This document shows, piece after piece, positions 1 through 64,000 of a stretch of DNA of 64,000 nucleotides. The stretch covers positions 1-64,000 of the forward strand of contig JAGYIG010000008.1 in NCBI GenBank assembly GCA_018402455.1, in the 5' to 3' direction. The position numbers and the translations under genes were made by a program. Every line of letters begins with the position of its first letter. Positions within the stretch are counted from its first letter, which is position 1. The notes under the pieces are model-generated. The model saw only the letters and a list, made by a program, of their open reading frames with translations. It did no database searches and had not been told where the DNA came from. This DNA comes from Opitutaceae bacterium (GTDB taxonomy: Bacteria > Verrucomicrobiota > Verrucomicrobiia > Opitutales > Opitutaceae).

Positions 1-35
1 GATTGTTTCACAGGAGCTTCTCATGCTGACCCGTC

Positions 36-461
36 ATGAAACCTCGTCCCTTGCTCCTGCTGTTGGTCACGATCCTGGTCTCCGCATTCGTCATCCTCAA
101 CTTCAACGCCTTCGTCGAACCGTCCACGTTGTCCCTCGGATTCATGCACGTGGAGGCCCCGCTGGGACTCCTGCTTCTCGCTTTCAGTGCGACCCTCGCC
201 GCCGCCCTCCTCAGCTACGCCGACTACCTGCGCAAGCGCGCTCTGCGCGACGCCGGGATTCACGCCAAAGAACTCCGCCACCAACGCCAGCTCGCCGAAA
301 AGGCCGAGAGCTCCCGCTTTCACGAACTGCATCAATTCCTCATCGAGGAATTCAAACAACGCAGCGAGAACGACTCCGCTTTCCGCGAAGCCCTCAACGC
401 CCGCTTGGATAGCGTCGAGGCCCGGTTGCCAGCTCCACCGACCGGCCCCCCCGCGGACTGA
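36..461 (+). CDS. LapA-domain (DUF1049-like) small inner-membrane protein
   Basis: A 141-residue protein with two hydrophobic segments, about residues 6-25 and 42-63, separated by a short loop. A charged coiled-coil-like tail rich in Arg, Glu and Gln (about 68-130) and a proline-rich end follow. The two-helix hairpin plus cytoplasmic coiled coil is the layout of the LapA domain, which in Proteobacteria works with LapB in lipopolysaccharide homeostasis; the role here is inferred. The ATG at 36 is the first in frame, since an in-frame TGA lies just upstream. An AGGAG sits about 16 bases upstream and is better spaced for an ATG at 23 in another frame, whose product looks like a shadow. The family fit rests on topology rather than a diagnostic motif. 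A second LapA-like protein lies at 12681. Confidence 0.7.
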   Translation: MKPRPLLLLLVTILVSAFVILNFNAFVEPSTLSLGFMHVEAPLGLLLLAFSATLAAALLSYADYLRKRALRDAGIHAKELRHQRQLAEKAESSRFHELHQFLIEEFKQRSENDSAFREALNARLDSVEARLPAPPTGPPAD

Positions 462-624
462 TCCCGCATGCGAGGGAGGAACCGGCTCTGTTCGGTCCGC
501 CGTTGCCTCTCAGCCCGCGAACAACCCAGAGGTCGTCCCTCTTAAGCATGTCGGCGTGGAAGGCGATGCGGGAGCCCCCCGCTCTAATCTTGGACACTCG
601 CTCGGGCAATTCGCCCCCACCTCG

Positions 625-1077
625 CTACTCGGCGGACTTTGCCCGATTCGCCACCCGGACATTGACCTGCCGCAACCGCCGACTGAGCACGCGGGCCAAA
701 TTCAAGACGATCATCGTGAAAACCGCCGGATGCTCCGAGTTCAACGCGTGGAGCTCGTGGTGGTTAAGCGAATACGTTTCAAGCTTCGTCAGGGCCTGCA
801 CGGAGGCCGAACGCGGCTGGGTGTCGATCAATTCCATTTCCCCAAAGGCCTCCCCCGCCCCCAACTCGGCCAATTGAACCGGCGTCGGGGTTTTGCGCGT
901 CACCCGCACCCGCCCCTCGCTGATGAAATAAAGACGATCGCCGCTTTCCCCTTCACGGATCACCCACTCGCGGGCCGCAAAGGCCTCCCGCCGCAAATGC
1001 GGCAATACCACGGCCAACTGCTCCTCGGTGAGGCCGCCAAAGAGAGCATGGTGGACGAGCTGGGACCGCTCGATCAT
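625..1077 (-). CDS. Stand-alone cyclic-nucleotide-binding domain protein
   Basis: About 150 residues from the ATG at 1077; a TTG at 1128 would add 17. The whole protein is one cNMP-binding (CAP_ED) beta-roll: an LFGGLTEEQL helix start, the GDRLYFISEGRVRV strands, and a phosphate-binding-cassette-like GEAFGEMELIDTQPRSASV with the conserved Gly-Glu and Arg-Ser-Ala. It then has a C-terminal helix ending in LARVLSRRLRQVN. No helix-turn-helix, kinase or channel domain is attached, so it is not a CRP-type regulator by itself. Such single-domain proteins may act as sensors or partners of other proteins; the ligand cannot be told from sequence. It is convergent with the LapA gene and divergent from tmRNA. 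Confidence 0.8.
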   Translation of the reverse strand: MIERSQLVHHALFGGLTEEQLAVVLPHLRREAFAAREWVIREGESGDRLYFISEGRVRVTRKTPTPVQLAELGAGEAFGEMELIDTQPRSASVQALTKLETYSLNHHELHALNSEHPAVFTMIVLNLARVLSRRLRQVNVRVANRAKSAE

Positions 1078-1271
1078 CCCCGGAGTTTGGGTGCTGCGCC
1101 CCCCGAGGGCGAGCCTCAAGGCGATCAAGCAAGCCGCCCGGGATCGCCTCGCCCCCCCGTTGTCCCGGCCGCCGGGTAGCGGTCGAACCGGCGGTAATCG
1201 ACCGCCGTCCGCCCGATCGCGAGCCCAGCCTTGCTATCGGGGATTTGATGACTCAAGGTGATCGTTCTGTT

Positions 1272-1300
1272 CTTTGATTGAGTGAGATACTCAATCAGAG
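1272..1300. repeat. 12-bp-arm palindrome upstream of ssrA
   Basis: The arms 1272-1283 and 1289-1300 are complementary (one G-T pair) around a 5-base GAGAT loop; the inner nine pairs are perfect (TGATTGAGT / ACTCAATCA). It ends 20 bases before the tmRNA 5' end. No T-run follows on either strand, so it is not a simple intrinsic terminator. It could be a protein-binding dyad at the ssrA promoter or an RNA hairpin. Confidence 0.6.
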
Positions 1301-1320
1301 CACGACCTGTAGATGGCTAT

Positions 1321-1677
1321 GGGGGTGTTCTGGATTCGACCCTTGGTTGGATTGTCTCGCTGCCGGTCGAGGATGAAGGATCCTCGTTAATCCCCTTCAA
1401 AACACAATAAATGGCACCTACGAAGAAATGCCCCTCGCTGCTTAAATAACGCAGTGACGATCGCCCAGTGACGCCTGATAGCTGACGTGATCGCCGACTT
1501 CAGGCATAGCGCATTCTGCGACCCGCGGAGTTTGCGCCGTATCTTCGACCCGGGGGTTGGGAGTTGGTTTGGCCGGGTTCATCGCCTGCTGACTCCGAGA
1601 TTAAATTGAACCTATACCGGTAGATGCGTTGCGAGAAGGTCAGGGGGACGCGGGTTCAATTCCCGCCACCTCCACCA
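1321..1677 (+). ncRNA. ssrA: Transfer-messenger RNA (tmRNA)
   Basis: This is a one-piece tmRNA of about 357 nucleotides, which rescues stalled ribosomes with SmpB. The 5' end (1321) begins GGGGGTG and pairs over seven positions with CACCTCC just before the 3' ACCA (one G-U), forming the acceptor stem. The 5' part carries the typical TTCTGGATTCGAC, and the 3' end has the T-arm GGGTTCAATTCCCGCC. The tag frame ends at TAA 1443-1445 and reads NGTYEEMPLAA, possibly starting at 1401 as NTINGTYEEMPLAA; the resume codon is uncertain. The terminal Leu-Ala-Ala is the usual protease degron. The rest of the molecule is the pseudoknot region. Confidence 0.96.
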
Positions 1678-1783
1678 TTTTTCTTTCTGAATAAGTATGC
1701 CAATTGCCCGCCATAGTCCCGTCAGCGCGGGACGAAGGAGGGCATTAAGTCGCACGATTCAACGGCATCGCGCGAAGGCGAAC

Positions 1784-4700
1784 CTACGCCTTCGGCACGC
1801 GAAAGATCACGGAGTAAATTACGGGCAGGATCACCATCGTGAGCACGGAGCCCACCACCAAGCCGAAGATGATGGTGATGGCCATCGCGATGAAGAAGGC
1901 ATCGGCAAACAACGGGATCATGCCCAGGGCGGTTGTCGCCGCCGCCATGGCGACCGGTCGCAACCGACTGGTGCCGGAATTCAGGATGGCCTCCAGCGGA
2001 CCCGCCCCCGCGGCATTCTGGGTGTTGATCTCATCGATCAGCACGATGGCATTTTTGATCATCATGCCCACGAGGCTCAAAAACCCGAGGATCGCCATGA
2101 AGTTGAAGGGTTGGTCAAAGAGCAGCAGACCGGCCGTCACGCCGATGAGGATCAGCGGCACGCAGAGCCAGATCACCAGCGGTTGCCGCAGGGAATTGAA
2201 AAGGATGATCGTGAGCAGAATCATGCCGCCGATGAAGGGCGGGATCTGCTTGGCCAGGGATTCGTTGGCGTTGCCGGAATCCTCATATTCGCCGCCCCAC
2301 TCCAAGCGATAGCCTTCGGGTAACTCGATGGCTTCGATCGGGGCCCGAATGGCTTCGAATAACTCCGACGCCGTGCCCGCACTGGGGTCGGCAAAAACCG
2401 AATAGGAACGGCGGCGGTCCTCCCGGATGATGATCTCATCCTCGAAGAACGTTTGGGTGGCATCGATCACCTGAGCCAACGACACGTTGCGACGAGCCAC
2501 CGGGCTCCAGATTTGCAGGTTACCGATACTCGCAACGTCGGAATTTTCCCCCAACGGGGCTTTCAGGATAATGGGCAAAATGAGGTCGTCCTCCCGGTAG
2601 ACCCCCACGGTGAGGCCCGCGAAACCCTGCCGCAGCGTCTGGGCAATATCGGCTTTGTTGATGCCGAGCAGGCTGGCCTGTTCCTCCAGCACCTGCGGGC
2701 GCACCACCTTCACCCGTTGGCGCCATTCGTTGGTGATGGCCTTGGCGAGGGGATGGGCTGCGATGATGGCCTGCGCCTGATCGCCCAACCGCCGCAGAAT
2801 ATCCGGATCCTTACCCAGGAAGCGGGGTTCGATTTTGCCCTTGGACCCGGGTCCGAGTTCGAACCGGTAGGCGTAGATCTGGGCTCCCGGAAAGGACTCG
2901 GGAAATTCGTTATCGATGCGGTTAATGAGCCCGTCCATCTGTTTGGCATCCGCCACATCGACCAGAAAGTGGGCGAAGGCGGAGTTGGGTTTCTCCGGAC
3001 CGTAGGTGAGAAGAAACCGCAGCGCGCCCTTCCCCACCACGGTGGTCACGTTTCCGGTGGCGTCGTCGTCCAGCAGCATCTTTTCCAGCCGAGAGGCTTC
3101 GGCGGCGGTCGTATCGATGTGGGTGCCTTGGGGCATCCACATGTCCACCATGATCTGCGGCCGGGTCGAGGGCGGGAAGAACGCGTTCTTCACGAACCCA
3201 AACCCCCAAATCGATACGGCAAACGTCACCGCCACCACGGCGAGGGTGAGACCGCGGCGACGAATGCATCCCGCCAAAAATCCGCGGTAGGCTCGATAGA
3301 AACTCGTGTCATAAGGATCCCGCTGCTGCTGTCCGGCCGGCGCCGCCGCCGGTCGCTTCAGCAGCATGATCCCCAGCAAAGGCGTGATGGTGACCGCCGT
3401 CACCCAACTGAGGGAAAGCGACACCAGAATCACCTGATAGAGCGATCGGCAAATTTCCCCGGCCGCGTCCTGCGACGTGCCGATGGCCCCAAACGCCATG
3501 ACGGCGATCGCCGTCGCACCGAGCAGCGGAATCGCCGTGCTGCCAACCACTGCCAGCGCGGCATCGCGCGGCTCTTCCCCCTTGGCGATGCGCGTCAGCA
3601 TGCCGTCCACCACCACGATCGCATTGTCCACCAACATGCCCAGGGCGATGATGAGCGCTCCGAGCGATATCCGCTCCAGCGCCACCTCCATGGCGTTGAG
3701 AAAGATGAACGAGCCCAAAATGGTGACGACCAGAATGAATCCAATCAGCAGGCCGCTGCGCAGTCCCATGAAGAGCAGCAGGACCACCACCACGATGGCG
3801 ACGGCCTGAATGAGGCTCACGATGAAGTTGTCGATCGCCGCCGTGACGGCGTCGGACTGCATCGAGACCACCCCCATCTCCATGCCCAGGGGGATGTTCT
3901 CCCGCAGTTCGTCGCCCCGGGCCTGCAGCGCCGCGCCCATCGTCACCACGTTGCCGCCGGGCCGCGTCGACACGCCCATGGCGATGCCCCGATTGCCGTT
4001 GAACCGGACGATCTCCTTCATCGGCTCGGAAAACCCCCGCCGAATGGTGGCGATGTCACGCAGGCGAATCTGCACATTCCCGGCACTGATTTGGATCAGC
4101 CCGAAGTCCTCGATCGAGTCCACCTCACCCGTGGGGTTGAGCGCGATAAATTCACTGCTCACCTGCACCCGCCCCGAGTCGGCGACGACGTTGCGCCGTT
4201 GCAATTCCTGAATGACCGCGCCGGCCGGGATGCCCATCTGCGCCATCCGCTCCCGGTTTAATTCCACGTAAACCGCTTCCGGATTTTCGCCCAGCACATC
4301 AATCTTGGCGACATCCTCGACCAGCAGCAACTCGGTCCGTAAGTCGTCCATCACCGCCTTGAGTTCGGCGTAAGTGTATTCGTTGCCGTAGAGGACCACG
4401 AACACCCCATACACATCCCCGTAGTCATCGATGACCATGGAAGGCTGAACGCCGGGCGGCAGCCGGTTTTGGGCGTCGCCCACCTTGCGCCGGACCTCGT
4501 CCCACACCTGCGGCAGGGTCGACTTGTCATACTTATCCTGAATGGTGACCGTCACCGTCGACAGGCCCCGCTCGGAGCGTGACTTCACCGAGTCGATCTG
4601 GCCCAGCTTTTGCACCGCCTGCTCAATCTCATCGGTGACCTCCTGCTCCACTTCCAAGGCCGAGGCGCCCGGATAGGGGGTGATGATGAGCGCATCCTTG

Positions 4701-4825
4701 ATGGTGAACTCGGGATCTTCCAACCGCGCCATGTTCTGGTAGGACGTGATGCCCATGCCGATCATGAGCACCGTGATCACCAGCGTGACCACGCGGTTGT
4801 TGATGAAATATTCGACGAACTTCAT
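1784..4825 (-). CDS. RND-family efflux permease (AcrB/HAE1-like)
   Basis: A 1013-residue inner-membrane proton-driven exporter, the usual length for the family. Residues about 10-30 form TM1, followed by the PN1/PN2 porter repeats (EYFINNRVVTLVITVLMIG, then PYPGASALEVEQEV). A mid block of TM helices follows, including LGMLVDNAIVVVDGM, where an Asp pair typical of the proton relay lies. A second porter half and a final TM block ending FGLVVGSVLTMVILPVIYS complete it. It is the last gene of a three-gene minus-strand operon behind the outer-membrane factor and adaptor, with 9 bases between adaptor and permease. Substrates are unknown; the DPEFTIKDALI N-terminus resembles multidrug rather than metal (CzcA) pumps. 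An 8-bp hairpin overlaps the stop codon (about 1773-1794). Confidence 0.95.
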   Translation of the reverse strand: MKFVEYFINNRVVTLVITVLMIGMGITSYQNMARLEDPEFTIKDALIITPYPGASALEVEQEVTDEIEQAVQKLGQIDSVKSRSERGLSTVTVTIQDKYDKSTLPQVWDEVRRKVGDAQNRLPPGVQPSMVIDDYGDVYGVFVVLYGNEYTYAELKAVMDDLRTELLLVEDVAKIDVLGENPEAVYVELNRERMAQMGIPAGAVIQELQRRNVVADSGRVQVSSEFIALNPTGEVDSIEDFGLIQISAGNVQIRLRDIATIRRGFSEPMKEIVRFNGNRGIAMGVSTRPGGNVVTMGAALQARGDELRENIPLGMEMGVVSMQSDAVTAAIDNFIVSLIQAVAIVVVVLLLFMGLRSGLLIGFILVVTILGSFIFLNAMEVALERISLGALIIALGMLVDNAIVVVDGMLTRIAKGEEPRDAALAVVGSTAIPLLGATAIAVMAFGAIGTSQDAAGEICRSLYQVILVSLSLSWVTAVTITPLLGIMLLKRPAAAPAGQQQRDPYDTSFYRAYRGFLAGCIRRRGLTLAVVAVTFAVSIWGFGFVKNAFFPPSTRPQIMVDMWMPQGTHIDTTAAEASRLEKMLLDDDATGNVTTVVGKGALRFLLTYGPEKPNSAFAHFLVDVADAKQMDGLINRIDNEFPESFPGAQIYAYRFELGPGSKGKIEPRFLGKDPDILRRLGDQAQAIIAAHPLAKAITNEWRQRVKVVRPQVLEEQASLLGINKADIAQTLRQGFAGLTVGVYREDDLILPIILKAPLGENSDVASIGNLQIWSPVARRNVSLAQVIDATQTFFEDEIIIREDRRRSYSVFADPSAGTASELFEAIRAPIEAIELPEGYRLEWGGEYEDSGNANESLAKQIPPFIGGMILLTIILFNSLRQPLVIWLCVPLILIGVTAGLLLFDQPFNFMAILGFLSLVGMMIKNAIVLIDEINTQNAAGAGPLEAILNSGTSRLRPVAMAAATTALGMIPLFADAFFIAMAITIIFGLVVGSVLTMVILPVIYSVIFRVPKA

Positions 4826-4834
4826 GGCGGGCGA

Positions 4835-5935
4835 TCAGGGCTCGAAGAGGCGCACCCGCATGCCCTCACGCAGGTGCAGCAAACCGGACGCCGCGATCAA
4901 ATCGCCCAGCGCCAACGACTCCGAGGCCACGGTGATGTCATCGCCGGACACCTGACCCAACTGGACCGCAACCTTGCTCACGGTCATGCTGGCGGGGTCA
5001 ATCTTCCAGACAAAGGGCTGTCCGTCCCACTGGCCTCCGATGGCATCACTGGGCACCTCCAACTGGGTGCCGTCGGGATGGAGGACCGCCGTGGCATCAA
5101 CCCGCAGGCGGGCGGTCATGCCCGGAAGGACGTTCAGCGTGGGCGGGGGATCAAAGGCCAGCGTGACCGCGAAGGTGCGGGTGACCGGATCGGCCAGTTT
5201 TGCACTCTCCAGCACCTCGGCGGGAAAGCCTTGGGTGCTGCCGGTGGTCAGAAAAACCGTCGACTCAAAACGTTCGTTCTGCACCTCCGCAGGGATGGTG
5301 GGATCGACCAGAACGGCCAATGTCTCCGGCACATCGACGACGATTTTGAATCGCGACAGATCGTGCACAATCATGATCGGCTGTTTGGCCTGCACGTTTT
5401 CGATGTCGTCGACCAAGACCCGGGCCACCGACCCGTCCATCGGGGCCCGGAGCACGGTGTCATCGAGCGCTTTTTGGGCCCGGTGGAAGGCAGACTCCGC
5501 GACCTGTAGGTTGGCGAGGGCCACATCGAGGCGCTGCTTGGACGTCGCCTGGCGATCAAACAAAGCCTGCGCCCGGGCCGCCTCGGAACGCGCGGCGGTC
5601 AGTTGGGCCTGGGCCGAATCCCGCGCGGCCCGGAAGTCCCGGTCATCCAAACGGGCCAGCACGTCTCCCTGCTTCACCCGATTGCCCTCGTCGACGAGGG
5701 TCCCCTGCAGGAGGCCCGGCACTTCAAATCCGATGCGGGCTTCGCGAAGGGATTGAATCTGCCCGGGCAATTCAATCATCCGCCGCATCTCGCCGCCGCC
5801 GAGTTCCACAATTTTGATCGGGCGAACGGGAGCCGGGGCCGGCGCTTCCTCCTTTTTCGCACAACCGGTGACGAGCATCGCGACGAGCACGATTCCGCCG
5901 AGACGACTGAGGTTCAGGTTTTTGACAGATTTCAT
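4835..5935 (-). CDS. RND efflux periplasmic adaptor (membrane fusion protein), lipoprotein
   Basis: 366 residues from the ATG at 5935; an upstream in-frame start at 5959 would add eight residues ahead of the signal peptide. The N-terminus is a signal with lipobox LVTGC, so the protein is probably lipid-anchored. A barrel-sandwich (lipoyl-like) half beginning GQIQSLREARIGFEV is followed by a long alpha hairpin of Ala/Arg/Gln helices (about 95-165), then the second lipoyl half (VLRAPMDGSVARVLVDD) and the beta-barrel and membrane-proximal domains. It joins the RND pump at 1784-4825 to the outer-membrane channel at 5968-7443; stops and starts are separated by fewer than 35 bases, which suggests co-transcription. 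Confidence 0.93.
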   Translation of the reverse strand: MKSVKNLNLSRLGGIVLVAMLVTGCAKKEEAPAPAPVRPIKIVELGGGEMRRMIELPGQIQSLREARIGFEVPGLLQGTLVDEGNRVKQGDVLARLDDRDFRAARDSAQAQLTAARSEAARAQALFDRQATSKQRLDVALANLQVAESAFHRAQKALDDTVLRAPMDGSVARVLVDDIENVQAKQPIMIVHDLSRFKIVVDVPETLAVLVDPTIPAEVQNERFESTVFLTTGSTQGFPAEVLESAKLADPVTRTFAVTLAFDPPPTLNVLPGMTARLRVDATAVLHPDGTQLEVPSDAIGGQWDGQPFVWKIDPASMTVSKVAVQLGQVSGDDITVASESLALGDLIAASGLLHLREGMRVRLFEP

Positions 5936-5967
5936 CAGCACGTTGGGTTGAAGAGACAAAGCGGGGA

Positions 5968-7443
5968 TCAGGAAGCTTCGGCGGTAGCGGGATCGGCTGA
6001 ACCCGACGCCTCCGTCGGAGCGGCAAAGTCGCCGCCAATGGCCAGGTGCAGGTTGATGCGTTCGGCGAGCCGGAGGTTGCGGATGTTGATCAATTGGACC
6101 TGCGCATTCACCAAGCGGCCCTGCATGATCAACACATTCAGCAACTCCACGGCTCCCTGCTGATACTGGAATTGAGCGAGGTCCAGCGCCGCCCGGTTGT
6201 CCGCGACGACCTGCTCCAGCAGTTCTTCCCGCGACTGCAACAGGGATTCATTGGTCAGCGCATTCTCGACTTCACTGAACGCCTTGAGGGCCTGTTGGCC
6301 GTAGGATAACAGTGCCGCCTCCTGCTCGGCCGACCGAATCTCGACCTGCGCCTGCAAAGCGCCACCCGCGTAGAGCGGTCCCAGAAAATTGGCTCCCAGA
6401 TTAAAGAAGCCATTCCCGGCACCCAGCAACTCGGCGAGCCCCCCCGTGGCCGCTCCCCCACCCGCGGTCAGGCCCAGTCGCGGCAGGCGGGCGGCCTTGG
6501 CAGCCGACACTTGATTGAAGGAGGCGGCCACCCGCCGATCCGCGGCGACCAAATCCGGCCGGCGTTCCAACAAGGCCGAGGGCAATCCCACCGGGATGGG
6601 CGGCGGCACGGCCACAAACTCCGTCGCCACGTCGATTTCCGCTGAGGGATAACGGCCCAACAACACCTCCAACGCCCGCTGCACCGTGCGGTAGGCGCCC
6701 TCAACTTGCTGCACCCGCTCCTGGGCCGATGCCAGATCGGAGCGCGCCAGGTGCACGTCCCGCATGTCGACTTCGCCAAACTCATACTTGGTTTCCACCA
6801 CCCGGAGGGTTTCCGCATTGAGCTTCACCACTTCGCGGGCAAAGGCCATCTGCTGCCGGGTCTCCACCGCCGCAAACCACGTCTTGGCGATCTGGGCCTT
6901 CAGGGAAAGGCGGGCAAATTCATAATCAGCGGTGGCCGCTTGGTGGCCCGCTCCTGTGGCGGCAGCCTCGGACCGCACGCGACCCCAGACGTCCAGTTCC
7001 CACGAGACCTGCAACGCCGCCTGAGAGGAGCTGGTTTCCAAACCGCCCTGAAAATTAGTTTGAGCCGATTCACCCGCGGCCGCCACGTGCGGCTTCAATT
7101 GTGAGCCCGCCTGAACCACCAGTCCCGAGGCCGCGGTCAGTTGGGCGGCGGAGGCCCGCAGGTTGAGGTTGTAGGCCACCCCTTCGTCGACAATGGCCTC
7201 CAGCTGCGGATCGCCAAACGACGCCACCCAGTCATCGGGTAGCTCACCGATCACCGGCGACCCCGCCGCCGCATAGCCCGCGGGCACCGGGGCTTGATCG
7301 CCCAACACGGTGGCCAGGTTTTCCGCCGCCGGCGGCGGCTCCGGCACCGCACAACCACCGAGCAGTAAAACAAAAAGAAGCGGGGGGGAAACCTTGGGTG
7401 CGGCCATACAAAAGGTCGCCAAAGCAACCGGTCTCCTCCCCAT
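5968..7443 (-). CDS. Outer-membrane efflux lipoprotein (TolC/NodT family)
   Basis: 491 residues. The N-terminal signal ends in LLLGGC, a lipobox, as in NodT/OprM-type factors. Two repeated OEP domains follow, with long heptad helices (LEAIVDEGVAYNLNLRASAAQL in the first, RSAEQEAALLSYGQQALKAF in the second) and the strand motif VDMRDVHLARSDLASAQERV. The upstream GAGGGG eight bases before the ATG supports the start at 7443. A start at 7407 would give a more compact signal peptide and is possible. It is the first gene of the efflux operon and probably forms the outer-membrane duct for the adaptor and pump downstream. Confidence 0.93.
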   Translation of the reverse strand: MGRRPVALATFCMAAPKVSPPLLFVLLLGGCAVPEPPPAAENLATVLGDQAPVPAGYAAAGSPVIGELPDDWVASFGDPQLEAIVDEGVAYNLNLRASAAQLTAASGLVVQAGSQLKPHVAAAGESAQTNFQGGLETSSSQAALQVSWELDVWGRVRSEAAATGAGHQAATADYEFARLSLKAQIAKTWFAAVETRQQMAFAREVVKLNAETLRVVETKYEFGEVDMRDVHLARSDLASAQERVQQVEGAYRTVQRALEVLLGRYPSAEIDVATEFVAVPPPIPVGLPSALLERRPDLVAADRRVAASFNQVSAAKAARLPRLGLTAGGGAATGGLAELLGAGNGFFNLGANFLGPLYAGGALQAQVEIRSAEQEAALLSYGQQALKAFSEVENALTNESLLQSREELLEQVVADNRAALDLAQFQYQQGAVELLNVLIMQGRLVNAQVQLINIRNLRLAERINLHLAIGGDFAAPTEASGSADPATAEAS

Positions 7444-7690
7444 GAGTCAATCCCCTCATGGCCTCGGCCCTCCGCGGTCTGATTTCCCGCCCGCCTGACC
7501 CAAAATCCCGAGCGCGGTCCAGCGCTGCGCCACCCACGCCGCTTGCCCCCGGGCAACCTAGGGCGGTAGGGTTGATCCTTGGGGCCAGCCGAACCTTTCC
7601 CGATTTCGCCGCCCCCCTATATTCATCGGGCTAACTCCCTTGCGGTCGCGATCCCTTTTCCCCTCCATGGTTGGTCATTACCTTTCCACT

Positions 7691-8257
7691 ATGAAAAAAC
7701 ATCTCCTGCTTGGCGTCTTGAGTGTCGCCGCTCTCGCTCTCTTTTCCGGCTGCGCCACCAAACCGACCATGGCCTACGACCTGAGTCCCAAGGTTGATAC
7801 GTCGAAGTTTGAGACCTTCGCGCTGCTGCCCCTGCCCGAGCGCGTCAAGGGGGCCCGACTCGACACCGTCCAGCACTATGGTCCCGCTGCCCAGGAGGCC
7901 ATGCGCGAAGCCCTCGTGGCCAAGGGCTATACCGAGGCCCCCCTCGCCGAGGCCGACTTTGCCATCAACCTCAAGGCCGCCGTCACCCCCACCCTCAATG
8001 TTTCCCAATGGGGCTACACCACCGGCAATTACGCGGGCGCCGACTACTGGGGCACCAGCTCCTACTACGAGGTCGTGGCCGATGTGGACGTCCGGCCGGA
8101 TGACCATGCGATCGTCCTGCTGGAGATCTACGAGAATAAGGAGAAGACCCTCGCTTGGTGCGCCTGGTCGGTCGACCGCACCAAAAAGGACCGCATGCCG
8201 GTGCCCGATTTCAAAATCCTGCTGCAGGAGCTCCTCGCCAGTTTCCCCGCCCGCTAA
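7691..8257 (+). CDS. DUF4136 family lipoprotein
   Basis: 188 residues beginning MKKHLLLGVL, with a signal peptide and lipobox LFSGC. The mature part starts with YDLSPKVDTSKFETFALLP, a signature of DUF4136 (strand-forming Asp-x-Ser-x-Phe-x-Thr-Phe), and ends in an LLQELLASFP helix as in the family. The function of DUF4136 is unknown; members are periplasm-facing lipoproteins. Upstream in-frame starts at 7640 would put extra residues before the signal and are rejected. It lies divergent from the efflux operon, with about 245 bases between them that hold no other recognised gene. Confidence 0.85.
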   Translation: MKKHLLLGVLSVAALALFSGCATKPTMAYDLSPKVDTSKFETFALLPLPERVKGARLDTVQHYGPAAQEAMREALVAKGYTEAPLAEADFAINLKAAVTPTLNVSQWGYTTGNYAGADYWGTSSYYEVVADVDVRPDDHAIVLLEIYENKEKTLAWCAWSVDRTKKDRMPVPDFKILLQELLASFPAR

Positions 8258-8307
8258 CCCTCCCCCATATTCCGATCCCCCATCCTGAATCCCACCCAAA
8301 CCCCGTC

Positions 8308-8700
8308 ATGAATCCCTACCATATCGTCAACTCCACCAAACCCTTCGCGCAAACGGTGGCGGATTTGGAGACCGCCGTGACGGCCCATCACTTCAGCGTG
8401 CTGCACACCCATGATCTCGGGGCCAAGCTCCGAGCCAAGGGCGTGGAGTTCGCCGAGGAGTGTCATATTTTGGAGGTCTGCAATCCCGGCCAAGCCGCCA
8501 AGGTGCTTGCCGCCGACATGCGATTGAACACTGCGCTGCCGTGCCGCATCTCAGTCTACACCGAGCAGGGGCAAACCAAAATCGGCATGATCAAACCCGG
8601 GGATATGCTCAGCGCGCTTTCCTCTGATCCGGCCCTGCGCCAAGTCGCCGGCGAGGTCGAGGCCCAGACCATCCAGATGATCAGCGACGCGGCCGGCTGA
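8308..8700 (+). CDS. DUF302 domain protein
   Basis: 130 residues. The start at 8308 is chosen because MNPYHIVNSTKPFAQTVADL matches the beginning of DUF302 domains, while 50 codons upstream in frame are low-complexity. The family core is visible: FSVLHTHDLGAKLRAKG, then EECHILEVCNPGQAAKVL, then LPCRISVYTEQGQTKIGMIKP. DUF302 proteins are small soluble alpha-beta proteins, sometimes linked to sulfur or metal metabolism, but without a settled function. It follows the DUF4136 gene by 50 bases on the same strand and may share its transcript. Confidence 0.85.
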   Translation: MNPYHIVNSTKPFAQTVADLETAVTAHHFSVLHTHDLGAKLRAKGVEFAEECHILEVCNPGQAAKVLAADMRLNTALPCRISVYTEQGQTKIGMIKPGDMLSALSSDPALRQVAGEVEAQTIQMISDAAG

Positions 8701-8827
8701 CGCCGACATGACGGGCGGGGAGGCGGGCCCGTGCGATGCGCCGCTGGCGGAGGAAATAAAGCTCCTTTCCCTCTCCTGCGTTGGTGGACTAATCTAAACC
8801 CGATTGGTCGCTCCTGACCGTGTTTTC

Positions 8828-11215
8828 ATGAATTTCCCGCGCTCCCTCCTGCCCCCGGTGATCGGGTTGGCCGTTGCCACCGGCGCATTTTTTGCCGGTC
8901 GTTCTTCGGTCGACGGGCCGACCACTCCCCCGGACCGCAGTCCGCTCGGCGAGCTTCCCCCCATCCCGGAGATTTCCGTTCCTCACGAACGTTTGGATCT
9001 GACCGGGCAACCTCCCTTGGAGGAGATCATGCGCGACGTCGATCGAGTCGCCCGGAGCGGCCATTGGCAGATGACCAAGCGCTGGGAAATCATCATCAAC
9101 GCCCTCGATGCCGCCGATCTGCCTCGGCTGCTGCGGGGACTCGAAAAGCACCCTTGGAACGGTGCTCGGATGAGGCTGACCCACGCCTTCTATTCGCGAT
9201 GGGCGGAAATGGAACCTGCGGCCGCCCTCGCCCACGCCCAGCAACAAACCGACCGGCGTCACCGTGATCAGGCGATAAAAAGCGCGCTCCACGGCTGGGC
9301 GTATACTGACGCCGGAGCGCTCCGAGGCTGGGCCAACGCGCTGCCCGCCGGTGAGCTGCGCGACAAGGCCGTCAGAGCCCTCCTCCCCCATTTGGCCGCC
9401 CATGATCCCGCCGCCGCCCTCCAGTTGGCCCTGGCCGACGGGGGCACCAACGACCGGACCCGATGGTGGCAGATTTTTTCGATCTGGGGGAACACCGATC
9501 CCGCCGGAGCCCTCAGCGCCATCAAACGCGAGCTCCCGCCGGCCGAACAGGCCGCGGCGCAGCGACAAGTCGTGCAGGCGTGGGTCCAATCCGATCCGCC
9601 CGCTGCATTGGCCTGGGTGGAAAGCCAGCCCATCACTTCGCGCCACTCCCTGCTGCAATTGGCGCTGGGGGCTTGGGCCACCAGTGAGCCTGAAGCCGCG
9701 GCCCGCTATGCCGAGTCCGTGCCTCCCGGACCGGCCCGCGCCCAATTCCTCCAACAGGTCGCATCCTCGTGGGCCCAGCGCGATCCCGCCGCCGCCGTCG
9801 GGTGGCTCTCCGCCCTTCCCCAAGGTTCGGTAACACCCCAAGCCTACGCCGGAGTCTTCAGCACCATCGCCCTCCAAGACCCCGACCGCGCGCTGAGCTT
9901 ACTCGCACAGGTTCCCTCCGGCCCCGCGCACAGCCTGACTCAACAACACATCGTGCAAATGATCAGCCAACGCGATCCCTTGCGCGCCGCCGAAGTCGCC
10001 CTGCAGATGCCCGCGGGCCATGAGCGGGACCAAGCCCTCCACCAAACCTTCCATCGCATGGCCGCATCCGATCCGGCCGGCGCGTTTGAACTGGCCCGCC
10101 AATTGCCGGCCAATTCATCCCGCCAACGCATGCTGCAGCAGATCATGACCAACTGGGCGCAGGCGGATCCCGCCGCCGCCATCGCGGCCGCCGATCAAGT
10201 CGAGCTGGGGGCCAACACCCACCAGGTCGTCGCCACCGCCTTGGCGCAGATGGCCCGCCAGGATCCCGAACGCGCGATCGCCTACGTCCAATCCCTGCCG
10301 GACGGCACTCCCCGCCACGAGGCCCTGCAACGCATGGCCTCGACCCTCGCTCCCGACGATCCGGAAATGGCCGCGCTCATTGCTTCGGCCCTGCCCAACG
10401 GCAATCACCTGGTGAACGCGGCCGTCAGCATCGCGGGAGCCTACGCTCAGCGCGACCCGGGCCCCGCCATCGCCTGGGCGGAGAGCCTGCCCGCCGGCAA
10501 TGCGCGCAACAACGCCACCAATCAAGTGATCTCCACCCTGGCCGCCCAACAGCCCGATGCGGCCCTCGCCCTGGCCCTCCGCCAGCCCGGGGGCCAATCC
10601 CGGGACCAGGCCATCAGCTCCCTGTTCAACTCCGTGCTCCGGCACGACCGCGCCAAGGCCACCCATCTGCTGCAACAAATTCCCCTCGGAGCCGACCGGG
10701 ATCAGGCCACCATCGCCCTGATCAATGATCTCGGACAATTTGAAGCCCGCCAAGCCACGTCGTTGCTATCGACGATCTCGTCCCCGCAACAAAAAGCCCA
10801 AGCCACTTCCCAGCTGATTCACGCTTGGGCCTACCAAGATCCCGCTGCCGCTGCCGCCTGGCTTGATCAAAACCCCACCGTGGGTGGCGGCACGGGGCAG
10901 GAATTTGCCAACCTCGCCAATGCCTGGACAAACAACGATCCCGCCGGCGCCGAACGTTGGGCTCGCGGCCTTTCTTCGGGCCCTGACCAGCAGCGGGCCT
11001 GGCAATCCATCGTCAATACCCTAAGTCATCAGAGCCCGTCGGAAGCCGCTCGTCTGATTCCTGAAATCAACGATGCCCGGGTGCGCCTCAACCAAAGCCT
11101 GCAACTCGCCCAGCAGTGGTTGCAGCAAGACCCAGCGGCCGCCCGCGCATGGATTCAGCGCAGCGACCTTGATTCGGACACCCAGCAACAGATTCTCAAC
11201 CAACCGGGCAACTGA
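8828..11215 (+). CDS. Large alpha-helical repeat protein (about 35-residue DP-A-A-W repeats)
   Basis: 795 residues from the ATG at 8828. A short N-terminal membrane or signal segment (LLPPVIGLAVATGAFFAG) is followed by roughly 18 or more tandem units of about 33-37 residues. Their consensus is WA..DP.AA..WA..LP.G..R..A, as in WAQRDPAAAVGWLSALPQG and YAQRDPGPAIAWAESLPAG. Each unit should make two antiparallel helices, so the protein is probably a long superhelical solenoid facing the periplasm or outside. Similar repeat proteins are common in Verrucomicrobiota and Planctomycetes (from memory), with no known function. No catalytic domain is present. The gene ends 6 bases before the convergent thioredoxin gene. 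Confidence 0.75.
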   Translation: MNFPRSLLPPVIGLAVATGAFFAGRSSVDGPTTPPDRSPLGELPPIPEISVPHERLDLTGQPPLEEIMRDVDRVARSGHWQMTKRWEIIINALDAADLPRLLRGLEKHPWNGARMRLTHAFYSRWAEMEPAAALAHAQQQTDRRHRDQAIKSALHGWAYTDAGALRGWANALPAGELRDKAVRALLPHLAAHDPAAALQLALADGGTNDRTRWWQIFSIWGNTDPAGALSAIKRELPPAEQAAAQRQVVQAWVQSDPPAALAWVESQPITSRHSLLQLALGAWATSEPEAAARYAESVPPGPARAQFLQQVASSWAQRDPAAAVGWLSALPQGSVTPQAYAGVFSTIALQDPDRALSLLAQVPSGPAHSLTQQHIVQMISQRDPLRAAEVALQMPAGHERDQALHQTFHRMAASDPAGAFELARQLPANSSRQRMLQQIMTNWAQADPAAAIAAADQVELGANTHQVVATALAQMARQDPERAIAYVQSLPDGTPRHEALQRMASTLAPDDPEMAALIASALPNGNHLVNAAVSIAGAYAQRDPGPAIAWAESLPAGNARNNATNQVISTLAAQQPDAALALALRQPGGQSRDQAISSLFNSVLRHDRAKATHLLQQIPLGADRDQATIALINDLGQFEARQATSLLSTISSPQQKAQATSQLIHAWAYQDPAAAAAWLDQNPTVGGGTGQEFANLANAWTNNDPAGAERWARGLSSGPDQQRAWQSIVNTLSHQSPSEAARLIPEINDARVRLNQSLQLAQQWLQQDPAAARAWIQRSDLDSDTQQQILNQPGN

Positions 11216-11221
11216 AACTGA

Positions 11222-11716
11222 CTACCACTGCCCCTTCACGCTGTCCTTGAGCATCTGCTGGAGCATGTCGAAACGAACTTCACCGTAGTTGATCGCGTAG
11301 CGCATGCGGCTGTCGCGAAACACCCACGTCGTCGGCATCCACGTGACCGGCACGCCGAGCAGCTCGCTGACCCGTTCACCTTGTCGACTCGCTTGGTTGG
11401 GATGGCGCCAGATCTTCAGATTCGGCTGATCGCCCAACCCATACTTGGCCAACCAGCCCGCATCGTCCTCGTCACTGTTCCAGACCGAGACAAAGATGAA
11501 GGTCACCTCGGGATTCGCCTCGATGAAGTTCTTCCAACCGTGGTCGTCGTGTTCATTGACGCAGTTGATGCACCAGCTGGCCCACGGATGGACCACGGTG
11601 ATGCCTTCACTCGAGACGGCTTCGAACAGGCGTGCTTCGAAGGCTTCGACCGACTCGGCCCGCCCGGGGACGAGGGCGGCGAAACTGAGCGTGAGGAGAA
11701 AAAATAGCTTTTGCAT
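11222..11716 (-). CDS. Secreted thioredoxin-like protein
   Basis: 164 residues. The N-terminus MQKLFFLLTLSFAALVPGRA is a signal peptide. The thioredoxin fold has the active site WASWCINC (CxxC with Ile-Asn) near residue 46, the strand VTFIFVSVWNSDED, and a cis-Pro region VPVTWMPTTWVF. It should reduce or receive thiols in the periplasm. The partner is unknown; no cytochrome-maturation gene is adjacent. It is convergent with the repeat protein and lies 34 bases downstream of the nitroreductase gene on the same strand. Confidence 0.85.
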   Translation of the reverse strand: MQKLFFLLTLSFAALVPGRAESVEAFEARLFEAVSSEGITVVHPWASWCINCVNEHDDHGWKNFIEANPEVTFIFVSVWNSDEDDAGWLAKYGLGDQPNLKIWRHPNQASRQGERVSELLGVPVTWMPTTWVFRDSRMRYAINYGEVRFDMLQQMLKDSVKGQW

Positions 11717-11750
11717 AAGGTTGGGAAGGAAGAGGCCGACGGTTATTCCC

Positions 11751-12416
11751 TCAAATCACCGTGGCGATTTCAGCGAAGGATTTCTTGGACACGACCGGCA
11801 CCCGCGCGCCCGCTTCCGGATACCCCACCACCAGGAGCAGAAAGGGTTTCTCGGTCGCCGGACGATCGAGCAGGTCGTTGAGGAAATTCATGGGACTCGG
11901 CGTATGGGTGAGCGTGGCCAGCCCCGCTTGATGGAGGGCCGTGATCAATACCCCCGTGGCGATGCCCACCGACTCCTTGGGGTAATAGGTCGGCTGCCGC
12001 TCGCCGTCGGCAGTTTCATACGCGTTGACCGAGAAGACGGCAATGAGCCATGGCGCGCGCTCCAGGTAGGGTTTGATCGCATCGGTGCCAAAGGGCTTCA
12101 AAACATCCAACCACGCTTGGGGCGCGCGGCTGGCATAGAACCTCCGCTCCTCCGCTTCACTCGCGGCGCGGATGCGCGATTTCAGTGCAGGATCCTGGAC
12201 CGCCACAAAATGCCACGGCTGCAGGTTCGCGCCACTGGGGACCGTGGCGGCCGCCCGAATGCAGGTCGTGATGATCTGCTCCGGCACCGGATCCGCGGAA
12301 AATTGCCGCACCGACCGACGCTTGCTCACCAAGGCATGAAACGCGTCCGCCGCGGCCTGCATGGTCGCTGCGTCTTGTCGGGCGAACGCCAATGGCTCCA
12401 TGGGTCTTTCGTCCAT
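11751..12416 (-). CDS. Nitroreductase family protein
   Basis: 221 residues. The FMN-binding nitroreductase fold is recognisable from [19 protein letters not shown] near the N-terminus (FMN phosphate Arg cluster), [42 protein letters not shown] in the second half, and a C-terminal [19 protein letters not shown]. These are the canonical positions of the BluB/NfnB-like oxidoreductase superfamily. It is probably a flavin-dependent NAD(P)H oxidoreductase acting on nitro, quinone or similar compounds; the substrate is not predictable. It is the upstream member of a two-gene minus-strand pair with the thioredoxin gene. Confidence 0.88.
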
Positions 12417-12680
12417 CAGACCGAACGGTGGCCGCCTCTCCCGGGTTTGTCTGCACTTTTCCGAGTCGCCGGGGCCGGATCAAGGCTCGCCACCGCCGGA
12501 GTGTGGTTTAGGTTATTCTCAGCCACGAGTTGGCCGAACCGAGTTTAGCCCCGTTCGAGTGGTTTTGTTCGCTGGTGCCGGGTTGGCCGACCCGCCGCAA
12601 GCTGACGGCTGACGATCGGGCTCCCCCCACATCGGCTGACAATTTTTGGCCAGAACAGGCACCCTCAATTCACCCCTCCC

Positions 12681-12911
12681 ATGTCCAAAATCAAAATCTA
12701 CACGACCCTCATCGCCGCGGCGCTCATGGCCATCATCATCGCCCAGAACACCACCGTCGTGGAAACCAAAATTCTGTTCGTCACGATCGCCATGCCGCGA
12801 GCCGCCCTGTTGGCCGTCACGTTGCTCATCGGCATCGTCACCGGGATCTCCCTGGCTCTCGGTTGGGGACACAAACACAAATCTGCCGATGACTCCGCTT
12901 CGACCGATTGA
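12681..12911 (+). CDS. Small LapA-domain membrane protein
   Basis: 76 residues with two TM helices (about 8-22 and 41-62) and a short charged tail. ALMAIIIAQNTTVVETKILF is the typical LapA (DUF1049) start: first helix, then the conserved Asn and Val pattern. Start ATG 12681 has no Shine-Dalgarno but a CACCCCTCCC leader. It is followed 31 bases later by the TonB_C-like gene. A longer LapA-type protein lies at 36-461, so the genome has at least two. Confidence 0.8.
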   Translation: MSKIKIYTTLIAAALMAIIIAQNTTVVETKILFVTIAMPRAALLAVTLLIGIVTGISLALGWGHKHKSADDSASTD

Positions 12912-12942
12912 CCCGCCGCCAACCGCTCGCAGCATCCTCCGT

Positions 12943-13695
12943 ATGTCCCAACGATCGTTCCGCCGCCCCCCGCCCCCCCGAACGTTGCCCGGGCTGATCG
13001 CCGTGGCTTTTCTCGCGGTGGCCACCCTCCAAGCGGAAGATAGACGCATCACGGTCGAAGGCTCGTTGGAGGTGATATTGCCCGTCGAGCTTCGGGGACT
13101 GCCGCTGGTCAATCCCCACGTGGATTTTCTCATTGATGTGGGCGAAGACGGCACCCTCTTCGATGCCATGCCGACCAAGTCCAACCATCGCGATCTACTT
13201 TCTCCGGCGATCGCCGCCATCCAAAAGGTCACCTTCACCCCCGCCATCGAAGACGGCGTGGCGGTGCGTTCCCGCGATTCCGTCCGGGTCGTTTTCTACG
13301 ATCCGGAACAACGGGCCTGGCGCCAGGGATCCGGACAACTGCCGTTCGGCGGCACCCCGGCGGACGCCGCCAAAAACCGCATCTTCGCGGCCTCCGCCGA
13401 GAGCTTTACGTATGGGATCAGCGACCGGGAGGAACTCGACAGTCCCATCACGCAACTACCGTCCACCCGCCGGGTCTACGCCTCTCAGGCCGGGGTGAAA
13501 ACCACCGGCGAGTGCCTCGTCGAATTCTACATCGGACCCAACGGCCGAGCCCGCTTTCCCCGGGCCTTGGAGAGCGACAGTGATGACGTCGCCATCAGCG
13601 CCGCCCTCACCTTGCTCGAAACCCGCTTCAATCCCCCGCGCAAAAACGGGCAACCCACCTACGTGAAAATCCAACAGCGGTTCCGCTTCGACTGA
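12943..13695 (+). CDS. Periplasmic protein with two TonB_C-like domains
   Basis: 250 residues from the ATG at 12943. A basic N-terminus and hydrophobic stretch (LIAVAFLAVATLQA) look like a signal peptide. Two similar halves follow. The first has VDFLIDVGEDGTLFDAMP...LLSPAIAAIQKVTFTPA; the second has CLVEFYIGPNGRARFPRALES...AALTLLETRFNPP. Both carry the pattern of the TonB C-terminal domain: strand, G-x-x-G-turn, helix with Ala, then F.P. It lacks the N-terminal TM anchor plus Pro-Glu/Pro-Lys rod of a real TonB, so it is probably not an energy transducer. No ExbB/ExbD or receptor is next to it. Confidence 0.72.
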   Translation: MSQRSFRRPPPPRTLPGLIAVAFLAVATLQAEDRRITVEGSLEVILPVELRGLPLVNPHVDFLIDVGEDGTLFDAMPTKSNHRDLLSPAIAAIQKVTFTPAIEDGVAVRSRDSVRVVFYDPEQRAWRQGSGQLPFGGTPADAAKNRIFAASAESFTYGISDREELDSPITQLPSTRRVYASQAGVKTTGECLVEFYIGPNGRARFPRALESDSDDVAISAALTLLETRFNPPRKNGQPTYVKIQQRFRFD

Positions 13696-13709
13696 GCCGA
13701 AAGAGTAAC

Positions 13710-13752
13710 GCCGTGCTTTCGCCGGCGTCTGCAGTGCCGGCGGCAGCACGGC
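13710..13752. repeat. Large palindrome between convergent genes
   Basis: Outer arms GCCGTGCT (13710-13717) and AGCACGGC (13745-13752) and inner arms CGCCGGC (13720-13726) and GCCGGCG (13736-13742) nest around a 9-base loop, with a 2x2 internal mismatch. It fills the 73-base gap between the TonB_C-like stop and the asnS stop. No T-tract follows in either direction. It may be a bidirectional transcription attenuator or a REP-like element. Confidence 0.7.
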
Positions 13753-13768
13753 ACTGCGTCATTAACGA

Positions 13769-15160
13769 TTAAAACGCCGCATTACCCGGCGTGCGGGCAA
13801 ACGGGATCACATCGCGAATGTTGGCCATGCCGGTCACGAACATGAGCATACGCTCGAAGCCCAACCCAAAGCCCGCGTGCGGCACACTGCCGTAGCGCCG
13901 GAGATCGAGATACCACCCGTAGTCGGCTTTGCTTAAACCGTGGCGCTCCATGTTGGCTTCGAGCACGTCCAGTCGTTCCTCGCGCTGACTGCCTCCCACG
14001 ATCTCGCCAATACCCGGCACCAGCACGTCCATCGCGGTGACGGTTTTCTGGTCATCATTGAGCCGCATGTAGAACGGCTTAATCTCCTTCGGGTAGTTGT
14101 AGACCGTCACCGGGCACTTGCAGTGCTCCTCCGCCAAATACCGTTCGTGCTCGGACTGGAGATTGTCGCCCCATTTCACCGGATGCTCCCAGGCTTTGCC
14201 GCTGGCTTCGATGATCGCGATGGCCTCGGTGTAACTCACCCGCTGGAAGGGGCGCTCCAAGACGAAGGCCAGACGCTCATCCAGCCCCTTGTCCACAAAC
14301 TTACCGAATAACGCCAGGTCGTCCGCACAGTGCTCCCGCACGTCCGCAATGAGGTATTTCACAAACTCCTCCGCCAGGTCCATGTTGCCGACCAGATCAG
14401 TGAAGGCCATCTCCGGCTCAATCATCCAAAACTCGCTCGCATGGCGCGAGGTGTTGGAATTCTCCGCGCGGAAGGTGGGACCAAAGGTGTAAACCTTGCC
14501 CATGGCACAGGCGAACACCTCCGCCTCCAACTGACCCGAAACCGTCAGGTAAGTCGGCCGGGCGAAGAAATCCTGACCATAATCGACGGCGCCGTCTTCC
14601 GTCTTGGGTGGATTCAACGGGTCCAAGGTCGAAACCCGAAACAACTCACCGGCGCCTTCGCAATCGCTCGCGGTGATCAGGGGCGTGTGCACGTAAACGA
14701 AACCCCGATCCTGATAAAACTGATGCACCGCGTAGGCCAGCCGACTCCGCACCCGAAAGACCGCACCAAAGAGATTCGCGCGTGGCCGCAGGTGGGCAAT
14801 CTCCCGCAGGAACTCCATGGAATGCCCCTTCTTTTGTAACGGGTAAGTTGCATCGGCTTTGCCCACCACGGTGAGCTCGCTGGCCTTTACCTCCCAGGTT
14901 TGGCCCTGGCCCTTCGATGCCACCAACTCCCCGGTTACGGCCAGCGCCGCGCCGGTGGTGATTTGCGGCATCAGTTCCGCATAACCCGGCAGCGTCGCAT
15001 CGGCGATCACCTGGAGATTCTTCAAACTCGAGCCATCGTTGAGCTCAATAAAGGAGAACGCCTTGCTGTCGCGCCGCGTGCGCACCCAGCCGTTGACCAG
15101 AATTTCCGGTGCCGGTGCGGCCGCCCGCAGGGCGTCTTTGACGGAAGTCGCTTTTAACAT
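13769..15160 (-). CDS. asnS: Asparagine--tRNA ligase
   Basis: 463 residues from the ATG at 15160; a TTG four codons upstream is possible. The N-terminal OB-fold anticodon domain has [20 protein letters not shown] and [12 protein letters not shown]. The class II catalytic core contains motif 2 ([16 protein letters not shown], typical of AsnRS and AspRS) and motif 3 [15 protein letters not shown]. It ends with [16 protein letters not shown], a hallmark of AsnRS. It charges tRNA-Asn in the cytoplasm, so this organism has direct asparaginylation. GGAGGG lies about 13 bases before the ATG. It is divergent from yqhD with a 29-bp dyad between them. Confidence 0.97.
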
Positions 15161-15222
15161 GCATCCAACCAATCCCTCCCCCCGCCACCCGCAATCCGAT
15201 TCCCGCCCAAACCCATGGAATC

Positions 15223-15251
15223 AAAAGTGTCACCATTATGGTTACACTTTT
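15223..15251. promoter_or_regulatory. 29-bp near-perfect dyad, putative repressor or activator operator
   Basis: The arms 15223-15236 and 15238-15251 around T15237 match at 13 of 14 positions; the only mismatch is C15231 against T15243. The half site is AAAAGTGT-n-ACCAT. It lies 78 bases before the yqhD start and 62 bases before the asnS start on the other strand. This looks like a dimer binding site. E. coli yqhD is controlled by an AraC-type protein; here the symmetry fits better a homodimer such as HxlR, MarR or TetR type (inference). No regulator gene is in the neighbourhood. Confidence 0.7.
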
Positions 15252-15329
15252 CGCGTCAGGCCCCGCGCCCTCAAAGTTTAATGACGGTGAGGTTGCGGGG
15301 AGAATAAAGTCCGCCACGATGGGAGCAGC

Positions 15330-16487
15330 ATGGATAATTTCACGTTTCACAATCCCACCCGCATTCACTTCGGCAAAGGCCAGATCGAAAAGGTCGGCTC
15401 CGAGATCCCGGCATCTGCCACCGTGCTCCTCCTCGCCGGCGGCGGCTCGATCAAGGCCAACGGGGTCTATGATCAGGTCACGGCTGCGCTCGCGGGCCGG
15501 ACGGTGCATGAGCACTGGGGGGTAGAGGCCAACCCCGACTTCGATACGCTCCTGCCTGCGGTCGAGCTGTGCCGGACCGAAAAAATCGATTGGGTGCTAG
15601 CCGTGGGCGGTGGGTCCGTGCTCGACGGAGCGAAGTTTGTTTGCGCCGCCGTCAACTACGAGGGTGATCCGTGGCAAATCCTGCAAGACCAAGGAGCGTC
15701 CGTCACTTCGGCGCTGCCCTTGGGCACGGTGCTCACCCTTCCTGCCACCGGCTCCGAAGCCAATGGGGCATCCGTGATCAGCCGCCGGAAGCACAAGGCC
15801 AAACTCCATTTCATCAGCCCGTTGGTTTATCCCCGGTTTTCGATTCTCGATCCCGAAACCACCTTCACCCTGCCTCCGCGCCAGATCGCGAATGGGATCG
15901 GTGACGCGTTTTGCCATGTCGTCGAGCAATACCTGACCTTTCCCGCCCGCGCCGCCGTCCAGGACGAATTCGCCGAGTCGATTCTGCGCGTGTTGATCAA
16001 GGAAGGGCCGCAGACGCTGGCCCATCCCACCGACTACGATGCCCGCGCCAATCTGGTCTGGGGCGCCACCTGTGCCCTGCAGGGCATGATTGGGGTCGGG
16101 GTGCCCCAAGACTGGTCCACTCACATGATTGGGCATGAGCTCACCGCCCTCCACGGCATCGATCACGCCCGCACATTGGCCATCGTCCTGCCGGCGCTGC
16201 TCGAAGCCCAACGCGGCACCAAGTCCGGCAAGCTGCTGCAATACGCCGAACGCGTCTGGGGGATCTCCATCGGCGACGACGAATCGCGCATCACGGCCGC
16301 GATTGAAAAAACGCGCGAGTTTTACGAGGCCATCGGCATCCCGACCCGTTTGCATGATTACGACGTGTCCGCCGATGTTGCGCCGCAGGTCGCCGCTCGC
16401 TTGGCCGCCCGAGGCATGACGGCCATCGGCGAACATCAGGATCTGACTCCCGATCGGATCGAGGCGATCCTGCGCGCCGCGGCTTGA
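15330..16487 (+). CDS. yqhD: NADPH-dependent aldehyde reductase / iron-containing alcohol dehydrogenase
   Basis: 385 residues, almost exactly the length of E. coli YqhD. The start MDNFTFHNPTRIHFGKGQ is characteristic. GGGS at 93-96 binds the nucleotide. TGSEANGASVISRR, NGIGDAFCHVVEQYLTF and HMIGHELTALHGIDHARTL carry the metal ligands and are near-identical in layout to YqhD. It reduces toxic aldehydes (acrolein, methylglyoxal, furfural, malondialdehyde) using NADPH in the cytoplasm; this activity is known for the family. A GGGAG eight bases before the ATG supports the start. It is probably controlled through the dyad at 15223-15251. Confidence 0.95.
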   Translation: MDNFTFHNPTRIHFGKGQIEKVGSEIPASATVLLLAGGGSIKANGVYDQVTAALAGRTVHEHWGVEANPDFDTLLPAVELCRTEKIDWVLAVGGGSVLDGAKFVCAAVNYEGDPWQILQDQGASVTSALPLGTVLTLPATGSEANGASVISRRKHKAKLHFISPLVYPRFSILDPETTFTLPPRQIANGIGDAFCHVVEQYLTFPARAAVQDEFAESILRVLIKEGPQTLAHPTDYDARANLVWGATCALQGMIGVGVPQDWSTHMIGHELTALHGIDHARTLAIVLPALLEAQRGTKSGKLLQYAERVWGISIGDDESRITAAIEKTREFYEAIGIPTRLHDYDVSADVAPQVAARLAARGMTAIGEHQDLTPDRIEAILRAAA

Positions 16488-16505
16488 TCCCGCCCTCCCT
16501 CGAAG

Positions 16506-16536
16506 GCACCGGCGGGCTCACTCCGTTCGCCGGTGC
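16506..16536. repeat. Perfect 9-bp-arm hairpin between convergent genes
   Basis: GCACCGGCG (16506-16514) pairs perfectly with CGCCGGTGC (16528-16536) over a 13-base loop, and it abuts the stop codon of the minus-strand gene at 16537. It lies between the yqhD stop (16487) and that gene. No T-run follows, so it may only slow transcription or stabilise 3' ends. Confidence 0.65.
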
Positions 16537-17872
16537 TCAGTAACGCTTGCCGACAATCGCCCCGGAGCCGTCTTTGAAAAACAGCACGTTTTCGTGCGGG
16601 TCGATGGTATCGAACACGATGCCCAGCCCGTGATCGACGGTATCCCCTCGCTTGACCAAGACTCCGTTGATGAACGCGCGGGGGTTGCTGGTCTCTGCCA
16701 CCCCGCTGATCACGGCGTCATTCACCCACTCGCGAAAGGCGGAGGAGGGTACCAAACCGTTAGGGCTTTGGGCCGTCGGATTCGGATCACTCCTCCCCGT
16801 CGCCGAAGCACCGCTGCCGGTGCCGGTGCCCGCCTGAGCTTCGGCCTCAAATGCGGCTGAGATCGCGTCGGCCTCCGCCGCTTTTCGTCGTGGCCCGCCA
16901 CGGCAACCCTGGCCTTGTCCACCAACTGGCCCGCCATCGACAGGGCTCCTTTCGCGGCGTCCGATACCGCAGCGCCGGGATCGGTGAGAAGGGGGTGCCG
17001 GGGTTTCGGCCACCGCGCTTCCAGCGGAGCCGCATAAGGGTTCAACTCCGGGGCGGAGGAAAAAGGGTGTACACCATAGCCCCCGCCACCGATAGCCCCA
17101 GCACCATCAAGATCACGACGAAAAGCAGCAATCTTGAAAATGGGACGTTGCTCCGGCGCAGTCGCTTGCGCGCGGGAGCCTCGTTTCGTCGTCCTCATCG
17201 CCGTCATCCAGCGGAAGGGGGCGGGAGGCGGCAACGGTGGGGTGGTCGCCAGTTGCCCGCCGCGTCTGTGACAACCGGCAGCGGCGGGGGTAAACTCGGA
17301 TCGCCGGGGCCCCTTGGGGCGGGGCGGGAGGGAGACGGCGGGAAAGCGGCGCGTCGCCGACGAACCCGTCGACTGTTGGGGCGGCTCCTGGCGGGAGCGG
17401 CGGGCTTGGCCGATTCCGCCGCATCGTTGGTGTGGACGGTGGACAGCACCAGATGCCCGGGCAGGGCGGCCTGCACCGCCGGGTCGATCGCGGGGTTGGT
17501 CTCATCGCGGTGTTCCACCAAGGGGGGAGCCGGATCGCCGGACTCGAGTCTGGCCTCAGTCGCCGGGTCAGCCGGCGGCTGGGCCGTGAGTCGGGGCTTA
17601 AGCCGCGGCGGCGGCGGGGGCGCTTGATCGGGCGCGGGGGAAACGGGAGGGGCCGGAGCAGGCTCCGGGGAGGGTTCGGATTTGAGCGAAAGCTTGGGCT
17701 TGGCTCGGGTTTTACTGGCGGCCGTTTCGGTCTCCGGCTTTTTCTTGGGCTGGAGGGTCAGTTTAGGCGCCACCGCTTCGGCCGAACCGACATCATCTCC
17801 GCCCGATTTGTCATCATCGGGTTTCTTGCGGGGCCGAAGGCTCAAAGCAGGTGGCTCTGACTCGTCGCTCAT
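16537..17872 (-). pseudogene. Frame-broken proline-rich, single-TM protein with GspB/GspC-like C-terminus
   Basis: From the ATG at 17872 (MSDESEPPALSLRPRKKP) the sequence reads as Pro/Lys/Ala-rich, then an acidic DDGDEDDETRL, a basic RKRLRR and a TM helix (about 17140-17070, LLLFVVILMVLGLSVAGAMV). SAPELNPYAAPLE follows, then a helical stretch and a C-terminal domain INGVLVKRGDTVDHGLGIVF...NVLFFKDGSGAIVGKRY. These parts lie in different frames, needing switches near 17235, 17180, 17060 (in a TTTTTCC run) and 16905. The C-terminus resembles type II secretion GspB/GspC-like beta domains. In the N-terminal frame, around 17412-17480, is VQAALPGHLVLSTVHTNDA, strikingly like GspE/PilB. Whether the breaks are real or sequencing errors is unknown. 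Confidence 0.6.
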
Positions 17873-17954
17873 GGCCTTCTATTGCAACCAACGCGCGCGC
17901 CGTGGCGATGTCTTTTTTGGCCCCGGCGTTCCGATTGACGACGTGAGGAGTGTT

Positions 17955-18947
17955 TTGACGAAGGATTCACGGTTTTTGGGGTCATCGGCTGGAGCGCCGG
18001 CATTGACCGCCCGACTCCCTGAGCAAACCTTGGCTCCGTTGTTTCAAGCGTCTCCACTCGACTCCTCCGCGGCCAGCCGCGGCGCTACCGCGGCGGCGCT
18101 GGCCTACCTCCTGTGGGGCACCCTGCCCTTGTACTGGAAACTGCTCGACGGCATCCCGGTCCAGGAATTGATGGCCCACCGGATAGTTTGGACACTGGCC
18201 GTTGTGGTGGTCCTGCAGCTGCTGCGGGGACGGATGGGGGTCTTGCGGGAGACGTGGGCGGTGCCCGCCAACCGCCGCGCTCACTTTCGTGGCGGGGTCT
18301 TCGTGACGCTCAACTGGGGCATTTTTGTTTGGGCGCTGCTGCATGATCAGGTGATTGAAGCGAGCTTGGGCTATTTTTTGGTGCCGCTGGTGAGTGCCGG
18401 TCTGGGTCGGGTGCTGTTTCAAGAGCGACTGGAACGCCTGCAAAAAATTGCCCTCGCCTTGGCCGGTGCCGGCGTGGCCGTGCTGTTCTTTCAGATTGAG
18501 AATCCCCCGTGGGTGGCGTTGGGCATTGCCGCGACCTGGTGCAGCTATGGGGTCGGTCGCAAGCGCTCGGATGCCGGCCCAATCAGTGGGCTGGCCCTCG
18601 AATTGGCCTTTGTTCTACCCCTGGCTATCGTCTATCTCGCCGTAATGGCTTGGGAGGGAGCGGGCTCGTTCGGGACGATTGATCGGGTGACGGATGCGAC
18701 AATCATCGGCACCGGCGTGATCAGCATGGTGCCCCTGGTGCTGTTTGCCTACGCCGCGCGCCGGTTGACCTACACGACGCTCGGGCTGTTGCAATACCTC
18801 GCCCCCACCTGCCAGTTTTTAGTGGGCTGGTTGGTTTTTGGAGAGCCCTTTGCCGGTATCCGGGTCGTCGGATTCATTTTCATCTGGGCCGGCATTGCCT
18901 GCTACAGCGTGGGCACGCTTCGGCGCCATCAGGCGGGCCGACGCTGA
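17955..18947 (+). CDS. rarD: EamA-family permease, RarD type
   Basis: About 330 residues from a TTG at 17955 that has AGGAG five bases upstream; the typical family length of about 300 suggests the true start could be even later. Ten TM helices of the drug/metabolite transporter superfamily are visible. The RarD signature AALAYLLWGTLPLYWKLLDG opens the first helix, followed by ELMAHRIVWTLAVVVVLQLL, FVTLNWGIFVWALLH, ASLGYFLVPLVSAGLG and GLLQYLAPTCQFLVGWLVFGE. E. coli RarD is a putative chloramphenicol/solute permease; the substrate here is unknown. It is divergent from the broken proline-rich gene, whose start lies 82 bases away. Confidence 0.88.
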   Translation: MTKDSRFLGSSAGAPALTARLPEQTLAPLFQASPLDSSAASRGATAAALAYLLWGTLPLYWKLLDGIPVQELMAHRIVWTLAVVVVLQLLRGRMGVLRETWAVPANRRAHFRGGVFVTLNWGIFVWALLHDQVIEASLGYFLVPLVSAGLGRVLFQERLERLQKIALALAGAGVAVLFFQIENPPWVALGIAATWCSYGVGRKRSDAGPISGLALELAFVLPLAIVYLAVMAWEGAGSFGTIDRVTDATIIGTGVISMVPLVLFAYAARRLTYTTLGLLQYLAPTCQFLVGWLVFGEPFAGIRVVGFIFIWAGIACYSVGTLRRHQAGRR

Positions 18948-18992
18948 ACGCCCGCGGTCGGGGTCGCCCCCTCCTTCCCGGAGGAATTACGC

Positions 18993-19460
18993 TTACGAAC
19001 GCGGCTCAATTTTCAACAATTCAACCTCAAAAATGAGGGTCGCCATCCGCGGGATATCCGGGGCGCGACCGCGGGTGCCATAGCCCAGCTCGAAAGGCAC
19101 GATGAGGCGACGCTTCTCGCCTTCCTTCATCATGAGCAGGCCATACTCCCAACCATCAATGACCTTGCCTCGCGCCAATTGAAAGGTGAATGGCTGGGCC
19201 GGATCTTCCGCCGCATCAAATAGGGTGCCGTCCAACAAATACCCTTTGTAGAGCACCGCGACGGTATCACCGTGCTCGGGTTTCGGACCGTCACCGGCTC
19301 GAATTAACTCGGTCCACAGCCCGGTGGAGGTGCGTTCGGCTTGAGGCCACCGTTGTTCCACTTGAATCAAGTCACGAGGGGGCAGCTTCTCGCGCTGAGC
19401 TTGAGCCAGGCTGGACCCGCCCATGACCATAAGAGCAAAAAGAATAAACAGACGACGCAT
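18993..19460 (-). CDS. Secreted FKBP-type peptidyl-prolyl isomerase
   Basis: 155 residues. The N-terminal LFILFALMVMGGSSLAQA is a signal peptide. The single FKBP domain has GDTVAVLYKGYLLDGTLFDA, FTFQLARGKVIDGWEYGL, LMMKEGEKRRLIVPFELGYG and a final LIFEVELLKI, matching the FK506-binding fold with the conserved aromatic and Asp active-site residues (Tyr, Phe-Asp, Trp). It catalyses cis-trans isomerisation of Xaa-Pro bonds, here in the periplasm. The protein is short, with just a 35-residue pre-domain. It is convergent with rarD and downstream of the RRM gene on the minus strand. Confidence 0.93.
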   Translation of the reverse strand: MRRLFILFALMVMGGSSLAQAQREKLPPRDLIQVEQRWPQAERTSTGLWTELIRAGDGPKPEHGDTVAVLYKGYLLDGTLFDAAEDPAQPFTFQLARGKVIDGWEYGLLMMKEGEKRRLIVPFELGYGTRGRAPDIPRMATLIFEVELLKIEPRS

Positions 19461-19636
19461 AACCAGAAAGGTAGAATGGTTTGGCGGCCGGGCGAAAGGC
19501 CCGATTTCAGATAATCCGGCTGGGCGGACCGCTCACAAAAAAGCCCCCGACACGCAGGGCGAAGATAAACCGACTGCATTCAAAGCCGGGACCGGAAGGG
19601 GATCGGGTAGTAACGATCGCGACCGCCGCCACGGCC

Positions 19637-20026
19637 TCACGCCGTAACCGCGCGCCACCGCCGCCGCGACATCCCCGCCACGCCGAAGCCACGTCCACCA
19701 CCACCGCCGCCGCCGCCGAAGCCACGACCGCCGCCGCCGCCGCCACCACCGAAGCCACCGCCCCGGGGACGATCTTCCTTCGGACGCGCCTCATTGACCG
19801 TCAACGCACGACCACCAAAGTCTTCGCCGTTGAGGCCTTCAGCCGCTTTGGCCGCATTCTCGGGGGTGTCCATGGTCACAAACGCGAAGCCACGGGGGCG
19901 TCCGGTCATTTTGTCCATGGCCACAAAAACGTCGGCAACTTCACCGTATTGAGCGAACGCGTCACGCAGTTCGTCTTCGGTGGTTTTAAAGGACATGTTT
20001 CCTACATATAGTTTGGCACTGCTCAT
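19637..20026 (-). CDS. RRM-domain RNA-binding protein with glycine-rich tail
   Basis: 129 residues. A canonical RNA recognition motif: RNP2 KLYVGNMSF at residues 5-13, RNP1 RGFAFVTM near 45-52, and [14 protein letters not shown] at its end. A Gly-rich, Arg-containing tail follows. Proteins of this kind in bacteria are often cold-induced RNA chaperones. The last 20 residues ([14 protein letters not shown]) do not fit the Gly/Arg tail. Directly after the TGA, in the same frame, come GRGGGRDRYYPIPFRSRL and a stop, which do. So two opposite indels, or an in-frame stop, may truncate the annotated tail. The upstream leader has AGGAGA about 20 bases from the ATG. Confidence 0.9.
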
Positions 20027-20159
20027 GATGTTGATGATTGTCGTCTCCTATCGTCTGCTATCAGTCCGTTCCCGACCATCGGGTTTCAAATCATCACTAG
20101 AGCCTTACCCAAACGACGATCTACCAGTTCCTGTTGCCTAACGCTATTCCAACGAACGA

Positions 20160-20183
20160 GGCTAGCAGAGGCGGGTGCTAGCC
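20160..20183. repeat. 8-bp-arm hairpin upstream of the RRM gene
   Basis: GGCTAGCA (20160-20167) and TGCTAGCC (20176-20183) pair perfectly over an 8-base loop. It lies 134 bases before the RRM start and 80 bases after the oppA-type stop on the minus strand. There is no T-run after it. It may be an operator or part of a structured 5' leader of the RRM mRNA. The rest of the 235-base gap (20027-20262) shows nothing else recognisable. Confidence 0.55.
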
Positions 20184-20262
20184 AAATGCAACACTAATCA
20201 TGGGCCCGCCCCCGGGGTGAAACCAACTTGTAACCCAAGCAAACCCCCGCCCGACGGCGACC

Positions 20263-21885
20263 TTATTCGGCCCGTTCCAGCCAGATGGCTTGGAAGGGGT
20301 GAATGTCAAGCAGCGTCGGATACCAGCCCTTCACCTCGGTGCTCTTGGCGTAAACACTGGTGTAGAAGTAGAGCGGAATGACCGGCACTTCTTCGCCCAA
20401 AATACCCTCCATGGCGTAGAACAGCTCGGCCCGCTCCGCCGGATCACGCACCGCCTGCACGTCATCGACCAGTTGGTCGTAACGGGCATTTGACCAGCCG
20501 GTGCGGTTGTTCCCCCCGTCGGTGACATTCATGTCCAGAAAGGTCATCGGGTCCGGGTAGTCCCCGACCCACGCGCTCCAGGCGATGTCGTAGTTCTGCT
20601 GCTGCATCGTCTCCAGGTAGACCTTGAACTCTTGATTATAGAGGCGCACATCGAGACCGAGATTGGTGCGGAGCATAGCCTGCAGGGCCTCACAAACAAT
20701 GCGCCCCGAATCCGACGTCGGGTAGAGGATCTCGATCGGCGCCAATCCTTCTCCTCCGGGGTGCCCGGCGGCCGCGAGCAGCGCCTGCGCCTCCGCCACG
20801 TTGTCCTCAAACGTCAGGGGCGGGGAGAATCCCGGCATCGGGGGCGCAAAGTGCCACGCGGGCGATTTGGTCCCGCTGAATATCTCCCGGGCCAGCCCTT
20901 CCCGGTCGATCGCCAAAGCGATGGCGCGACGCACCCGGGGGTCCTGCAGCTGCGGTCGGTTCACGTTGACCCGAAAATAGGCGGCCGCCAAAAAATCGTC
21001 GATCTGCAACACGTCCTGATGGTGGGTCCGATAGTCATCGATCTTGCTGAGGGGCAGCGCCCGGGTCGTATCCAGCTGCCCCGTGCGGAACATGCGCTCT
21101 TCGGTGTCTGCGTTTTCGATGGGATAATACTTCACGCCATCGAGTCTGACGTTGGCGGCATCCCAATAGGTCGGGCTGCGCTCCACCAAAATGTGCTGAT
21201 TCGGCGCCCACTCCGTCAGGATGAATGGACCGTTGCCCACGTAGTTCTCCGGCCGGGTCCAGCGACTGCCCTTGCGAGCCAGTCCGCCAAATTTTTCCAC
21301 CGTTGGGATGTGCACGGGCTTCCAGCTCTGGTGATGCAGCACGTCGAGAAAATACCCGGTGGCATGATCCAGCGTAAGCTCCAGCGTGCGCTCATCGAGC
21401 GCCTTCGCGCCCACTTGCGAGAAATCGGTCAGCTCGCCGTTGTTATAGGCCTTCCCGTTTTTGAGCAGGTGAAGCTGGTAAGAGTATTCCGAGGCCAGGG
21501 ACGGGGTGAGCATCCGTTGGTAGGACCTCACGAAATCATGGGCGGTGACCGGATCTCCGTTGGACCACTTGGCGGTGGGGCGAATTCGAAAGGTGTAGAT
21601 CGTGCCGTCTGCGGAGATTTCCCATCCCTCCGCCTGACCCGGCATGGGCTTCAGCGTTTGCGGATCCGGGGTCACCAATCCCTCCATCAGCGAGCGGATG
21701 ATGTTCGACTCCGGTCGGCCGGTCACGGTCTGAGGATCGAGGTCGGCGGGCTCGGTGCCATTGGCGAAGTGCAGCACATTGCCCTTGGCCACCGAGGCCT
21801 GGCCGCCGCAGCCCGTGAGGCCGAAGGCGAGACCAACCAACGCCAGGACGGCGAGAACGAGACGGGTTACCGGAAGATTTTTCAT
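20263..21885 (-). CDS. Peptide ABC transporter substrate-binding lipoprotein (OppA/DppA family)
   Basis: 540 residues. A signal peptide with lipobox FGLTGCGG gives a lipid-anchored periplasmic protein. The SBP_bac_5 fold begins FANGTEPADLDPQTVTGRPE, the standard OppA opening (Ala-Glu-Pro..Leu-Asp-Pro), and includes KWSNGDPVTAHDFVRSYQRM, YVGNGPFILTEWAPN and RRAIALAIDREGLA. It binds oligopeptides (or similar) for an ABC importer, but no permease or ATPase gene is beside it, so the rest of the transporter is elsewhere. The thioesterase gene stop is 4 bases upstream; both are minus strand and probably co-transcribed. Confidence 0.95.
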   Translation of the reverse strand: MKNLPVTRLVLAVLALVGLAFGLTGCGGQASVAKGNVLHFANGTEPADLDPQTVTGRPESNIIRSLMEGLVTPDPQTLKPMPGQAEGWEISADGTIYTFRIRPTAKWSNGDPVTAHDFVRSYQRMLTPSLASEYSYQLHLLKNGKAYNNGELTDFSQVGAKALDERTLELTLDHATGYFLDVLHHQSWKPVHIPTVEKFGGLARKGSRWTRPENYVGNGPFILTEWAPNQHILVERSPTYWDAANVRLDGVKYYPIENADTEERMFRTGQLDTTRALPLSKIDDYRTHHQDVLQIDDFLAAAYFRVNVNRPQLQDPRVRRAIALAIDREGLAREIFSGTKSPAWHFAPPMPGFSPPLTFEDNVAEAQALLAAAGHPGGEGLAPIEILYPTSDSGRIVCEALQAMLRTNLGLDVRLYNQEFKVYLETMQQQNYDIAWSAWVGDYPDPMTFLDMNVTDGGNNRTGWSNARYDQLVDDVQAVRDPAERAELFYAMEGILGEEVPVIPLYFYTSVYAKSTEVKGWYPTLLDIHPFQAIWLERAE

Positions 21886-21889
21886 GGGA

Positions 21890-22315
21890 TTAGATGCTGT
21901 AAGTGTCGAGTATGTCGGCGGGCAGGTCCACCGCCCGATTGGTTTTTAGATCAATCAAAGCGTAATCGCAAAACCCGTCGCACGATCGTTTGTGCTGCGG
22001 CAGCCGATCGATTTCAAAAGCGACCCGACACCCCCTCTCGGAGAACCGCTCAATCCAACAGCGCACGACCATCCGATCCCCCAGGCCCAGCGGGCGTTTG
22101 TAGTTCACGGTCGAACAGGTCATATACCACCCCAGACCCCGCGCCGCGAAGGCGGCCATCGACATGCCATAATCCCGCTCCATCTGAATGAAGCGGGCCG
22201 CCAGGACGTAGTCCAAATAGCGGGTGCTGTGCACGTGTTGATACAGGTCGATGTCGTCCGGGCGCACTTCGAGCTCCGTCTCAAATTTGGAGTAGACGTT
22301 TTGACCGGGGTTCAT
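21890..22315 (-). CDS. Acyl-CoA thioesterase (4HBT hotdog fold)
   Basis: 141 residues from the ATG at 22315, which overlaps the true hslR stop in an ATGA junction. The 4-hydroxybenzoyl-CoA thioesterase-like hotdog has LEVRPDDIDLYQHVHSTRYL (central Asp-x-Asp and His-x-His region), YVLAARFIQMERDYGMSM, and CSTVNYKRPLGLGDRMVVR. Such YbgC/FadM-like enzymes hydrolyse acyl-CoA thioesters in the cytoplasm. As sequenced, the reading frame runs into it from hslR because of an extra base; the two should be separate proteins (see 22312-22747). Confidence 0.85.
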   Translation of the reverse strand: MNPGQNVYSKFETELEVRPDDIDLYQHVHSTRYLDYVLAARFIQMERDYGMSMAAFAARGLGWYMTCSTVNYKRPLGLGDRMVVRCWIERFSERGCRVAFEIDRLPQHKRSCDGFCDYALIDLKTNRAVDLPADILDTYSI

Positions 22316-22747
22316 GGGGTATCCAGCATGTCGAGCAGCTTGCGCCGGTCCCGCTTGGTGGGGGCGCCCCATCCCGAGGTCGAGGGCCGCCAGCACCTTC
22401 ACCACCTCCCCATCTTCCTCCATGGGGGCCACCACCTGCTGCTGCTGCTGCGGGGGCGGCGGCGGCGTGTGGTCCTCCGCAAAGTCCGCCACCCCCTTCG
22501 CCCCGACGCGTGAAGCCGGAAAGTCCCGCACCGTCCACCTCTTGAGCTCGGGCCCGATCCGCAGCGTGACGGTCTCGCCGATGTGCAGTTCCCGCGCCGG
22601 TTTGACCACGGCGTCATCCACCCGCACCCGACCACTGCGGCAGGCGGCGGTGGCCAAGGCCCGCGTCTTGCAGGCTCGAATCGTCCACAACCAACGGTCG
22701 ACCCGGCGGGGATTGGCGGCAGAGGGAGACGGCGGACTGGTTTTCAA
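22312..22747 (-). CDS. hslR: S4-domain RNA-binding protein (heat shock protein 15-like), with a one-base frame break
   Basis: The S4 domain VDRWLWTIRACKTRALATAACRSGRVRV is typical of HslR, the ribosome-recycling RNA-binding protein of E. coli that binds free 50S subunits with nascent chains. It is followed by VKPARELHIGETVTLR, DFPASRVGAKG and a Gln/Pro-rich linker. The family's C-terminus is normally a basic GRPTKRDRR helix. As written the frame passes through GRPHQAGP into the thioesterase. Deleting one G from the five-G run at 22360-22364 (C on the coding strand) gives GRPTKRDRRKLLDMLDTP and a TGA at 22312-22314. The start appears to be TTG at 22747, within the T-tract of the upstream gene's terminator, so it is uncertain. 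Confidence 0.82.
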
Positions 22748-22781
22748 AATAAAACAGCCGCCACCCTAGTCGGGTGGCAGC
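22742..22781 (-). terminator. Rho-independent terminator downstream of the DUF3016 gene
   Basis: On the minus strand a 10-bp GC-rich stem (one G-T pair) with arms at 22772-22781 and 22757-22766 has loop 22767-22771. It is followed by TGTTTTATTTT at about 22744-22756. It lies 24 bases after the DUF3016 stop. Its T-tract touches the presumed hslR start. Confidence 0.85.
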
Positions 22782-22804
22782 CGGTATCAAACCCTTAGCG
22801 ACCG

Positions 22805-23311
22805 TCAGGTTCGCCCCGCGGACCGGAACTCGCGACGAATCCAATCAGCGAGGAGCTGTTTTTCGTGACGCAAGGGATCGGAATCCATCAGCCGGACCGC
22901 ATACATGAAGTTGAGGTCACGCAGCTTCCGGTTGCCTTCTCGCAGGACCGTTCCGTTTTCATCCACCAACCGAAAACTCAGGTCGATCCGCGGCGGGTAG
23001 AGGTCTTTGACGATGCGCACGTCATCGAATCCGCCTCGGCGCCACGGCTCGAACTCGCCCGCCATGTCGACATCGGTGATGACCACTTGAATCGACTGTC
23101 CCGGCGCCAAGGTCGACGCCAGCCGATCTTCCATGAAATCCGTGAGTTCATCGATGTAGGCCTGCTGGACGGAGGTGACCATCCGGTTGTGATCGCTGAA
23201 ATCCGTGAACTCCTCGGAGTCCACAAAATCGACTTCCACAGCCCCTGCCGCCGCGGCGGAGAGACACGCGGCAGCCAAACCGATCGTGGTGAGTAGCTTT
23301 GAAGTTTTCAT
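22805..23311 (-). CDS. DUF3016 domain exported protein
   Basis: 168 residues with a signal peptide (LLTTIGLAAACLSAAAAGA). The mature part matches DUF3016: VEVDFVDSEEFTDFSD near the start, LAPGQSIQVVITDVDMAGEFEP in the middle with the conserved Asp and Gly, and DPLRHEKQLLADWIRREF at the end. DUF3016 has no known function; members are periplasmic. AAAGGAAAC eight bases before the ATG is a good ribosome-binding site. A terminator follows (22742-22781), so it is probably a single-gene transcript. The 195 bases upstream (23312-23507) hold no gene. Confidence 0.85.
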   Translation of the reverse strand: MKTSKLLTTIGLAAACLSAAAAGAVEVDFVDSEEFTDFSDHNRMVTSVQQAYIDELTDFMEDRLASTLAPGQSIQVVITDVDMAGEFEPWRRGGFDDVRIVKDLYPPRIDLSFRLVDENGTVLREGNRKLRDLNFMYAVRLMDSDPLRHEKQLLADWIRREFRSAGRT

Positions 23312-23507
23312 AACAGTTTCCTTTGCCCCATCTGACCACGGCCTGGGGGAAATTGTTTCGCCCGTTTCCGTTTAAATCGATCCCCGCGATCGCAATCGGT
23401 TGCTTTTATGTATGCTAATCAACCGGTTAATATCGCATGCGACCAACGCTCGAATAGTCCAACCGCCCCTTTCCAAAACCCGGGACGTCGCGTAGATTAG
23501 ACCCATC

Positions 23508-23777
23508 ATGTTTGCCAACCTGCTGCCTTTCCGTCGCCGCCCGAGTCCTGCATCGGACCGGCTTTTCGTGCAGGAGGTGAAGGTGAGCCGCCCGTTGCCC
23601 CGCAGCCGCCGCTCCGAGGTTTTGATCGTCGTCGGATGGTTCCTCATCGCGCTGAAAACGGGGCTTACGTTCTGGTTGGTCGAACGCTACCAGATGCCTT
23701 TCAACGCGTGGTGGATCGTATTGCCGACCTACGTCTGCGCCGGCCTCTGCACGTGGGTGTATTGGCGACGGAACTAA
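23508..23777 (+). CDS. Small two-TM membrane protein, unknown function
   Basis: 89 residues. A basic N-terminus (LLPFRRRPSPAS) with PLPRSRRSE is followed by two hydrophobic helices, VLIVVGWFLIALKTGLTFWL and AWWIVLPTYVCAGLCTWVYW, and the stretch between carries Arg and Tyr. I do not recognise the family. It lies 13 bases before the DUF5069 gene on the same strand and is probably in one operon with DUF5069-gntK. Hydrophobicity and spacing support coding; no start-site RBS was seen. Confidence 0.6.
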   Translation: MFANLLPFRRRPSPASDRLFVQEVKVSRPLPRSRRSEVLIVVGWFLIALKTGLTFWLVERYQMPFNAWWIVLPTYVCAGLCTWVYWRRN

Positions 23778-23790
23778 CCCCTCCCGCTCC

Positions 23791-24228
23791 ATGCCCGCCC
23801 TTCCCGGACTCCGTAGCCCTTACGCCAAAGTCGGTCCCCTGCTCTACGTGGGACGGATGTTCGACAAGATCCGTCTCCACCACCGGGGTGAACTCCCGGA
23901 AGAGTTTCAGGCTTCGCTGGGCGCCGGTCTCGACCGCCGGGCCTGCGGTTTTCTGGGCGTGGACTACGAGGAGCTGAAAACGAAGGTGTTGAGTGGCGCC
24001 GGCGATGAGGAGGTGCTCGCGTGGTGCTTCGCCACCGGTCGCTCCCGCGACGCCCACGACTGCGCCGTGTGGAACGCTTTTATGCGCAAGCTCGGCTGGC
24101 GGGATCACCGCACCGCGTTTCTGCAGGAACGCGCCGCCGCCTACGGTTATGCCGACCGGGGGGTCGAAACCTTTTTTGATTTGATCGAAGTCGACGAAGA
24201 TCGCCCCCTTCCTTCCGAGCATGAATAA
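23791..24228 (+). CDS. DUF5069 domain protein
   Basis: 145 residues. MPALPGLRSPYAKVGPLLYVGRMFDKIRLHHRGELP is typical of the DUF5069 N-terminus, with the conserved GR-x-x-DKIR, and DRRACGFLGVDYEEL with RAYGYADRGVETFFDLIE-like patterns follows. The function of the family is unknown. The start is ATG 23791 after AACCCCTCCCGCTCC (no Shine-Dalgarno). Its last 8 bases overlap the gluconokinase start, indicating translational coupling. Confidence 0.85.
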   Translation: MPALPGLRSPYAKVGPLLYVGRMFDKIRLHHRGELPEEFQASLGAGLDRRACGFLGVDYEELKTKVLSGAGDEEVLAWCFATGRSRDAHDCAVWNAFMRKLGWRDHRTAFLQERAAAYGYADRGVETFFDLIEVDEDRPLPSEHE

Positions 24229-24736
24229 TCCCCCTGCCCCGCAAGCCATCGTCGTCATGGGCGTATGTGGAACTGGCAAATCGACGATCGGCCACGGGCT
24301 CGCCGACGCGCTGGGCTGCCCCTACGCCGATGCCGATGATTATCATCCCCCGGCCAATGTGGCCAAAATGCAGGCGGGCATCGCCCTACACGACGCCGAC
24401 CGCGAGCCATGGCTGGATCGTCTGCGCGAGATGATGGCCTCCCATCTGGCCGAAGGACGCAGCATCGTCGTCGCCTGCTCCGCGCTGCGCGAAGTCTACC
24501 GGACTCGGCTGCAGCCATCGGGGCACTCCCTCGTCTGGATCTACTTGCACGGCGACCGGGATCTGCTGGCCCAACGCCTCCACGCCCGCACCGACCACTA
24601 CATGCCGCCCGAACTGCTCGACTCTCAGTTGGCAACGCTGGAGGTTCCCGCCCCGGCTGACGCGTTGTGGTGTGATGTCGCATCCTCCCCCGCCACCCTC
24701 CTCGCCGCCGCCGTGGACTACGTGCGGGCAAGGTAG
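24221..24736 (+). CDS. gntK: Gluconokinase
   Basis: 171 residues, family length. The Walker A region VVMGVCGTGKSTIGHGLADAL is specific for GntK-type kinases (GVCGTGKST), followed by YADADDYHPPANVAKMQAGI, PWLDRLREMM, VVACSALREVYRTRL and YLHGDRDLLAQRLHARTDHY with the MP-x-x-LLDSQ end. It phosphorylates D-gluconate to 6-phosphogluconate with ATP for entry into the pentose phosphate or Entner-Doudoroff pathway. It overlaps the DUF5069 gene by 8 bases. Confidence 0.95.
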   Translation: MNNPPAPQAIVVMGVCGTGKSTIGHGLADALGCPYADADDYHPPANVAKMQAGIALHDADREPWLDRLREMMASHLAEGRSIVVACSALREVYRTRLQPSGHSLVWIYLHGDRDLLAQRLHARTDHYMPPELLDSQLATLEVPAPADALWCDVASSPATLLAAAVDYVRAR

Positions 24737-24807
24737 GTCCGGCGGCACCCCGACCACCAAGGCCCTGTCTGGACATCGGGGCGGGTTGCGCTGATGGTTC
24801 GCCGCGC

Positions 24808-27198
24808 ATGAACTTTGCCCGAGTGCTCAAAATCGTCGGAATCCTCGGTAGCGTGGCCGCGTTGGTCGCCCTGCTGGCCCTGGCTTGGCTGTGGCACCGT
24901 ATCGAAGCCAGCCTGCCACCGTTGGACGGGACCCTGCCCCTCGTCCACCTGACCGCCCCGGCCGAAATCGCGCGCGACGACCAAGGCACCGTGATCATCA
25001 CGGCCGCCCACCGGTTCGATGCCGCCCGGGCCCTCGGTTTCGCCCACGGCCAGGACCGGTTTTTTCAAATGGACCTTTCCCGCCGTCGGGCTGCGGGTGA
25101 ACTTGCGGTGCTGGTGGGCGATGCCGCGCTGGACCTCGACCGGGCCACCGTGGGGCACCGGTTTCGGCCGCGGGCCGTCGAGGCCATCGCAGCCCTCCCC
25201 CCCGCGCAACGCGCCGAGCTCGAGGCCTACACCGAAGGGGTGAACGCCGGCCTCAACTCCCTCGCGAAGTCGCCGTGGGAGTATGCCGTGTTGCGCGCCG
25301 AGCCCGCGCCGTGGGCGGTCGAAGACAGCGGCTTGGTGTTCTACGCGATGGTACTGGAACTGCAGGACTCCACGGGCAGCTACGAACAGACGCTGACGAC
25401 CCTGCGCGATGTCATGGGCAACGTATCCGTGGATTTTTTCAACCCCCTCATCGGCCCGCACGACAGCGCGTTCGACGGCAGCACCGCTGCCCTGCGCGCC
25501 CCGCCCAGCGCAGCCATCATTGACCTCCGGACCACCGAGGAACTCCCCGTGCTCTCCGCCCGGGCGGCGCCCGAACACGCCACCATCGGATCCAACGCCT
25601 TCGCGCTAAACGGCACCCCCACCCGCCATGGCGCCGCTTTGGTCGCGGGTGACCCTCATCTCGGTCTCAAGATTCCGAATACATGGTATCGGGCGCAGTT
25701 GAACTGGACGGGGGCGAACGGCACCCCGCATCGGGTGGAAGGGGTTTCGCTGCCCGGGGTCCCCGGCATCATCATTGGCTCGAACGGCCACATCGCCTGG
25801 AGCTTTACCAACGCAACCGTGGACACCGGCGATCTCGTCGCGGTGGACCTCAACCAGGTCGCCCCCGAAATCTTTTATTATCATCTGGGGGAGTCCGTGG
25901 AATTCGAAGAACACGTGGACGTGGTCACCCATCATGACGGCCGCACGGAGGAGGTCATTTCCACCTGGACCAAATTCGGCCCCATCGTCGGCCGCACCAT
26001 CCGCGGCAAGCCCCTCGCCTACCGGTGGACATTTCACGACCCGCTCGCCCTCAACTTCGATGTCCTTGACCTCAATGAGGCAACCAACGTCGATGAGGCC
26101 CTCGCGATCGCCGCGAATTCCGGCATGCCCAACCAGAATATGTTGGTGGCGGATCGCGCGGGCCACGCGGCCTGGACCCTCACCGGAAAGCTGCCGCGCA
26201 GGTTCGGCTTCGATGGACGGTTCCCCGTGGCCTGGACGTTTGGCGACCGGGGCTGGGCGGGCTACTTGGATCCCGCGGAGCGGCCCCAACGGCTCGCCCA
26301 GCCCGGCCACCCCCTCTGGTCGGGCAACCAACGCAAGGTCTCCGGCGTTGAACTCGAGCGCCTCGGCGATACCGGCTTCGACGGTCCGACCCGTGCCGCC
26401 CAAATCAAACGCCGACTGGTCGAATTGCCCGATCCGGCCACTCCGGAACACCTCCTTGCCATCCAGCTCGATGATCGGGCTGATTGGGCCCAACGCTGGC
26501 AGGAGCTGCTGCGCGAAACCCTGCAGTCGGAACGCCTCGCGGCACATGATCCCCTGCGCAACGAGTTGCTAACCGTGCTGGCTGCATGGGACGGACGAGC
26601 CGCCATCAATTCAGCCGCCTACCGAGCCATCCGGCGTTGGCAGCGGCTCCTTGCCGGGGCGACCTTGCAGCCCATCTTTGCCCAATGCCGTCGGAAGGAT
26701 CCGTCATTCCGCTATGAAAAATTGCGCTACGAGGAGGCGCTGTGGGCCTTGCATCGCGATGAACCCGCCCACCTGTTGGGTCCTCCTTTCGTCGACTGGG
26801 CCGACCTGCGGGCCCACGTGACGCTGACCCTTTTCGCCGAAATTCAAGACGCCGGTGGGCTCCCTAAATTCACTTGGGGCGAAGCGAATCGCCTGCGTAT
26901 GCAGCACCCGTTTGCCCGGATGCTTCCGGCCGTGCTGGCCGATTTTTTGAACCTGCCCGCTGACCCTCAGGCCGGGGACAGCCGACTGCCACGGGTCGCT
27001 CGACCCCGTCACGGGGCGTCGCTGCGCTTCGCGGTGGCGCCAGGTCAGGAAGCCGACGGCATCCTGCACCTGCCCGGCGGACAGTGCGGAAATCCCCTCT
27101 CCCCCTACTTTCGCGCGGGCCATGCCGCCTGGTTGGCCGGCGATCCCTCCCCCCTTCAGCCCGGTCAGCCTGTCCATCGCCTGTCCCTGCAGCCTTGA
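24808..27198 (+). CDS. Penicillin acylase family Ntn hydrolase
   Basis: 796 residues. An N-terminal TM/signal helix (VAALVALLALAWLWHR) is followed by the alpha-chain half with LGFAHGQDRFFQMDLSRRRAAGELA, a hallmark of the penicillin/cephalosporin acylase family. The nucleophile is Ser262 in GSNAFALNG, where the precursor should self-cleave to release the beta chain. VSLPGVPGIIIGSNGHIAWSF follows with catalytic Asn context. It belongs to the N-terminal nucleophile hydrolases that cut amide bonds in acylated compounds such as quorum-sensing acyl-homoserine lactones or beta-lactams. The substrate is not predictable; the location is probably periplasmic. Confidence 0.92.
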   Translation: MNFARVLKIVGILGSVAALVALLALAWLWHRIEASLPPLDGTLPLVHLTAPAEIARDDQGTVIITAAHRFDAARALGFAHGQDRFFQMDLSRRRAAGELAVLVGDAALDLDRATVGHRFRPRAVEAIAALPPAQRAELEAYTEGVNAGLNSLAKSPWEYAVLRAEPAPWAVEDSGLVFYAMVLELQDSTGSYEQTLTTLRDVMGNVSVDFFNPLIGPHDSAFDGSTAALRAPPSAAIIDLRTTEELPVLSARAAPEHATIGSNAFALNGTPTRHGAALVAGDPHLGLKIPNTWYRAQLNWTGANGTPHRVEGVSLPGVPGIIIGSNGHIAWSFTNATVDTGDLVAVDLNQVAPEIFYYHLGESVEFEEHVDVVTHHDGRTEEVISTWTKFGPIVGRTIRGKPLAYRWTFHDPLALNFDVLDLNEATNVDEALAIAANSGMPNQNMLVADRAGHAAWTLTGKLPRRFGFDGRFPVAWTFGDRGWAGYLDPAERPQRLAQPGHPLWSGNQRKVSGVELERLGDTGFDGPTRAAQIKRRLVELPDPATPEHLLAIQLDDRADWAQRWQELLRETLQSERLAAHDPLRNELLTVLAAWDGRAAINSAAYRAIRRWQRLLAGATLQPIFAQCRRKDPSFRYEKLRYEEALWALHRDEPAHLLGPPFVDWADLRAHVTLTLFAEIQDAGGLPKFTWGEANRLRMQHPFARMLPAVLADFLNLPADPQAGDSRLPRVARPRHGASLRFAVAPGQEADGILHLPGGQCGNPLSPYFRAGHAAWLAGDPSPLQPGQPVHRLSLQP

Positions 27199-27267
27199 GG
27201 TTCGACGCGGATGGTGGTCGGATGAGCCCGGTCTTGAGCCCTTGGCCGGCTTACCTCTCTCCTCCGC

Positions 27268-27711
27268 GTGAAAAAGTCACTCCCCTCCCCCGCAAACTAC
27301 TCCGTCTACTTCGGCGGCGAACTTTTCGACCTCAAGCACTTGGCGGGCAACGCGCTCCTCGCCGAATCGATCTACACCCAATCACGCGGCAAATACCGCT
27401 GCCATCTGCCTCAGGATTTTGAGCTGCGCGGGCTCGATCCGCAGGTGATCCGGGATCAGGATATCATCGCACTGCTCGACTCGGACCTGGCGATTTTCAA
27501 CTTCGACGGCACCGAACTCGACAGCGGCACCGTGATCGAATTCATGATCGCGAAGTTTGCCGATATCCCTGCGGTGCTCTTGCGCACCGACCTGCGCGCC
27601 GCCGGCGATCAAGGGGACGCCACCAAAGATCCGTGGAACCTCATGGCCAGCTTCTATCCGCGCACCGAGGTCGTGCGGGCCGCCAGCCTGATTGACTACC
27701 GAGTGCGCTAA
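27268..27711 (+). CDS. Nucleoside 2-deoxyribosyltransferase-like protein, 3' end probably disrupted
   Basis: 147 residues from a GTG at 27268. VYFGGELFDLKHLAGNALLA and LPQDFELR, then IRDQDIIALLDSDLAIFNFDGTELDSGT match the nucleoside deoxyribosyltransferase fold (FN-x-DG-x-x-x-DSGT-x-x-E). IEFMIAKFADIPAVLLRTDL follows. The reading frame stops at 27709-27711 just inside the corrupted patch. In other frames downstream the sequence reads VPAIIAALD and SPVLAAAQQPEAYTRLAAMPGL, which look like the missing C-terminus. So the annotated protein is likely truncated by an indel near 27705, and the native gene probably ends about 27960. Confidence 0.75.
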   Translation: MKKSLPSPANYSVYFGGELFDLKHLAGNALLAESIYTQSRGKYRCHLPQDFELRGLDPQVIRDQDIIALLDSDLAIFNFDGTELDSGTVIEFMIAKFADIPAVLLRTDLRAAGDQGDATKDPWNLMASFYPRTEVVRAASLIDYRVR

Positions 27712-27989
27712 AACACCGCACCGGACTCAGCCTGCCAACCGACTGCGCCACTCGCGCCTCAACCATCCACGCCCGCCGAGGCCCGCCCTCGTGCCCGCCA
27801 TCATCGCCGCCCTCGATCGGTGGCTGCGCCGTCGCCGGTGTTGGCTGCCGCACAGCAACCGGAGGCTTACACTCGGCTGGCCGCCATGCCTGGGCTCAAG
27901 GGGCGGCCCCATACGCTTCGGCGGGAAACCGCCACGATCCTGCAGGGCAAGACTGACCGCGGCCTTTAACCCCTTCCATCGGGATCCTT

Positions 27990-28576
27990 CTGCGCCCCAC
28001 GATCATCCCTCGCCGCGCACGCCCTCACCCACCTGCGCGACCGCACGGCGCCCGCCACGTTTCGCAGAATCTGAGTTACCAGATCGGCTTGTTGGCCTTG
28101 AAGCCACCCGCGACCTTCCCACGCGGGACAAGGCCATCGAGACGCCGCTGGAAGCGATGGCGAGTCCGGTGCTGGCCAAAGCCCGGTGGTCGTGCCCATT
28201 CTGCGGGCCGGCCTGGGGATGCTCCAGCCCTACACCGATCTGTTTCCGTCAAAGTCGGCTGCTGTGGCCGAGCGGATCATGAACGGTTTAGCCCACAGCT
28301 ACTATTGCAAACTCTCCCCGGGAAGGCCGCCGCGTGCTGTGCATCGACCCCATGCTGGCCACCGGCGGCCTGCCGCGGGGGCGCTGTCCAGGCTGCGAGA
28401 GCGGCGCCGCCGACCTGCGTTTAGCGTGACCATCGTGAGCCGAAGGCATCGCGCTTCTTGTCGAAGCCCGGCATCCCGAGGTGCCCATCATCACCGCGGC
28501 CATCGATCGGCAACTGAATGGCCAAAGCCACATCGTTCGGTCTCGGTGACTTTGGCGACTGACTTGCGGCACCTGA
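27990..28576 (+). pseudogene. upp: Uracil phosphoribosyltransferase gene with multiple frame breaks
   Basis: Fragments in shifting frames reconstruct Upp: SLAAHALTHLRDRTAPATFRRI (28000-28065), then YQIGLLAL, then EATRDLPTRDKAIETPLEAM, then VVPILRAGLGMLQPYTDLF (28186-28245), then RVLCIDPMLATGG (28329-28370; the PRPP loop region). EGIALLVEARHPEVPIITAA, IDRQLNGQSHIV and GLGDFGD at 28460-28576 complete it. The order and spacing are those of the enzyme that makes UMP from uracil and PRPP. At least six frame changes and an in-frame TGA (GLGDFGD followed by a stop where Arg is expected) are present. Either it is a decayed gene or the sequence here is poor. Confidence 0.75.
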
Positions 28577-28907
28577 TCCGCGCCCCTTCGCCATCAGAAC
28601 CGCCACCGCGCCGACAACGCGGTGTGGCCCGGCTCCGCTTCGCCTTGTGGCCGGAATCGCCCGCCCATCGCCACGCCGTGGGAACGAGAAAGCAACCTCC
28701 GCTTGCCTGGAATCGTCGGCCCCGGCGCCACCGGGCGTCGGTCGGGCCTGATCGATTTCTGTTGCCGCCTGCCTGGCTGCCAAGGGATTTCGGGAACTGG
28801 CCAGTGATGTTGAATGGGAGAACCACCCCAGTCGCACGCTCATCAAAACCTCGGTGTCATCGGAAACCGAACGCACCGTGAACTACCTGCTGAAACTTGA
28901 AACCTGA
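28577..28907 (+). pseudogene. GNAT acetyltransferase remnant, AAC(6')-like
   Basis: Pieces in different frames resemble an aminoglycoside 6'-N-acetyltransferase-type GNAT. VARLRFALWPESP is at 28624-28665. GFRELASDVEWENHPS (28790-28825), AHQNLGV (28838-28860) and ETERTVNYLLKLET ending at TGA 28905-28907 follow. The segment expected between the first two pieces (substrate and acetyl-CoA loops) appears shortened. The combination of ELASD, AHQ.LG and ETER.V.(F/Y) is characteristic. It follows directly after upp. With this many breaks it is non-functional as written. Confidence 0.6.
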
Positions 28908-29420
28908 AATAACCCCAACTACGACGCCCCTGGGACCAATCTGTGGCCGGCTGCATACGCTGGCCTGGATTCGTCAGGTGACAAACCCACCCGCACCCAC
29001 GACGGCCAACTCCCCCCGCTGATTTTGAACCGTTTTGGGGCCATCGCCTCGCCACCGACGCAAATGCTTCGGCGTTCTTTGAACTCGACTTCGATGCTCG
29101 TGGCCGCCATTCGTAGTCAGGTTACGGATACGAAAATGGCCAATGGTTCACCGCTCAACTCCACCACTACAACCGAGCGGATCGATGCCTGGAATGCGCT
29201 CGCCCCCTCACTTGGTTTGCCCGGTCAGCCGATGGAACGGGCCTCGCTACGCTCGGCGCTACTACGGCGGCGAGGCCGCCGATCCCCGCGTGGTGAGTGT
29301 CTTCACCGGGATCGCGTGGGACGAGGGCTACTTGGATGACTGGCCGGGCGACTCCTGAACCAAGCCACTTTGCGGGCCGCCACGCCCGCCGATTTGAAGG
29401 CGTTGGCCGCGGGACGCGCG
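28908..29420 (+). pseudogene. Unrecognised coding sequence with frame breaks
   Basis: Plausible protein segments appear in alternating frames: ADFEPFWGHRLATDANASAF with FFELDFDARGRHS, YGYENGQWFTAQLHHYNRAD, RYYGGEAADPRVVSVFTGIA with WDEGYLDDWPGDS ending at 29358, and TLRAATPADLKALAAGRA to about 29420. I do not recognise the family. Its base composition is like the neighbours and frame switches continue those of upp and the GNAT remnant, so it shares their fate. The 100 bases after it (29421-29528) precede the carbonic anhydrase and show nothing. Confidence 0.4.
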
Positions 29421-29528
29421 TGATCACGGCCAACGGCGAACTCGGCCGGCTGCCCGAACCAATCCCCCCGGCCGTAAAGTTAAGCTTGGCCGTCCATTCT
29501 CCCGCCCCTCCAATTCATCCCACCGCCG

Positions 29529-30200
29529 ATGGAACGCTTCGCTCGCCTGTTTTCGCAAAACCGCCACTGGGCCAACCGCACGCTGCAGGGGAATCCCGAG
29601 TTCTTTAAAGAACTGTCGAATCAACAAAGCCCCGACTTTCTTTGGATCGGCTGTTCCGACAGCCGGGTGCCCGCCAACCAGATCGTCGAACTCGCCCCCG
29701 GCGAGGTGTTCGTGCACCGCAACATCGCCAACGTCGTGGACCCGGATGACCTCAATTGCGGAGCAGTCGTGCAATACGCGGTCGATCATCTCCGGGTGGA
29801 ACATGTGCTCGTCGTCGGCCACTACGGCTGCGGCGGCATCAAGGCCTCGTTGGACCACACGCCTCTCGGGCTGGCCGACCAATGGCTGGCCCGCGTGGAC
29901 AAGGTCAAACAACGACATCACGCGTGCCTCCGGGTTCTACCGGCCGGCAAAACTCGGGAAGATCGTTTGTGTGAGCTCAATGTCATCGAACAGGTGCGGA
30001 ACCTCTGCTCCATGGCTGTCATCCAAAACGCCTGGACCCGGGGGCAGACGGTGATGGTCCATGGTTGTATCTACGGGTTGCAGGACGGACTGATCCGTGA
30101 TCTGAGGGTCAGTTGTCGAGGGCCCGCCGAGGTCGAGCCCAACTGCGCCGCCGCCATCGCGCACCTCGGTGCTCCCTCCCAAACCGGACTCAGCCACTGA
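29529..30200 (+). CDS. can: Beta-class carbonic anhydrase
   Basis: 223 residues. Zinc ligands are Cys in WIGCSDSRVPANQIVELAPG, the paired Asp-Ser-Arg, and His and Cys in VVGHYGCGGIKASL, the beta-CA pattern Cys-Asp-His-Cys. VFVHRNIANVV and KTREDRLCELNVIEQVRNLC, VMVHGCIYGLQDGLIRDL follow as in bacterial Can. It interconverts carbon dioxide and bicarbonate. The start at ATG 29529 lies in a C-rich context without Shine-Dalgarno. The gene reads intact, in contrast to the patch before it. Confidence 0.95.
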   Translation: MERFARLFSQNRHWANRTLQGNPEFFKELSNQQSPDFLWIGCSDSRVPANQIVELAPGEVFVHRNIANVVDPDDLNCGAVVQYAVDHLRVEHVLVVGHYGCGGIKASLDHTPLGLADQWLARVDKVKQRHHACLRVLPAGKTREDRLCELNVIEQVRNLCSMAVIQNAWTRGQTVMVHGCIYGLQDGLIRDLRVSCRGPAEVEPNCAAAIAHLGAPSQTGLSH

Positions 30201-30405
30201 GGAGGGAACTCAAACCCCCGCGGGTCACCGCCACCAAACCGGGCGACCGTTTCTCGCAAAGTGCTCCAGCCGCCACCCGCAAAAATGCCTTCCCCCGGCG
30301 GCGTGGGGAGCGCTGCCCCAAGCGCAACGGTGTTGACGTCGGACAGACCGCCGGACTGCGTTGCCCTACCCGGCAAGTCACCCCTGCTCTTTGCCGTAGC
30401 TTCTC

Positions 30406-31149
30406 ATGAGCCTCTGGCACACTAAAACCGTCTGGGAAAAACTCGCCCGTCAGGACCCCTACTGGGCGGTGCTGACCGATCCCGACAAAACCGGCAACCG
30501 GTGGGAAATCTCAGAGTTTTTTGCGACCGGACAAACGACCGTGGATCAGGATGTAATCTCGATATCTCAAACCGTGCCGGGCTTTCGCGCCGACCGGGTC
30601 CTCGACTTCGGCTGTGGGGTGGGACGCCTTACCCAGGGCTTGGCCCAGCATTTCCAAACGGTGGACGGCGTGGACATCGCCGGGCCGATGATCGACCTCG
30701 CTCGCCGACACAACCGGTATCCCGAAAGGGTTAACTACCACCTGAACCCCGCCGGCGATCTTCGCCTGTTCCCGGACGACCACTTCGATCTGATTTACAG
30801 CGTGATCTCCCTCCAACACATCCCCCCTCCGCTCATCAAGGGCTACTTGATCGAATTTGTCCGCGTCTGTCGCCCCGCGGGGCTCATTTTTTTCCAACTG
30901 CCCGCCACCGCTCCCCCCTCAAATTTTCGGTTCTCTTGGTATCCGCCCACCCTGGTCAAGCGAGTCAAGCGATGGCTCCTAACCAAAACCACGATCAAGG
31001 CCGAAATGACCATGAATTCACTAAAAACGAGTGAAGTTTTAGGGATTTTGGAGGGAAACGGAGCAAAATCACTCAAAGTCTCCCCCTACTACGCCGCCGG
31101 CGACCTGGAATCCTTTTCCTACCTCCTGCAGAAGGGGTCAGGCCGTTAG
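30406..31149 (+). CDS. Class I SAM-dependent methyltransferase
   Basis: 247 residues. Motif I DFGCGVGR lies at 67-74, VDGVDIAGPMIDLAR follows (post-I, with acidic ribose-binding Asp), and DHFDLIYSVISLQHIPPPLI is the post-motif region. This is a Methyltransf_11/25-like fold; the substrate is unknown. The C-terminal codons GGG TCA GGC CGT TAG are part of the left inverted repeat of the transposon (31134-31158). The element therefore supplies the last residues and the stop codon, and the ancestral end is probably lost or shifted. It follows 205 bases without a recognised gene (30201-30405). Confidence 0.85.
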   Translation: MSLWHTKTVWEKLARQDPYWAVLTDPDKTGNRWEISEFFATGQTTVDQDVISISQTVPGFRADRVLDFGCGVGRLTQGLAQHFQTVDGVDIAGPMIDLARRHNRYPERVNYHLNPAGDLRLFPDDHFDLIYSVISLQHIPPPLIKGYLIEFVRVCRPAGLIFFQLPATAPPSNFRFSWYPPTLVKRVKRWLLTKTTIKAEMTMNSLKTSEVLGILEGNGAKSLKVSPYYAAGDLESFSYLLQKGSGR

Positions 31150-31158
31150 TTGTTAATT
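31134..31158. repeat. Left terminal inverted repeat
   Basis: Begins GGGGTCAGGCCGTTA and then GTTGTTAATT. It is the mirror of the right repeat with one difference (G at 31149 against T). It overlaps the last codons of the methyltransferase and, on the other strand, the stop of the transposase. Confidence 0.9.
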
Positions 31159-32081
31159 TTTCTGTGCCTCCAAAGATAGACCCGAACCGATCTTTCATTT
31201 CCCATGTTGAGCTCCCGCGCGATCCACTTGATCGGCACCCCGAGCTCCCGCTGCAGCCGCTCGGCCACCGCAATTTTCCAGGGCGCACTTTTTCGGTCTG
31301 ATTCCAAGTCCGTGGGAGACTTGCCTTCATCAGCCAGTTCCTGCTTTAGCTGGAATTTCCACTTGGCCTCGAGCAAATCCGAGCTCCATCCAACCCTCCC
31401 ACGTTCGCCTTCTCTGAGCTTGTCGGGCAGATGATGCGCCAACGTGGACTCCTTCCACTCGCTCGAGCCAAGCGCCCATCCGGTGGTCATTTTTTTGTGC
31501 TCCAACTGGGCGATTTCAGGAGCAATCTTCGCCCGCCTTAAAAGGCGACTGGCATAGCTGGTCCAGCCCTCTGCGGAATCTTCCAAACCGATTGCTTGCA
31601 TCCACTCAAGTGAACTCAACCCATTAAATCGCTGATTCTTATAAAATCGATTGAGGCTGCTCCACCGGAAATGTGCGAGTTGATCTGCTTTGACCAGTCC
31701 GGCCCTGAAAGGGTTGAGGTGGATGTAATCGACCACGCGGGCAAGATCCATCCCCCGTTCCAGTAGAAGTGCCTTGTATCTGCCTTGAAAGAGATGGCCG
31801 TTCTCTTTCCGCATGCGATTGAAGCGGGTGGCGAAAGTGGACTGGAGCCAGTGCATTCCGGCCGCGAGATTGGGCTCAGGGGTGTGTAACGCCAAATGAT
31901 AGTGGTTTCGCATCACCACATAGGCAGCCAACCGCCATCCGTAGCGATCCACTGCTTCCTCCAGCGCAGCAACGAACGCTTGGGCTGACCCCGCCTCGGC
32001 AAAAACATCGCGCTTATAGTTGCCCCGATTAATCACGTGATACTTAGCTCCGGGGTATTGGATTCTGAGTGACCTAGGCAT
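31146..32081 (-). CDS. IS200-like Y1 transposase, REP-associated (RAYT)
   Basis: 311 residues from the ATG at 32081 (MPRSLRIQYPGAKYHVINRG). That opening is the signature of the REP-associated tyrosine transposases. The HUH motif is His60-Tyr-His62 (MRNHYHLALH) and the probable catalytic Tyr is Tyr119 in VVDYIHLNPFRAGL. GHLFQGRYKALLLE follows the family. The C-terminus LGVPIKWIARELNMGNERSV reads as a helix-turn-helix. Upstream in-frame codons to 32399 run through the right repeat and rluA and are not part of it. It catalyses single-strand hairpin-directed cutting and joining in known relatives. Confidence 0.92.
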   Translation of the reverse strand: MPRSLRIQYPGAKYHVINRGNYKRDVFAEAGSAQAFVAALEEAVDRYGWRLAAYVVMRNHYHLALHTPEPNLAAGMHWLQSTFATRFNRMRKENGHLFQGRYKALLLERGMDLARVVDYIHLNPFRAGLVKADQLAHFRWSSLNRFYKNQRFNGLSSLEWMQAIGLEDSAEGWTSYASRLLRRAKIAPEIAQLEHKKMTTGWALGSSEWKESTLAHHLPDKLREGERGRVGWSSDLLEAKWKFQLKQELADEGKSPTDLESDRKSAPWKIAVAERLQRELGVPIKWIARELNMGNERSVRVYLWRHRKINN

Positions 32082-32116
32082 GACCAAGCCTGAAAAAAGA
32101 GTTGGAAATTTACAAT

Positions 32117-32141
32117 AATTAACAAATAACGGCCTGACCCC
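32117..32141. repeat. Right terminal inverted repeat
   Basis: Reverse complement reads GGGGTCAGGCCGTTA then TTTGTTAATT. It pairs with the left repeat over 24 of 25 positions. It lies 36 bases upstream of the transposase ATG and 11 bases before the rluA start. Confidence 0.9.
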
Positions 32142-32151
32142 CTTTGGGATT

Positions 32152-32814
32152 ATGACCACTGTGCCGGAAATTTTGTATGAAGATTCGGAGGTTGCGGTGG
32201 TCTTTAAGCCCACCGGGATGCTCACCGAGGGTTCGAGTTCGCACGGTGAGGCCAGTCTGGAGGCTTGGGCAATGGGGCATTGGGACGAGCGGGCCCGTTG
32301 TTGCCACCGCTTGGATCGCGCCACGAGCGGCGCGATTTTGATCCGGAAAACCCGCCGGTGGAATGCCGAGCTTGCGGAGATTTTCGCCAAGAGGCGCATT
32401 CGGAAGACCTATTGGGCACTGGTAGAGGGGGTTTGGCCCAACACCGTAACCTCAATCAAAACCCCAATCGCGGCCTCTTCCTCCCCCAAAGGGCGGCAAG
32501 AAATTTCCGAAGCCGGCAGGCCTGCCCACACCACCGTGCGGGTATTGGGATCTTGGCCCGAAGGAGAGATTTCCTGGCTGCAGCTCATCCTGAAGACCGG
32601 CCGAACCCACCAAGCCCGGGTGCATTGTGCTTCCGTCGGATGCCCCATTCTCGGCGATGTGGACTATGGAGCCAAACCCCATCCGGCATTTTTTGGACTT
32701 CATGCCCAAGAACTGAGGTTCACCCATCCGGCCACGGGCAAATCGCTGCAGGTCGCGGCGCCGCCGCCTGAGAGCTGGCAGACCACCCTCGCGGCGATGG
32801 ATTCGCCCAAGTAA
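32152..32814 (+). CDS. RluA-family pseudouridine synthase
   Basis: 220 residues. The catalytic Asp lies in CCHRLDRATSGAILI, the RluA motif HRLD-x-x-TSG. The start ILYEDSEVAVVFKPTGML and RIRKTYWALVEGVWP, ILKTGRTHQARVHCASVGCPILGDVDYG are standard for the RluA/RsuA-like fold. No S4 domain is present, so it is a short RluA/TruC-type enzyme modifying uridine in rRNA or tRNA. The start ATG 32152 lies 11 bases past the transposon end; the ribosome-binding region would be inside the inverted repeat. Confidence 0.93.
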   Translation: MTTVPEILYEDSEVAVVFKPTGMLTEGSSSHGEASLEAWAMGHWDERARCCHRLDRATSGAILIRKTRRWNAELAEIFAKRRIRKTYWALVEGVWPNTVTSIKTPIAASSSPKGRQEISEAGRPAHTTVRVLGSWPEGEISWLQLILKTGRTHQARVHCASVGCPILGDVDYGAKPHPAFFGLHAQELRFTHPATGKSLQVAAPPPESWQTTLAAMDSPK

Positions 32815-32822
32815 TCAATGGG

Positions 32823-34718
32823 TCACGGCCTGCCGCCCAGAAAGAGGGCCGGGAGGGTGGTACTCAGCGCGGGCCAATAGGTGATCAGGATGACAATCGC
32901 CAGTTGCAGAGCAAAGTAAGGGAGCGAGGCCTTTAATACCTCCCCCATGGGTTTGTTGAACCGGTAGGACGATATGAAGAGGTTCATGCCCACGGGAGGG
33001 GTCAGAAAGCCCAGCCCCAGATTCGCCAGAAAAAGAACCCCCAGGTGCACGGGATCGATCCCGTAAGCCACGCCCAGCGGCACCAGCAGGGGGACCACGA
33101 TGATAATCGCGGAGAACACATCCATCATGCAGCCGAGCAGCAGCAGGATGACAATCAGACAGGCCAAAAACACGAAGGGTGAGCTTACGTGCGTGGTCAC
33201 AAAGTCCACCAGCAGAGTGGGGACCTGAGCATCGACCAAGTAGTTGGTGAGTCCCTGAGCCACCCCCAGAATCAAGAGCACTCCCCCGATGAGCAATCCG
33301 CACTCGCGCATGACGCCCACCAGTTTCCGAGGGCTGAGATCCCGATAGATCACCATCTCGATGATTAGAGCGTAGAGCGCCGTGAGCGCGGCGGCCTCCA
33401 CCGGGGTGGCCAACCCCGAGAAGATGCCGCCGAGGCTGACCAAGGGGATGAGCAACTCCCACTTGGCATCCCAAAAAGCCGACCACGCCTCCCGTCGATC
33501 GAATGACCATCGGGGAGCACTCCGCGCCGCCGCCGGTCGAGTCCAGGTCGCCCAGGCGATCACTCCTGCGGCCAGCGCCATGCCCGGACCCACTCCGCCG
33601 AGAAACATCGCCTGAATTTCGACCTGAGCCACGATCGCATAGAGGATCAACGGCAGGCAGGGGGCAAAAAGCATGCCGATCGAGCCCGCCCCGGTGAGTA
33701 ACCCGATGGAGGCTTTTTCCGCATAACGCGCCTCGGTGAGGAACGGCACAATCAGTCCCCCCAAGGCCAAGATCGTCACGCCCGAGGCTCCGGTGAGCGA
33801 CGTGAAGAACGCGCAAGCCAGCACCGTGACGATGGCCGGTCCGGCCCGCAGGTCTCCGGTCAGCGCTTTGAGCAACCGCACCATCCGATGGGAGGTCCCG
33901 CCCTCGGCGAGAAAGTAGCCGGCCAAGGTGAACAGGGGCAGCGCGGGGATGGTGGGGTTGGTTGACAGGCTGTAGTGGGACAACGCAACCGATTCCAGCG
34001 GGTTCCAAGACCCCCAAAAAAGAAACACCGCGGCCCCACCCAACAGCGCAAAAATCGGCGCGCCCAACACCGCGCTGATGCCCAGGACCCCGAGCAGCAC
34101 GACTGCAGGCGTCCACGTCTCCGGTTCCGCCGCATAGCCCAGCACATACCAGACAATCCCGATCGCCACCGCCGCAGCCGCCCCCCGCAGCCACCATTCC
34201 GGGCCGATGTGCCGCACCAGCCGCAGGCTCACCAATGCAAAGCCGACCACCAAGGCCAGTTGCGCCACCCAAACCGGCACCCCGTAGGCGATGACCTTAC
34301 CGCCTTCTTTTTCGAACAACAAAAACCGCCAGCTCGCCCATGCCAGCAACAGCGAAACACTCACTGCCACCCCCACCCGCCACACTTCACAAAGCCACCC
34401 CCACGGGACGGGCAGTTTGGCAAAGCCCTGCGAAAGCGTGAGGAGGCGCGCCTCCCGGGCGGCCACCGCGCCTCCCAGCATGCTCACGAGCAAGGTGAAA
34501 TGTTGGGTCATCGCATTCCCCCCCACCAGCCCCGAGACAAAGAAGGTGCGCAACACCATCTCGACCAGCGGTACCATCAGGATGCCGGCGAGGGCCAGCG
34601 CCAACAGGACATCTTCCCCACCATGGATAACCCGCCAAAGACGCGGCGAGTCCAGGGACTCCGCGGCCCCGACGGCCGCGACCGCTTTCCCTCCCGCCTT
34701 GTCGTCAGTCGGCTGCAT
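32823..34718 (-). CDS. TRAP transporter fused small/large permease (DctQM)
   Basis: 631 residues with about 16 TM helices. The N-terminal 180 residues are the four-helix DctQ part (GEDVLLALALAGILMVPLVE, VEMVLRTFFVSG). The rest is DctM with NPTIPALPLFTLAGYFLAEGG, TGASGVTILALGGLIVPFL, ATPVEAAALTALYALIIE, VFSAIIIVVPLLVPLG and GLGFLTPPVGMNLFISSYRF. Fused QM permeases occur in several TRAP systems. It uses a sodium gradient to import an acid bound by the P protein. Its start overlaps the tatP stop by 14 bases, so this operon is tightly coupled (tatT-tatP-dctQM). Confidence 0.93.
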   Translation of the reverse strand: MQPTDDKAGGKAVAAVGAAESLDSPRLWRVIHGGEDVLLALALAGILMVPLVEMVLRTFFVSGLVGGNAMTQHFTLLVSMLGGAVAAREARLLTLSQGFAKLPVPWGWLCEVWRVGVAVSVSLLLAWASWRFLLFEKEGGKVIAYGVPVWVAQLALVVGFALVSLRLVRHIGPEWWLRGAAAAVAIGIVWYVLGYAAEPETWTPAVVLLGVLGISAVLGAPIFALLGGAAVFLFWGSWNPLESVALSHYSLSTNPTIPALPLFTLAGYFLAEGGTSHRMVRLLKALTGDLRAGPAIVTVLACAFFTSLTGASGVTILALGGLIVPFLTEARYAEKASIGLLTGAGSIGMLFAPCLPLILYAIVAQVEIQAMFLGGVGPGMALAAGVIAWATWTRPAAARSAPRWSFDRREAWSAFWDAKWELLIPLVSLGGIFSGLATPVEAAALTALYALIIEMVIYRDLSPRKLVGVMRECGLLIGGVLLILGVAQGLTNYLVDAQVPTLLVDFVTTHVSSPFVFLACLIVILLLLGCMMDVFSAIIIVVPLLVPLGVAYGIDPVHLGVLFLANLGLGFLTPPVGMNLFISSYRFNKPMGEVLKASLPYFALQLAIVILITYWPALSTTLPALFLGGRP

Positions 34719-35736
34719 CGGCGTGGGAGGCGCGGTACTCCTCCAGCAACCTCATGATTTCGTCAAACTCGTCGGCGGGCACCACTCCGCCCCGGATCTG
34801 CGGATGCAGGCCAACGCCAAATTTCATCCACTCGGTCAGCAACTCACCTTCGATGGCCTGCACTTCGAGACCACGCTTCGCCATGGCGTCAATGGACTCC
34901 TGCATCTCCGCCCGCGCGCGTTGGGTGAGTTTGGCGCCGGCCGCCGCCGCACTGGAGCGCACCGCTTCCTGTTGCCCGGCGGTGAGCCCATCCCAGCTCT
35001 TTTGGCTCATGACGATGGCACCGGAGAGCGGCAGCCAATTGACGTCGAGCATGTAGGGGGCGGGTTGAAAAAACTGCGCGGCCAATGCGTAGATGGGCGG
35101 GGCGGGCGCGATGTTGACGAGCCCGGTCTGCAGGCTCACCAGCACTTCCGTGGGCTCAAGCTCGACCGGTTGGGTGCCGATGGATCGGGCAATCTCCAAG
35201 GTTCCCGGACTTCCCGGCACGATGAACACCTTGCCCCCTTTCAAATCCGCGGGGCGCACAATCCGTTCTTTGGAAAAAAGCTTCACCCATCCGGTGTCGA
35301 ACCAACCCAGCACGATGAACCCTCTGGCCTTGAGGACTTCCGCATACTTGGGCCCGAGCCGGTCCCGCACGTAATCGACTTCGGCGTAGGACTGGTAGGC
35401 GACGGGAATATTCTGCAGGCCACTCACCCGATTATCGATCTCGGTCAGCCCGGAGGTGGTCAGCAAACCGGCCTGTAATTGACCGAGCCCCATCCGCCGC
35501 ACCACGTCGCCTTCGCCGCCCATGGTCCCGTCGGTGAAGATGGTCAGGCGCACTCCGCCGTCGGGGGCTTCCCGCCAGGCCTGACCCATCTCCTGCAGGA
35601 TCTGATGAAATGACGTTCCCTTGGGCGCCAGGGTGGCGAGTTTCACCCGGGCTTGGCGGGCTTCGACGGTGGTTGACAGGCTCGCGAGCACCAGGGCTGC
35701 GGTCACCCCTACGCGGGACAATATTGGAAACTTCAT
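34705..35736 (-). CDS. TRAP transporter substrate-binding protein (DctP/TatP type)
   Basis: 343 residues from the ATG at 35736; upstream residues to 35778 are outside the signal peptide. MKFPILSRVGVTAALVLA is a signal peptide. RVKLATLAPKGTSFHQILQE is the DctP family opening. The binding-pocket helix follows in SGLTEIDNRVSGLQNIPVAY and DLKGGKVFIVPGSPGTLEIA. Paired with a TatT protein upstream, it fits the TatP (Tp0957-like) subclass in which a TPR-like partner joins the P protein. The ligand is unknown. Confidence 0.92.
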   Translation of the reverse strand: MKFPILSRVGVTAALVLASLSTTVEARQARVKLATLAPKGTSFHQILQEMGQAWREAPDGGVRLTIFTDGTMGGEGDVVRRMGLGQLQAGLLTTSGLTEIDNRVSGLQNIPVAYQSYAEVDYVRDRLGPKYAEVLKARGFIVLGWFDTGWVKLFSKERIVRPADLKGGKVFIVPGSPGTLEIARSIGTQPVELEPTEVLVSLQTGLVNIAPAPPIYALAAQFFQPAPYMLDVNWLPLSGAIVMSQKSWDGLTAGQQEAVRSSAAAAGAKLTQRARAEMQESIDAMAKRGLEVQAIEGELLTEWMKFGVGLHPQIRGGVVPADEFDEIMRLLEEYRASHADAAD

Positions 35737-35755
35737 ACGTCGGCTATCACTCGGA

Positions 35756-36697
35756 TCATTCGAGAAACAAATCGTCAACCCGCTCCCGCAACCACTCTGC
35801 CCGCTGTTGCGCGATCAGAATGGCGAGTCGGTTGTCGGGGAAGCGGTCCGGATCGATCGCCAGCGCCTCGGCCAGAAGCAGCTCAAACTGCGGTCGGTTC
35901 TGATCCTGAATGCTGACGGTTTCCGCCAGCGTCACATGGATGCTGGCACTGGCCCCCGCCGCGAGGCGCACGGCCTCCTCGTAATGGCCCATGACCTCGG
36001 CGCGAATGGCCTCCGGGTCGCCAGTGCCCGCCGCTTTGAGGATGATGAGCAACTCGTGGACGGCCCCGAGGTTCCATACCGGCTCAAGGGCCAGGGACCG
36101 TTCGCCCAGGGCCTCCACCGCCGGCAATTGGGCCAACCGTTCCGGGTTGGTGCGGCTCAGTGAAATCGCCGACCCCAAGCCGGCCGCGGTCCAATAAGCC
36201 AAGGGGGCATCTTCCCGGCGCAACTGCGCGACGGCGGCCAGCGGGTCGGTTTGAAAGGCGGCCGTGAAGCCAGGGTGACGGATTTCCAGTCCCCGCAGAC
36301 CGTAGTTGTAGCCGCGAAGATAGAAGCGCGCCGCCCGCTCGTACTGGACTTGGGCTGCAAAAAAATCTTCGTCCTCGATAAAGTCCGCCGGCTGTTCCAC
36401 CCACCCGGCCGCATACTGCGTGAAACCGGAGGACGCGGCTAGGAGCAAATCCGCGTTGCCGGGTTGGGCCGCCAGCAGCGATTCCACCAGTTTGAGGCTG
36501 AACGGAATCGCCTCTCCGGCGAGGACGATATCCGACTCCTGGGCAAAGGCACTACCGGACCCCTCGGCCAGCGATGTCGCGATCTCTTTGATCGCGAATT
36601 GTTTCACCGAACAGCCGGCCGTCATCCCCGCCAGCCCCAGCCAAACCAGGCCGTGGGCCAAGGCTCTGATTCCATCATAAGACTTTGCTACATTCAC
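35756..36697 (-). CDS. TRAP transporter TatT component (TPR-like lipoprotein)
   Basis: 313 residues. A signal peptide with lipobox AGMTAGC is followed by an alpha-helical protein matching TatT (Tp0956-like): VESLLAAQPGNADLLLAASS, ERAARFYLRGYNYGLRGLEIRHPGF, YWTAAGLGSAISLSRTNPER, then four to five helix pairs of TPR-like length (YEEAVRLAAGASASIHVTLAE). In Treponema pallidum TatT trimerises and binds TatP (established). Here it is the first gene of the minus-strand operon and is followed by tatP after 19 bases, consistent with a TPR-protein-associated TRAP transporter. Confidence 0.88.
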   Translation of the reverse strand: MNVAKSYDGIRALAHGLVWLGLAGMTAGCSVKQFAIKEIATSLAEGSGSAFAQESDIVLAGEAIPFSLKLVESLLAAQPGNADLLLAASSGFTQYAAGWVEQPADFIEDEDFFAAQVQYERAARFYLRGYNYGLRGLEIRHPGFTAAFQTDPLAAVAQLRREDAPLAYWTAAGLGSAISLSRTNPERLAQLPAVEALGERSLALEPVWNLGAVHELLIILKAAGTGDPEAIRAEVMGHYEEAVRLAAGASASIHVTLAETVSIQDQNRPQFELLLAEALAIDPDRFPDNRLAILIAQQRAEWLRERVDDLFLE

Positions 36698-36762
36698 TTC
36701 CGGTATGGTTGATGAATTCCGCTCCCCGCTCCAAGGCCGTTCTGCATTATCGTCCTGACTGG

Positions 36763-37197
36763 CTAGCGACTGAGCGTCATGCAGGTGGAGGTCGCAGTGG
36801 CCACCAACTTGCCCCGACGGTCGTGAATCTCACAATCGAGAAAGCCGATGCGCAAACCGCGTTGCACCATTCTCGCCGTCGCCAAAATACGGCCCATTTT
36901 GACCGGCCGCATGAAGTTCACCTTGAGCTCAATCGTGGAAAAATCCTCCTCGGCGAGCAACACCCGCCCGTAGGCCGTGCCCATGGCGGCATCGGCGAGC
37001 GCGCTGATCACCCCGCCGTGGACCCGCCCCATCGGATTGGCGTGCTGCTCGCCAGCCGCCAAAGCCACCACCGTGACGCCATCGCCTGCGTCCTCCGCCA
37101 CCTCGAAACCGATCAAACGGGAAACGGGTGCTGCGCGGAAACGGTCAGGGCTTTGCTCCATGATTGAGGCCATCGCCCAACGGGCCGCACCTTGCAT
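36763..37197 (-). CDS. PaaI-family hotdog thioesterase
   Basis: 144 residues; an internal ATG at 37170 (MASIMEQSPD) is an alternative start. The hotdog pattern has NPMGRVHGGVISALADAAMG, the PaaI/YigI signature HGG-x-x-x-x-LxDxAxG, followed by YGRVLLAEEDFSTIELKVNFMRPV. The last strand region is ATARMVQRGLRIGFLDCEI. It hydrolyses hydroxyphenylacetyl-CoA or similar thioesters in the cytoplasm. It is 65 bases from the TatT start on the same strand, but probably an independent unit. Confidence 0.88.
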   Translation of the reverse strand: MQGAARWAMASIMEQSPDRFRAAPVSRLIGFEVAEDAGDGVTVVALAAGEQHANPMGRVHGGVISALADAAMGTAYGRVLLAEEDFSTIELKVNFMRPVKMGRILATARMVQRGLRIGFLDCEIHDRRGKLVATATSTCMTLSR

Positions 37198-37289
37198 GCC
37201 GCCGCAAGCCGCGAGTTCGATTACCCCTTAATTTCCCGCCCGCGGGGAGGGGGGCGGATTCCGCGAGGGGGGCGGGGACACGCCACGGT

Positions 37290-38261
37290 TCACTCTTCGC
37301 CGCGGATCAGCTTGTCGCGAATGAGGCGATTGTTGATGAGGATGATCTGGTTTTCTTCGATCAGCTTCCGGGTCTCTGCCCGCATCGCCCAGTCATAATC
37401 GATCTGCCGCCACTTCGCGCCCCAGGGCGCAAACCCCGCCATGATCTGCTGATCTTCCATCTGGTCGAAGCCGAGGTGGAGCACCAGTAGGTTCAGGCCC
37501 GCCTCCAATTCGGCCAGCACACGGTCATAATAGTCGATCATTCCGTCAGGAAACATCTGCGGAGCCGCGCCGCCCACCGTGTCGTAGTTGGCAGGGTAGT
37601 TCAAAAACAACGACTGCAACCGGGGGGCGCCTTCAATTCCATCCCCAAAGTGTTTGTGCAGCCGGATCGGCAACCGATACTCTTGGCCGATTCGCAGGTA
37701 CATGGCGGCGATCTCATCGGTGGCCAACAGCGAGCCCATGTGGCCGTCGAGGTGGGTCACATCCACTCCCAACTTGAGCGCCAGCTCGATCTGGGCACGC
37801 ACCTCGGCCTCGACTTCATCGATGTCGGCCGCCTCCGCAAACGCGGGGACACTCGCGTGAAAGTAGCCTTCGGGGGTGACCAGACTCGGCACGGTGTCGG
37901 CCCCCAGCAGTGGGCCCCATTTGTAATCGCGCCACTCCGCGGTGAGGGTCAGGTGCACGCCAATGTCGAGTTCCGGATTCTCGCGCGACATTCGCACCGC
38001 CTCCCGCATCCAAGGCGTGGGCATCATCAGACTGGCCGAAGTGACCACCCCCTGCTTCATGGCCGCGAAGGTCGCCACGTTTTTGGAATGGGACATCCCC
38101 AGATCGTCGGCGTGGATGACCAGGAGTTTGGCGTCCGCGGCAAAACCGAGCCGTTCCTGAACGGTCGGATGGCCTTCCGGGTGGGCCGACGCCAAGCCGG
38201 CAATCATCAGCGTCGTCGGCAGGCCGATGGTCAGGGGGCGAGTGATCCGGGACCAGAGCAT
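37290..38261 (-). CDS. YdjC/ChbG-family carbohydrate deacetylase, exported
   Basis: 323 residues from the ATG at 38261, where AAGGA lies seven bases upstream; a longer ORF to 38405 is not needed. The N-terminal LTIGLPTTLMIAGLASAHP is a signal peptide. The family signature is LLVIHADDLGMSHSKNVATF (the DD metal motif), followed by LDIGVHLTLTAEW and DVTHLDGHMGSLLATDEI (His-x-Asp-x-His metal site). ChbG removes acetyl groups from chitooligosaccharides; this protein is likely to act on acetylated sugars outside the cytoplasm. LVLHLGFDQMED is a late conserved part. Confidence 0.85.
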   Translation of the reverse strand: MLWSRITRPLTIGLPTTLMIAGLASAHPEGHPTVQERLGFAADAKLLVIHADDLGMSHSKNVATFAAMKQGVVTSASLMMPTPWMREAVRMSRENPELDIGVHLTLTAEWRDYKWGPLLGADTVPSLVTPEGYFHASVPAFAEAADIDEVEAEVRAQIELALKLGVDVTHLDGHMGSLLATDEIAAMYLRIGQEYRLPIRLHKHFGDGIEGAPRLQSLFLNYPANYDTVGGAAPQMFPDGMIDYYDRVLAELEAGLNLLVLHLGFDQMEDQQIMAGFAPWGAKWRQIDYDWAMRAETRKLIEENQIILINNRLIRDKLIRGEE

Positions 38262-38469
38262 CCCTCCATCCTTAACGACAACGGGACACCAGAGGAGCCC
38301 TTTCGCCACAGACGTTAAGCACTCAGCCTTCTCGCTTGGCAGCATCTCACCCCCATGAAAGAAAGGAAACCACCCGATAAGTGGGCTCCCCGGCAACCTC
38401 CACAACCCCGGCGAGCTCGAGCGGCTGTATCAAGCCGATCCGGCGGCGTTTCGCGCGGAGTTCAAGACG

Positions 38470-38847
38470 ATGCGCGGAGCGGTGGCCGAGTCCGAGACCC
38501 TGCGCGTCTGGGCCGCCCGACGGGATTTTGCGGCGGAAACGGCGGAGACCGGTCCGGTGAGACTGGGGGAACTCGCGGCACTCGGTGGGCTGTCTTTGAT
38601 CGTTTGGGCACTGGTCAAACTACCCGCTTGGTTCAGTTGGTTGGACGATTGGTATTGCCCGCGGCTGACGCCGATCTGGGTGCTGGGCGGACTTATCACG
38701 TTGTTCCTGATCCGCCACGTGCGCAATCGGCAGGCCCCCGATCTGGGCGCTCAACTTGGTCCCGTTATCGCGCGGTTCCTCCCGGCGGATGCAGGGTGGC
38801 CCCTGGCCATGGTCACGCGCTTGCCGCTGGGGTTTGGATTTGAGTAA
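38470..38847 (+). CDS. Small membrane protein; coding signal extends upstream of the start
   Basis: 125 residues from the ATG at 38470. Two TM segments are about 36-55 (LAALGGLSLIVWALVKLP) and 70-85 (PIWVLGGLITLFLIRHV). Upstream in the same frame, GELERLYQADPAAFRAEFKT (38400-38469) is clearly protein-like (Pro-Ala-Ala-Phe-Arg repeats seen in HEAT-like or DUF families), but no ATG, GTG or TTG is present before an in-frame TGA at 38356. The annotated start is thus a minimal choice and the native start may have been lost to an indel near 38395. I do not recognise the family. Confidence 0.55.
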   Translation: MRGAVAESETLRVWAARRDFAAETAETGPVRLGELAALGGLSLIVWALVKLPAWFSWLDDWYCPRLTPIWVLGGLITLFLIRHVRNRQAPDLGAQLGPVIARFLPADAGWPLAMVTRLPLGFGFE

Positions 38848-38855
38848 GTGGAGCC

Positions 38856-39335
38856 ATGACGAGTCATCAAACCGCTGGCGTTACCATCATTTCGGGCGAT
38901 CCCGGCGCGCCGCAGGTCGCCAACCTACTGGCGGAGCACCTCGCCGACCTGCGGAGGATTTCACCCCCGGGAAGCGTGCACGCACTTGACATCCAGCAAC
39001 TGCGGGCGCCGACGGTAACATTCTGGGGCGCATGGTTGGGGGACGACCTGCTCGGTTGCGGAGCATTGCAGGCGTTGTCGGCCACGGCAGGAGAAATCAA
39101 GTCCATGCGCACCGCTTCAGCGCACCGCGGCCGGGGCGTGGGCTGGCTCCTGCTCAACCACATCCTGAATGAGGCTCGGAAGAGGGGCTACGTGCGGCTA
39201 AATTTGGAGACGGGATCTCAGCCCGAGTTTGAACCGGCGCGGCGCTTGTATGCCCGCGCCGGGTTCGCGCCCTGCGGACCCTTCGCGAACTACCGCGAGG
39301 ACCCCAACAGCGTCTTCCTGACCCTGTTGCTCTGA
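38856..39335 (+). CDS. GNAT-family N-acetyltransferase
   Basis: 159 residues. The acetyl-CoA binding motif A is SMRTASAHRGRGVGWLLLNH (Arg-Gly-x-Gly-x-Gly/Ala), and motif B follows as RGYVRLNLETGSQPEFEPAR with ARRLYARAGFAPCGPFANY. The Asn-Tyr-Arg end is typical of the PanZ/YafP-like and ElaA-like families that acetylate small molecules or amino groups. The start ATG 38856 lies 8 bases after the membrane-protein stop, so the two genes may be co-transcribed. Confidence 0.88.
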   Translation: MTSHQTAGVTIISGDPGAPQVANLLAEHLADLRRISPPGSVHALDIQQLRAPTVTFWGAWLGDDLLGCGALQALSATAGEIKSMRTASAHRGRGVGWLLLNHILNEARKRGYVRLNLETGSQPEFEPARRLYARAGFAPCGPFANYREDPNSVFLTLLL

Positions 39336-39417
39336 GGTCGGGCACGCCCCCGGTCCGGCATCAACGCTGCATTTTCCTCGTCGTCGCCTTGGGCCGCCGA
39401 TCAGCGGACACTCACCG

Positions 39418-40497
39418 TCAATGTCCGTCCCCGTCGAGGTCGCCGGGCTTGAGCAGGTGGGCGAAGGTCTGCTTGTTGGCCGACTTCATGTAGGCTTCCT
39501 TGGCGGAGATGGAACCATCCTTCACCCGGTCCATCAGGCTCCAGTCCATCGTGGTCATGCCTTCGTTTTTGCCGCTCTCAATAATCGCGCGAATGTTCGC
39601 GATCTGACCGCTGCGGATGGTGTTGGGCAACGCCTCGTGCCGGAGCAGGATTTCATGCACCGCAACACGGCCCTTGGGTTGCCGTTTGCACAGCAATTGG
39701 GCCACCACCCCGGACAAGCAACCGGCCAGCATGACGCGAACCTGATTCTGCTCCTCCGCCGGAAAGGTGTTGATGATCCGGTCGACCGTCTTGGGCGCAT
39801 TGTTGGTGTGCAGGGTGCCAAAAACGAGCATGCCCATCGAGGCACAACCGAGAGCCAGTTTGATCGTCTCCAACTCACGCATCTCGCCGAGCAACAGGAT
39901 GTCCGGATCGTGCCGCATCGCGCCTTTCAGGGCGTCCGCGAAGGAGATGGTGTGCTCCCCCACCTCCCGGTGGACGATCACGGACTTCTTGTTCGGGTGC
40001 ACAAATTCAATCGGATCCTCGATGGTGATGATGTGGCGGGCCAGATTATCATTAATGTAATCGATCATCGCCGCCAACGTAGTGGATTTACCACTACCCG
40101 TCGGCCCCGTCACCACCACGAGGCCTTCCGTCATGTGACAAAACTTCTTCAGCACTTCGGGCAACTTGAGGGTGTCAAACGACAGAATCTCCGCCGGGAT
40201 CTGCCGGAAAATACCCGCCTGGCCCCAGTGGTTGTAGAGGTAGTTGCCCCGGAACCGAGCCACTCCGGGGATCTCGTGGGCCAAATCCAGATCCTTTTTG
40301 ACCAGGAACTCCTCCCAGCGCGCCGGCGGACAGATTTCCTTGAGGTATTCCTCCATCTGAATCGCGGTCACGATGCCGTCTTCCAGCGGGATCACGTTGC
40401 CCGAGATACGGGCCTTCGGGGGCAGGCCCACGTTGAGGTGCAGGTCGGACCCGCCTTGTTCCAGCATCAGTTGCAGCAGTCGATCGATGGCGGCCAT
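39418..40497 (-). CDS. pilT: Type IV pilus retraction ATPase, PilT family
   Basis: 359 residues from the ATG at 40497. The N-terminal PAS-like region GSDLHLNVGLPPKARISGNV is the PilT opening, Walker A GPTGSGKST lies at 131-139, and the Walker B context is PDILLLGEMRELETIKLAL, where the family usually has GEMRD. The His box is TLHTNNAPKTVDRIINTFP, and DWSLMDRVKDGSISAKEAYM at the end is typical. It powers pilus retraction from the inner face of the inner membrane. No pilin genes are nearby. It lies 34 bases after the larger PilT-like protein on the same strand. Confidence 0.93.
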   Translation of the reverse strand: MAAIDRLLQLMLEQGGSDLHLNVGLPPKARISGNVIPLEDGIVTAIQMEEYLKEICPPARWEEFLVKKDLDLAHEIPGVARFRGNYLYNHWGQAGIFRQIPAEILSFDTLKLPEVLKKFCHMTEGLVVVTGPTGSGKSTTLAAMIDYINDNLARHIITIEDPIEFVHPNKKSVIVHREVGEHTISFADALKGAMRHDPDILLLGEMRELETIKLALGCASMGMLVFGTLHTNNAPKTVDRIINTFPAEEQNQVRVMLAGCLSGVVAQLLCKRQPKGRVAVHEILLRHEALPNTIRSGQIANIRAIIESGKNEGMTTMDWSLMDRVKDGSISAKEAYMKSANKQTFAHLLKPGDLDGDGH

Positions 40498-40531
40498 GAG
40501 AGGATGTCGTTTAAAAGAGTCGCGTTGTCGC

Positions 40532-41953
40532 TCAGCCGGTAATCTGGGCCAGGACCTGTTTGGTGGTGACATTCTGGCGGGCGGTTTCGGCGGTGATCTT
40601 GCCGGCGCGCCAAAGGTCCATCACCGAGTTTTCCATCACGCACATGCCGTCTTTCACCCCCGTCTCCATGACGTTGCGCAGGCCCTGCATTTTGCCCTCG
40701 CGGATCAGCGCGGCCACCGCGGGATTGGCGGTGAGGATTTCGCAGGCCAGCACCAACCCCCCGTCCTTCGTGGGCAGCAAGCGCTGGCAGAGCACGCCGC
40801 GCAAACTCTCCGCCACCGAGGTGCGGATCTGGGTTTGCTGGGCGGGCGGGAACACGTCCAGCAGGCGGTTCAACGTCGTGGCGGCATCGCTGGTGTGCAT
40901 GGTGCCGATTACCAAATGGCCCGTCTCCGAGGCACTGATCGCCATCTCAATGGTTTCCAAATCCCGCAGTTCCCCGATCGCCATGATGTCCGGGTCCTCG
41001 CGCAGGGCGCCCTTGAGGGCCGACGCAAACGATCGCGTATGCTCGCCGACTTGGCGCTGGGTCACATTGCAGCCAATGGACTCCTGCACGATTTCCACCG
41101 GGTCCTCCACGGTGATGATGTGGTCCTGGCGGTTCTTGTTCAGCTCGTTGACCAACGCCGCCAGGGTGGTGGTCTTGCCCGCTCCCACCGGTCCGGTCAC
41201 CAACAGCAGGCCGTTATGGTAGGCCAGCAGTTTCTTAATTGTATCTACATTTTTAATACCCAGCTGGTCCACCTCCGGCACTTTGGCCGCGACCATCCGA
41301 TACGAACCGGACGGGCCGTCCTTCTGAAACATCAGATTCACCCGGTAGCGGTGGGAGGCGTCGAGGGCCAGGGCGTAGTCGTAGTCTTTGCGCTCCAGAT
41401 AGATCTTCGCCTGGTGCGGGGCCAACAGCACGGTGTTGAGCCGCATGGCTTCGTCCGCTTGGAGGATGTGTTCGCTGATGGTCGACAACGCCCGCTGTTT
41501 GCGCACAAACGGAGCCGCCCCGGCCGCCAAGTGCAGGTCGCTCACTCCTTCCTCGCCGCACAGCACGAGCAGTCCCCGCAGTTTTTGAGCCAGGGTGGCG
41601 TCGTCCATACCGCCAATCTGCGCAAAATCCAGCTCGCCAGCGGCAATCGTCGCCGAGGCCTGCCCCCCCCGGGGGACCGGCGCTGAGTCCTTCGCGGGAG
41701 ACGCGGCCGGAGCTTCAATCCAAGCATCACGGTCCGGCGGCCCCTTGGCGCCATTTATCTGGGCCACCCCCGCCAGTTTTTCGAGCTCCCCCAGGCGGTC
41801 GTCATCGACATGCCCCTCATCGATCAGCCGCTGCGCGAAGGTCAGCAAATCGGCTCCTTCGCCCACGTCGTGGCGTACGAGCTTGGCTTGATCGAGGGTG
41901 AAAAGACCTTGGCCGACGCCAAGTTGAACCAACCAGCTGATTGCGTGTTCCAT
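40532..41953 (-). CDS. PilT-like ATPase with N-terminal extension
   Basis: 473 residues from the ATG at 41953. The first 150 residues are an alpha-helical region with DQAKLVRHDVGEGADLLTFA and a linker, resembling GspE/MshE N-terminal domains. The C-terminal 320 residues are the PilT core: VSDLHLAAGAAPFVRKQRAL, Walker A GPVGAGKTTT, the Walker B region PDIMAIGELRDLETIEMAI, His box TMHTSDAATTLNRLLDVFP, and CEILTANPAVAALIREGKMQ. It retains Asp in GELRD, unlike pilT next to it. The pair may be a PilT/PilU-like set. It lies upstream of pilT and downstream of the membrane-protein tandem. Confidence 0.88.
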   Translation of the reverse strand: MEHAISWLVQLGVGQGLFTLDQAKLVRHDVGEGADLLTFAQRLIDEGHVDDDRLGELEKLAGVAQINGAKGPPDRDAWIEAPAASPAKDSAPVPRGGQASATIAAGELDFAQIGGMDDATLAQKLRGLLVLCGEEGVSDLHLAAGAAPFVRKQRALSTISEHILQADEAMRLNTVLLAPHQAKIYLERKDYDYALALDASHRYRVNLMFQKDGPSGSYRMVAAKVPEVDQLGIKNVDTIKKLLAYHNGLLLVTGPVGAGKTTTLAALVNELNKNRQDHIITVEDPVEIVQESIGCNVTQRQVGEHTRSFASALKGALREDPDIMAIGELRDLETIEMAISASETGHLVIGTMHTSDAATTLNRLLDVFPPAQQTQIRTSVAESLRGVLCQRLLPTKDGGLVLACEILTANPAVAALIREGKMQGLRNVMETGVKDGMCVMENSVMDLWRAGKITAETARQNVTTKQVLAQITG

Positions 41954-42032
41954 GAGCGGGAGAGAAGAAGCTCCGCCACGCTGGGACACCACCCGGGGGC
42001 TGCCAAGCGCTAAGCCACCGGTTCGGTCCCGA

Positions 42033-44138
42033 TCACGGCAATTTCAGCACCGGGTAGGCCGCAGCGGCATCCACCGAAAGTCGAGTCAAGCGGAGCGCCA
42101 AGGCGCGGTCATCGTCCCACCACCCCATTTCCGCCGGGCTCCGGGCCCCCGCTTGATTGACCAACTGCAGGATTTGCCCGTCGGCCGAGGTCGGGATGGC
42201 CACCGAAAACCTCACGGGGCCATCGCTCCACGGCACCACGGTGGTGACGTCTCCCATCCGCAGAATCACGTGACCCGTGCTCACGGGATCAAAACGGGAC
42301 TCGATCACCACATTCAGAAAGCTCGGGGCCTTCGCCACGACCCGGGCGCGCAAGCACTCACTGGTCCAACCGTGTGGCCCCTCCGATTCCCAACCGTAAA
42401 ACCCCGCCTCGATCCGCAGCCCCCGTTCCCGGCTCCACGCGCCGTCGTACCACGACCAGATGGGATACAGGGGATCTTGCGACCAGCGCGGCAGCTCCGC
42501 CCGACGGATGCCATCCAGCTTGAGCGGGGTCCATCGTGAAGATGCCGGTAACGAAATGCCGCTGGGCTGATCGATTAGGTCAAGCGGGCTCCGCCGTCCG
42601 TCCCACTCCAGTTCCACCGGCCCAGCTGTCCTGGCCTCGAGGCCGAGATTGAGGTAACCCCCCGTTTGACCCGCCACAAACCAGCGCCCGCCTTCCGGTG
42701 TGAGTCGAACCGGACCGCCGGACCGCGGTCGCCACCAAATTACGTCGTCTCCGGGAGCCCACGGCAACCACCGCAGACTGGATATCCCGTGCCGGTAAAA
42801 GGAAAGTCCCCGCTCCTCCATCCACGGCAAGCGACGGTCCAAATCAAGCGACTCGACCGCGGGAAACACCCCGTTCGGCACCAACCGTTCGGCCTCACGC
42901 CAGTCACCGCTCTCGGTCAACTCGGCGATCCACGCCAACTTTCGCTGCTCGAACGCTCGCAGGTTTACGACGTCACCATCGCGCAGGCCAGCGGTGCCCA
43001 CCCATTGAGAAACCGGACGCCCGGACAGCGCCAGCAACGGCCCCAGTGCCATCACCCAGCCCAGCGCCGCCACCCCACCACGCAGTTTCGCTGACGTCAC
43101 CCCGGCGACGAAAACATCCAGTCCCCACCAGACGAGGACCACCAACGTGGTATAGCGCGAAGCCATCGCCCCGATTTCGCCCAGATGCACCCGCCCCAAC
43201 ATGGTAAACCCCATGAATGCGACCCCCACGCCCACCAGCACCACTCCGATCAGTTTTGCCCCGGCGCGGTGGTCATCGCGCCGGCCCCGCCACGCCAACA
43301 CGCCAAACCCGGTGAGCAACCCGCCGAGGGCCAGACCCAGCACCACGGCCGGCCCGGCGGTGGACTCCACCCCCATGCGGCTGGCCAACATCAGGCCCAT
43401 GAATTTCAGCACCGCCCCGGCCGAATCAGGGGGAAATTTAAAACCCTCACTCGCCGCCGCAAACACATAGCCCCGGGCAAAACCCGCGGCCGCCACCAGC
43501 AACACCAGCAGCCCCGCCACCGCGCCGCGGCGATGCGACCGGGAGGTCACCGCCCACCACAGGAGCCCTCCGCCCAAGCCCGCTGCCACAAATATGCCGA
43601 AGCCCGTGAAGATCGCGAGCCCCGCAACCAGCCCGACCCCCACCAGCCGAGTCGTCGACGGCGACCCCACCAACAGATGGCAGCCCAACACCAGCAGGAA
43701 CAACGGCATGACACTGTGCGAAGCGTTGGGCACCAACAGCACGGTCTCATACTGCAACAAACTCAGACCGCTGAGCGGAATCCATATATCCGAATATTGA
43801 ATACGCCCTGTCAGCCGATGTTTCAACCCCAGCGCCAGCGCGCTCGCTCCCGCCAGCCCCGCCACGATCCCCAGACTTTCCACCCGCCCATCCCAGCCGC
43901 TCGCATCGCCCACCCACGCCGCCAGCACAAACCCCAGCCCTTGCCGATGCGGCCCGTGCTGCCAGCTAAACAGGGTCCACCAGTCGGCCTCAGCGAACCG
44001 CGGAGCATAAAAGCTCCACTGGTCACTGAACAAACCATTCACCTGAAACTGCGCCACCGCCGCGACCCAGTTCGCGCCCATCGCCACCAGCACCACCGCC
44101 GCCAAGACGGCCACGCCCCTCGACCGCTCAGGTGTCAT
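42033..44138 (-). CDS. Polytopic membrane protein with large extracytoplasmic C-terminus (GT-C-like)
   Basis: 701 residues. About 10-11 TM helices fill the first 400 residues; the first loop contains FSDQWSFYAPRFAEADWWTL and then GPHRQGLGFVLAAWV. The C-terminal 300 residues look beta-rich (WYDGAWSRERGLRIEAGFYG, RVVAKAPSFLNVVIESRFDP). Topology, with an acidic DQW in the first loop and a soluble C-terminus, fits GT-C glycosyltransferases such as the ArnT/OST class, but no DE/ED consensus is clear, so this is only a possibility. The next gene upstream (44128-46335) is a clear paralogue, overlapping it by 11 bases. Confidence 0.65.
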   Translation of the reverse strand: MTPERSRGVAVLAAVVLVAMGANWVAAVAQFQVNGLFSDQWSFYAPRFAEADWWTLFSWQHGPHRQGLGFVLAAWVGDASGWDGRVESLGIVAGLAGASALALGLKHRLTGRIQYSDIWIPLSGLSLLQYETVLLVPNASHSVMPLFLLVLGCHLLVGSPSTTRLVGVGLVAGLAIFTGFGIFVAAGLGGGLLWWAVTSRSHRRGAVAGLLVLLVAAAGFARGYVFAAASEGFKFPPDSAGAVLKFMGLMLASRMGVESTAGPAVVLGLALGGLLTGFGVLAWRGRRDDHRAGAKLIGVVLVGVGVAFMGFTMLGRVHLGEIGAMASRYTTLVVLVWWGLDVFVAGVTSAKLRGGVAALGWVMALGPLLALSGRPVSQWVGTAGLRDGDVVNLRAFEQRKLAWIAELTESGDWREAERLVPNGVFPAVESLDLDRRLPWMEERGLSFYRHGISSLRWLPWAPGDDVIWWRPRSGGPVRLTPEGGRWFVAGQTGGYLNLGLEARTAGPVELEWDGRRSPLDLIDQPSGISLPASSRWTPLKLDGIRRAELPRWSQDPLYPIWSWYDGAWSRERGLRIEAGFYGWESEGPHGWTSECLRARVVAKAPSFLNVVIESRFDPVSTGHVILRMGDVTTVVPWSDGPVRFSVAIPTSADGQILQLVNQAGARSPAEMGWWDDDRALALRLTRLSVDAAAAYPVLKLP

Positions 44139-46335
44139 CGCCGTGCTCCAAGACCGGGAAGGTCGCGTCCCGACTCAGCTCGAGCCGCCGCAGCCGCAAG
44201 GCCAGGTTGCGTGCATCCGAGGACTCCCCCTGAGCCTGGGGACTGCTGGCCCCGGCCCGGTTGCCAATCTCCAGTTGGTGCTGGGCGCCGCCCCGCATGG
44301 GCACGGAGAAGCGCAAGCCTCCCTCATCCCAGGGTAACGTCAGGGCCCGACCGCCCCACTTCACCGTCACCGGACCGTGGTCGACCGGCTCATAACGGCT
44401 TTCGATTTCGATATTCCAGTAGGTTGGACCCCGCGCCCGGGAGCGCAGCACTAACTGGGCATCCGTCCAGACAAACCGTTCGCCGTTCTCCTCCTCCCAG
44501 TTCCAGCGTCCGGAGACCACCTCAAAGGAATGATCGTCCCACCAACCCGCGCCCTCCTCCGACCACCACTTCACCTCAAATTGGGGCGCGGCGGTGACGG
44601 TCGGATCGAACACCAGGTAGGAGGTCCGCCGTGGGTCCAGCGGAGGGTGCAGGGGCACCGCCCCCGCCGTGCTGCGGATCACCAGTTTCGTGCGATCAGT
44701 CGGGGCCGGCAAGGAGACCCCCGCCAGCATGACCTGCGCCTCCACCGTGGTGCGGAGATCCCCCCAGGCGATGACCACCTTGCCCTCCGGGGGCAGGGCC
44801 GGCGCGCGGGCGCCAAATTGCAGGTTCACGTAGCCCGATTCCCGACCTTCCACCAGCAACACCGCCTCTTCCGCCATCCACTGCTGGTGCTCACCGCCCA
44901 GTCCCTTAATCCAAGTGTAACCCAGCGGATTCCACCAGGGCAACCAAGCGAGCGGCTCGTTAGCGGGATCCGCGAAGGTCAGCCCACGAGCGGCCAACCA
45001 GTCCATGCGTTCCCCCAAGCGCAACGACTCCGCTTCGCCAAAAATACCCCGCGGCCGCTGGGTCTCGGCCGCTCGCCAATCGCCGGTTTCCTCCCACGCG
45101 AGCAACCACTCCATCTTCTGCCGATTCGAAAACGCGATCCCGTTATAGCTCACTTCACTCATGCCCAGCATGCCCGGCCAGCTGGCCAGTGGTCGGCGCG
45201 GCAAGTCCACCCACGACATCACCACGGAGGCCCAGCCCAGCCCGGCGGCCGCCCTCCCCACCCGCGACATCGGCCCGCCGCTCCCGCCGCCACGAACCCC
45301 AGCCAGATCGCGCCCACCAAGGTCACATAACGCGGCGCATCCGCGGCCGGACCCCAAATGCAACCGCCCGAGCGCGGTAAAAAACCGTAGCTCAAGCCGG
45401 TCCCGACCAGGAGCGCCGCGACCATCCAGCCCGGCGAAACCTCCCGGTCGCGCAACAGCCGCCAGCTCACGTATCCAAAAAGTCCCAACGCCAAGCACCA
45501 GCACTCCCCCAGCCCAACGCCATGCCCACCGCCCCCGCCCGCCAGATCCATCCGCGACGCCAGCATGCGGGCGACAAACTGCAGGTAATCGGACAGGGGC
45601 AAATGCGGGAACTCCGATCCCGCGCTGCCGCTGCGGAGGCGGTAGCCCTGCAGGAAACCGACCAAGGCAGGACCAACACCAGCCCGGCGGCGGCCGCCCG
45701 CCGACGGTGCCCAGGTCGCGGCGCCACCACGCCCGCAGCACGCGCAGCGCACCATCCAGCCCGCCGCGACCCACGCGAAAAGCCCAAATCCCGTGAACAT
45801 GGCCAACCCGCCCAAGATGCCGAACGCCCCCCACCGCCCCAGGGACATCGGCCCGGCCGCGATCCACGCCATGCCCATCAACAGCACCAGGGGAAACACG
45901 CTGTGCGACAGATTCGGGACCACGATGACGGTTTCGAATTGGCGCACGCTCAACAGCGCCAGCGGCTAGCCACAGGTCCTCCCACCCCAACCGGCCGGTC
46001 AACCGCTGCTTCCAGGCCAACGCCAACCCGGCCGCCACGACCAACCAAAACACGATCCACAACCCTTCGATGCGGGTATCCCAATCGGCCAGGGTCATCA
46101 GGGGAGCCGTGAGCACAAACGCCACCCCCTGCCGGTGCGGACCAAGCTGCTGCATGAAAAGGTCCAACCAAGTCCACTCCTCCCTGAAGAACGGCTGACA
46201 ATACACCCACTGGTCCCAAAAAATCCCCTCCACCTGAAACCGCGCCACCGCCGCCACCCAGTTGACCGTGAGGACGACCATCAGGATCCCCATCGCCCAA
46301 ACCACCGGCCGATTGGTTTTGCTCGGCTCGATCAT
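44128..46335 (-). pseudogene. Paralogue of the 42033 membrane protein, reading frame broken in the middle
   Basis: The start at 46335 (MIEPSKTNRPVVWAMGIL) and the end at 44128 are in one frame with an N-terminal loop WDQWVYCQPFFREEWTWL then GPHRQGVAFVLTAPLM and a C-terminus like the paralogue. Between about 45967 and 45275 the true coding lies in other frames (VRQFETVIVVPNLSHSVFP, LGGLAMFTGFGLFAWV, YVSWRLLRDREVSPGWMV). Deleting T45967 turns WLAAGAV into WLPLALLSVRQFET, aligned with the paralogue's WIPLSGLSLLQYET. A second indel near 45275 restores the frame, and two more may lie around 45700. It is annotated as broken; the native protein is probably intact. Confidence 0.7.
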
Positions 46336-46338
46336 CCG

Positions 46339-48435
46339 CTAAGACCGCTTCTGCTTAAAAAACTTCTGGAACGGTTTGGGACCGGGTTTCTGCCCCCCTG
46401 CCTGCATCGGTTTTTTGGCGCCTTTGCGGGCGGCGGCGAGGCGGGCTCCGGTCGGATCCGAAGGGGTGACCACCGGCTTGCCCGCCTTGGCAATGTGAGC
46501 CGGCACCGACATGCCGCAGGGCGTGATGTGCGGCGGCGGGGTGACATCCTCGGTCGCGCGTTTCTCGTCCAGCAGGCGGCGGGCGATTCCGCCGAGGCCG
46601 AGCCGAGTCATCGACTTGCGCAGCGCCTGGCGCATTTCCGGCTTATACCAAAAAAAGAAACTGCGCTGCTCCTGCTTCTCTTCGGGCGACCGCGCCACGC
46701 AAAGCTCGGCCCCGTCATACGGGTGCACCCCCGTCGCGTAGATCTCCGTCGCCACCGTCATGGGCGTGGGGGTGAAGTCCTGCACCTGCTCCAGGCGAAA
46801 CCCCAGATCCTTGGTCTTGAGCGCCAACTCCGCCATGTCCTCGGGGCGTGAGCCCGGATGCGAACTGATGAAATACGGCACCACCGGCATCTTCTTCTTG
46901 CCGGCTTTTTGGACCGCCGCATCGAACTTCTCCTTGAACTTGTAGAACAGATCGAAGGTGGGTTTGCGCATCACCCGCAGCACATGGTCACTGGTGTGTT
47001 CGGGCGCGACTTTGATGCGGCCGGGGACATGGTGCGCCGCCAGTTCTTCAACGTAGCGGTCGTGACTCGCCTTGGCCTGCGGCGACGCTCCCTTTTCGTG
47101 CAGGAAGAGGTCGTAACGGATCCCACTCGCCACGTAAGCGTGGTTGACGCCTTCGGTCTCGCGCACCGACTTGTAGATGTCGAGCAGGTCGGTGTGGTCG
47201 GTGTCGAGATTCCGGCACACGTCGGGCCAAATGCAGCTCGGGCGCACGCACTCGTCGCAGATCCACTGCTGCTTGCCCTTCATCTTATACATGTTGCCGG
47301 AGGGGCCTCCCAGGTCGCTGATCGTACCCCGAAAATCCGGCATCTGCTTGATCGATTCCACCTCGCGCAGAATCGATTTTTTGGAGCGGCTGGCGACGAA
47401 CTTACCTTGATGCGCCGAGATCGTGCAGAAACTGCAGCCGCCAAAGCAGCCGCGGTGCATGTTGATCGAGTGCTTGATCATCTCGTAGGCCGGGATGGGC
47501 CCGCGCTTGCGATACTTGGGGTGCGGCAACCGCGTGTAAGGCAGGTCGAACGCCGCATCGATCTGCTCCTCCGTCATGGTCGGAAACGGCGGGTTCACCA
47601 CCAAGGTGCGCTCCCCGGTCTGTTGAAACAAGCGGCGGGCTTTCACCCGGTTGGACTCGGTTTCGATGTCCTTGAAATTCTTGGCGTAGCGGGCGCGGTC
47701 CGCGAGGCAGTCCTGGTGACTGAAGAGCGTGAAGTCGTCCCACCGCTTGTTCTTCGGCGGTGCGGCCTCCGGGGGCAGCAACACGGCCGTTTGCGGGATG
47801 GTGGTCAGCGAGCCGAAGGGCACGCCTTGTTTGAGCAGGCGCACGGTTTCGCGCAGCGGCAGTTCCCCCATGCCGTAAATCAGCAAATCCGCGCCACTCG
47901 ATTCGAGGATCGAGGGCATCAGTTCATCCGACCAGTAGTCGTAGTGCGTCACCCGGCGCAGGCTGGCCTCGATGCCGCCGATCATCACCGGCACGTCGGG
48001 ATAGATTTCCTTGAGAATTCTCGTGTAAACGGTCGTCGCGTAATCCGGGCGAAAGCCATGCTCCCCTCCCGGCGTGTAGGCGTCCTCGCTGCGTTGTTTC
48101 TTGGCCGCAGTGTAGCGGTTGACCATGGAGTCCATGCACCCGGAGGTGACGCCGAAAAACAATTTCGGCGGGCCGAGTTTTTTGAAATCCCGCAGGTCGT
48201 CGCGCCAATTCGGTTGCGGCACGATGGCGACGTTGAGTCCCTCCGCCTCCAACATGCGTCCCACCGCCGCCGTGCCGAAGGCGGGGTGATCGACGTAGGC
48301 GTCGCCGGAGATGATAATCACATCCGGCTGGTCCCAGCCGCGCGCCTCGACCTCTTCCCGGGTGGTCGGCAACCAGCGTTGCGGGTCCCAGAGGGGCTCG
48401 CGGGAATAGATTTTGCGGGACGCGGGTTGGCTCAT
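46339..48435 (-). CDS. ygiQ: YgiQ-family radical SAM protein
   Basis: 698 residues from the ATG at 48435. The YgiQ N-terminal extension is present (PDVIIISGDAYVDHPAFGTA, VPVMIGGIEASLRRVTHYDYW, IYGMGELPLRETVRLLK). The radical SAM cluster is Cys330-x3-Cys334-x2-Cys337 in HRGCFGGCSFCTISAHQGKF. VSRSKKSILREVESIKQMP follows. The Lys/Pro-rich tail of about 60 residues is typical. The reaction is unknown. Its stop is 3 bases before the start of the paralogous membrane protein on the same strand, giving a run ygiQ - membrane protein - membrane protein - PilT-like - pilT. Confidence 0.93.
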   Translation of the reverse strand: MSQPASRKIYSREPLWDPQRWLPTTREEVEARGWDQPDVIIISGDAYVDHPAFGTAAVGRMLEAEGLNVAIVPQPNWRDDLRDFKKLGPPKLFFGVTSGCMDSMVNRYTAAKKQRSEDAYTPGGEHGFRPDYATTVYTRILKEIYPDVPVMIGGIEASLRRVTHYDYWSDELMPSILESSGADLLIYGMGELPLRETVRLLKQGVPFGSLTTIPQTAVLLPPEAAPPKNKRWDDFTLFSHQDCLADRARYAKNFKDIETESNRVKARRLFQQTGERTLVVNPPFPTMTEEQIDAAFDLPYTRLPHPKYRKRGPIPAYEMIKHSINMHRGCFGGCSFCTISAHQGKFVASRSKKSILREVESIKQMPDFRGTISDLGGPSGNMYKMKGKQQWICDECVRPSCIWPDVCRNLDTDHTDLLDIYKSVRETEGVNHAYVASGIRYDLFLHEKGASPQAKASHDRYVEELAAHHVPGRIKVAPEHTSDHVLRVMRKPTFDLFYKFKEKFDAAVQKAGKKKMPVVPYFISSHPGSRPEDMAELALKTKDLGFRLEQVQDFTPTPMTVATEIYATGVHPYDGAELCVARSPEEKQEQRSFFFWYKPEMRQALRKSMTRLGLGGIARRLLDEKRATEDVTPPPHITPCGMSVPAHIAKAGKPVVTPSDPTGARLAAARKGAKKPMQAGGQKPGPKPFQKFFKQKRS

Positions 48436-48593
48436 GATCGACGGCAGATCCGGCACCTTGGGTGACGATCGCCCCGGAGTGCAGCACTATTCCGCTCGGC
48501 GTTCCAACTTCGAAAGACCGGTCCCACCGAGGGGGACGCCCACCGGCCGCCTCCCCTCCCGGAGGCAGCGGGTGGCGCCACCCGGGCCGCCCT

Positions 48594-50378
48594 TCACAGC
48601 CCGTAGGCAACGATCTGGCGGCCCTTGTCAAAGTAGAACAACCGCCCGGTGGTGTGGTCGACGATGTATTCCGGCTGCTTGTCCTGCAGGAGGATCTGCT
48701 TGTCGGCCTCGCCGGTATCGAGCGAGATGCCCATCAGGCCCACCCCCTTTTTGCGACCCTCCTCAACATTGGTGAGGACATAGGCGTAGTTGCCGGCCGA
48801 ACGCGTGGCCGACTTGCGCTTGCCCGCCGCCGAGTTGTAGCGGTCGAGGGCGCTGTGGATGTTACCCACCCCCGAGCTGTATTGACTTGACGAATACGAA
48901 GGGGCCGAGGCCGCTTGGGCATTGCCCGCGGTGGCGGCCACGGCGGTGACGGCAAAGAGCAACGAGTCGCCCATCAAGTTGCCCGGCGCGGCGTAGTAGG
49001 TGGACCAGGCAATGTCACGTTCAACGGGGTCAAAGCCCATGAGGTGTTGCTTGCCCATGACCACGATATGCTCATCCCGACGCGTGATCGCGACCGGCAC
49101 ATCGAGACGTCCTTTATTCTGCGCCATCGCCCCCTTAGCGAGACCTTTGAGTCCCCCCAGGGCGCCGAGGCCAATCTTGGCAATGTCGCCGCCGCCCATC
49201 TTGCGCTTAAACTCGATGGGGACCTCAAACTTTTCCGTGACGCCCTCCCCCGAGATGTCGAGGCCGAAGAGGTGCTTGGCATCGGCGTAGAGCACCATGT
49301 TGTGCTCCGGCAGCACCATCAGATTCGTGATGCCTTCCTTGGGCTTGTCCGACTTGTAAAGTTCATCCCCCGTCGCGGCATCGAAGGCCGCTACGCCCAG
49401 CGGCTCGCGCAGCATAACGGTCTGGCCATTGGAAAAATTGCCACCGAACCGGATGAACACCTTGCCATTGATCGGCTCGACCTGCGAGACGATGGCGTTG
49501 TCGCGGGCGCTGAACAGGCCGGCGTAGGCGGAGATACGATCACTCTTCCAGCGGATGCTGCCATCGGCGCGATTGAAGACGAAAACGCTGCCACCGCCCG
49601 CGCCGTAAACCCGGTCACCCTCCACCCGGATTGGCGCGTAGGTGCGCTTCCAATCCTTGGCCCCGGGTTTGAATTCCTGCGTCCAGAGGATTTGCCCGGT
49701 CGTGAGGTCTAGGGCGTCCACGCCGCGGAAACCGAGGAAGGCGATATCGCCATCCACCACGGGATCATGGTAGCCGGAAAGATCGAGGCGATTGGAAAAC
49801 TTGCCGGCGTCGTCGGCCATGTGCAGGGCTACCGAGTTTGAATTACCAAATTTGGTCATCCACTTAAGCTCGCCGGTTTCGACGTCGTGGGCCCGTAGGA
49901 TCAATCCCTTTTCATCCTTTGAGCCTTCCCAGCTGTTGAGGGCAAAAATGGCCAGGTTGTGCGAGGGGATCGGGTAGGTCGCCAGATACTGACCCATGAG
50001 TTCTTCGGTCTTCCAGAGGGTCTCACCGGTGAGGTAATCGACGCCGAGTAACACCATTTTTGATCCGCCAATTCCCCGAGTATGATTGCCCAGCATGAAA
50101 GGGGTGCCGGGAACTTCGCGGACATTAAACTGGCTCGTCTTGTCAAGGTCATCACGAGTCCAGAGCAATTCTCCGGTGTCGGGATCGTAGGAGCGCACCG
50201 CGCCTTTCGAGCCCACCAAGAGGGTGCCGAGTCCGGTGATTTGGTGCCAAGTTGGTTTCTCGGAGAGCTTGGCGGACCAGATTTCTTTGACCGCGTAAGC
50301 GGACGGGGCCAGCAGGGCCAAGGCCGAGCCGGCCAGCAGGACGCGGATGAACGGTAAGGGAGAGCGGAAGTGTTTCAT
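48594..50378 (-). CDS. Exported PQQ-binding-like beta-propeller protein
   Basis: 594 residues from the ATG at 50378; there is no Shine-Dalgarno but a CCCCCCTCACCC leader. The signal peptide is LLAGSALALLAPSAYA. Repeated propeller blades contain Trp-docking/PQQ strands: YDPDTGELLWTRDDLDKT, GETLWKTEELMGQYLA, DVETGELKWMTKF, DLTTGQILWTQEF, FNRADGSIRWKSD, FDAATGDELYKSDKP. The C-terminal part is divergent. Such repeats may bind PQQ in dehydrogenases or act as BamB-like scaffolds; the WDG/YxxP dehydrogenase signatures are not seen, so the function is open. The gene is on the minus strand and isolated by 150 bases from ygiQ. Confidence 0.85.
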   Translation of the reverse strand: MKHFRSPLPFIRVLLAGSALALLAPSAYAVKEIWSAKLSEKPTWHQITGLGTLLVGSKGAVRSYDPDTGELLWTRDDLDKTSQFNVREVPGTPFMLGNHTRGIGGSKMVLLGVDYLTGETLWKTEELMGQYLATYPIPSHNLAIFALNSWEGSKDEKGLILRAHDVETGELKWMTKFGNSNSVALHMADDAGKFSNRLDLSGYHDPVVDGDIAFLGFRGVDALDLTTGQILWTQEFKPGAKDWKRTYAPIRVEGDRVYGAGGGSVFVFNRADGSIRWKSDRISAYAGLFSARDNAIVSQVEPINGKVFIRFGGNFSNGQTVMLREPLGVAAFDAATGDELYKSDKPKEGITNLMVLPEHNMVLYADAKHLFGLDISGEGVTEKFEVPIEFKRKMGGGDIAKIGLGALGGLKGLAKGAMAQNKGRLDVPVAITRRDEHIVVMGKQHLMGFDPVERDIAWSTYYAAPGNLMGDSLLFAVTAVAATAGNAQAASAPSYSSSQYSSGVGNIHSALDRYNSAAGKRKSATRSAGNYAYVLTNVEEGRKKGVGLMGISLDTGEADKQILLQDKQPEYIVDHTTGRLFYFDKGRQIVAYGL

Positions 50379-50603
50379 GGGTGAGGGGGGTCGAGTGAGC
50401 AGGTCGTTTAACCCTTCCAATATAGGGAAAAGTCCCTGCCCGCTCCATACGCACAGATGCGTAGATGGGAATCACGGCTCAAACCGGCGCCGACATCGGA
50501 GGGGGCGGGCGGATCCGGGGCTACTTGAGCGGCGCTCCTTTCCGGGCGAAGATTCGGTCGATTCGCTCGCCAGTTTGGCGTCGGTGGGTAGGGTTCATCC
50601 ACC

Positions 50604-51605
50604 ATGATCAAAGTAGCCGTCTACGACACCAAGAGTTACGATCAGCACGAGTTCGCCAAGGTCGCGGCGGAACTTTCCATCACTTGCGAGTTTCACGAAT
50701 TTCGCCTCAGCGCGACAACGGCAGCTTCGGCGCACACGGCCGATGCGGTGTGCGTGTTCGTGAACGATCAGGTCGACCGGGACTGCTTGGCGGCCCTTAA
50801 GGAAGCTGGCATCCGACACCTCGCCTTGCGCTGCGCCGGGTTTAATAATGTCGATTCGGTCGCCGCGGCGGAAATGGGGATCGTGGTGACCCGAGTGCCG
50901 GCCTATTCGCCCCACGCGGTGGCGGAGCACTCCGTCGCCCTGCTCCTGTCGCTCAATCGCAAAATCCATCGCGCCCACAGCCGCGTGCGGGAGCTCAACT
51001 TCTCGCTCCACGGCCTCGTGGGCTTCGATCTGTTTGGCAAAACCATCGGAATCATCGGAACGGGCAAGATCGGGCGTCTGACGGCGCAGATCTTCCGCGG
51101 GTTTGGCACTCAGGTAATCGCCTCCGATCCCTATCCGGCCACGGACTGGGCCAAGGCCCACGACGTCCACTACCTGCCCGTGGAGGAACTGTTGGCGCAG
51201 AGTCACGTGATCTCTTTGCATCTGCCGCTGACCCCTGAGTCCTACCACCTGCTGAACCGGGAGACCCTCCAAAAGATCAAGCCGGGGGCCTACATCGTGA
51301 ACACGAGCCGGGGTAAACTCATCGACACCACGGCGTTGATTGAAGGCCTGAAGACCGGCCGGGTCGGCGGGGTGGCCCTCGATGTCTACGAGGAGGAGGA
51401 AGGCGTCTTTTTCGAAGACCTTTCCGATGGCATTCTGGCGGATGATGAGTTGGGCCGACTGCTGACCTTTCCCAACGTGCTCATCACGGCGCACCAAGCG
51501 TTTCTGACGCAAGAAGCGCTGGCGGAAATCGCGCGCGTCACTTTGACCAATGTGGCGCGACTGGCCGGCGGCGAAGCACCGCTGGAAGGCACCGCGGTGA
51601 GTTAG
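50604..51605 (+). CDS. ldhA: D-lactate dehydrogenase (NAD-dependent)
   Basis: 333 residues. The opening MIKVAVYDTKSYDQHEF, LRCAGFNNVDSVAAAEMGI, VTRVPAYSPHAVAEHSVALLL and GIIGTGKIGRLTAQIFRGFG (Rossmann dinucleotide motif) fit LdhA. The catalytic Arg lies in VNTSRGKLIDTTALIEGL, Glu in DVYEEEEGVFFEDLSDGI, and His in FPNVLITAHQAFLTQEAL. All are as in E. coli fermentative LdhA (329 residues). It reduces pyruvate to D-lactate with NADH, which suggests a fermentative mode. It is convergent with parE, with 56 bases between. Confidence 0.95.
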   Translation: MIKVAVYDTKSYDQHEFAKVAAELSITCEFHEFRLSATTAASAHTADAVCVFVNDQVDRDCLAALKEAGIRHLALRCAGFNNVDSVAAAEMGIVVTRVPAYSPHAVAEHSVALLLSLNRKIHRAHSRVRELNFSLHGLVGFDLFGKTIGIIGTGKIGRLTAQIFRGFGTQVIASDPYPATDWAKAHDVHYLPVEELLAQSHVISLHLPLTPESYHLLNRETLQKIKPGAYIVNTSRGKLIDTTALIEGLKTGRVGGVALDVYEEEEGVFFEDLSDGILADDELGRLLTFPNVLITAHQAFLTQEALAEIARVTLTNVARLAGGEAPLEGTAVS

Positions 51606-51661
51606 GGCATTTCTCAGAAACCGGCAGCCCAGCCCGATCGCCGATGCCAAAACCCTCCGGC

Positions 51662-53509
51662 TCAGACCTCGACGAGGTCTTTCTCGATCCGCAGATTTTC
51701 GATGATGAAGCTCTGGCGGTCGGGGGTGTTTTTGCCCATGTAGAATCCCAGCAGTTTATCCGTATCCGGGAGGTTTTTGAGGCTCACCGGTTCCAAGCGG
51801 ATCCCCATGCCAATGAAGTCCTTGAACTCCCCGGGGCTAACTTCACCCAATCCCTTGAATCGCGTGATTTCGGCACTCTTGCCCAGCTCATTGAGCGCCG
51901 CCTGCTTCTCCGCCTCGTTATAGCAGTAGATGGTTTTCTTCTTGGTGCGCACCCGGAAGAGCGGCGTCTCCAAAACCGTGAGGTGGCCATTGGTGATGAG
52001 CTCGGGGAAGAACTTCACCACAAAGGAGATCAGCAGCAGGCGGATGTGCATGCCATCGACGTCGGCATCGGTGGCGATGACGACATTGTTGTAGCGCAGG
52101 CCATCCAGCCCGTCTTCGATGTTCAGGGCACTCTGCAGCAGGTGAAACTCCTCGTTTTCGTAGATCACCTTCTTGGTCAGCCCGAAGGTGTTGAGCGGTT
52201 TCCCTTTCAAGGCGAAAACCGCTTGGGTCTGCACATCACGGCAAGACGTCAATGATCCGGCGGCGGAGTCGCCTTCCACGATGAACAGCGTGCTCTCCTC
52301 GGCCCGCTTGTCCTTGGTGCCGAGGTGCACCCGGCAATCGCGCAGCTTCTTGTTGTGCAGGTTCGCCTTTTTGGCCCGCTCCTTGGCCAGGTTGCGGATC
52401 CCGGACAGCTCTTTGCGTTCGCGCTCACTAGCTTCGATTTTCTTGCGCAGGGTCTCCGCGGCCTCGGCGTTGCGGTGCAGCCAGTTGTCGAGGTGCTGCT
52501 GCATGAAACCGGTCACAAATTGTCGGATACTCGGACCGCCGGGCCCCATGTCGGTGGAGCCGAGCTTCGTCTTCGTCTGGGACTCAAAAATCGGCTCCTG
52601 CACCCGCACGGAGACGGCGGCCACGATCGACTGCCGGATATCGGCCGCTTCATATTGCTTGCCGTAGAAGTTGCGGATGGCGCTGACCAATCCCTCGCGA
52701 AACGCCGCCTGATGGGTGCCTCCCATGGTGGTGTGTTGGCCGTTCACAAAGGAATAATACTCTTCCCCGTAGTGCCCGCCGTGGGTCAGAGCGACCTCGA
52801 TGTCCTCCGCCTCCAGATGCACAATGGGGTAGAGGGTTTCGCCGGTGAGTTTCTTTTTGAGCAAGTCGGACAACCCCCCCTCGGACTTGAAATTTTTGCC
52901 GTTGAAACTGAGGGTCAGCCCTCGGTTCAGGTAGGCGTAGTTCCACATCATCTCCTCGATGTATTCGCGGCGAAAGGCAAAGCCGGGGGTGAAGAGCTGC
53001 TCATCCGGCGTGAACTCGATGTAGGTGCCGTTGCGCTCGTCCGTTGGGGTGACCCGATGCTCCTTGAGCAATTTGCCCCGCTCGAATTCGACGAGCTTGC
53101 ACTTGCCGTCCCGCACGGCCTGCGCCCGGTAAGAGACCGACAGCGCGTTGACCGCCTTTTGGCCGACACCATTCAAGCCCACGGATTTCTGGAACGTCTC
53201 GCTGTCGTATTTCGCCCCGGTATTGATGACGGAAACGCAATCGATGAGTTTGCCCAGCGGAATGCCCCGGCCGTAGTCACGCACACACAGGGTGCGCTCG
53301 GCCAGGTGCACTTCGACGCGCTTGCCGAATCCCATGGTGTATTCGTCGATGCAGTTATCGATCGTCTCCTTGAGCAGCACGTAGATGCCGTCCTCCGCGT
53401 GAGCCCCGCTACCGAGTCGGCCAATATACATGCCGGGCCGCAAACGGATGTGCTCCAGCGCTGAAAGGGTTCTGATCGAGTCTTCGGTGTAGTTGTGTTT
53501 GTCGGCCAT
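51662..53509 (-). CDS. parE: DNA topoisomerase IV subunit B / GyrB-like ATPase subunit
   Basis: 615 residues. The GHKL ATPase has [34 protein letters not shown] and [15 protein letters not shown]. The transducer has [15 protein letters not shown]-like lysine loop; the TOPRIM domain starts [20 protein letters not shown] and contains [19 protein letters not shown]. These bind ATP and metal for strand passage with a ParC/GyrA partner. The lack of the long GyrB insert (length about 615) points to ParE. The partner gene is not adjacent: downstream lies convergent ldhA and upstream an unrelated gene. Confidence 0.9.
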
Positions 53510-53725
53510 TTAGGGTGCAGATCAAAAGCGCTCCAAAGCTCCCCATCCCATGTCGAAACTGACAAGCGCAAAGCGGCCCAACCGATAGAATAGCCGCCAA
53601 AGTCTCCATGAACGAAGTCCGCAGCGCACGGCCCAGCGGTCCGTCCGTCCCTACCCTTGTGTCGATTCATGCCGGAGAGCCCGAGGCCTCGATCCGGGGG
53701 GCAAACCGATCGTGCGGTCTCGGTT

Positions 53726-54082
53726 TTACGACGGGTCGCGGGTGACGCGTCGGTAGCGCACGGTGACCACGGCCGAGCCCGGACGCACCGCGAAACTCGG
53801 CGGGCGCACACCTCCATCGACCGCATAGCACAATTGCATCTGGTCACCTTTCACCCGGGCGAGGGCTAAAATTGTGAGGCCACGGTGTTCGCCCGTCATG
53901 CCGATCAGGTCGACCGTTGGCTGCGCTTGATCCCCTCCCCACGTCAATTTGCCGGTATCGTGGCCCTCGGCCGAAGCCACCGTGTAACGGTCTCCCGCAA
54001 TGCGCAGGGTCGTGGCGGGCAATGGGATCGAGTCCGTGCCCAACTTGCCACTGACCACCTGCCAGGTGCCATCAAACGACAC
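53726..54082 (-). CDS. TIGR03067 domain protein
   Basis: 118 residues from a GTG at 54082 with AAGGAGA seven bases upstream; the longer ORF to 54175 has no support. FDGTWQVVSGKLGTDSIPLP, LRIAGDRYTVASAEGHDTG, LIGMTGEHRGLTILAL and MQLCYAVDGGVRPPSF are the pattern of TIGR03067, a small lipocalin-like beta-barrel domain abundant in Planctomycetes and Verrucomicrobiota and of unknown function. No signal peptide is seen. It lies between parE and the divergent AsmA-like gene. Confidence 0.85.
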   Translation of the reverse strand: MSFDGTWQVVSGKLGTDSIPLPATTLRIAGDRYTVASAEGHDTGKLTWGGDQAQPTVDLIGMTGEHRGLTILALARVKGDQMQLCYAVDGGVRPPSFAVRPGSAVVTVRYRRVTRDPS

Positions 54083-54235
54083 GGCGCATTCTCCTTTCGG
54101 TCGAAAAGCAGGGACATGAGGAGGCGAATCGCAGGTGCATGGTCTAAAATTCAATCGCTGCCCGGGAATTGGCAAGTCACCGGCCGGGGGCCTCCGGGCT
54201 TGAGCAGGCTGCCCTTCAGTTCAACCTTCTCCGAC

Positions 54236-54988
54236 ATGGCACTCCCCAAAATCGGCAAAATCTTTCTCTGGCTGGCCGGCAGCGCCGTCGTCCTGGTCGG
54301 TCTCACCGTGCTGGTCATAACCCTGATGTTGGGCCGGATCGTGAAATCCGGGGTCAACACCTTCGGCCCTCAAATCACCGGAACCGCCGTCGAGCTCGCC
54401 GCCGCGGAGGTCTCGCTGTTTTCCGGAACCGCCACCCTTTCCGGACTCCGCATCGGCAACCCCGTGGGCTGGGGCGAGGGCGATCTGGCCACTCTGGGCA
54501 AGATCCACCTCGACCTCGATCCATGGTCCCTCTTGGGCGAAACGATCGTGATTGAAGATCTGGACATCGAAGACCCGGTTTTCAGCTACGAGATGCAAGG
54601 CGGCACCAGCAACGTCGAGGTGCTGCTCGGCGCCGTGAACCGAGCGCTAGGCTCCCGGCCGGAACAGAACGGAGGCACGCCCCCGCCCGATGCTCCTCCG
54701 GACGCGGCCGCTCCCCCGACCCTGATTGCCGTCGGCCACTTCGGACTCCGCGGCGCCAATGTCAGGGTGGTGGCGGCGGGGCGCACCATCGACGCCACCA
54801 TGCCCGACATCGACATGGTCAACCTCGGCACGCCCGCGCAAGGCCTCACCCCCTCGGCCTTGACCCTGCAGGTCAGCCGTCGCGTGTTGACTGAAATCGC
54901 CACCGCCGCCGCCAAGGCGGCTGTCCAAAACAAGCTCGAGGAGGCCGTCGGTGGCAGAATCCGGGATCTTTTCGGCCGCGGCAACTGA
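54236..54988 (+). CDS. AsmA-like envelope protein
   Basis: 250 residues from the ATG at 54236. The TM/signal helix IFLWLAGSAVVLVGLTVLVI is followed by a large domain typical of AsmA/YdbH-like proteins: GTAVELAAAEVSLFSGTATL with SGLRIGNPVG, then DPWSLLGETIVIEDLDIEDP. A Pro/Ala-rich linker (about 150-170) and GHFGLRGANVRVVAAGRTID lead to a helical end. AsmA-like proteins are thought to bridge or transport lipids between membranes; this small one is only a family resemblance. The upstream start 53885 would add 117 residues overlapping the TIGR03067 gene and is rejected. Confidence 0.65.
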   Translation: MALPKIGKIFLWLAGSAVVLVGLTVLVITLMLGRIVKSGVNTFGPQITGTAVELAAAEVSLFSGTATLSGLRIGNPVGWGEGDLATLGKIHLDLDPWSLLGETIVIEDLDIEDPVFSYEMQGGTSNVEVLLGAVNRALGSRPEQNGGTPPPDAPPDAAAPPTLIAVGHFGLRGANVRVVAAGRTIDATMPDIDMVNLGTPAQGLTPSALTLQVSRRVLTEIATAAAKAAVQNKLEEAVGGRIRDLFGRGN

Positions 54989-55023
54989 CCCCACGGTTCC
55001 CCGCAATATTACCGAAAACGCAT

Positions 55024-55051
55024 TTGATCGCGGGTCCCAAACAACTATAGT
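55024..55051 (+). promoter_or_regulatory. Candidate sigma-70-type promoter
   Basis: TTGATC (55024-55029), a 16-base spacer and TATAGT (55046-55051) precede the exported protein gene at 55118 by 66 bases. The -10 hexamer matches TATAAT at five of six positions, the -35 matches TTGACA at four of six. It lies in a 129-base intergenic region that holds no other signals. Confidence 0.5.
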
Positions 55052-55117
55052 CACCCCCTGTCAAAGATACCCCCTTTCTCCCCCCCCTCCGTCACTCTAG
55101 CTTAACCTCATCATAAC

Positions 55118-55987
55118 ATGACCAAATCCTCCCGCCTTTATTCCCACCCTCAATCGGTCTGGCGCCGCGCCGGCTTGGGCTTGGCTGCGGTGGCCCTCGG
55201 CTTCACTGCCCTCACCGCTCCAGCTCAATCCGAATCCGAAGAAGAAGAGAAACCCTACATCGCCCTTCGCGCCGCCGAGGCCGACAGCCTGACCCTCGCC
55301 CGCGATGGCACGGTCACTTTGCAAATGCTGCGGGCGCCTGCCACCTCGACCGGGGCCAAGATCTACATCGTCAACAGCGCCAACTTCGCCATCTGGGAAG
55401 GTCCTCTGGCCAAGAGCGGAGCCAACTGGACCGGCCGTTTCAACCTCGAAGCGGCGGAATCCCTGCTCACCGGCAGTGCCGTGCACGCCGAGTTTCCCGG
55501 TGCGGCCACCGGCGGCAAGGACCTCCGTATCAGCTTTGTGCGGGACGTGCTGCAGGAAAGCCTGACCGCCTCCGCGGCCCTCATGGGAGACGAGCCCATG
55601 TTCTACGACGCCCCCAAAGCTCCCCAACCCGTCGAAGATATCAGCGCCAACCCCGACGCCACCAGCATCGAGAGCTACGCCATGGCAGCCCGGCGTTACG
55701 ACGAGGAGCTCGCGGCCTACCACTACCAATTGATCGCCGCCAAGGCATCGGCCAAAGCCCTTTGGACCGACCTCAAAACCTCCGGCCGTCTGGTCAAATG
55801 GCCCGCCACCATCATCAGTGCCCAGGACGGGGCTTACGCCAGGCTCGACCGGCTGCAGCAAGAAGTCACCGAGATGAAACAGGCTCATCGCGAAAAAGCG
55901 AAGCGCGTGGTCGACCAGTGGAACGCGGCGAACCCTGACGCCCGCCCCGTGGAGCTTCCCTTCCGCACCCACACCCTCGAATCCTGA
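55118..55987 (+). CDS. Exported protein of unknown function with C-terminal coiled coil
   Basis: 289 residues. A basic N-terminus plus AGLGLAAVALGFTALTAPAQS makes a signal peptide. An acidic SESEEEEKP then a beta-rich middle (LARDGTVTLQMLRAPAT, YIVNSANFAIWEG) and a helical C-terminus (residues about 185-270, with DRLQQEVTEMKQAHREKAKR) follow. I do not recognise the family. Gene order: a promoter candidate at 55024, a terminator at 56015, then the convergent antiporter gene; it is therefore probably monocistronic. Confidence 0.6.
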   Translation: MTKSSRLYSHPQSVWRRAGLGLAAVALGFTALTAPAQSESEEEEKPYIALRAAEADSLTLARDGTVTLQMLRAPATSTGAKIYIVNSANFAIWEGPLAKSGANWTGRFNLEAAESLLTGSAVHAEFPGAATGGKDLRISFVRDVLQESLTASAALMGDEPMFYDAPKAPQPVEDISANPDATSIESYAMAARRYDEELAAYHYQLIAAKASAKALWTDLKTSGRLVKWPATIISAQDGAYARLDRLQQEVTEMKQAHREKAKRVVDQWNAANPDARPVELPFRTHTLES

Positions 55988-56014
55988 GGGACAACCCTTT
56001 CTCCCCTCGCCTTC

Positions 56015-56044
56015 AACCCCGCCTGCCCGGCGGGGTTTTCTTTT
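56015..56044 (+). terminator. Rho-independent terminator
   Basis: CCCCGCC (56017-56023) pairs with GGCGGGG (56029-56035) over a 5-base loop, extended by an AA/TT pair, and is followed by TTTTCTTTT (56036-56044). It lies 28 bases after the stop of the exported protein at 55987. Confidence 0.88.
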
Positions 56045-56088
56045 GCCCGGCCGCCTCGGCGGGTCAGTCCCGTCTCCGCCGGGGCCGC

Positions 56089-58362
56089 TCAGACCAAAGC
56101 CTCGCGCAGGGACGCCACCCCGTCTTCCGGCCCCATCACCAACAACAGATCGCCATCGTGCAGGCACTCGTCGGGGGCCGGACCGGTGATGCGTTTGTCG
56201 CCGCGCTGCAGCCCCACCACAGAGACGCCGAACTCCGAGCGGATCCCGGACTCCAGGAGGGTTTGACCACACAACCGGGATGTCGGCGCGACCAGCAAGC
56301 GGGTAAACTGGTGAGGGAGTGCCGTGGGCGCAGCCGCGGCCCCGCCCACGGCGGTCAATAGTTCGGAAGCCTGGTTGAGCTGGGCTTTTTCCGCCACCAA
56401 GAGAATATGGTCCTCCGGCGAAAGCGGCAGATCCGGGGTGATATCATAGTGGGTCACCCCCGTACGTTGCACCGCCACCACCGTGGCGCCCGTTTCTCTC
56501 CGGAGGTTGATCTGCCGCAGCGTCCGCCCCACCACCAAAGCCCCCTTCGGCACGGCCACTTCCAACAACTCCACCGGCCAGGGGTTCCGACGGGTCATCG
56601 CCTTGATCGCGCCCTGCATCGCCTCCTGCGCTCCGGTCCGGGCGGCGTCCTCCATCGAGGACATCACCGCAAACTCCAGTTGACTCTGCAGCTTCACCGC
56701 CCGGCGCCAGCCGACCATCAGCAGCACCGCCGTGGTAAGCGCAAACACCAGCAACGAGGTGCCCGTCGGAAAATAAGGCGCACACGCGATCAGGAACAGC
56801 CCACTGAAACCAAAGAGAATCAGAGAAAAGGCACCGATGCGCCACAGCGACCGCACCGGCCCTTTGGCGATCAAACGCAACGACGGGTGGGATAGCGCGA
56901 TCTCGGACAACGCCAGCGTGACCACATCGAGACTGCGCAGGATATCGACCAGAAAAGGAATCGCGGCCAGAGCCACCCCACCCCAGAGCAACCGCTGCCA
57001 TGTCGAGTCGCCCAATAGACCCGCCCCGAGTGACGCCACAATGAGCAGCCCAGTGAGCATGAGAAAGTCGATTGCGACCCGCAACAACGGCCGGCGCACC
57101 ACCCTCAAAAAGCTACTGGATCGAAAGGTAAACTTAACCGTCTCCACCCAGCCCAAATAGATTCTGATCAAGCTATGGATCTGGTCAGGCACCAATCGCT
57201 TCGCCCACCTTTCCATGATCGGACCCAAACTGAACGCCGACGGCGTCAACGTGATGCTGATGACCGCCACACCGGTCGTGACCGCTTTTAAGGCCGGATT
57301 GGTGAGTCCCAGACTCAAGGCCAGCGCCGCGATCACAAACCCGAACTCTCCAATCTGCACCTTCGAAAGCGAAGCCCGCAGGGCGACGTGAGGCGGCACC
57401 GCCGCCAACACAAATCCGACCCAGCAGGCGATGAATTTGCCCAGCATCATCATCGCGGTGACCAGCAGAATCGTGCCCTTGTAAGCCCATATATCGAAGG
57501 GGTTAACCAAGGTGCCAATGGTCACAAAAAACAGGGCCGAAAAGAAATCCCGGATCGGCGTGGTGAGCCGCTCGATCTCGTGGGAGATGGCACTACGGGA
57601 GAAAATGGCCCCGGCCAAAAAACTGCCCAACGCCAACGAAAACTCCGCCTGCTCCGCCAGCAGGCTCACCGCAAAAATGAAGCCGACCGTAAACAGGGTC
57701 ATCGTCTCGGCGTTGCCGATCTTCTCCAACATCGCCACCGCCGTGGGCGCGATGAGTTTGCCGATGAGAAAGACCACCACCACGAAGATGCCGACTAGGA
57801 AAGTTGTTTGACCAACCATCCCATAGTCGAGTTGGCCCGACACGCCGACTCCGGCGAGCACCACCAACAGCACGATCGCCAAAATGTCTTCGAGGATGAG
57901 TACCCCCGCCGTCAACTGCGCGTAAGGGCGATGCATGTCCCCGCGTTCCCCAATCAGGTTGAAACACACCATCGATGAGCTGATCGCGAGGATGCCCCCC
58001 AGAAACAATCCCTCCACCGCCCGCCAACCCAGCCACTGGCCGACTGAGGTGCCGATCATGACCATCAGGATCGTCTGCAAGGCCAACCCCAAAACCGCCG
58101 CCGGAGCCACCGGCTTGAGCTTGCTCAGATCGAATTCCAACCCGATGTAGAACATCAGGAACAAGACGCCGAGTTCGCTCAGCGACTGCAAATTCACTGA
58201 ATCGTGCAGCGGCGTCCATGGCAGCAGATGCGGCCCCAACAATAGCCCCGCCAGCAGGTAACCGATAATGGCGGGCTGGCGCAGGGCGCGCAGGGCAATC
58301 GACACCACCGCCGCCGCGGCCATCAGCCATCCCAGATCATGCAACAAGTGATGTTCTTCCAT
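56089..58362 (-). CDS. CPA2-family cation:proton antiporter with two C-terminal RCK_C-like domains
   Basis: 757 residues from the ATG at 58362, with AGGTG six bases upstream; a GTG at 58371 is an alternative. About 12 TM helices follow the Kef/CPA2 layout: RQPAIIGYLLAGLLLGPHLL, VLFLMFYIGLEFDLSKLK, LQLTAGVLILEDILAIVLLV (acidic site) and FFSALFFVTIGTLVNPFDIW. After a cytoplasmic linker, two TrkA-C-like domains end the protein (VVVAVQRTGVTHYDITPDLPL and VSVVGLQRGDKRITGPAPDE). There is no RCK_N Rossmann domain as in KefB/KefC, so regulation by glutathione/NAD is unlikely. It exchanges K+ or Na+ for protons. Confidence 0.9.
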   Translation of the reverse strand: MEEHHLLHDLGWLMAAAAVVSIALRALRQPAIIGYLLAGLLLGPHLLPWTPLHDSVNLQSLSELGVLFLMFYIGLEFDLSKLKPVAPAAVLGLALQTILMVMIGTSVGQWLGWRAVEGLFLGGILAISSSMVCFNLIGERGDMHRPYAQLTAGVLILEDILAIVLLVVLAGVGVSGQLDYGMVGQTTFLVGIFVVVVFLIGKLIAPTAVAMLEKIGNAETMTLFTVGFIFAVSLLAEQAEFSLALGSFLAGAIFSRSAISHEIERLTTPIRDFFSALFFVTIGTLVNPFDIWAYKGTILLVTAMMMLGKFIACWVGFVLAAVPPHVALRASLSKVQIGEFGFVIAALALSLGLTNPALKAVTTGVAVISITLTPSAFSLGPIMERWAKRLVPDQIHSLIRIYLGWVETVKFTFRSSSFLRVVRRPLLRVAIDFLMLTGLLIVASLGAGLLGDSTWQRLLWGGVALAAIPFLVDILRSLDVVTLALSEIALSHPSLRLIAKGPVRSLWRIGAFSLILFGFSGLFLIACAPYFPTGTSLLVFALTTAVLLMVGWRRAVKLQSQLEFAVMSSMEDAARTGAQEAMQGAIKAMTRRNPWPVELLEVAVPKGALVVGRTLRQINLRRETGATVVAVQRTGVTHYDITPDLPLSPEDHILLVAEKAQLNQASELLTAVGGAAAAPTALPHQFTRLLVAPTSRLCGQTLLESGIRSEFGVSVVGLQRGDKRITGPAPDECLHDGDLLLVMGPEDGVASLREALV

Positions 58363-58416
58363 CGTCAGCACCTAAAGACCACGAGGAGCCCGCGGGCACA
58401 AAGCGATTTCTGCAAA

Positions 58417-59973
58417 TTATCCCAACCACACCACCAGGCCCAGCGTGAGAATGAACCCGCCGACCAACAGCGGGGTGGCCCCGCGCACTTCCGCCGCTCG
58501 CCAGCGCGCCACGGGCCGGTCCGCGCCGGGGCGGGTTTCATGATCCAGGCTCAACAGCAGCGCGGCCCCCGCGGTGACACCGAAACCCATCACATTCCAC
58601 CACATCCAATGCAGCGGCCAAGCGCCCAACCACGCGGTGAGATTGATGGCCACCCCGGCCACAATCCCGATCAACATGGCGGGCCCACCCACCCGCTTGA
58701 CCGCGAGGCCGATCACAAATGTCGCCAGCACCGGACCAAAGAAAGCCGAGCCGACTTTGTTGATCGCCTCGATCACCGTGCGGTCCAACCCATCCGCCAC
58801 CAAAGCGAGCGCGGTGATCAAGCCCCCCCAAATCACCGTGATGGTGCGCCCCGCGAACGGATGATCGCCCACCTTTCTCCCGGCCCAGGGCTCCACGAAA
58901 TCCCGCAGCGTCACGGCCGAAAGCGAGTTCAGGGCCGAGTCCACACTCGACATGGCCGCCGCCAGAATGGCGGCCAGAATCAGCCCCTTGAGACCCACGG
59001 GCACATAGGTGAGCAGAAACTGCGGGACCAATGAATCGATCCGTTCCGGGGATACGACCGCTTGGAATTCGGGGTGCATCTGCCAAACCGCGCCCAACGC
59101 CACGCCCATCATCACATACAACAAAGTGAGCGGCAGCCGCAACATGCCGCCCAGCAGCATCGCTTTCTGCGCCTCTCGCGACCCCGTCGTGCCCAACAGC
59201 CGCTGCACCTGGCTTTGGTCGGTCCCATAATAAGAGGCGTAGAGGAAAAATCCCCCGACCAGATAAGCCCAAAACGGCGCGGCGGCGGCATCCCCCACCC
59301 CAGACGACCAATCGACCGCCACCCGGCGCTCCGGCGCCAGCGCCTCCCACGCCGCCCCCGGCCCGCCCACGATCGCATAGGCAATCACGATGGCACTGCC
59401 CACGCCCACGACCATCAGGCCGAGCTGGATCACATCCGAAGCCACCACCGCCTTCATGCCGCCCAGCGTGTCGTAAACGATCGCCACGACTCCAATCAGC
59501 AAAATCGAGGCGGTCAGGCTCCAACCCAACATCGGCGAAACCACCAACGCCGCCGCGTAGACCGCGATGCCCGTGGCCAGCCCCCGACTGATCAAAAACA
59601 CCAAACCCAGCGTCTTCCCCGTGGCTACGCCGAACCGCTCCTGCGGAAATTCAAACACGCTGACCAGGTGCCGATCCCGCAGGTAGGGCACCACCCATCC
59701 GAGCAAGAACAACATCGCGAGCGGCACCGCCAATTCATACTGCAGCCACGTTAAACCGCCACCCGGACGCAGCGCGACAAAGGCCGGGATCGAAACGAAA
59801 CTTATGGCCGAGCTCTGCGTCGCCACGATCGAAATGCCCACTGCCCACCACGGTAGCCTGCGCCCCCCCACAAAATAGTCGGCACTGTCCGCCTGCCCCC
59901 GTGACAACCACGCACTCAACGCGATCATCGCGCCAAGGTAGCCGGTGAGAACAATCCAATCGAGGGTCAGCAT
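58417..59973 (-). CDS. Sodium:solute symporter (SSS family)
   Basis: 518 residues with about 13-14 TM helices. Family marks are SADYFVGGRRLPWWAVGISI (the SSS start), ISFVSIPAFVALRPGGGLTW, VFLISRGLATGIAVYAAAL, GGFFLYASYYGTDQSQVQRLL (SSS signature helix), and ILAAAMSSVDSALNSLSAV. Substrates of this subgroup include sugars, sialic acid and organic acids; no specific one can be assigned. It is 54 bases downstream of nothing else on its strand and lies upstream of the CPA2 gene by 55 bases, so the pair could be co-transcribed. Confidence 0.9.
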   Translation of the reverse strand: MLTLDWIVLTGYLGAMIALSAWLSRGQADSADYFVGGRRLPWWAVGISIVATQSSAISFVSIPAFVALRPGGGLTWLQYELAVPLAMLFLLGWVVPYLRDRHLVSVFEFPQERFGVATGKTLGLVFLISRGLATGIAVYAAALVVSPMLGWSLTASILLIGVVAIVYDTLGGMKAVVASDVIQLGLMVVGVGSAIVIAYAIVGGPGAAWEALAPERRVAVDWSSGVGDAAAAPFWAYLVGGFFLYASYYGTDQSQVQRLLGTTGSREAQKAMLLGGMLRLPLTLLYVMMGVALGAVWQMHPEFQAVVSPERIDSLVPQFLLTYVPVGLKGLILAAILAAAMSSVDSALNSLSAVTLRDFVEPWAGRKVGDHPFAGRTITVIWGGLITALALVADGLDRTVIEAINKVGSAFFGPVLATFVIGLAVKRVGGPAMLIGIVAGVAINLTAWLGAWPLHWMWWNVMGFGVTAGAALLLSLDHETRPGADRPVARWRAAEVRGATPLLVGGFILTLGLVVWLG

Positions 59974-60082
59974 GGGGCCATTCCGGCGGAGCAGAGTTCA
60001 TGCCTCCCGGCGGAGCTTTCCCCATCCCTTGCACCTCAAGGCTTGACGGCCGTGGGATCCTTTGCCGTTTTGGCGCTTCCGC

Positions 60083-60184
60083 ATGACTCCCTCCGTCACC
60101 AAATCCGTCCTCTCCTCCGCGATCGCAATTATTGTGTCCGTGGTAGCGGTCGTAGCCGTGACCCGCGCGCCGCGAGAGGAGTAA
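60083..60184 (+). CDS. 33-residue single-TM peptide, followed by a strong terminator
   Basis: MTPSVTKSVLSSAIAIIV-type sequence of 33 codons, ATG 60083 to TAA 60184: a short polar N-terminus, a hydrophobic helix of about 18 residues (AIAIIVSVVAVVAV), then a basic/acidic end TRAPREE. A TTG at 60062 in frame (LPFWRFR) may be the true start. A 12-13-bp terminator with eight T's lies 15 bases after the stop, implying a discrete short transcript of about 200 bases. No homology is recognised and no RBS is clear, so it could instead be a small RNA. Confidence 0.5.
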   Translation: MTPSVTKSVLSSAIAIIVSVVAVVAVTRAPREE

Positions 60185-60198
60185 GTGCATCCCACTTT

Positions 60199-60234
60199 GC
60201 CCCCTCCGGTGCTCACCGGAGGGGGCTTTTTTTT
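60199..60234 (+). terminator. Strong Rho-independent terminator
   Basis: A 13-bp GC-rich stem (arms 60199-60211 and 60214-60226) with a two-base loop as drawn (in practice a wider loop) is followed by TTTTTTTT at 60227-60234. It ends the short transcript of the 33-residue peptide. Confidence 0.95.
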
Positions 60235-60299
60235 GGGCCCAACATCCGGATCACTGCAGGGGGCTGATTCCCCACCCACCACCATCAGCTCACCCTCCC

Positions 60300-60494
60300 A
60301 TGAATCCACCCGCCCAACCTGCACCGTCGCTCGACCCCACCTGCGACCGCGTGGTCGCCGCCCTCACCCGCCGCCTGGCCGAGGCTGCCCGCGCAACCCC
60401 CGTCCCCCGGTCAACCGCCCACCACGACTTTCTCGTGCCGATCATGCACCCTGAACTGGCCGAACCCAGCGCAACCCGGATATCCCTGCGTTGA
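60300..60494 (+). CDS. Possible small protein, weakly supported
   Basis: 64 codons from ATG 60300, preceded by CTCACCCTCCC as at many genes here. The product is Pro/Arg/Ala-rich and has RSTAHHDFLVPIMHPELAEP at the end, which looks more protein-like than the start. I do not recognise it. It could be a truncated gene or a chance ORF. The rest of the 60235-60656 stretch holds nothing I can identify. Confidence 0.25.
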   Translation: MNPPAQPAPSLDPTCDRVVAALTRRLAEAARATPVPRSTAHHDFLVPIMHPELAEPSATRISLR

Positions 60495-60656
60495 TCATCC
60501 CATTCAGGGAGAGTTCGAACGGGGTCCACGGGCTGCATGAAAGGCCAAGTCTAACCGTTCGGCCACATCGTGGCGCGCTGAAGCCGAGGGGGGACGGAAA
60601 TGGTCTTTCCCCCCCCCAATCCGTTCCAAGAAAGCCCCGGTTGGGGATCATTTGGG

Positions 60657-61547
60657 CTAACCGGCAGACTCGGCCCGGATCTGCGCCTCCACCACCGCCA
60701 CGGCCATGGAGTTGAGCGGGGTTGGCACCCCCAGCGCTGCACCAATCCGCACAATGGCCCCGTTCCGCGCCGCCAGTTCGGTCGGTCGCTTCGCCATACG
60801 ATCGGCCAGCAGGGAGTTCACCCCGTCCGGTGCCGCGGCCAGAACTGCCGCCATCACGTCATCGATCACTCGCTCATCCAGTTTCGCCCCGGCCGCCTGC
60901 GCCACCGCCACCGACTCGGCCGCAATCCGTCGGGCCACCGCCTGCATCGCCGGGCCTTGGAAAATTTCATTCGGTCGCAAAACCATCGCGGTGAGAACGG
61001 CCACACTGTTGAGCGTCAATTTCCGCCACGCCGCAGACTGAAAATCACCGGTCAGCCAAAAATGATCATCCACTCCGGCAAACAACGCCTTGAGTTCGGG
61101 ACCGGCCCCGTCATCCCCCACCACAATGTTCAGCGCCCCGCGTTGCACAATGTGATCCGGACTGGGCCGCTCCGCCGGACAATCGATCACGACCGGCACC
61201 AGTCGGTCATCCGGGACCCACGACCGGAACCGCTCCCGGTGTTCCACGCCGTTCTGAAAAACGGCCACCCGCGTTTCCTCTCCCATCAGGGCCGCAAGCC
61301 AGCGGCCCGTTTCTGCCGCGGCATAAGTTTTGGTGGCAACCAACACCCAATCCACCGGACCGGCTTCACCCGGCCATGCAACGAGCACCGGACCCACCCT
61401 CTCGCTATGCCCTCCCGGTAATTCCACGGACAGCTGCGGACTCGACCGCCGTCCGCACAGCAGGACTTCATGATTTCCCGCTCGCTGCAGATTTCCCGCC
61501 AAAGTTCCGCCGATGGCTCCCGGTCCGATGATTGCGATGCGACTCAT
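60657..61547 (-). CDS. panE: 2-dehydropantoate 2-reductase (ketopantoate reductase family)
   Basis: 296 residues. The Rossmann motif IAIIGPGAIGGTLAG is at residues 4-18, the family's VLVATKTYAAAETGRWLA follows, and the helical domain has AAWRKLTLNSVAVLTAMV with the catalytic Lys and Asn, plus NSLLADRMAKRPTELAARNG with the conserved Glu and Asn near the end. It reduces ketopantoate to pantoate with NADPH for coenzyme A synthesis, though some paralogues act on other keto acids. It is on the minus strand, 54 bases upstream of the thioredoxin-like gene at 61602. Confidence 0.88.
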   Translation of the reverse strand: MSRIAIIGPGAIGGTLAGNLQRAGNHEVLLCGRRSSPQLSVELPGGHSERVGPVLVAWPGEAGPVDWVLVATKTYAAAETGRWLAALMGEETRVAVFQNGVEHRERFRSWVPDDRLVPVVIDCPAERPSPDHIVQRGALNIVVGDDGAGPELKALFAGVDDHFWLTGDFQSAAWRKLTLNSVAVLTAMVLRPNEIFQGPAMQAVARRIAAESVAVAQAAGAKLDERVIDDVMAAVLAAAPDGVNSLLADRMAKRPTELAARNGAIVRIGAALGVPTPLNSMAVAVVEAQIRAESAG

Positions 61548-61601
61548 TAAAACCAGGATACAGGCCGGAGCCCCCAGACCAAGGCTCGCCTTGGGTCGGA
61601 C

Positions 61602-62111
61602 CTAGCCGCCCCTCCGCTCGTCCGCCTTCATCGAGGCATGACCCTCCGCGTGCCCCGGTAAGGCGACCAACATGTCGTGCACCATCGAGCGTCCTTCCGC
61701 CGCATCCACCCGATCGTCGTCCTTCGCCAACAACTCACCCTCCGGACCATAAACGATGAAATGCGGGACTCGGCGCAGGCCGAACTGCTGGGCAACCGGA
61801 GAGCCCCAGTCAATTTTGGTCACGTCATCCCGGTTGATGTCCACCTCGACCACCACCACGTCCTCCCGGGACTGGTGCAAGGCCTTCAACGGATCCCCCA
61901 GAGATTCACAAGCCTCACAGGGGCAGGGTGGACTGTAACTACTGAGGAAGCTAAAAACCACGGTTTTGCCGGGCACCAAGTAGTCCTTGATGCTGAACGC
62001 CTCTCCGTTGGGGATGGCAACCGGGTCCGCGGTTTTCTCCGTCGCCGCGAGCATCGCAGCAAAGGAAAAGAAGATGAGGACCAGCGCTTGGGGGTGGGTC
62101 GAAGCTGGCAT
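61602..62111 (-). CDS. Exported thioredoxin-like protein with CPCEAC motif
   Basis: 169 residues. The N-terminal ALVLIFFSFAAMLAA is a signal peptide. A thioredoxin-like fold follows: LVPGKTVVFSFLSSYSPPCP with CEACESLGDP, DVVVVEVDINRDDVTKIDW, and VAQQFGLRRVPHFIVYGPEG (cis-Pro VP, thioredoxin-like). The active site has CPCEAC with three Cys rather than a simple CxxC. It may act as a periplasmic disulfide exchanger or metal-binding protein. The C-terminal tail HAEGHASMKADERRGG is charged. The 136-base gap downstream (62112-62247) shows no gene. Confidence 0.8.
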   Translation of the reverse strand: MPASTHPQALVLIFFSFAAMLAATEKTADPVAIPNGEAFSIKDYLVPGKTVVFSFLSSYSPPCPCEACESLGDPLKALHQSREDVVVVEVDINRDDVTKIDWGSPVAQQFGLRRVPHFIVYGPEGELLAKDDDRVDAAEGRSMVHDMLVALPGHAEGHASMKADERRGG

Positions 62112-62247
62112 GTAGCTTTTTTAGAAGCATCGGACCCCTATTCGTTCAAAGAAATCTACAAATGGGGATAAGTAGCGCTAAAGCGGGGGTGGGCATGTGC
62201 GATAAGTGGGCTCAACCGCGAGTCGCCCTACCCGCCACCCTCGCCGC

Positions 62248-62661
62248 CTACGCTTTGTCCAAGACACTCGCGCCGTGCTCCGCGTAGGCCTTGAAGTTCT
62301 GCGCCTGGGTTATCGTCGGTTTCTTGAACATCCCCAGCAGGAGGAGGCCTATTCCCTGCAGCAGAAAGCTCCCAAATTCGAAGGTGTTGTCCATCTTCCA
62401 GCGCGTTGCTCGTTCGCTGACGGCGATGAAGCGGTGGTGCACGTCATTCACGGCGCCATCGCAGTCGTAGCGCACGACCTTCGCTTCCGGTAGAGTGTTG
62501 CTCACCACGGTCTCGGTCATATCGAGGGCACGCTTACCCATCTGGAACTTGAGCCGGGAAACCGCGCCGGTCTTTCCGGGCTCACCGGAGAGGTGTTCCA
62601 GGGATTTCAAGCCGTCCATCCAGTGCGCGGCCCGGTCAGTATCCTCGAGGAGGGCGATCAC
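62248..62661 (-). CDS. SRPBCC-family protein, N-terminus uncertain
   Basis: 137 residues from a GTG at 62661. The SRPBCC/Bet v1-like fold fits: TDRAAHWMDGLKSLEHLSGE, GAVSRLKFQMGKRALDMTET, VHHRFIAVSERATRWKMDN and GLLLLGMFKKPTITQAQNFK, a pattern of coenzyme Q-binding or polyketide-cyclase-like proteins. Upstream in the same frame LNSPCEIPVAFPRAKV (62662-62706) looks like the missing first strand, but no start codon is available before the TGA at 62755-62757, which is the DUF4336 stop. The 5' end may carry an indel. Confidence 0.7.
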   Translation of the reverse strand: MIALLEDTDRAAHWMDGLKSLEHLSGEPGKTGAVSRLKFQMGKRALDMTETVVSNTLPEAKVVRYDCDGAVNDVHHRFIAVSERATRWKMDNTFEFGSFLLQGIGLLLLGMFKKPTITQAQNFKAYAEHGASVLDKA

Positions 62662-62754
62662 TTTGGCCCGGGGGAAGGCGACCGGGATCTCACAGGGGGA
62701 GTTTAGGGTCGACCCGCAGGGCGGGGCGCCGCGATCCCGGATCGCATTCCCGGA

Positions 62755-63438
62755 TCATACCGCCCGCAAACCCCAGTGCAGCACCCGCCGCAGCGTGTTC
62801 TTCGCCTCGACCGTAATCACCTCGCCGTGACTGACCACCACTTGGTCGAACTCCCACGCCAGGATCTCCTCCAGCGAGGCCCGCACCGCCCGCGCGTCCT
62901 TGACGCACAGCTTCACCAGCCGGCTGGTGCCCGGAAACGCCTTCAGCCCCGAGATCCATCGCAATGCCCAGGGCACCCGCGGGCCCGCCGGAATATCCAA
63001 GTTGAACACGAGGTCGGTCAGCACCAGAGTGCGCGACGCTCGATGCAACAGGGCATGCTCCTGCAATCGCGGCAGCCCGGCGATTCGGTGCACCTTGATC
63101 TCATCGCCCCACCGCTGGGCCCAGCTCGCCAGCGGTTCGGCCGGAGCGAGCTCCGCCGCCGCCACCGGAAACCCTGCCGGCAAGCCGTAGGGCACACCCG
63201 GAAACCAGCGCCGCATCTCCCGCGCAAAGGTGTCATGAATGCGGGATCCTTCCATCAGCCCCGCCACCGGGCCCCATTGATTGATCGCCCGCACCTCGGC
63301 CTCTCCCCACGGGCCGGCCGAGTGGAGCAGCAGGCGACCATCCGTCAATCGGATCACCGTCGTGGTCTTGCCCAGGGGCATCCGCAGCACCGAGAACGGG
63401 CGTGGGATCACCGCAATATTTTCGCCGATCGTTTTCAT
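62755..63438 (-). CDS. DUF4336 domain protein (metallo-beta-lactamase-like fold)
   Basis: 227 residues from the ATG at 63438. The protein opens MKTIGENIAVIPRPFSVLRM, the DUF4336 start, then GRLLLHSAGPWGEAEVRAIN, FAREMRRWFPGVPYGLPAGF, LQEHALLHRASRTLVLTDLV and DQVVVSHGEVITVEAKNTLR. The family has a metallo-hydrolase-like fold without the full His-x-His-x-Asp-His motif; its function is unknown. The leader is C-rich (ACTCCTCCCCAC). It is followed downstream by the SRPBCC gene on the same strand. Confidence 0.82.
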   Translation of the reverse strand: MKTIGENIAVIPRPFSVLRMPLGKTTTVIRLTDGRLLLHSAGPWGEAEVRAINQWGPVAGLMEGSRIHDTFAREMRRWFPGVPYGLPAGFPVAAAELAPAEPLASWAQRWGDEIKVHRIAGLPRLQEHALLHRASRTLVLTDLVFNLDIPAGPRVPWALRWISGLKAFPGTSRLVKLCVKDARAVRASLEEILAWEFDQVVVSHGEVITVEAKNTLRRVLHWGLRAV

Positions 63439-63449
63439 GTGGGGAGGAG

Positions 63450-63917
63450 TTACGGGGTTAACCGCCGTTCGTAAAACACATCCGCCCGGGCATAACCATG
63501 TCGTGAGGCCGACTGGGTCAGGGGCACGAATCCATATTTTCGATACAGATGGTTGGCCGCTGCGAGGGTTGCATTGGTCTCGAGGTAGATACGGGCAAAC
63601 CCTTTGGCCCGAGCCGCCGCGATCAGCGCCGCCATCACCCGCCCCCCCAGGCCCCGTCCCTGCCAGTCCGGGGTGATGGCCATCTTTACCAACTCCACGG
63701 TTTCGCCATCGAGTTTCTGCAGGGCCGCCGTGCCCACCACTTCGCCGGCGGCGAGCACAAACACCACCACCCCGCCCGCATCGACCAAGGCCTGGGGATT
63801 GGCCAAAATCTGCTCGTCGGCGGTTTCGAGCGCAAACAGCCCCTCGATCCACTCGCGATTGAGGCGACTGAAATGGGGCGCGAGTTCGCGGGTTAATGGG
63901 GTGATCACCACAGCCAT
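63450..63917 (-). CDS. GNAT-family N-acetyltransferase
   Basis: 155 residues from the ATG at 63917 (MAVVITPLTRELAPHFSRLN); upstream codons to 63977 are not needed. The acetyl-CoA loop is VELVKMAITPDWQGRGLGGR with GRVMAALIAAARAKG, followed by ARIYLETNATLAAANHLYRK and YGFVPL. This matches the amino-acid/small-molecule N-acetyltransferase group. It is 11 bases upstream of the DUF4336 gene on the same strand. The start is near the right window edge; everything upstream (63918-64000) shows no complete gene. Confidence 0.9.
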   Translation of the reverse strand: MAVVITPLTRELAPHFSRLNREWIEGLFALETADEQILANPQALVDAGGVVVFVLAAGEVVGTAALQKLDGETVELVKMAITPDWQGRGLGGRVMAALIAAARAKGFARIYLETNATLAAANHLYRKYGFVPLTQSASRHGYARADVFYERRLTP

Positions 63918-64000
63918 GCGTCGCCCCAACTTGGGGGGTAAAAAGGGGCGGGTCCACGCTTTGCCCAAATTTCCCATGGCTCCAACATTGCCCCCGCCTG

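Follow-up and report, generated by a model that had tools for sequence, protein, structure and literature searches.

Results

A near-perfect palindrome separates asnS and yqhD

A palindrome of 29 bp lies between two divergent genes in the window, by which we mean the whole 64-kb stretch of DNA analysed. It belongs to what we call type I, defined by a 23-bp core with an AT-only centre; a sister type II carries a TAWTA centre. The gene names below are those of the initial annotation, and both open reading frames were confirmed.

13769 to 15160, minus strand: asnS, asparaginyl-tRNA synthetase, divergent neighbour of the palindrome
15223 to 15251, no strand: window copy of the type I palindrome, with the 23-bp core at 15226 to 15248 and complementary AAA/TTT flanks
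15330 to 16487, plus strand: yqhD-type alcohol dehydrogenase gene, the other neighbour of the palindrome

The sequence at 15223-15251 is AAAAGTGT-C-ACCAT-T-ATGGT-T-ACACTTTT, in which 13 of the 14 arm positions are paired about a single centre base, exactly as the initial annotation described. Its coordinates also agree with the distance given there of 78 bases to the yqhD start (15330), and the asnS start (15160, minus strand) is 62 bp away on the other side. The single arm mismatch is explained by the hybrid nature of the window copy, whose left arm is of the C-type usual in this genome (G000) and whose right arm is of the A-type used everywhere in the congener G001.

Palindromes reaching 13 of 14 occur twice in the window, against 0.06 expected from an order-1 Markov simulation. 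A cruder symmetry score returns three palindromes and three mirror-repeat controls, so that symmetry alone is just moderately unusual; the reality of the dyad is decided by its multiplicity in the genome, where the reversed-pattern control gives a single match. The earlier proposal that the symmetry is not accidental is borne out. Folded as RNA, the dyad has an energy of -11.2 kcal/mol (z -5.1). Neither a sigma-70-like promoter nor an intrinsic terminator was matched at the dyad, and an Rfam scan of the window retrieved a tmRNA gene elsewhere (1321-1677, plus strand) and no other match.

The dyad is one member of a dispersed repeat family

A 21-bp search with the core AGTGTCACCATWATGGTGACACT found about 11 copies at nine loci of G000, the reversed pattern giving 1. 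GTGTCACCATWATGGTGACAC and its close variants are located at C10, C11 (two copies), C15, C20, C29, C46, C69 (three type I copies falling within 170 bp) and C79, which is the window. The near-identical copies adjoin recQ/AlkZ, dusA, cysS, ndk/WYL, SRAP and an MFS gene, and copies are found between convergent genes and inside the coding sequences of EamA and 3beta-HSD. Two further low-mismatch in-gene matches, C20:28409 and C90:80922, were dropped as copies because the orthologous coding positions of G004 match too, and we take them as conserved-protein coincidences. The type II palindrome GTAACCTAATAGGTTAC is also present in G000, at C1, C8, C13, C28, C68 and C90, and two of its copies are C/A hybrids, as is the window copy of type I. 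A DNA uptake signal was ruled out, since the half-site ATGGTGACAC occurs 25 times and mostly within the palindromes.

Each genome carries its own version

Within the genus, G000 was compared with seven congeners, G001 to G007, all of which hold type I and/or type II palindromes, with up to 57 copies. The symmetric versions differ by genome: GTGTAACC...GGTTACAC in G001, TTTGTCACC...GGTGACAAA in G006 and TTTAACC...GGTTAAA, the TTAACC version being limited to G004, G005 and G007. Likewise GTGTCACC and GTGTAACC are versions from different species. G001 contains about 43 copies of GTGTAACCATWATGGTTACAC, and a single 23-bp core, the strand of the centre base aside, accounts for 37 of the 43 copies at fetched loci. 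The majority of the 57 matches in G006 have the TTTGTCACC...GGTGACAAA form; G002 has 16 matches. Copies of TTAACCANNNTGGTTAA number 23 in G004, 26 in G005 and 6 in G007, with none in the other five genomes. Type II varies too, as GTCACCTAATAGGTGAC in G001, GTCACGTAWTACGTGAC in G003 and G007, and GTAACCTAATAGGTTAC in G000.

Across 84,980 species genomes, from which records of the window's own genome were possibly excluded, exact TGTCACCATWATGGTGACA was found in two Opitutaceae MAGs and as one isolated match elsewhere. Many Opitutaceae genera show strong enrichment of the TAWTA pattern (for instance 64 against 0 and 36 against 0 in controls), and no such enrichment was seen in the rest of the phylum. 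A literature search on palindromic repeats in Opitutaceae or Verrucomicrobia, judged mostly by title, gave no description of this family.

Copies are retained at shared positions and also turn over

The genes beside the G000 copies were mapped onto the seven congeners and compared with the palindrome coordinates. All seven have a yqhD orthologue and six keep the divergent asnS-yqhD order. A copy lies in this space in six of the eight genomes, namely G000, G001, G002, G004, G005 (two copies) and G007 (three, imperfect), so that the same dyad does recur upstream of yqhD in close relatives, as the initial annotation had proposed to check; the spaces of G003 and G006 have no copy. In G007 (L126) the centres of the imperfect type I copies are 62 and 43 bp apart.

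Copies recur among the congeners at Vut_1/MFS, DCC1/dusA, recQ/AlkZ, SRAP and ndk/WYL, upstream of cysS, and likewise inside 3beta-HSD and EamA. By our own count, 6 of the nine G000 loci recur in G001, 6 in G002, 7 in G004, 8 in G005 and 6 in G006, where chance would give fewer than one, as estimated from a few dozen loci among thousands of intergenic spaces. Upstream of dusA, G001, G002, G004, G005 and G006 have two copies about 395-412 bp apart. The reverse mapping of G006 loci onto G005, G001 and G003 had a mixed outcome, with several loci shared and several lacking a type I copy: the L179 locus is shared with G001, G003 and G005, and that of L172 with G005 and, as type II, with G001, while at many other loci the gene pair is adjacent in G005 yet lacks a type I copy. 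The shared loci together with these gene pairs indicate both long retention and turnover. The two types also replace each other at a given locus, as at recQ and in 3beta-HSD; the latter gene holds a type I palindrome in G000, G001 and G005 and a type II palindrome in G002, G003 and G004.

Copies are indifferent to gene orientation and some lie within reading frames

Gene orientation around the copies was obtained with a simple codon-based gene caller made for this analysis. The genes on either side may be tandem, divergent or convergent, certain copies are in-gene, and the neighbours are of mixed function; the copies are thus not confined to the promoters of a coherent gene set. The copies of G001 look spread over the whole chromosome with no evident ori/ter bias, as judged by eye from their positions. 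Between tandem genes of G006 the copies tend to lie closer to the stop of the upstream gene. A T or A tract accompanies 1 of 89 copies, which does not correspond to the hairpin followed by a T tract that an intrinsic terminator has at gene ends, and the conserved copies between divergent genes also count against terminators.

The in-gene copies, a minority, share one reading frame and encode the peptide C-[NH]-H-x-G-[YD]-T in variable linkers. The EamA copy reads CHHIGDT in G000 and CNHNGYT in G001, both arms having changed to each genome's own version. The EamA loop is of similar length with and without a copy, so insertion there is only a possibility. In the 3beta-HSD copy of G005 (L148) the symmetry is broken at one base, where perfection would produce an in-frame TAA stop.

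The family is dispersed, specific in sequence to each genome, largely shared in position and independent of gene orientation.

Flanks tend to be complementary and neighbouring copies appear phased

Beyond the core, the flanks continue to pair over mean runs of 3.8 positions in G001 (2.5 when shuffled), 3.8 in G006 (1.8) and 4.4 in G000 (2.5), each value exceeding all 1000 shuffles; in G002, G004 and G005, with few copies, the flanks lean toward pairing within the range of the shuffles. Such paired flanks suggest a hairpin constraint or a template-switch correction of the palindrome.

The centre-to-centre distances between neighbouring copies cluster near 46, 57, 67, 78, 89 and 100 bp, and the spacer sequences are unrelated. 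A post hoc test on 35 distances, which had been seen beforehand and include some from orthologous loci and one from a tandem duplication, gives a phase concentration R of 0.51 at periods of 10.2-11.0 bp (p about 0.001 with uniform as well as smoothed nulls); the helical period has a physical motivation. Restricting the distances to 80 bp or less gives a best period of 10.7 bp (R 0.62). At L061 and L063 (G001) and L229 (G003), segments of 90, 124 and about 270 bp are duplicated in tandem, with one palindrome per unit.

No link to REP transposases was found

Y1_Tnp (RAYT-like) genes are common in Opitutaceae, with 14 matches in G000; the one in the window (31719-32048, minus strand) has no strong palindrome beside it. 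As short palindromic repeats in many dispersed copies, type I and type II resemble RAYT-associated REPs, whose copies however flank a cognate Y1 transposase, and neither type was found within about 1.5 kb of the Y1_Tnp genes at 30 fetched loci, a subset of the total. Nor is there an excess of the characteristic tag: of 89 copies, 4 have GTAG nearby and 10 have CGTC, where 7.0 and 17.5 would be expected. In G024 and G042 PF01797 was not detected, yet samples of about 220 and 310 kb respectively contain the palindromes. The link was rejected on the basis of the empty flanks of the Y1_Tnp genes and of these genomes.

Discussion

The nearest described phenomena are the GTAG REPs of Opitutus terrae, intragenic ones included, in a study of GTAG/CGTC-tagged REP families that mentions untagged REP-like repeats too (PMC3733652), and the palindromes found in frame within Rickettsia genes (PMC10969869). 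As in REP repeats, we find short palindromes in tens of copies with several families per genome, arranged singly and in clusters, chiefly intergenic and partly in coding sequence. Unlike REP repeats, the Opitutaceae palindromes have no tag and no RAYT neighbour, are almost perfectly symmetric about an AT-only centre, share positions between species while their sequence changes in concert, and are helically phased in their spacing. The Rickettsia palindromic elements (RPE; PMC10969869) resemble them in lying in frame within unrelated genes, but measure about 150 bp, whereas ours measure 23-37 bp and are mostly intergenic.

Viewed as sites, the palindromes invite another comparison. Noc, SlmA and MatP are chromosome-organising systems in which a dedicated dimeric protein occupies tens of short, symmetric, dispersed sites; related species conserve these sites, whose distribution is biased by region. 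The Opitutaceae palindromes are similar as tens of short symmetric sites over the chromosome, in and between genes, but they differ by species and, in G001, look by eye to be spread chromosome-wide.

Taken together, the helical phasing, the homogeneity within a genome and the coordinated change lead us to infer that these untagged REP-like palindromes are DNA sites of dedicated, co-evolving, putative binding proteins, a reading to which we assign a probability of about 0.47. Each palindrome type would then be the recognition site of one dedicated symmetric (dimeric) protein, which would occupy one face of the helix at neighbouring copies, and a shift of its specificity in a lineage would carry all the sites along in both arms. 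Its role would probably be architectural or genome-wide, rather than the control of a single promoter. This fits poorly with the complementary flanks, since binding to a duplex does not require them, with a turnover like that of a mobile element, and with the mutual replacement of types I and II at the same locus.

It is on the flanks and the turnover between species that the main rival does better. A selfish REP-like hairpin, spread and overwritten by a transposase or a hairpin-processing enzyme that keeps the genome homogeneous, would be tolerated in intergenic spaces and coding linkers; its copies (11-57 per genome) would be uniform and blind to gene orientation, its flanks would lengthen the hairpin, and its in-frame copies in coding linkers would have parallels in the O. 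terrae REPs (PMC3733652) and the Rickettsia elements (PMC10969869). We consider this explanation possible but less likely than protein sites, as the copies have neither the GTAG/CGTC tag nor a RAYT gene beside them, palindromes occur where PF01797 is undetected, and mobility does not predict shared positions in diverged species or helical phasing. A hairpin acting at the RNA level, as terminator, protector of mRNA ends or RNA-binding site, would account for the stable fold of the window dyad, the flank complementarity and the position of the G006 tandem-pair copies; it is nevertheless improbable given the near absence of T or A tracts, the copies between divergent genes (that of the window among them), the uniformity of the stem within a genome and the helical phasing.

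The initial annotation had read the dyad as a site from which a dimeric regulator would control yqhD; such a local operator might serve yqhD, asnS or both. The distances to both starts and the presence of a copy there in six of eight genomes agree with such an operator, but copies also lie between convergent genes and within coding sequence, their neighbours are of mixed function, they show nearly no degeneracy and the dyad has no sigma-70-like promoter match beside it, which makes a local yqhD operator very unlikely. Many copies unrelated to regulators are precisely what was named as evidence against a private operator. Moreover, the HxlR, MarR or TetR regulator suggested finds no candidate gene among the ten annotated neighbouring proteins, of which the sole regulator is a WYL protein at a convergent locus. 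A sequence-specific dimeric DNA-binding protein is still a good explanation; aldehyde-responsive control of yqhD is left without support. At asnS-yqhD, the copy may have an incidental effect on the divergent promoters.

A lone perfect dyad before a gene should accordingly be called that gene's operator only with caution. For the family, protein recognition of the palindromes could amount to an Opitutaceae-wide system with at least two orthogonal site types per genome, each served by a fast-diverging putative DNA-binding protein, in which many positions stay fixed and sequences change together even within genes; we put this forward tentatively, as a conjecture drawn from comparative sequence data. 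Helical phasing, AT-only centres and coding copies offer sharp predictions, and the coordinated change at shared positions makes selfish hairpins and host-maintained, co-evolving protein sites experimentally separable.
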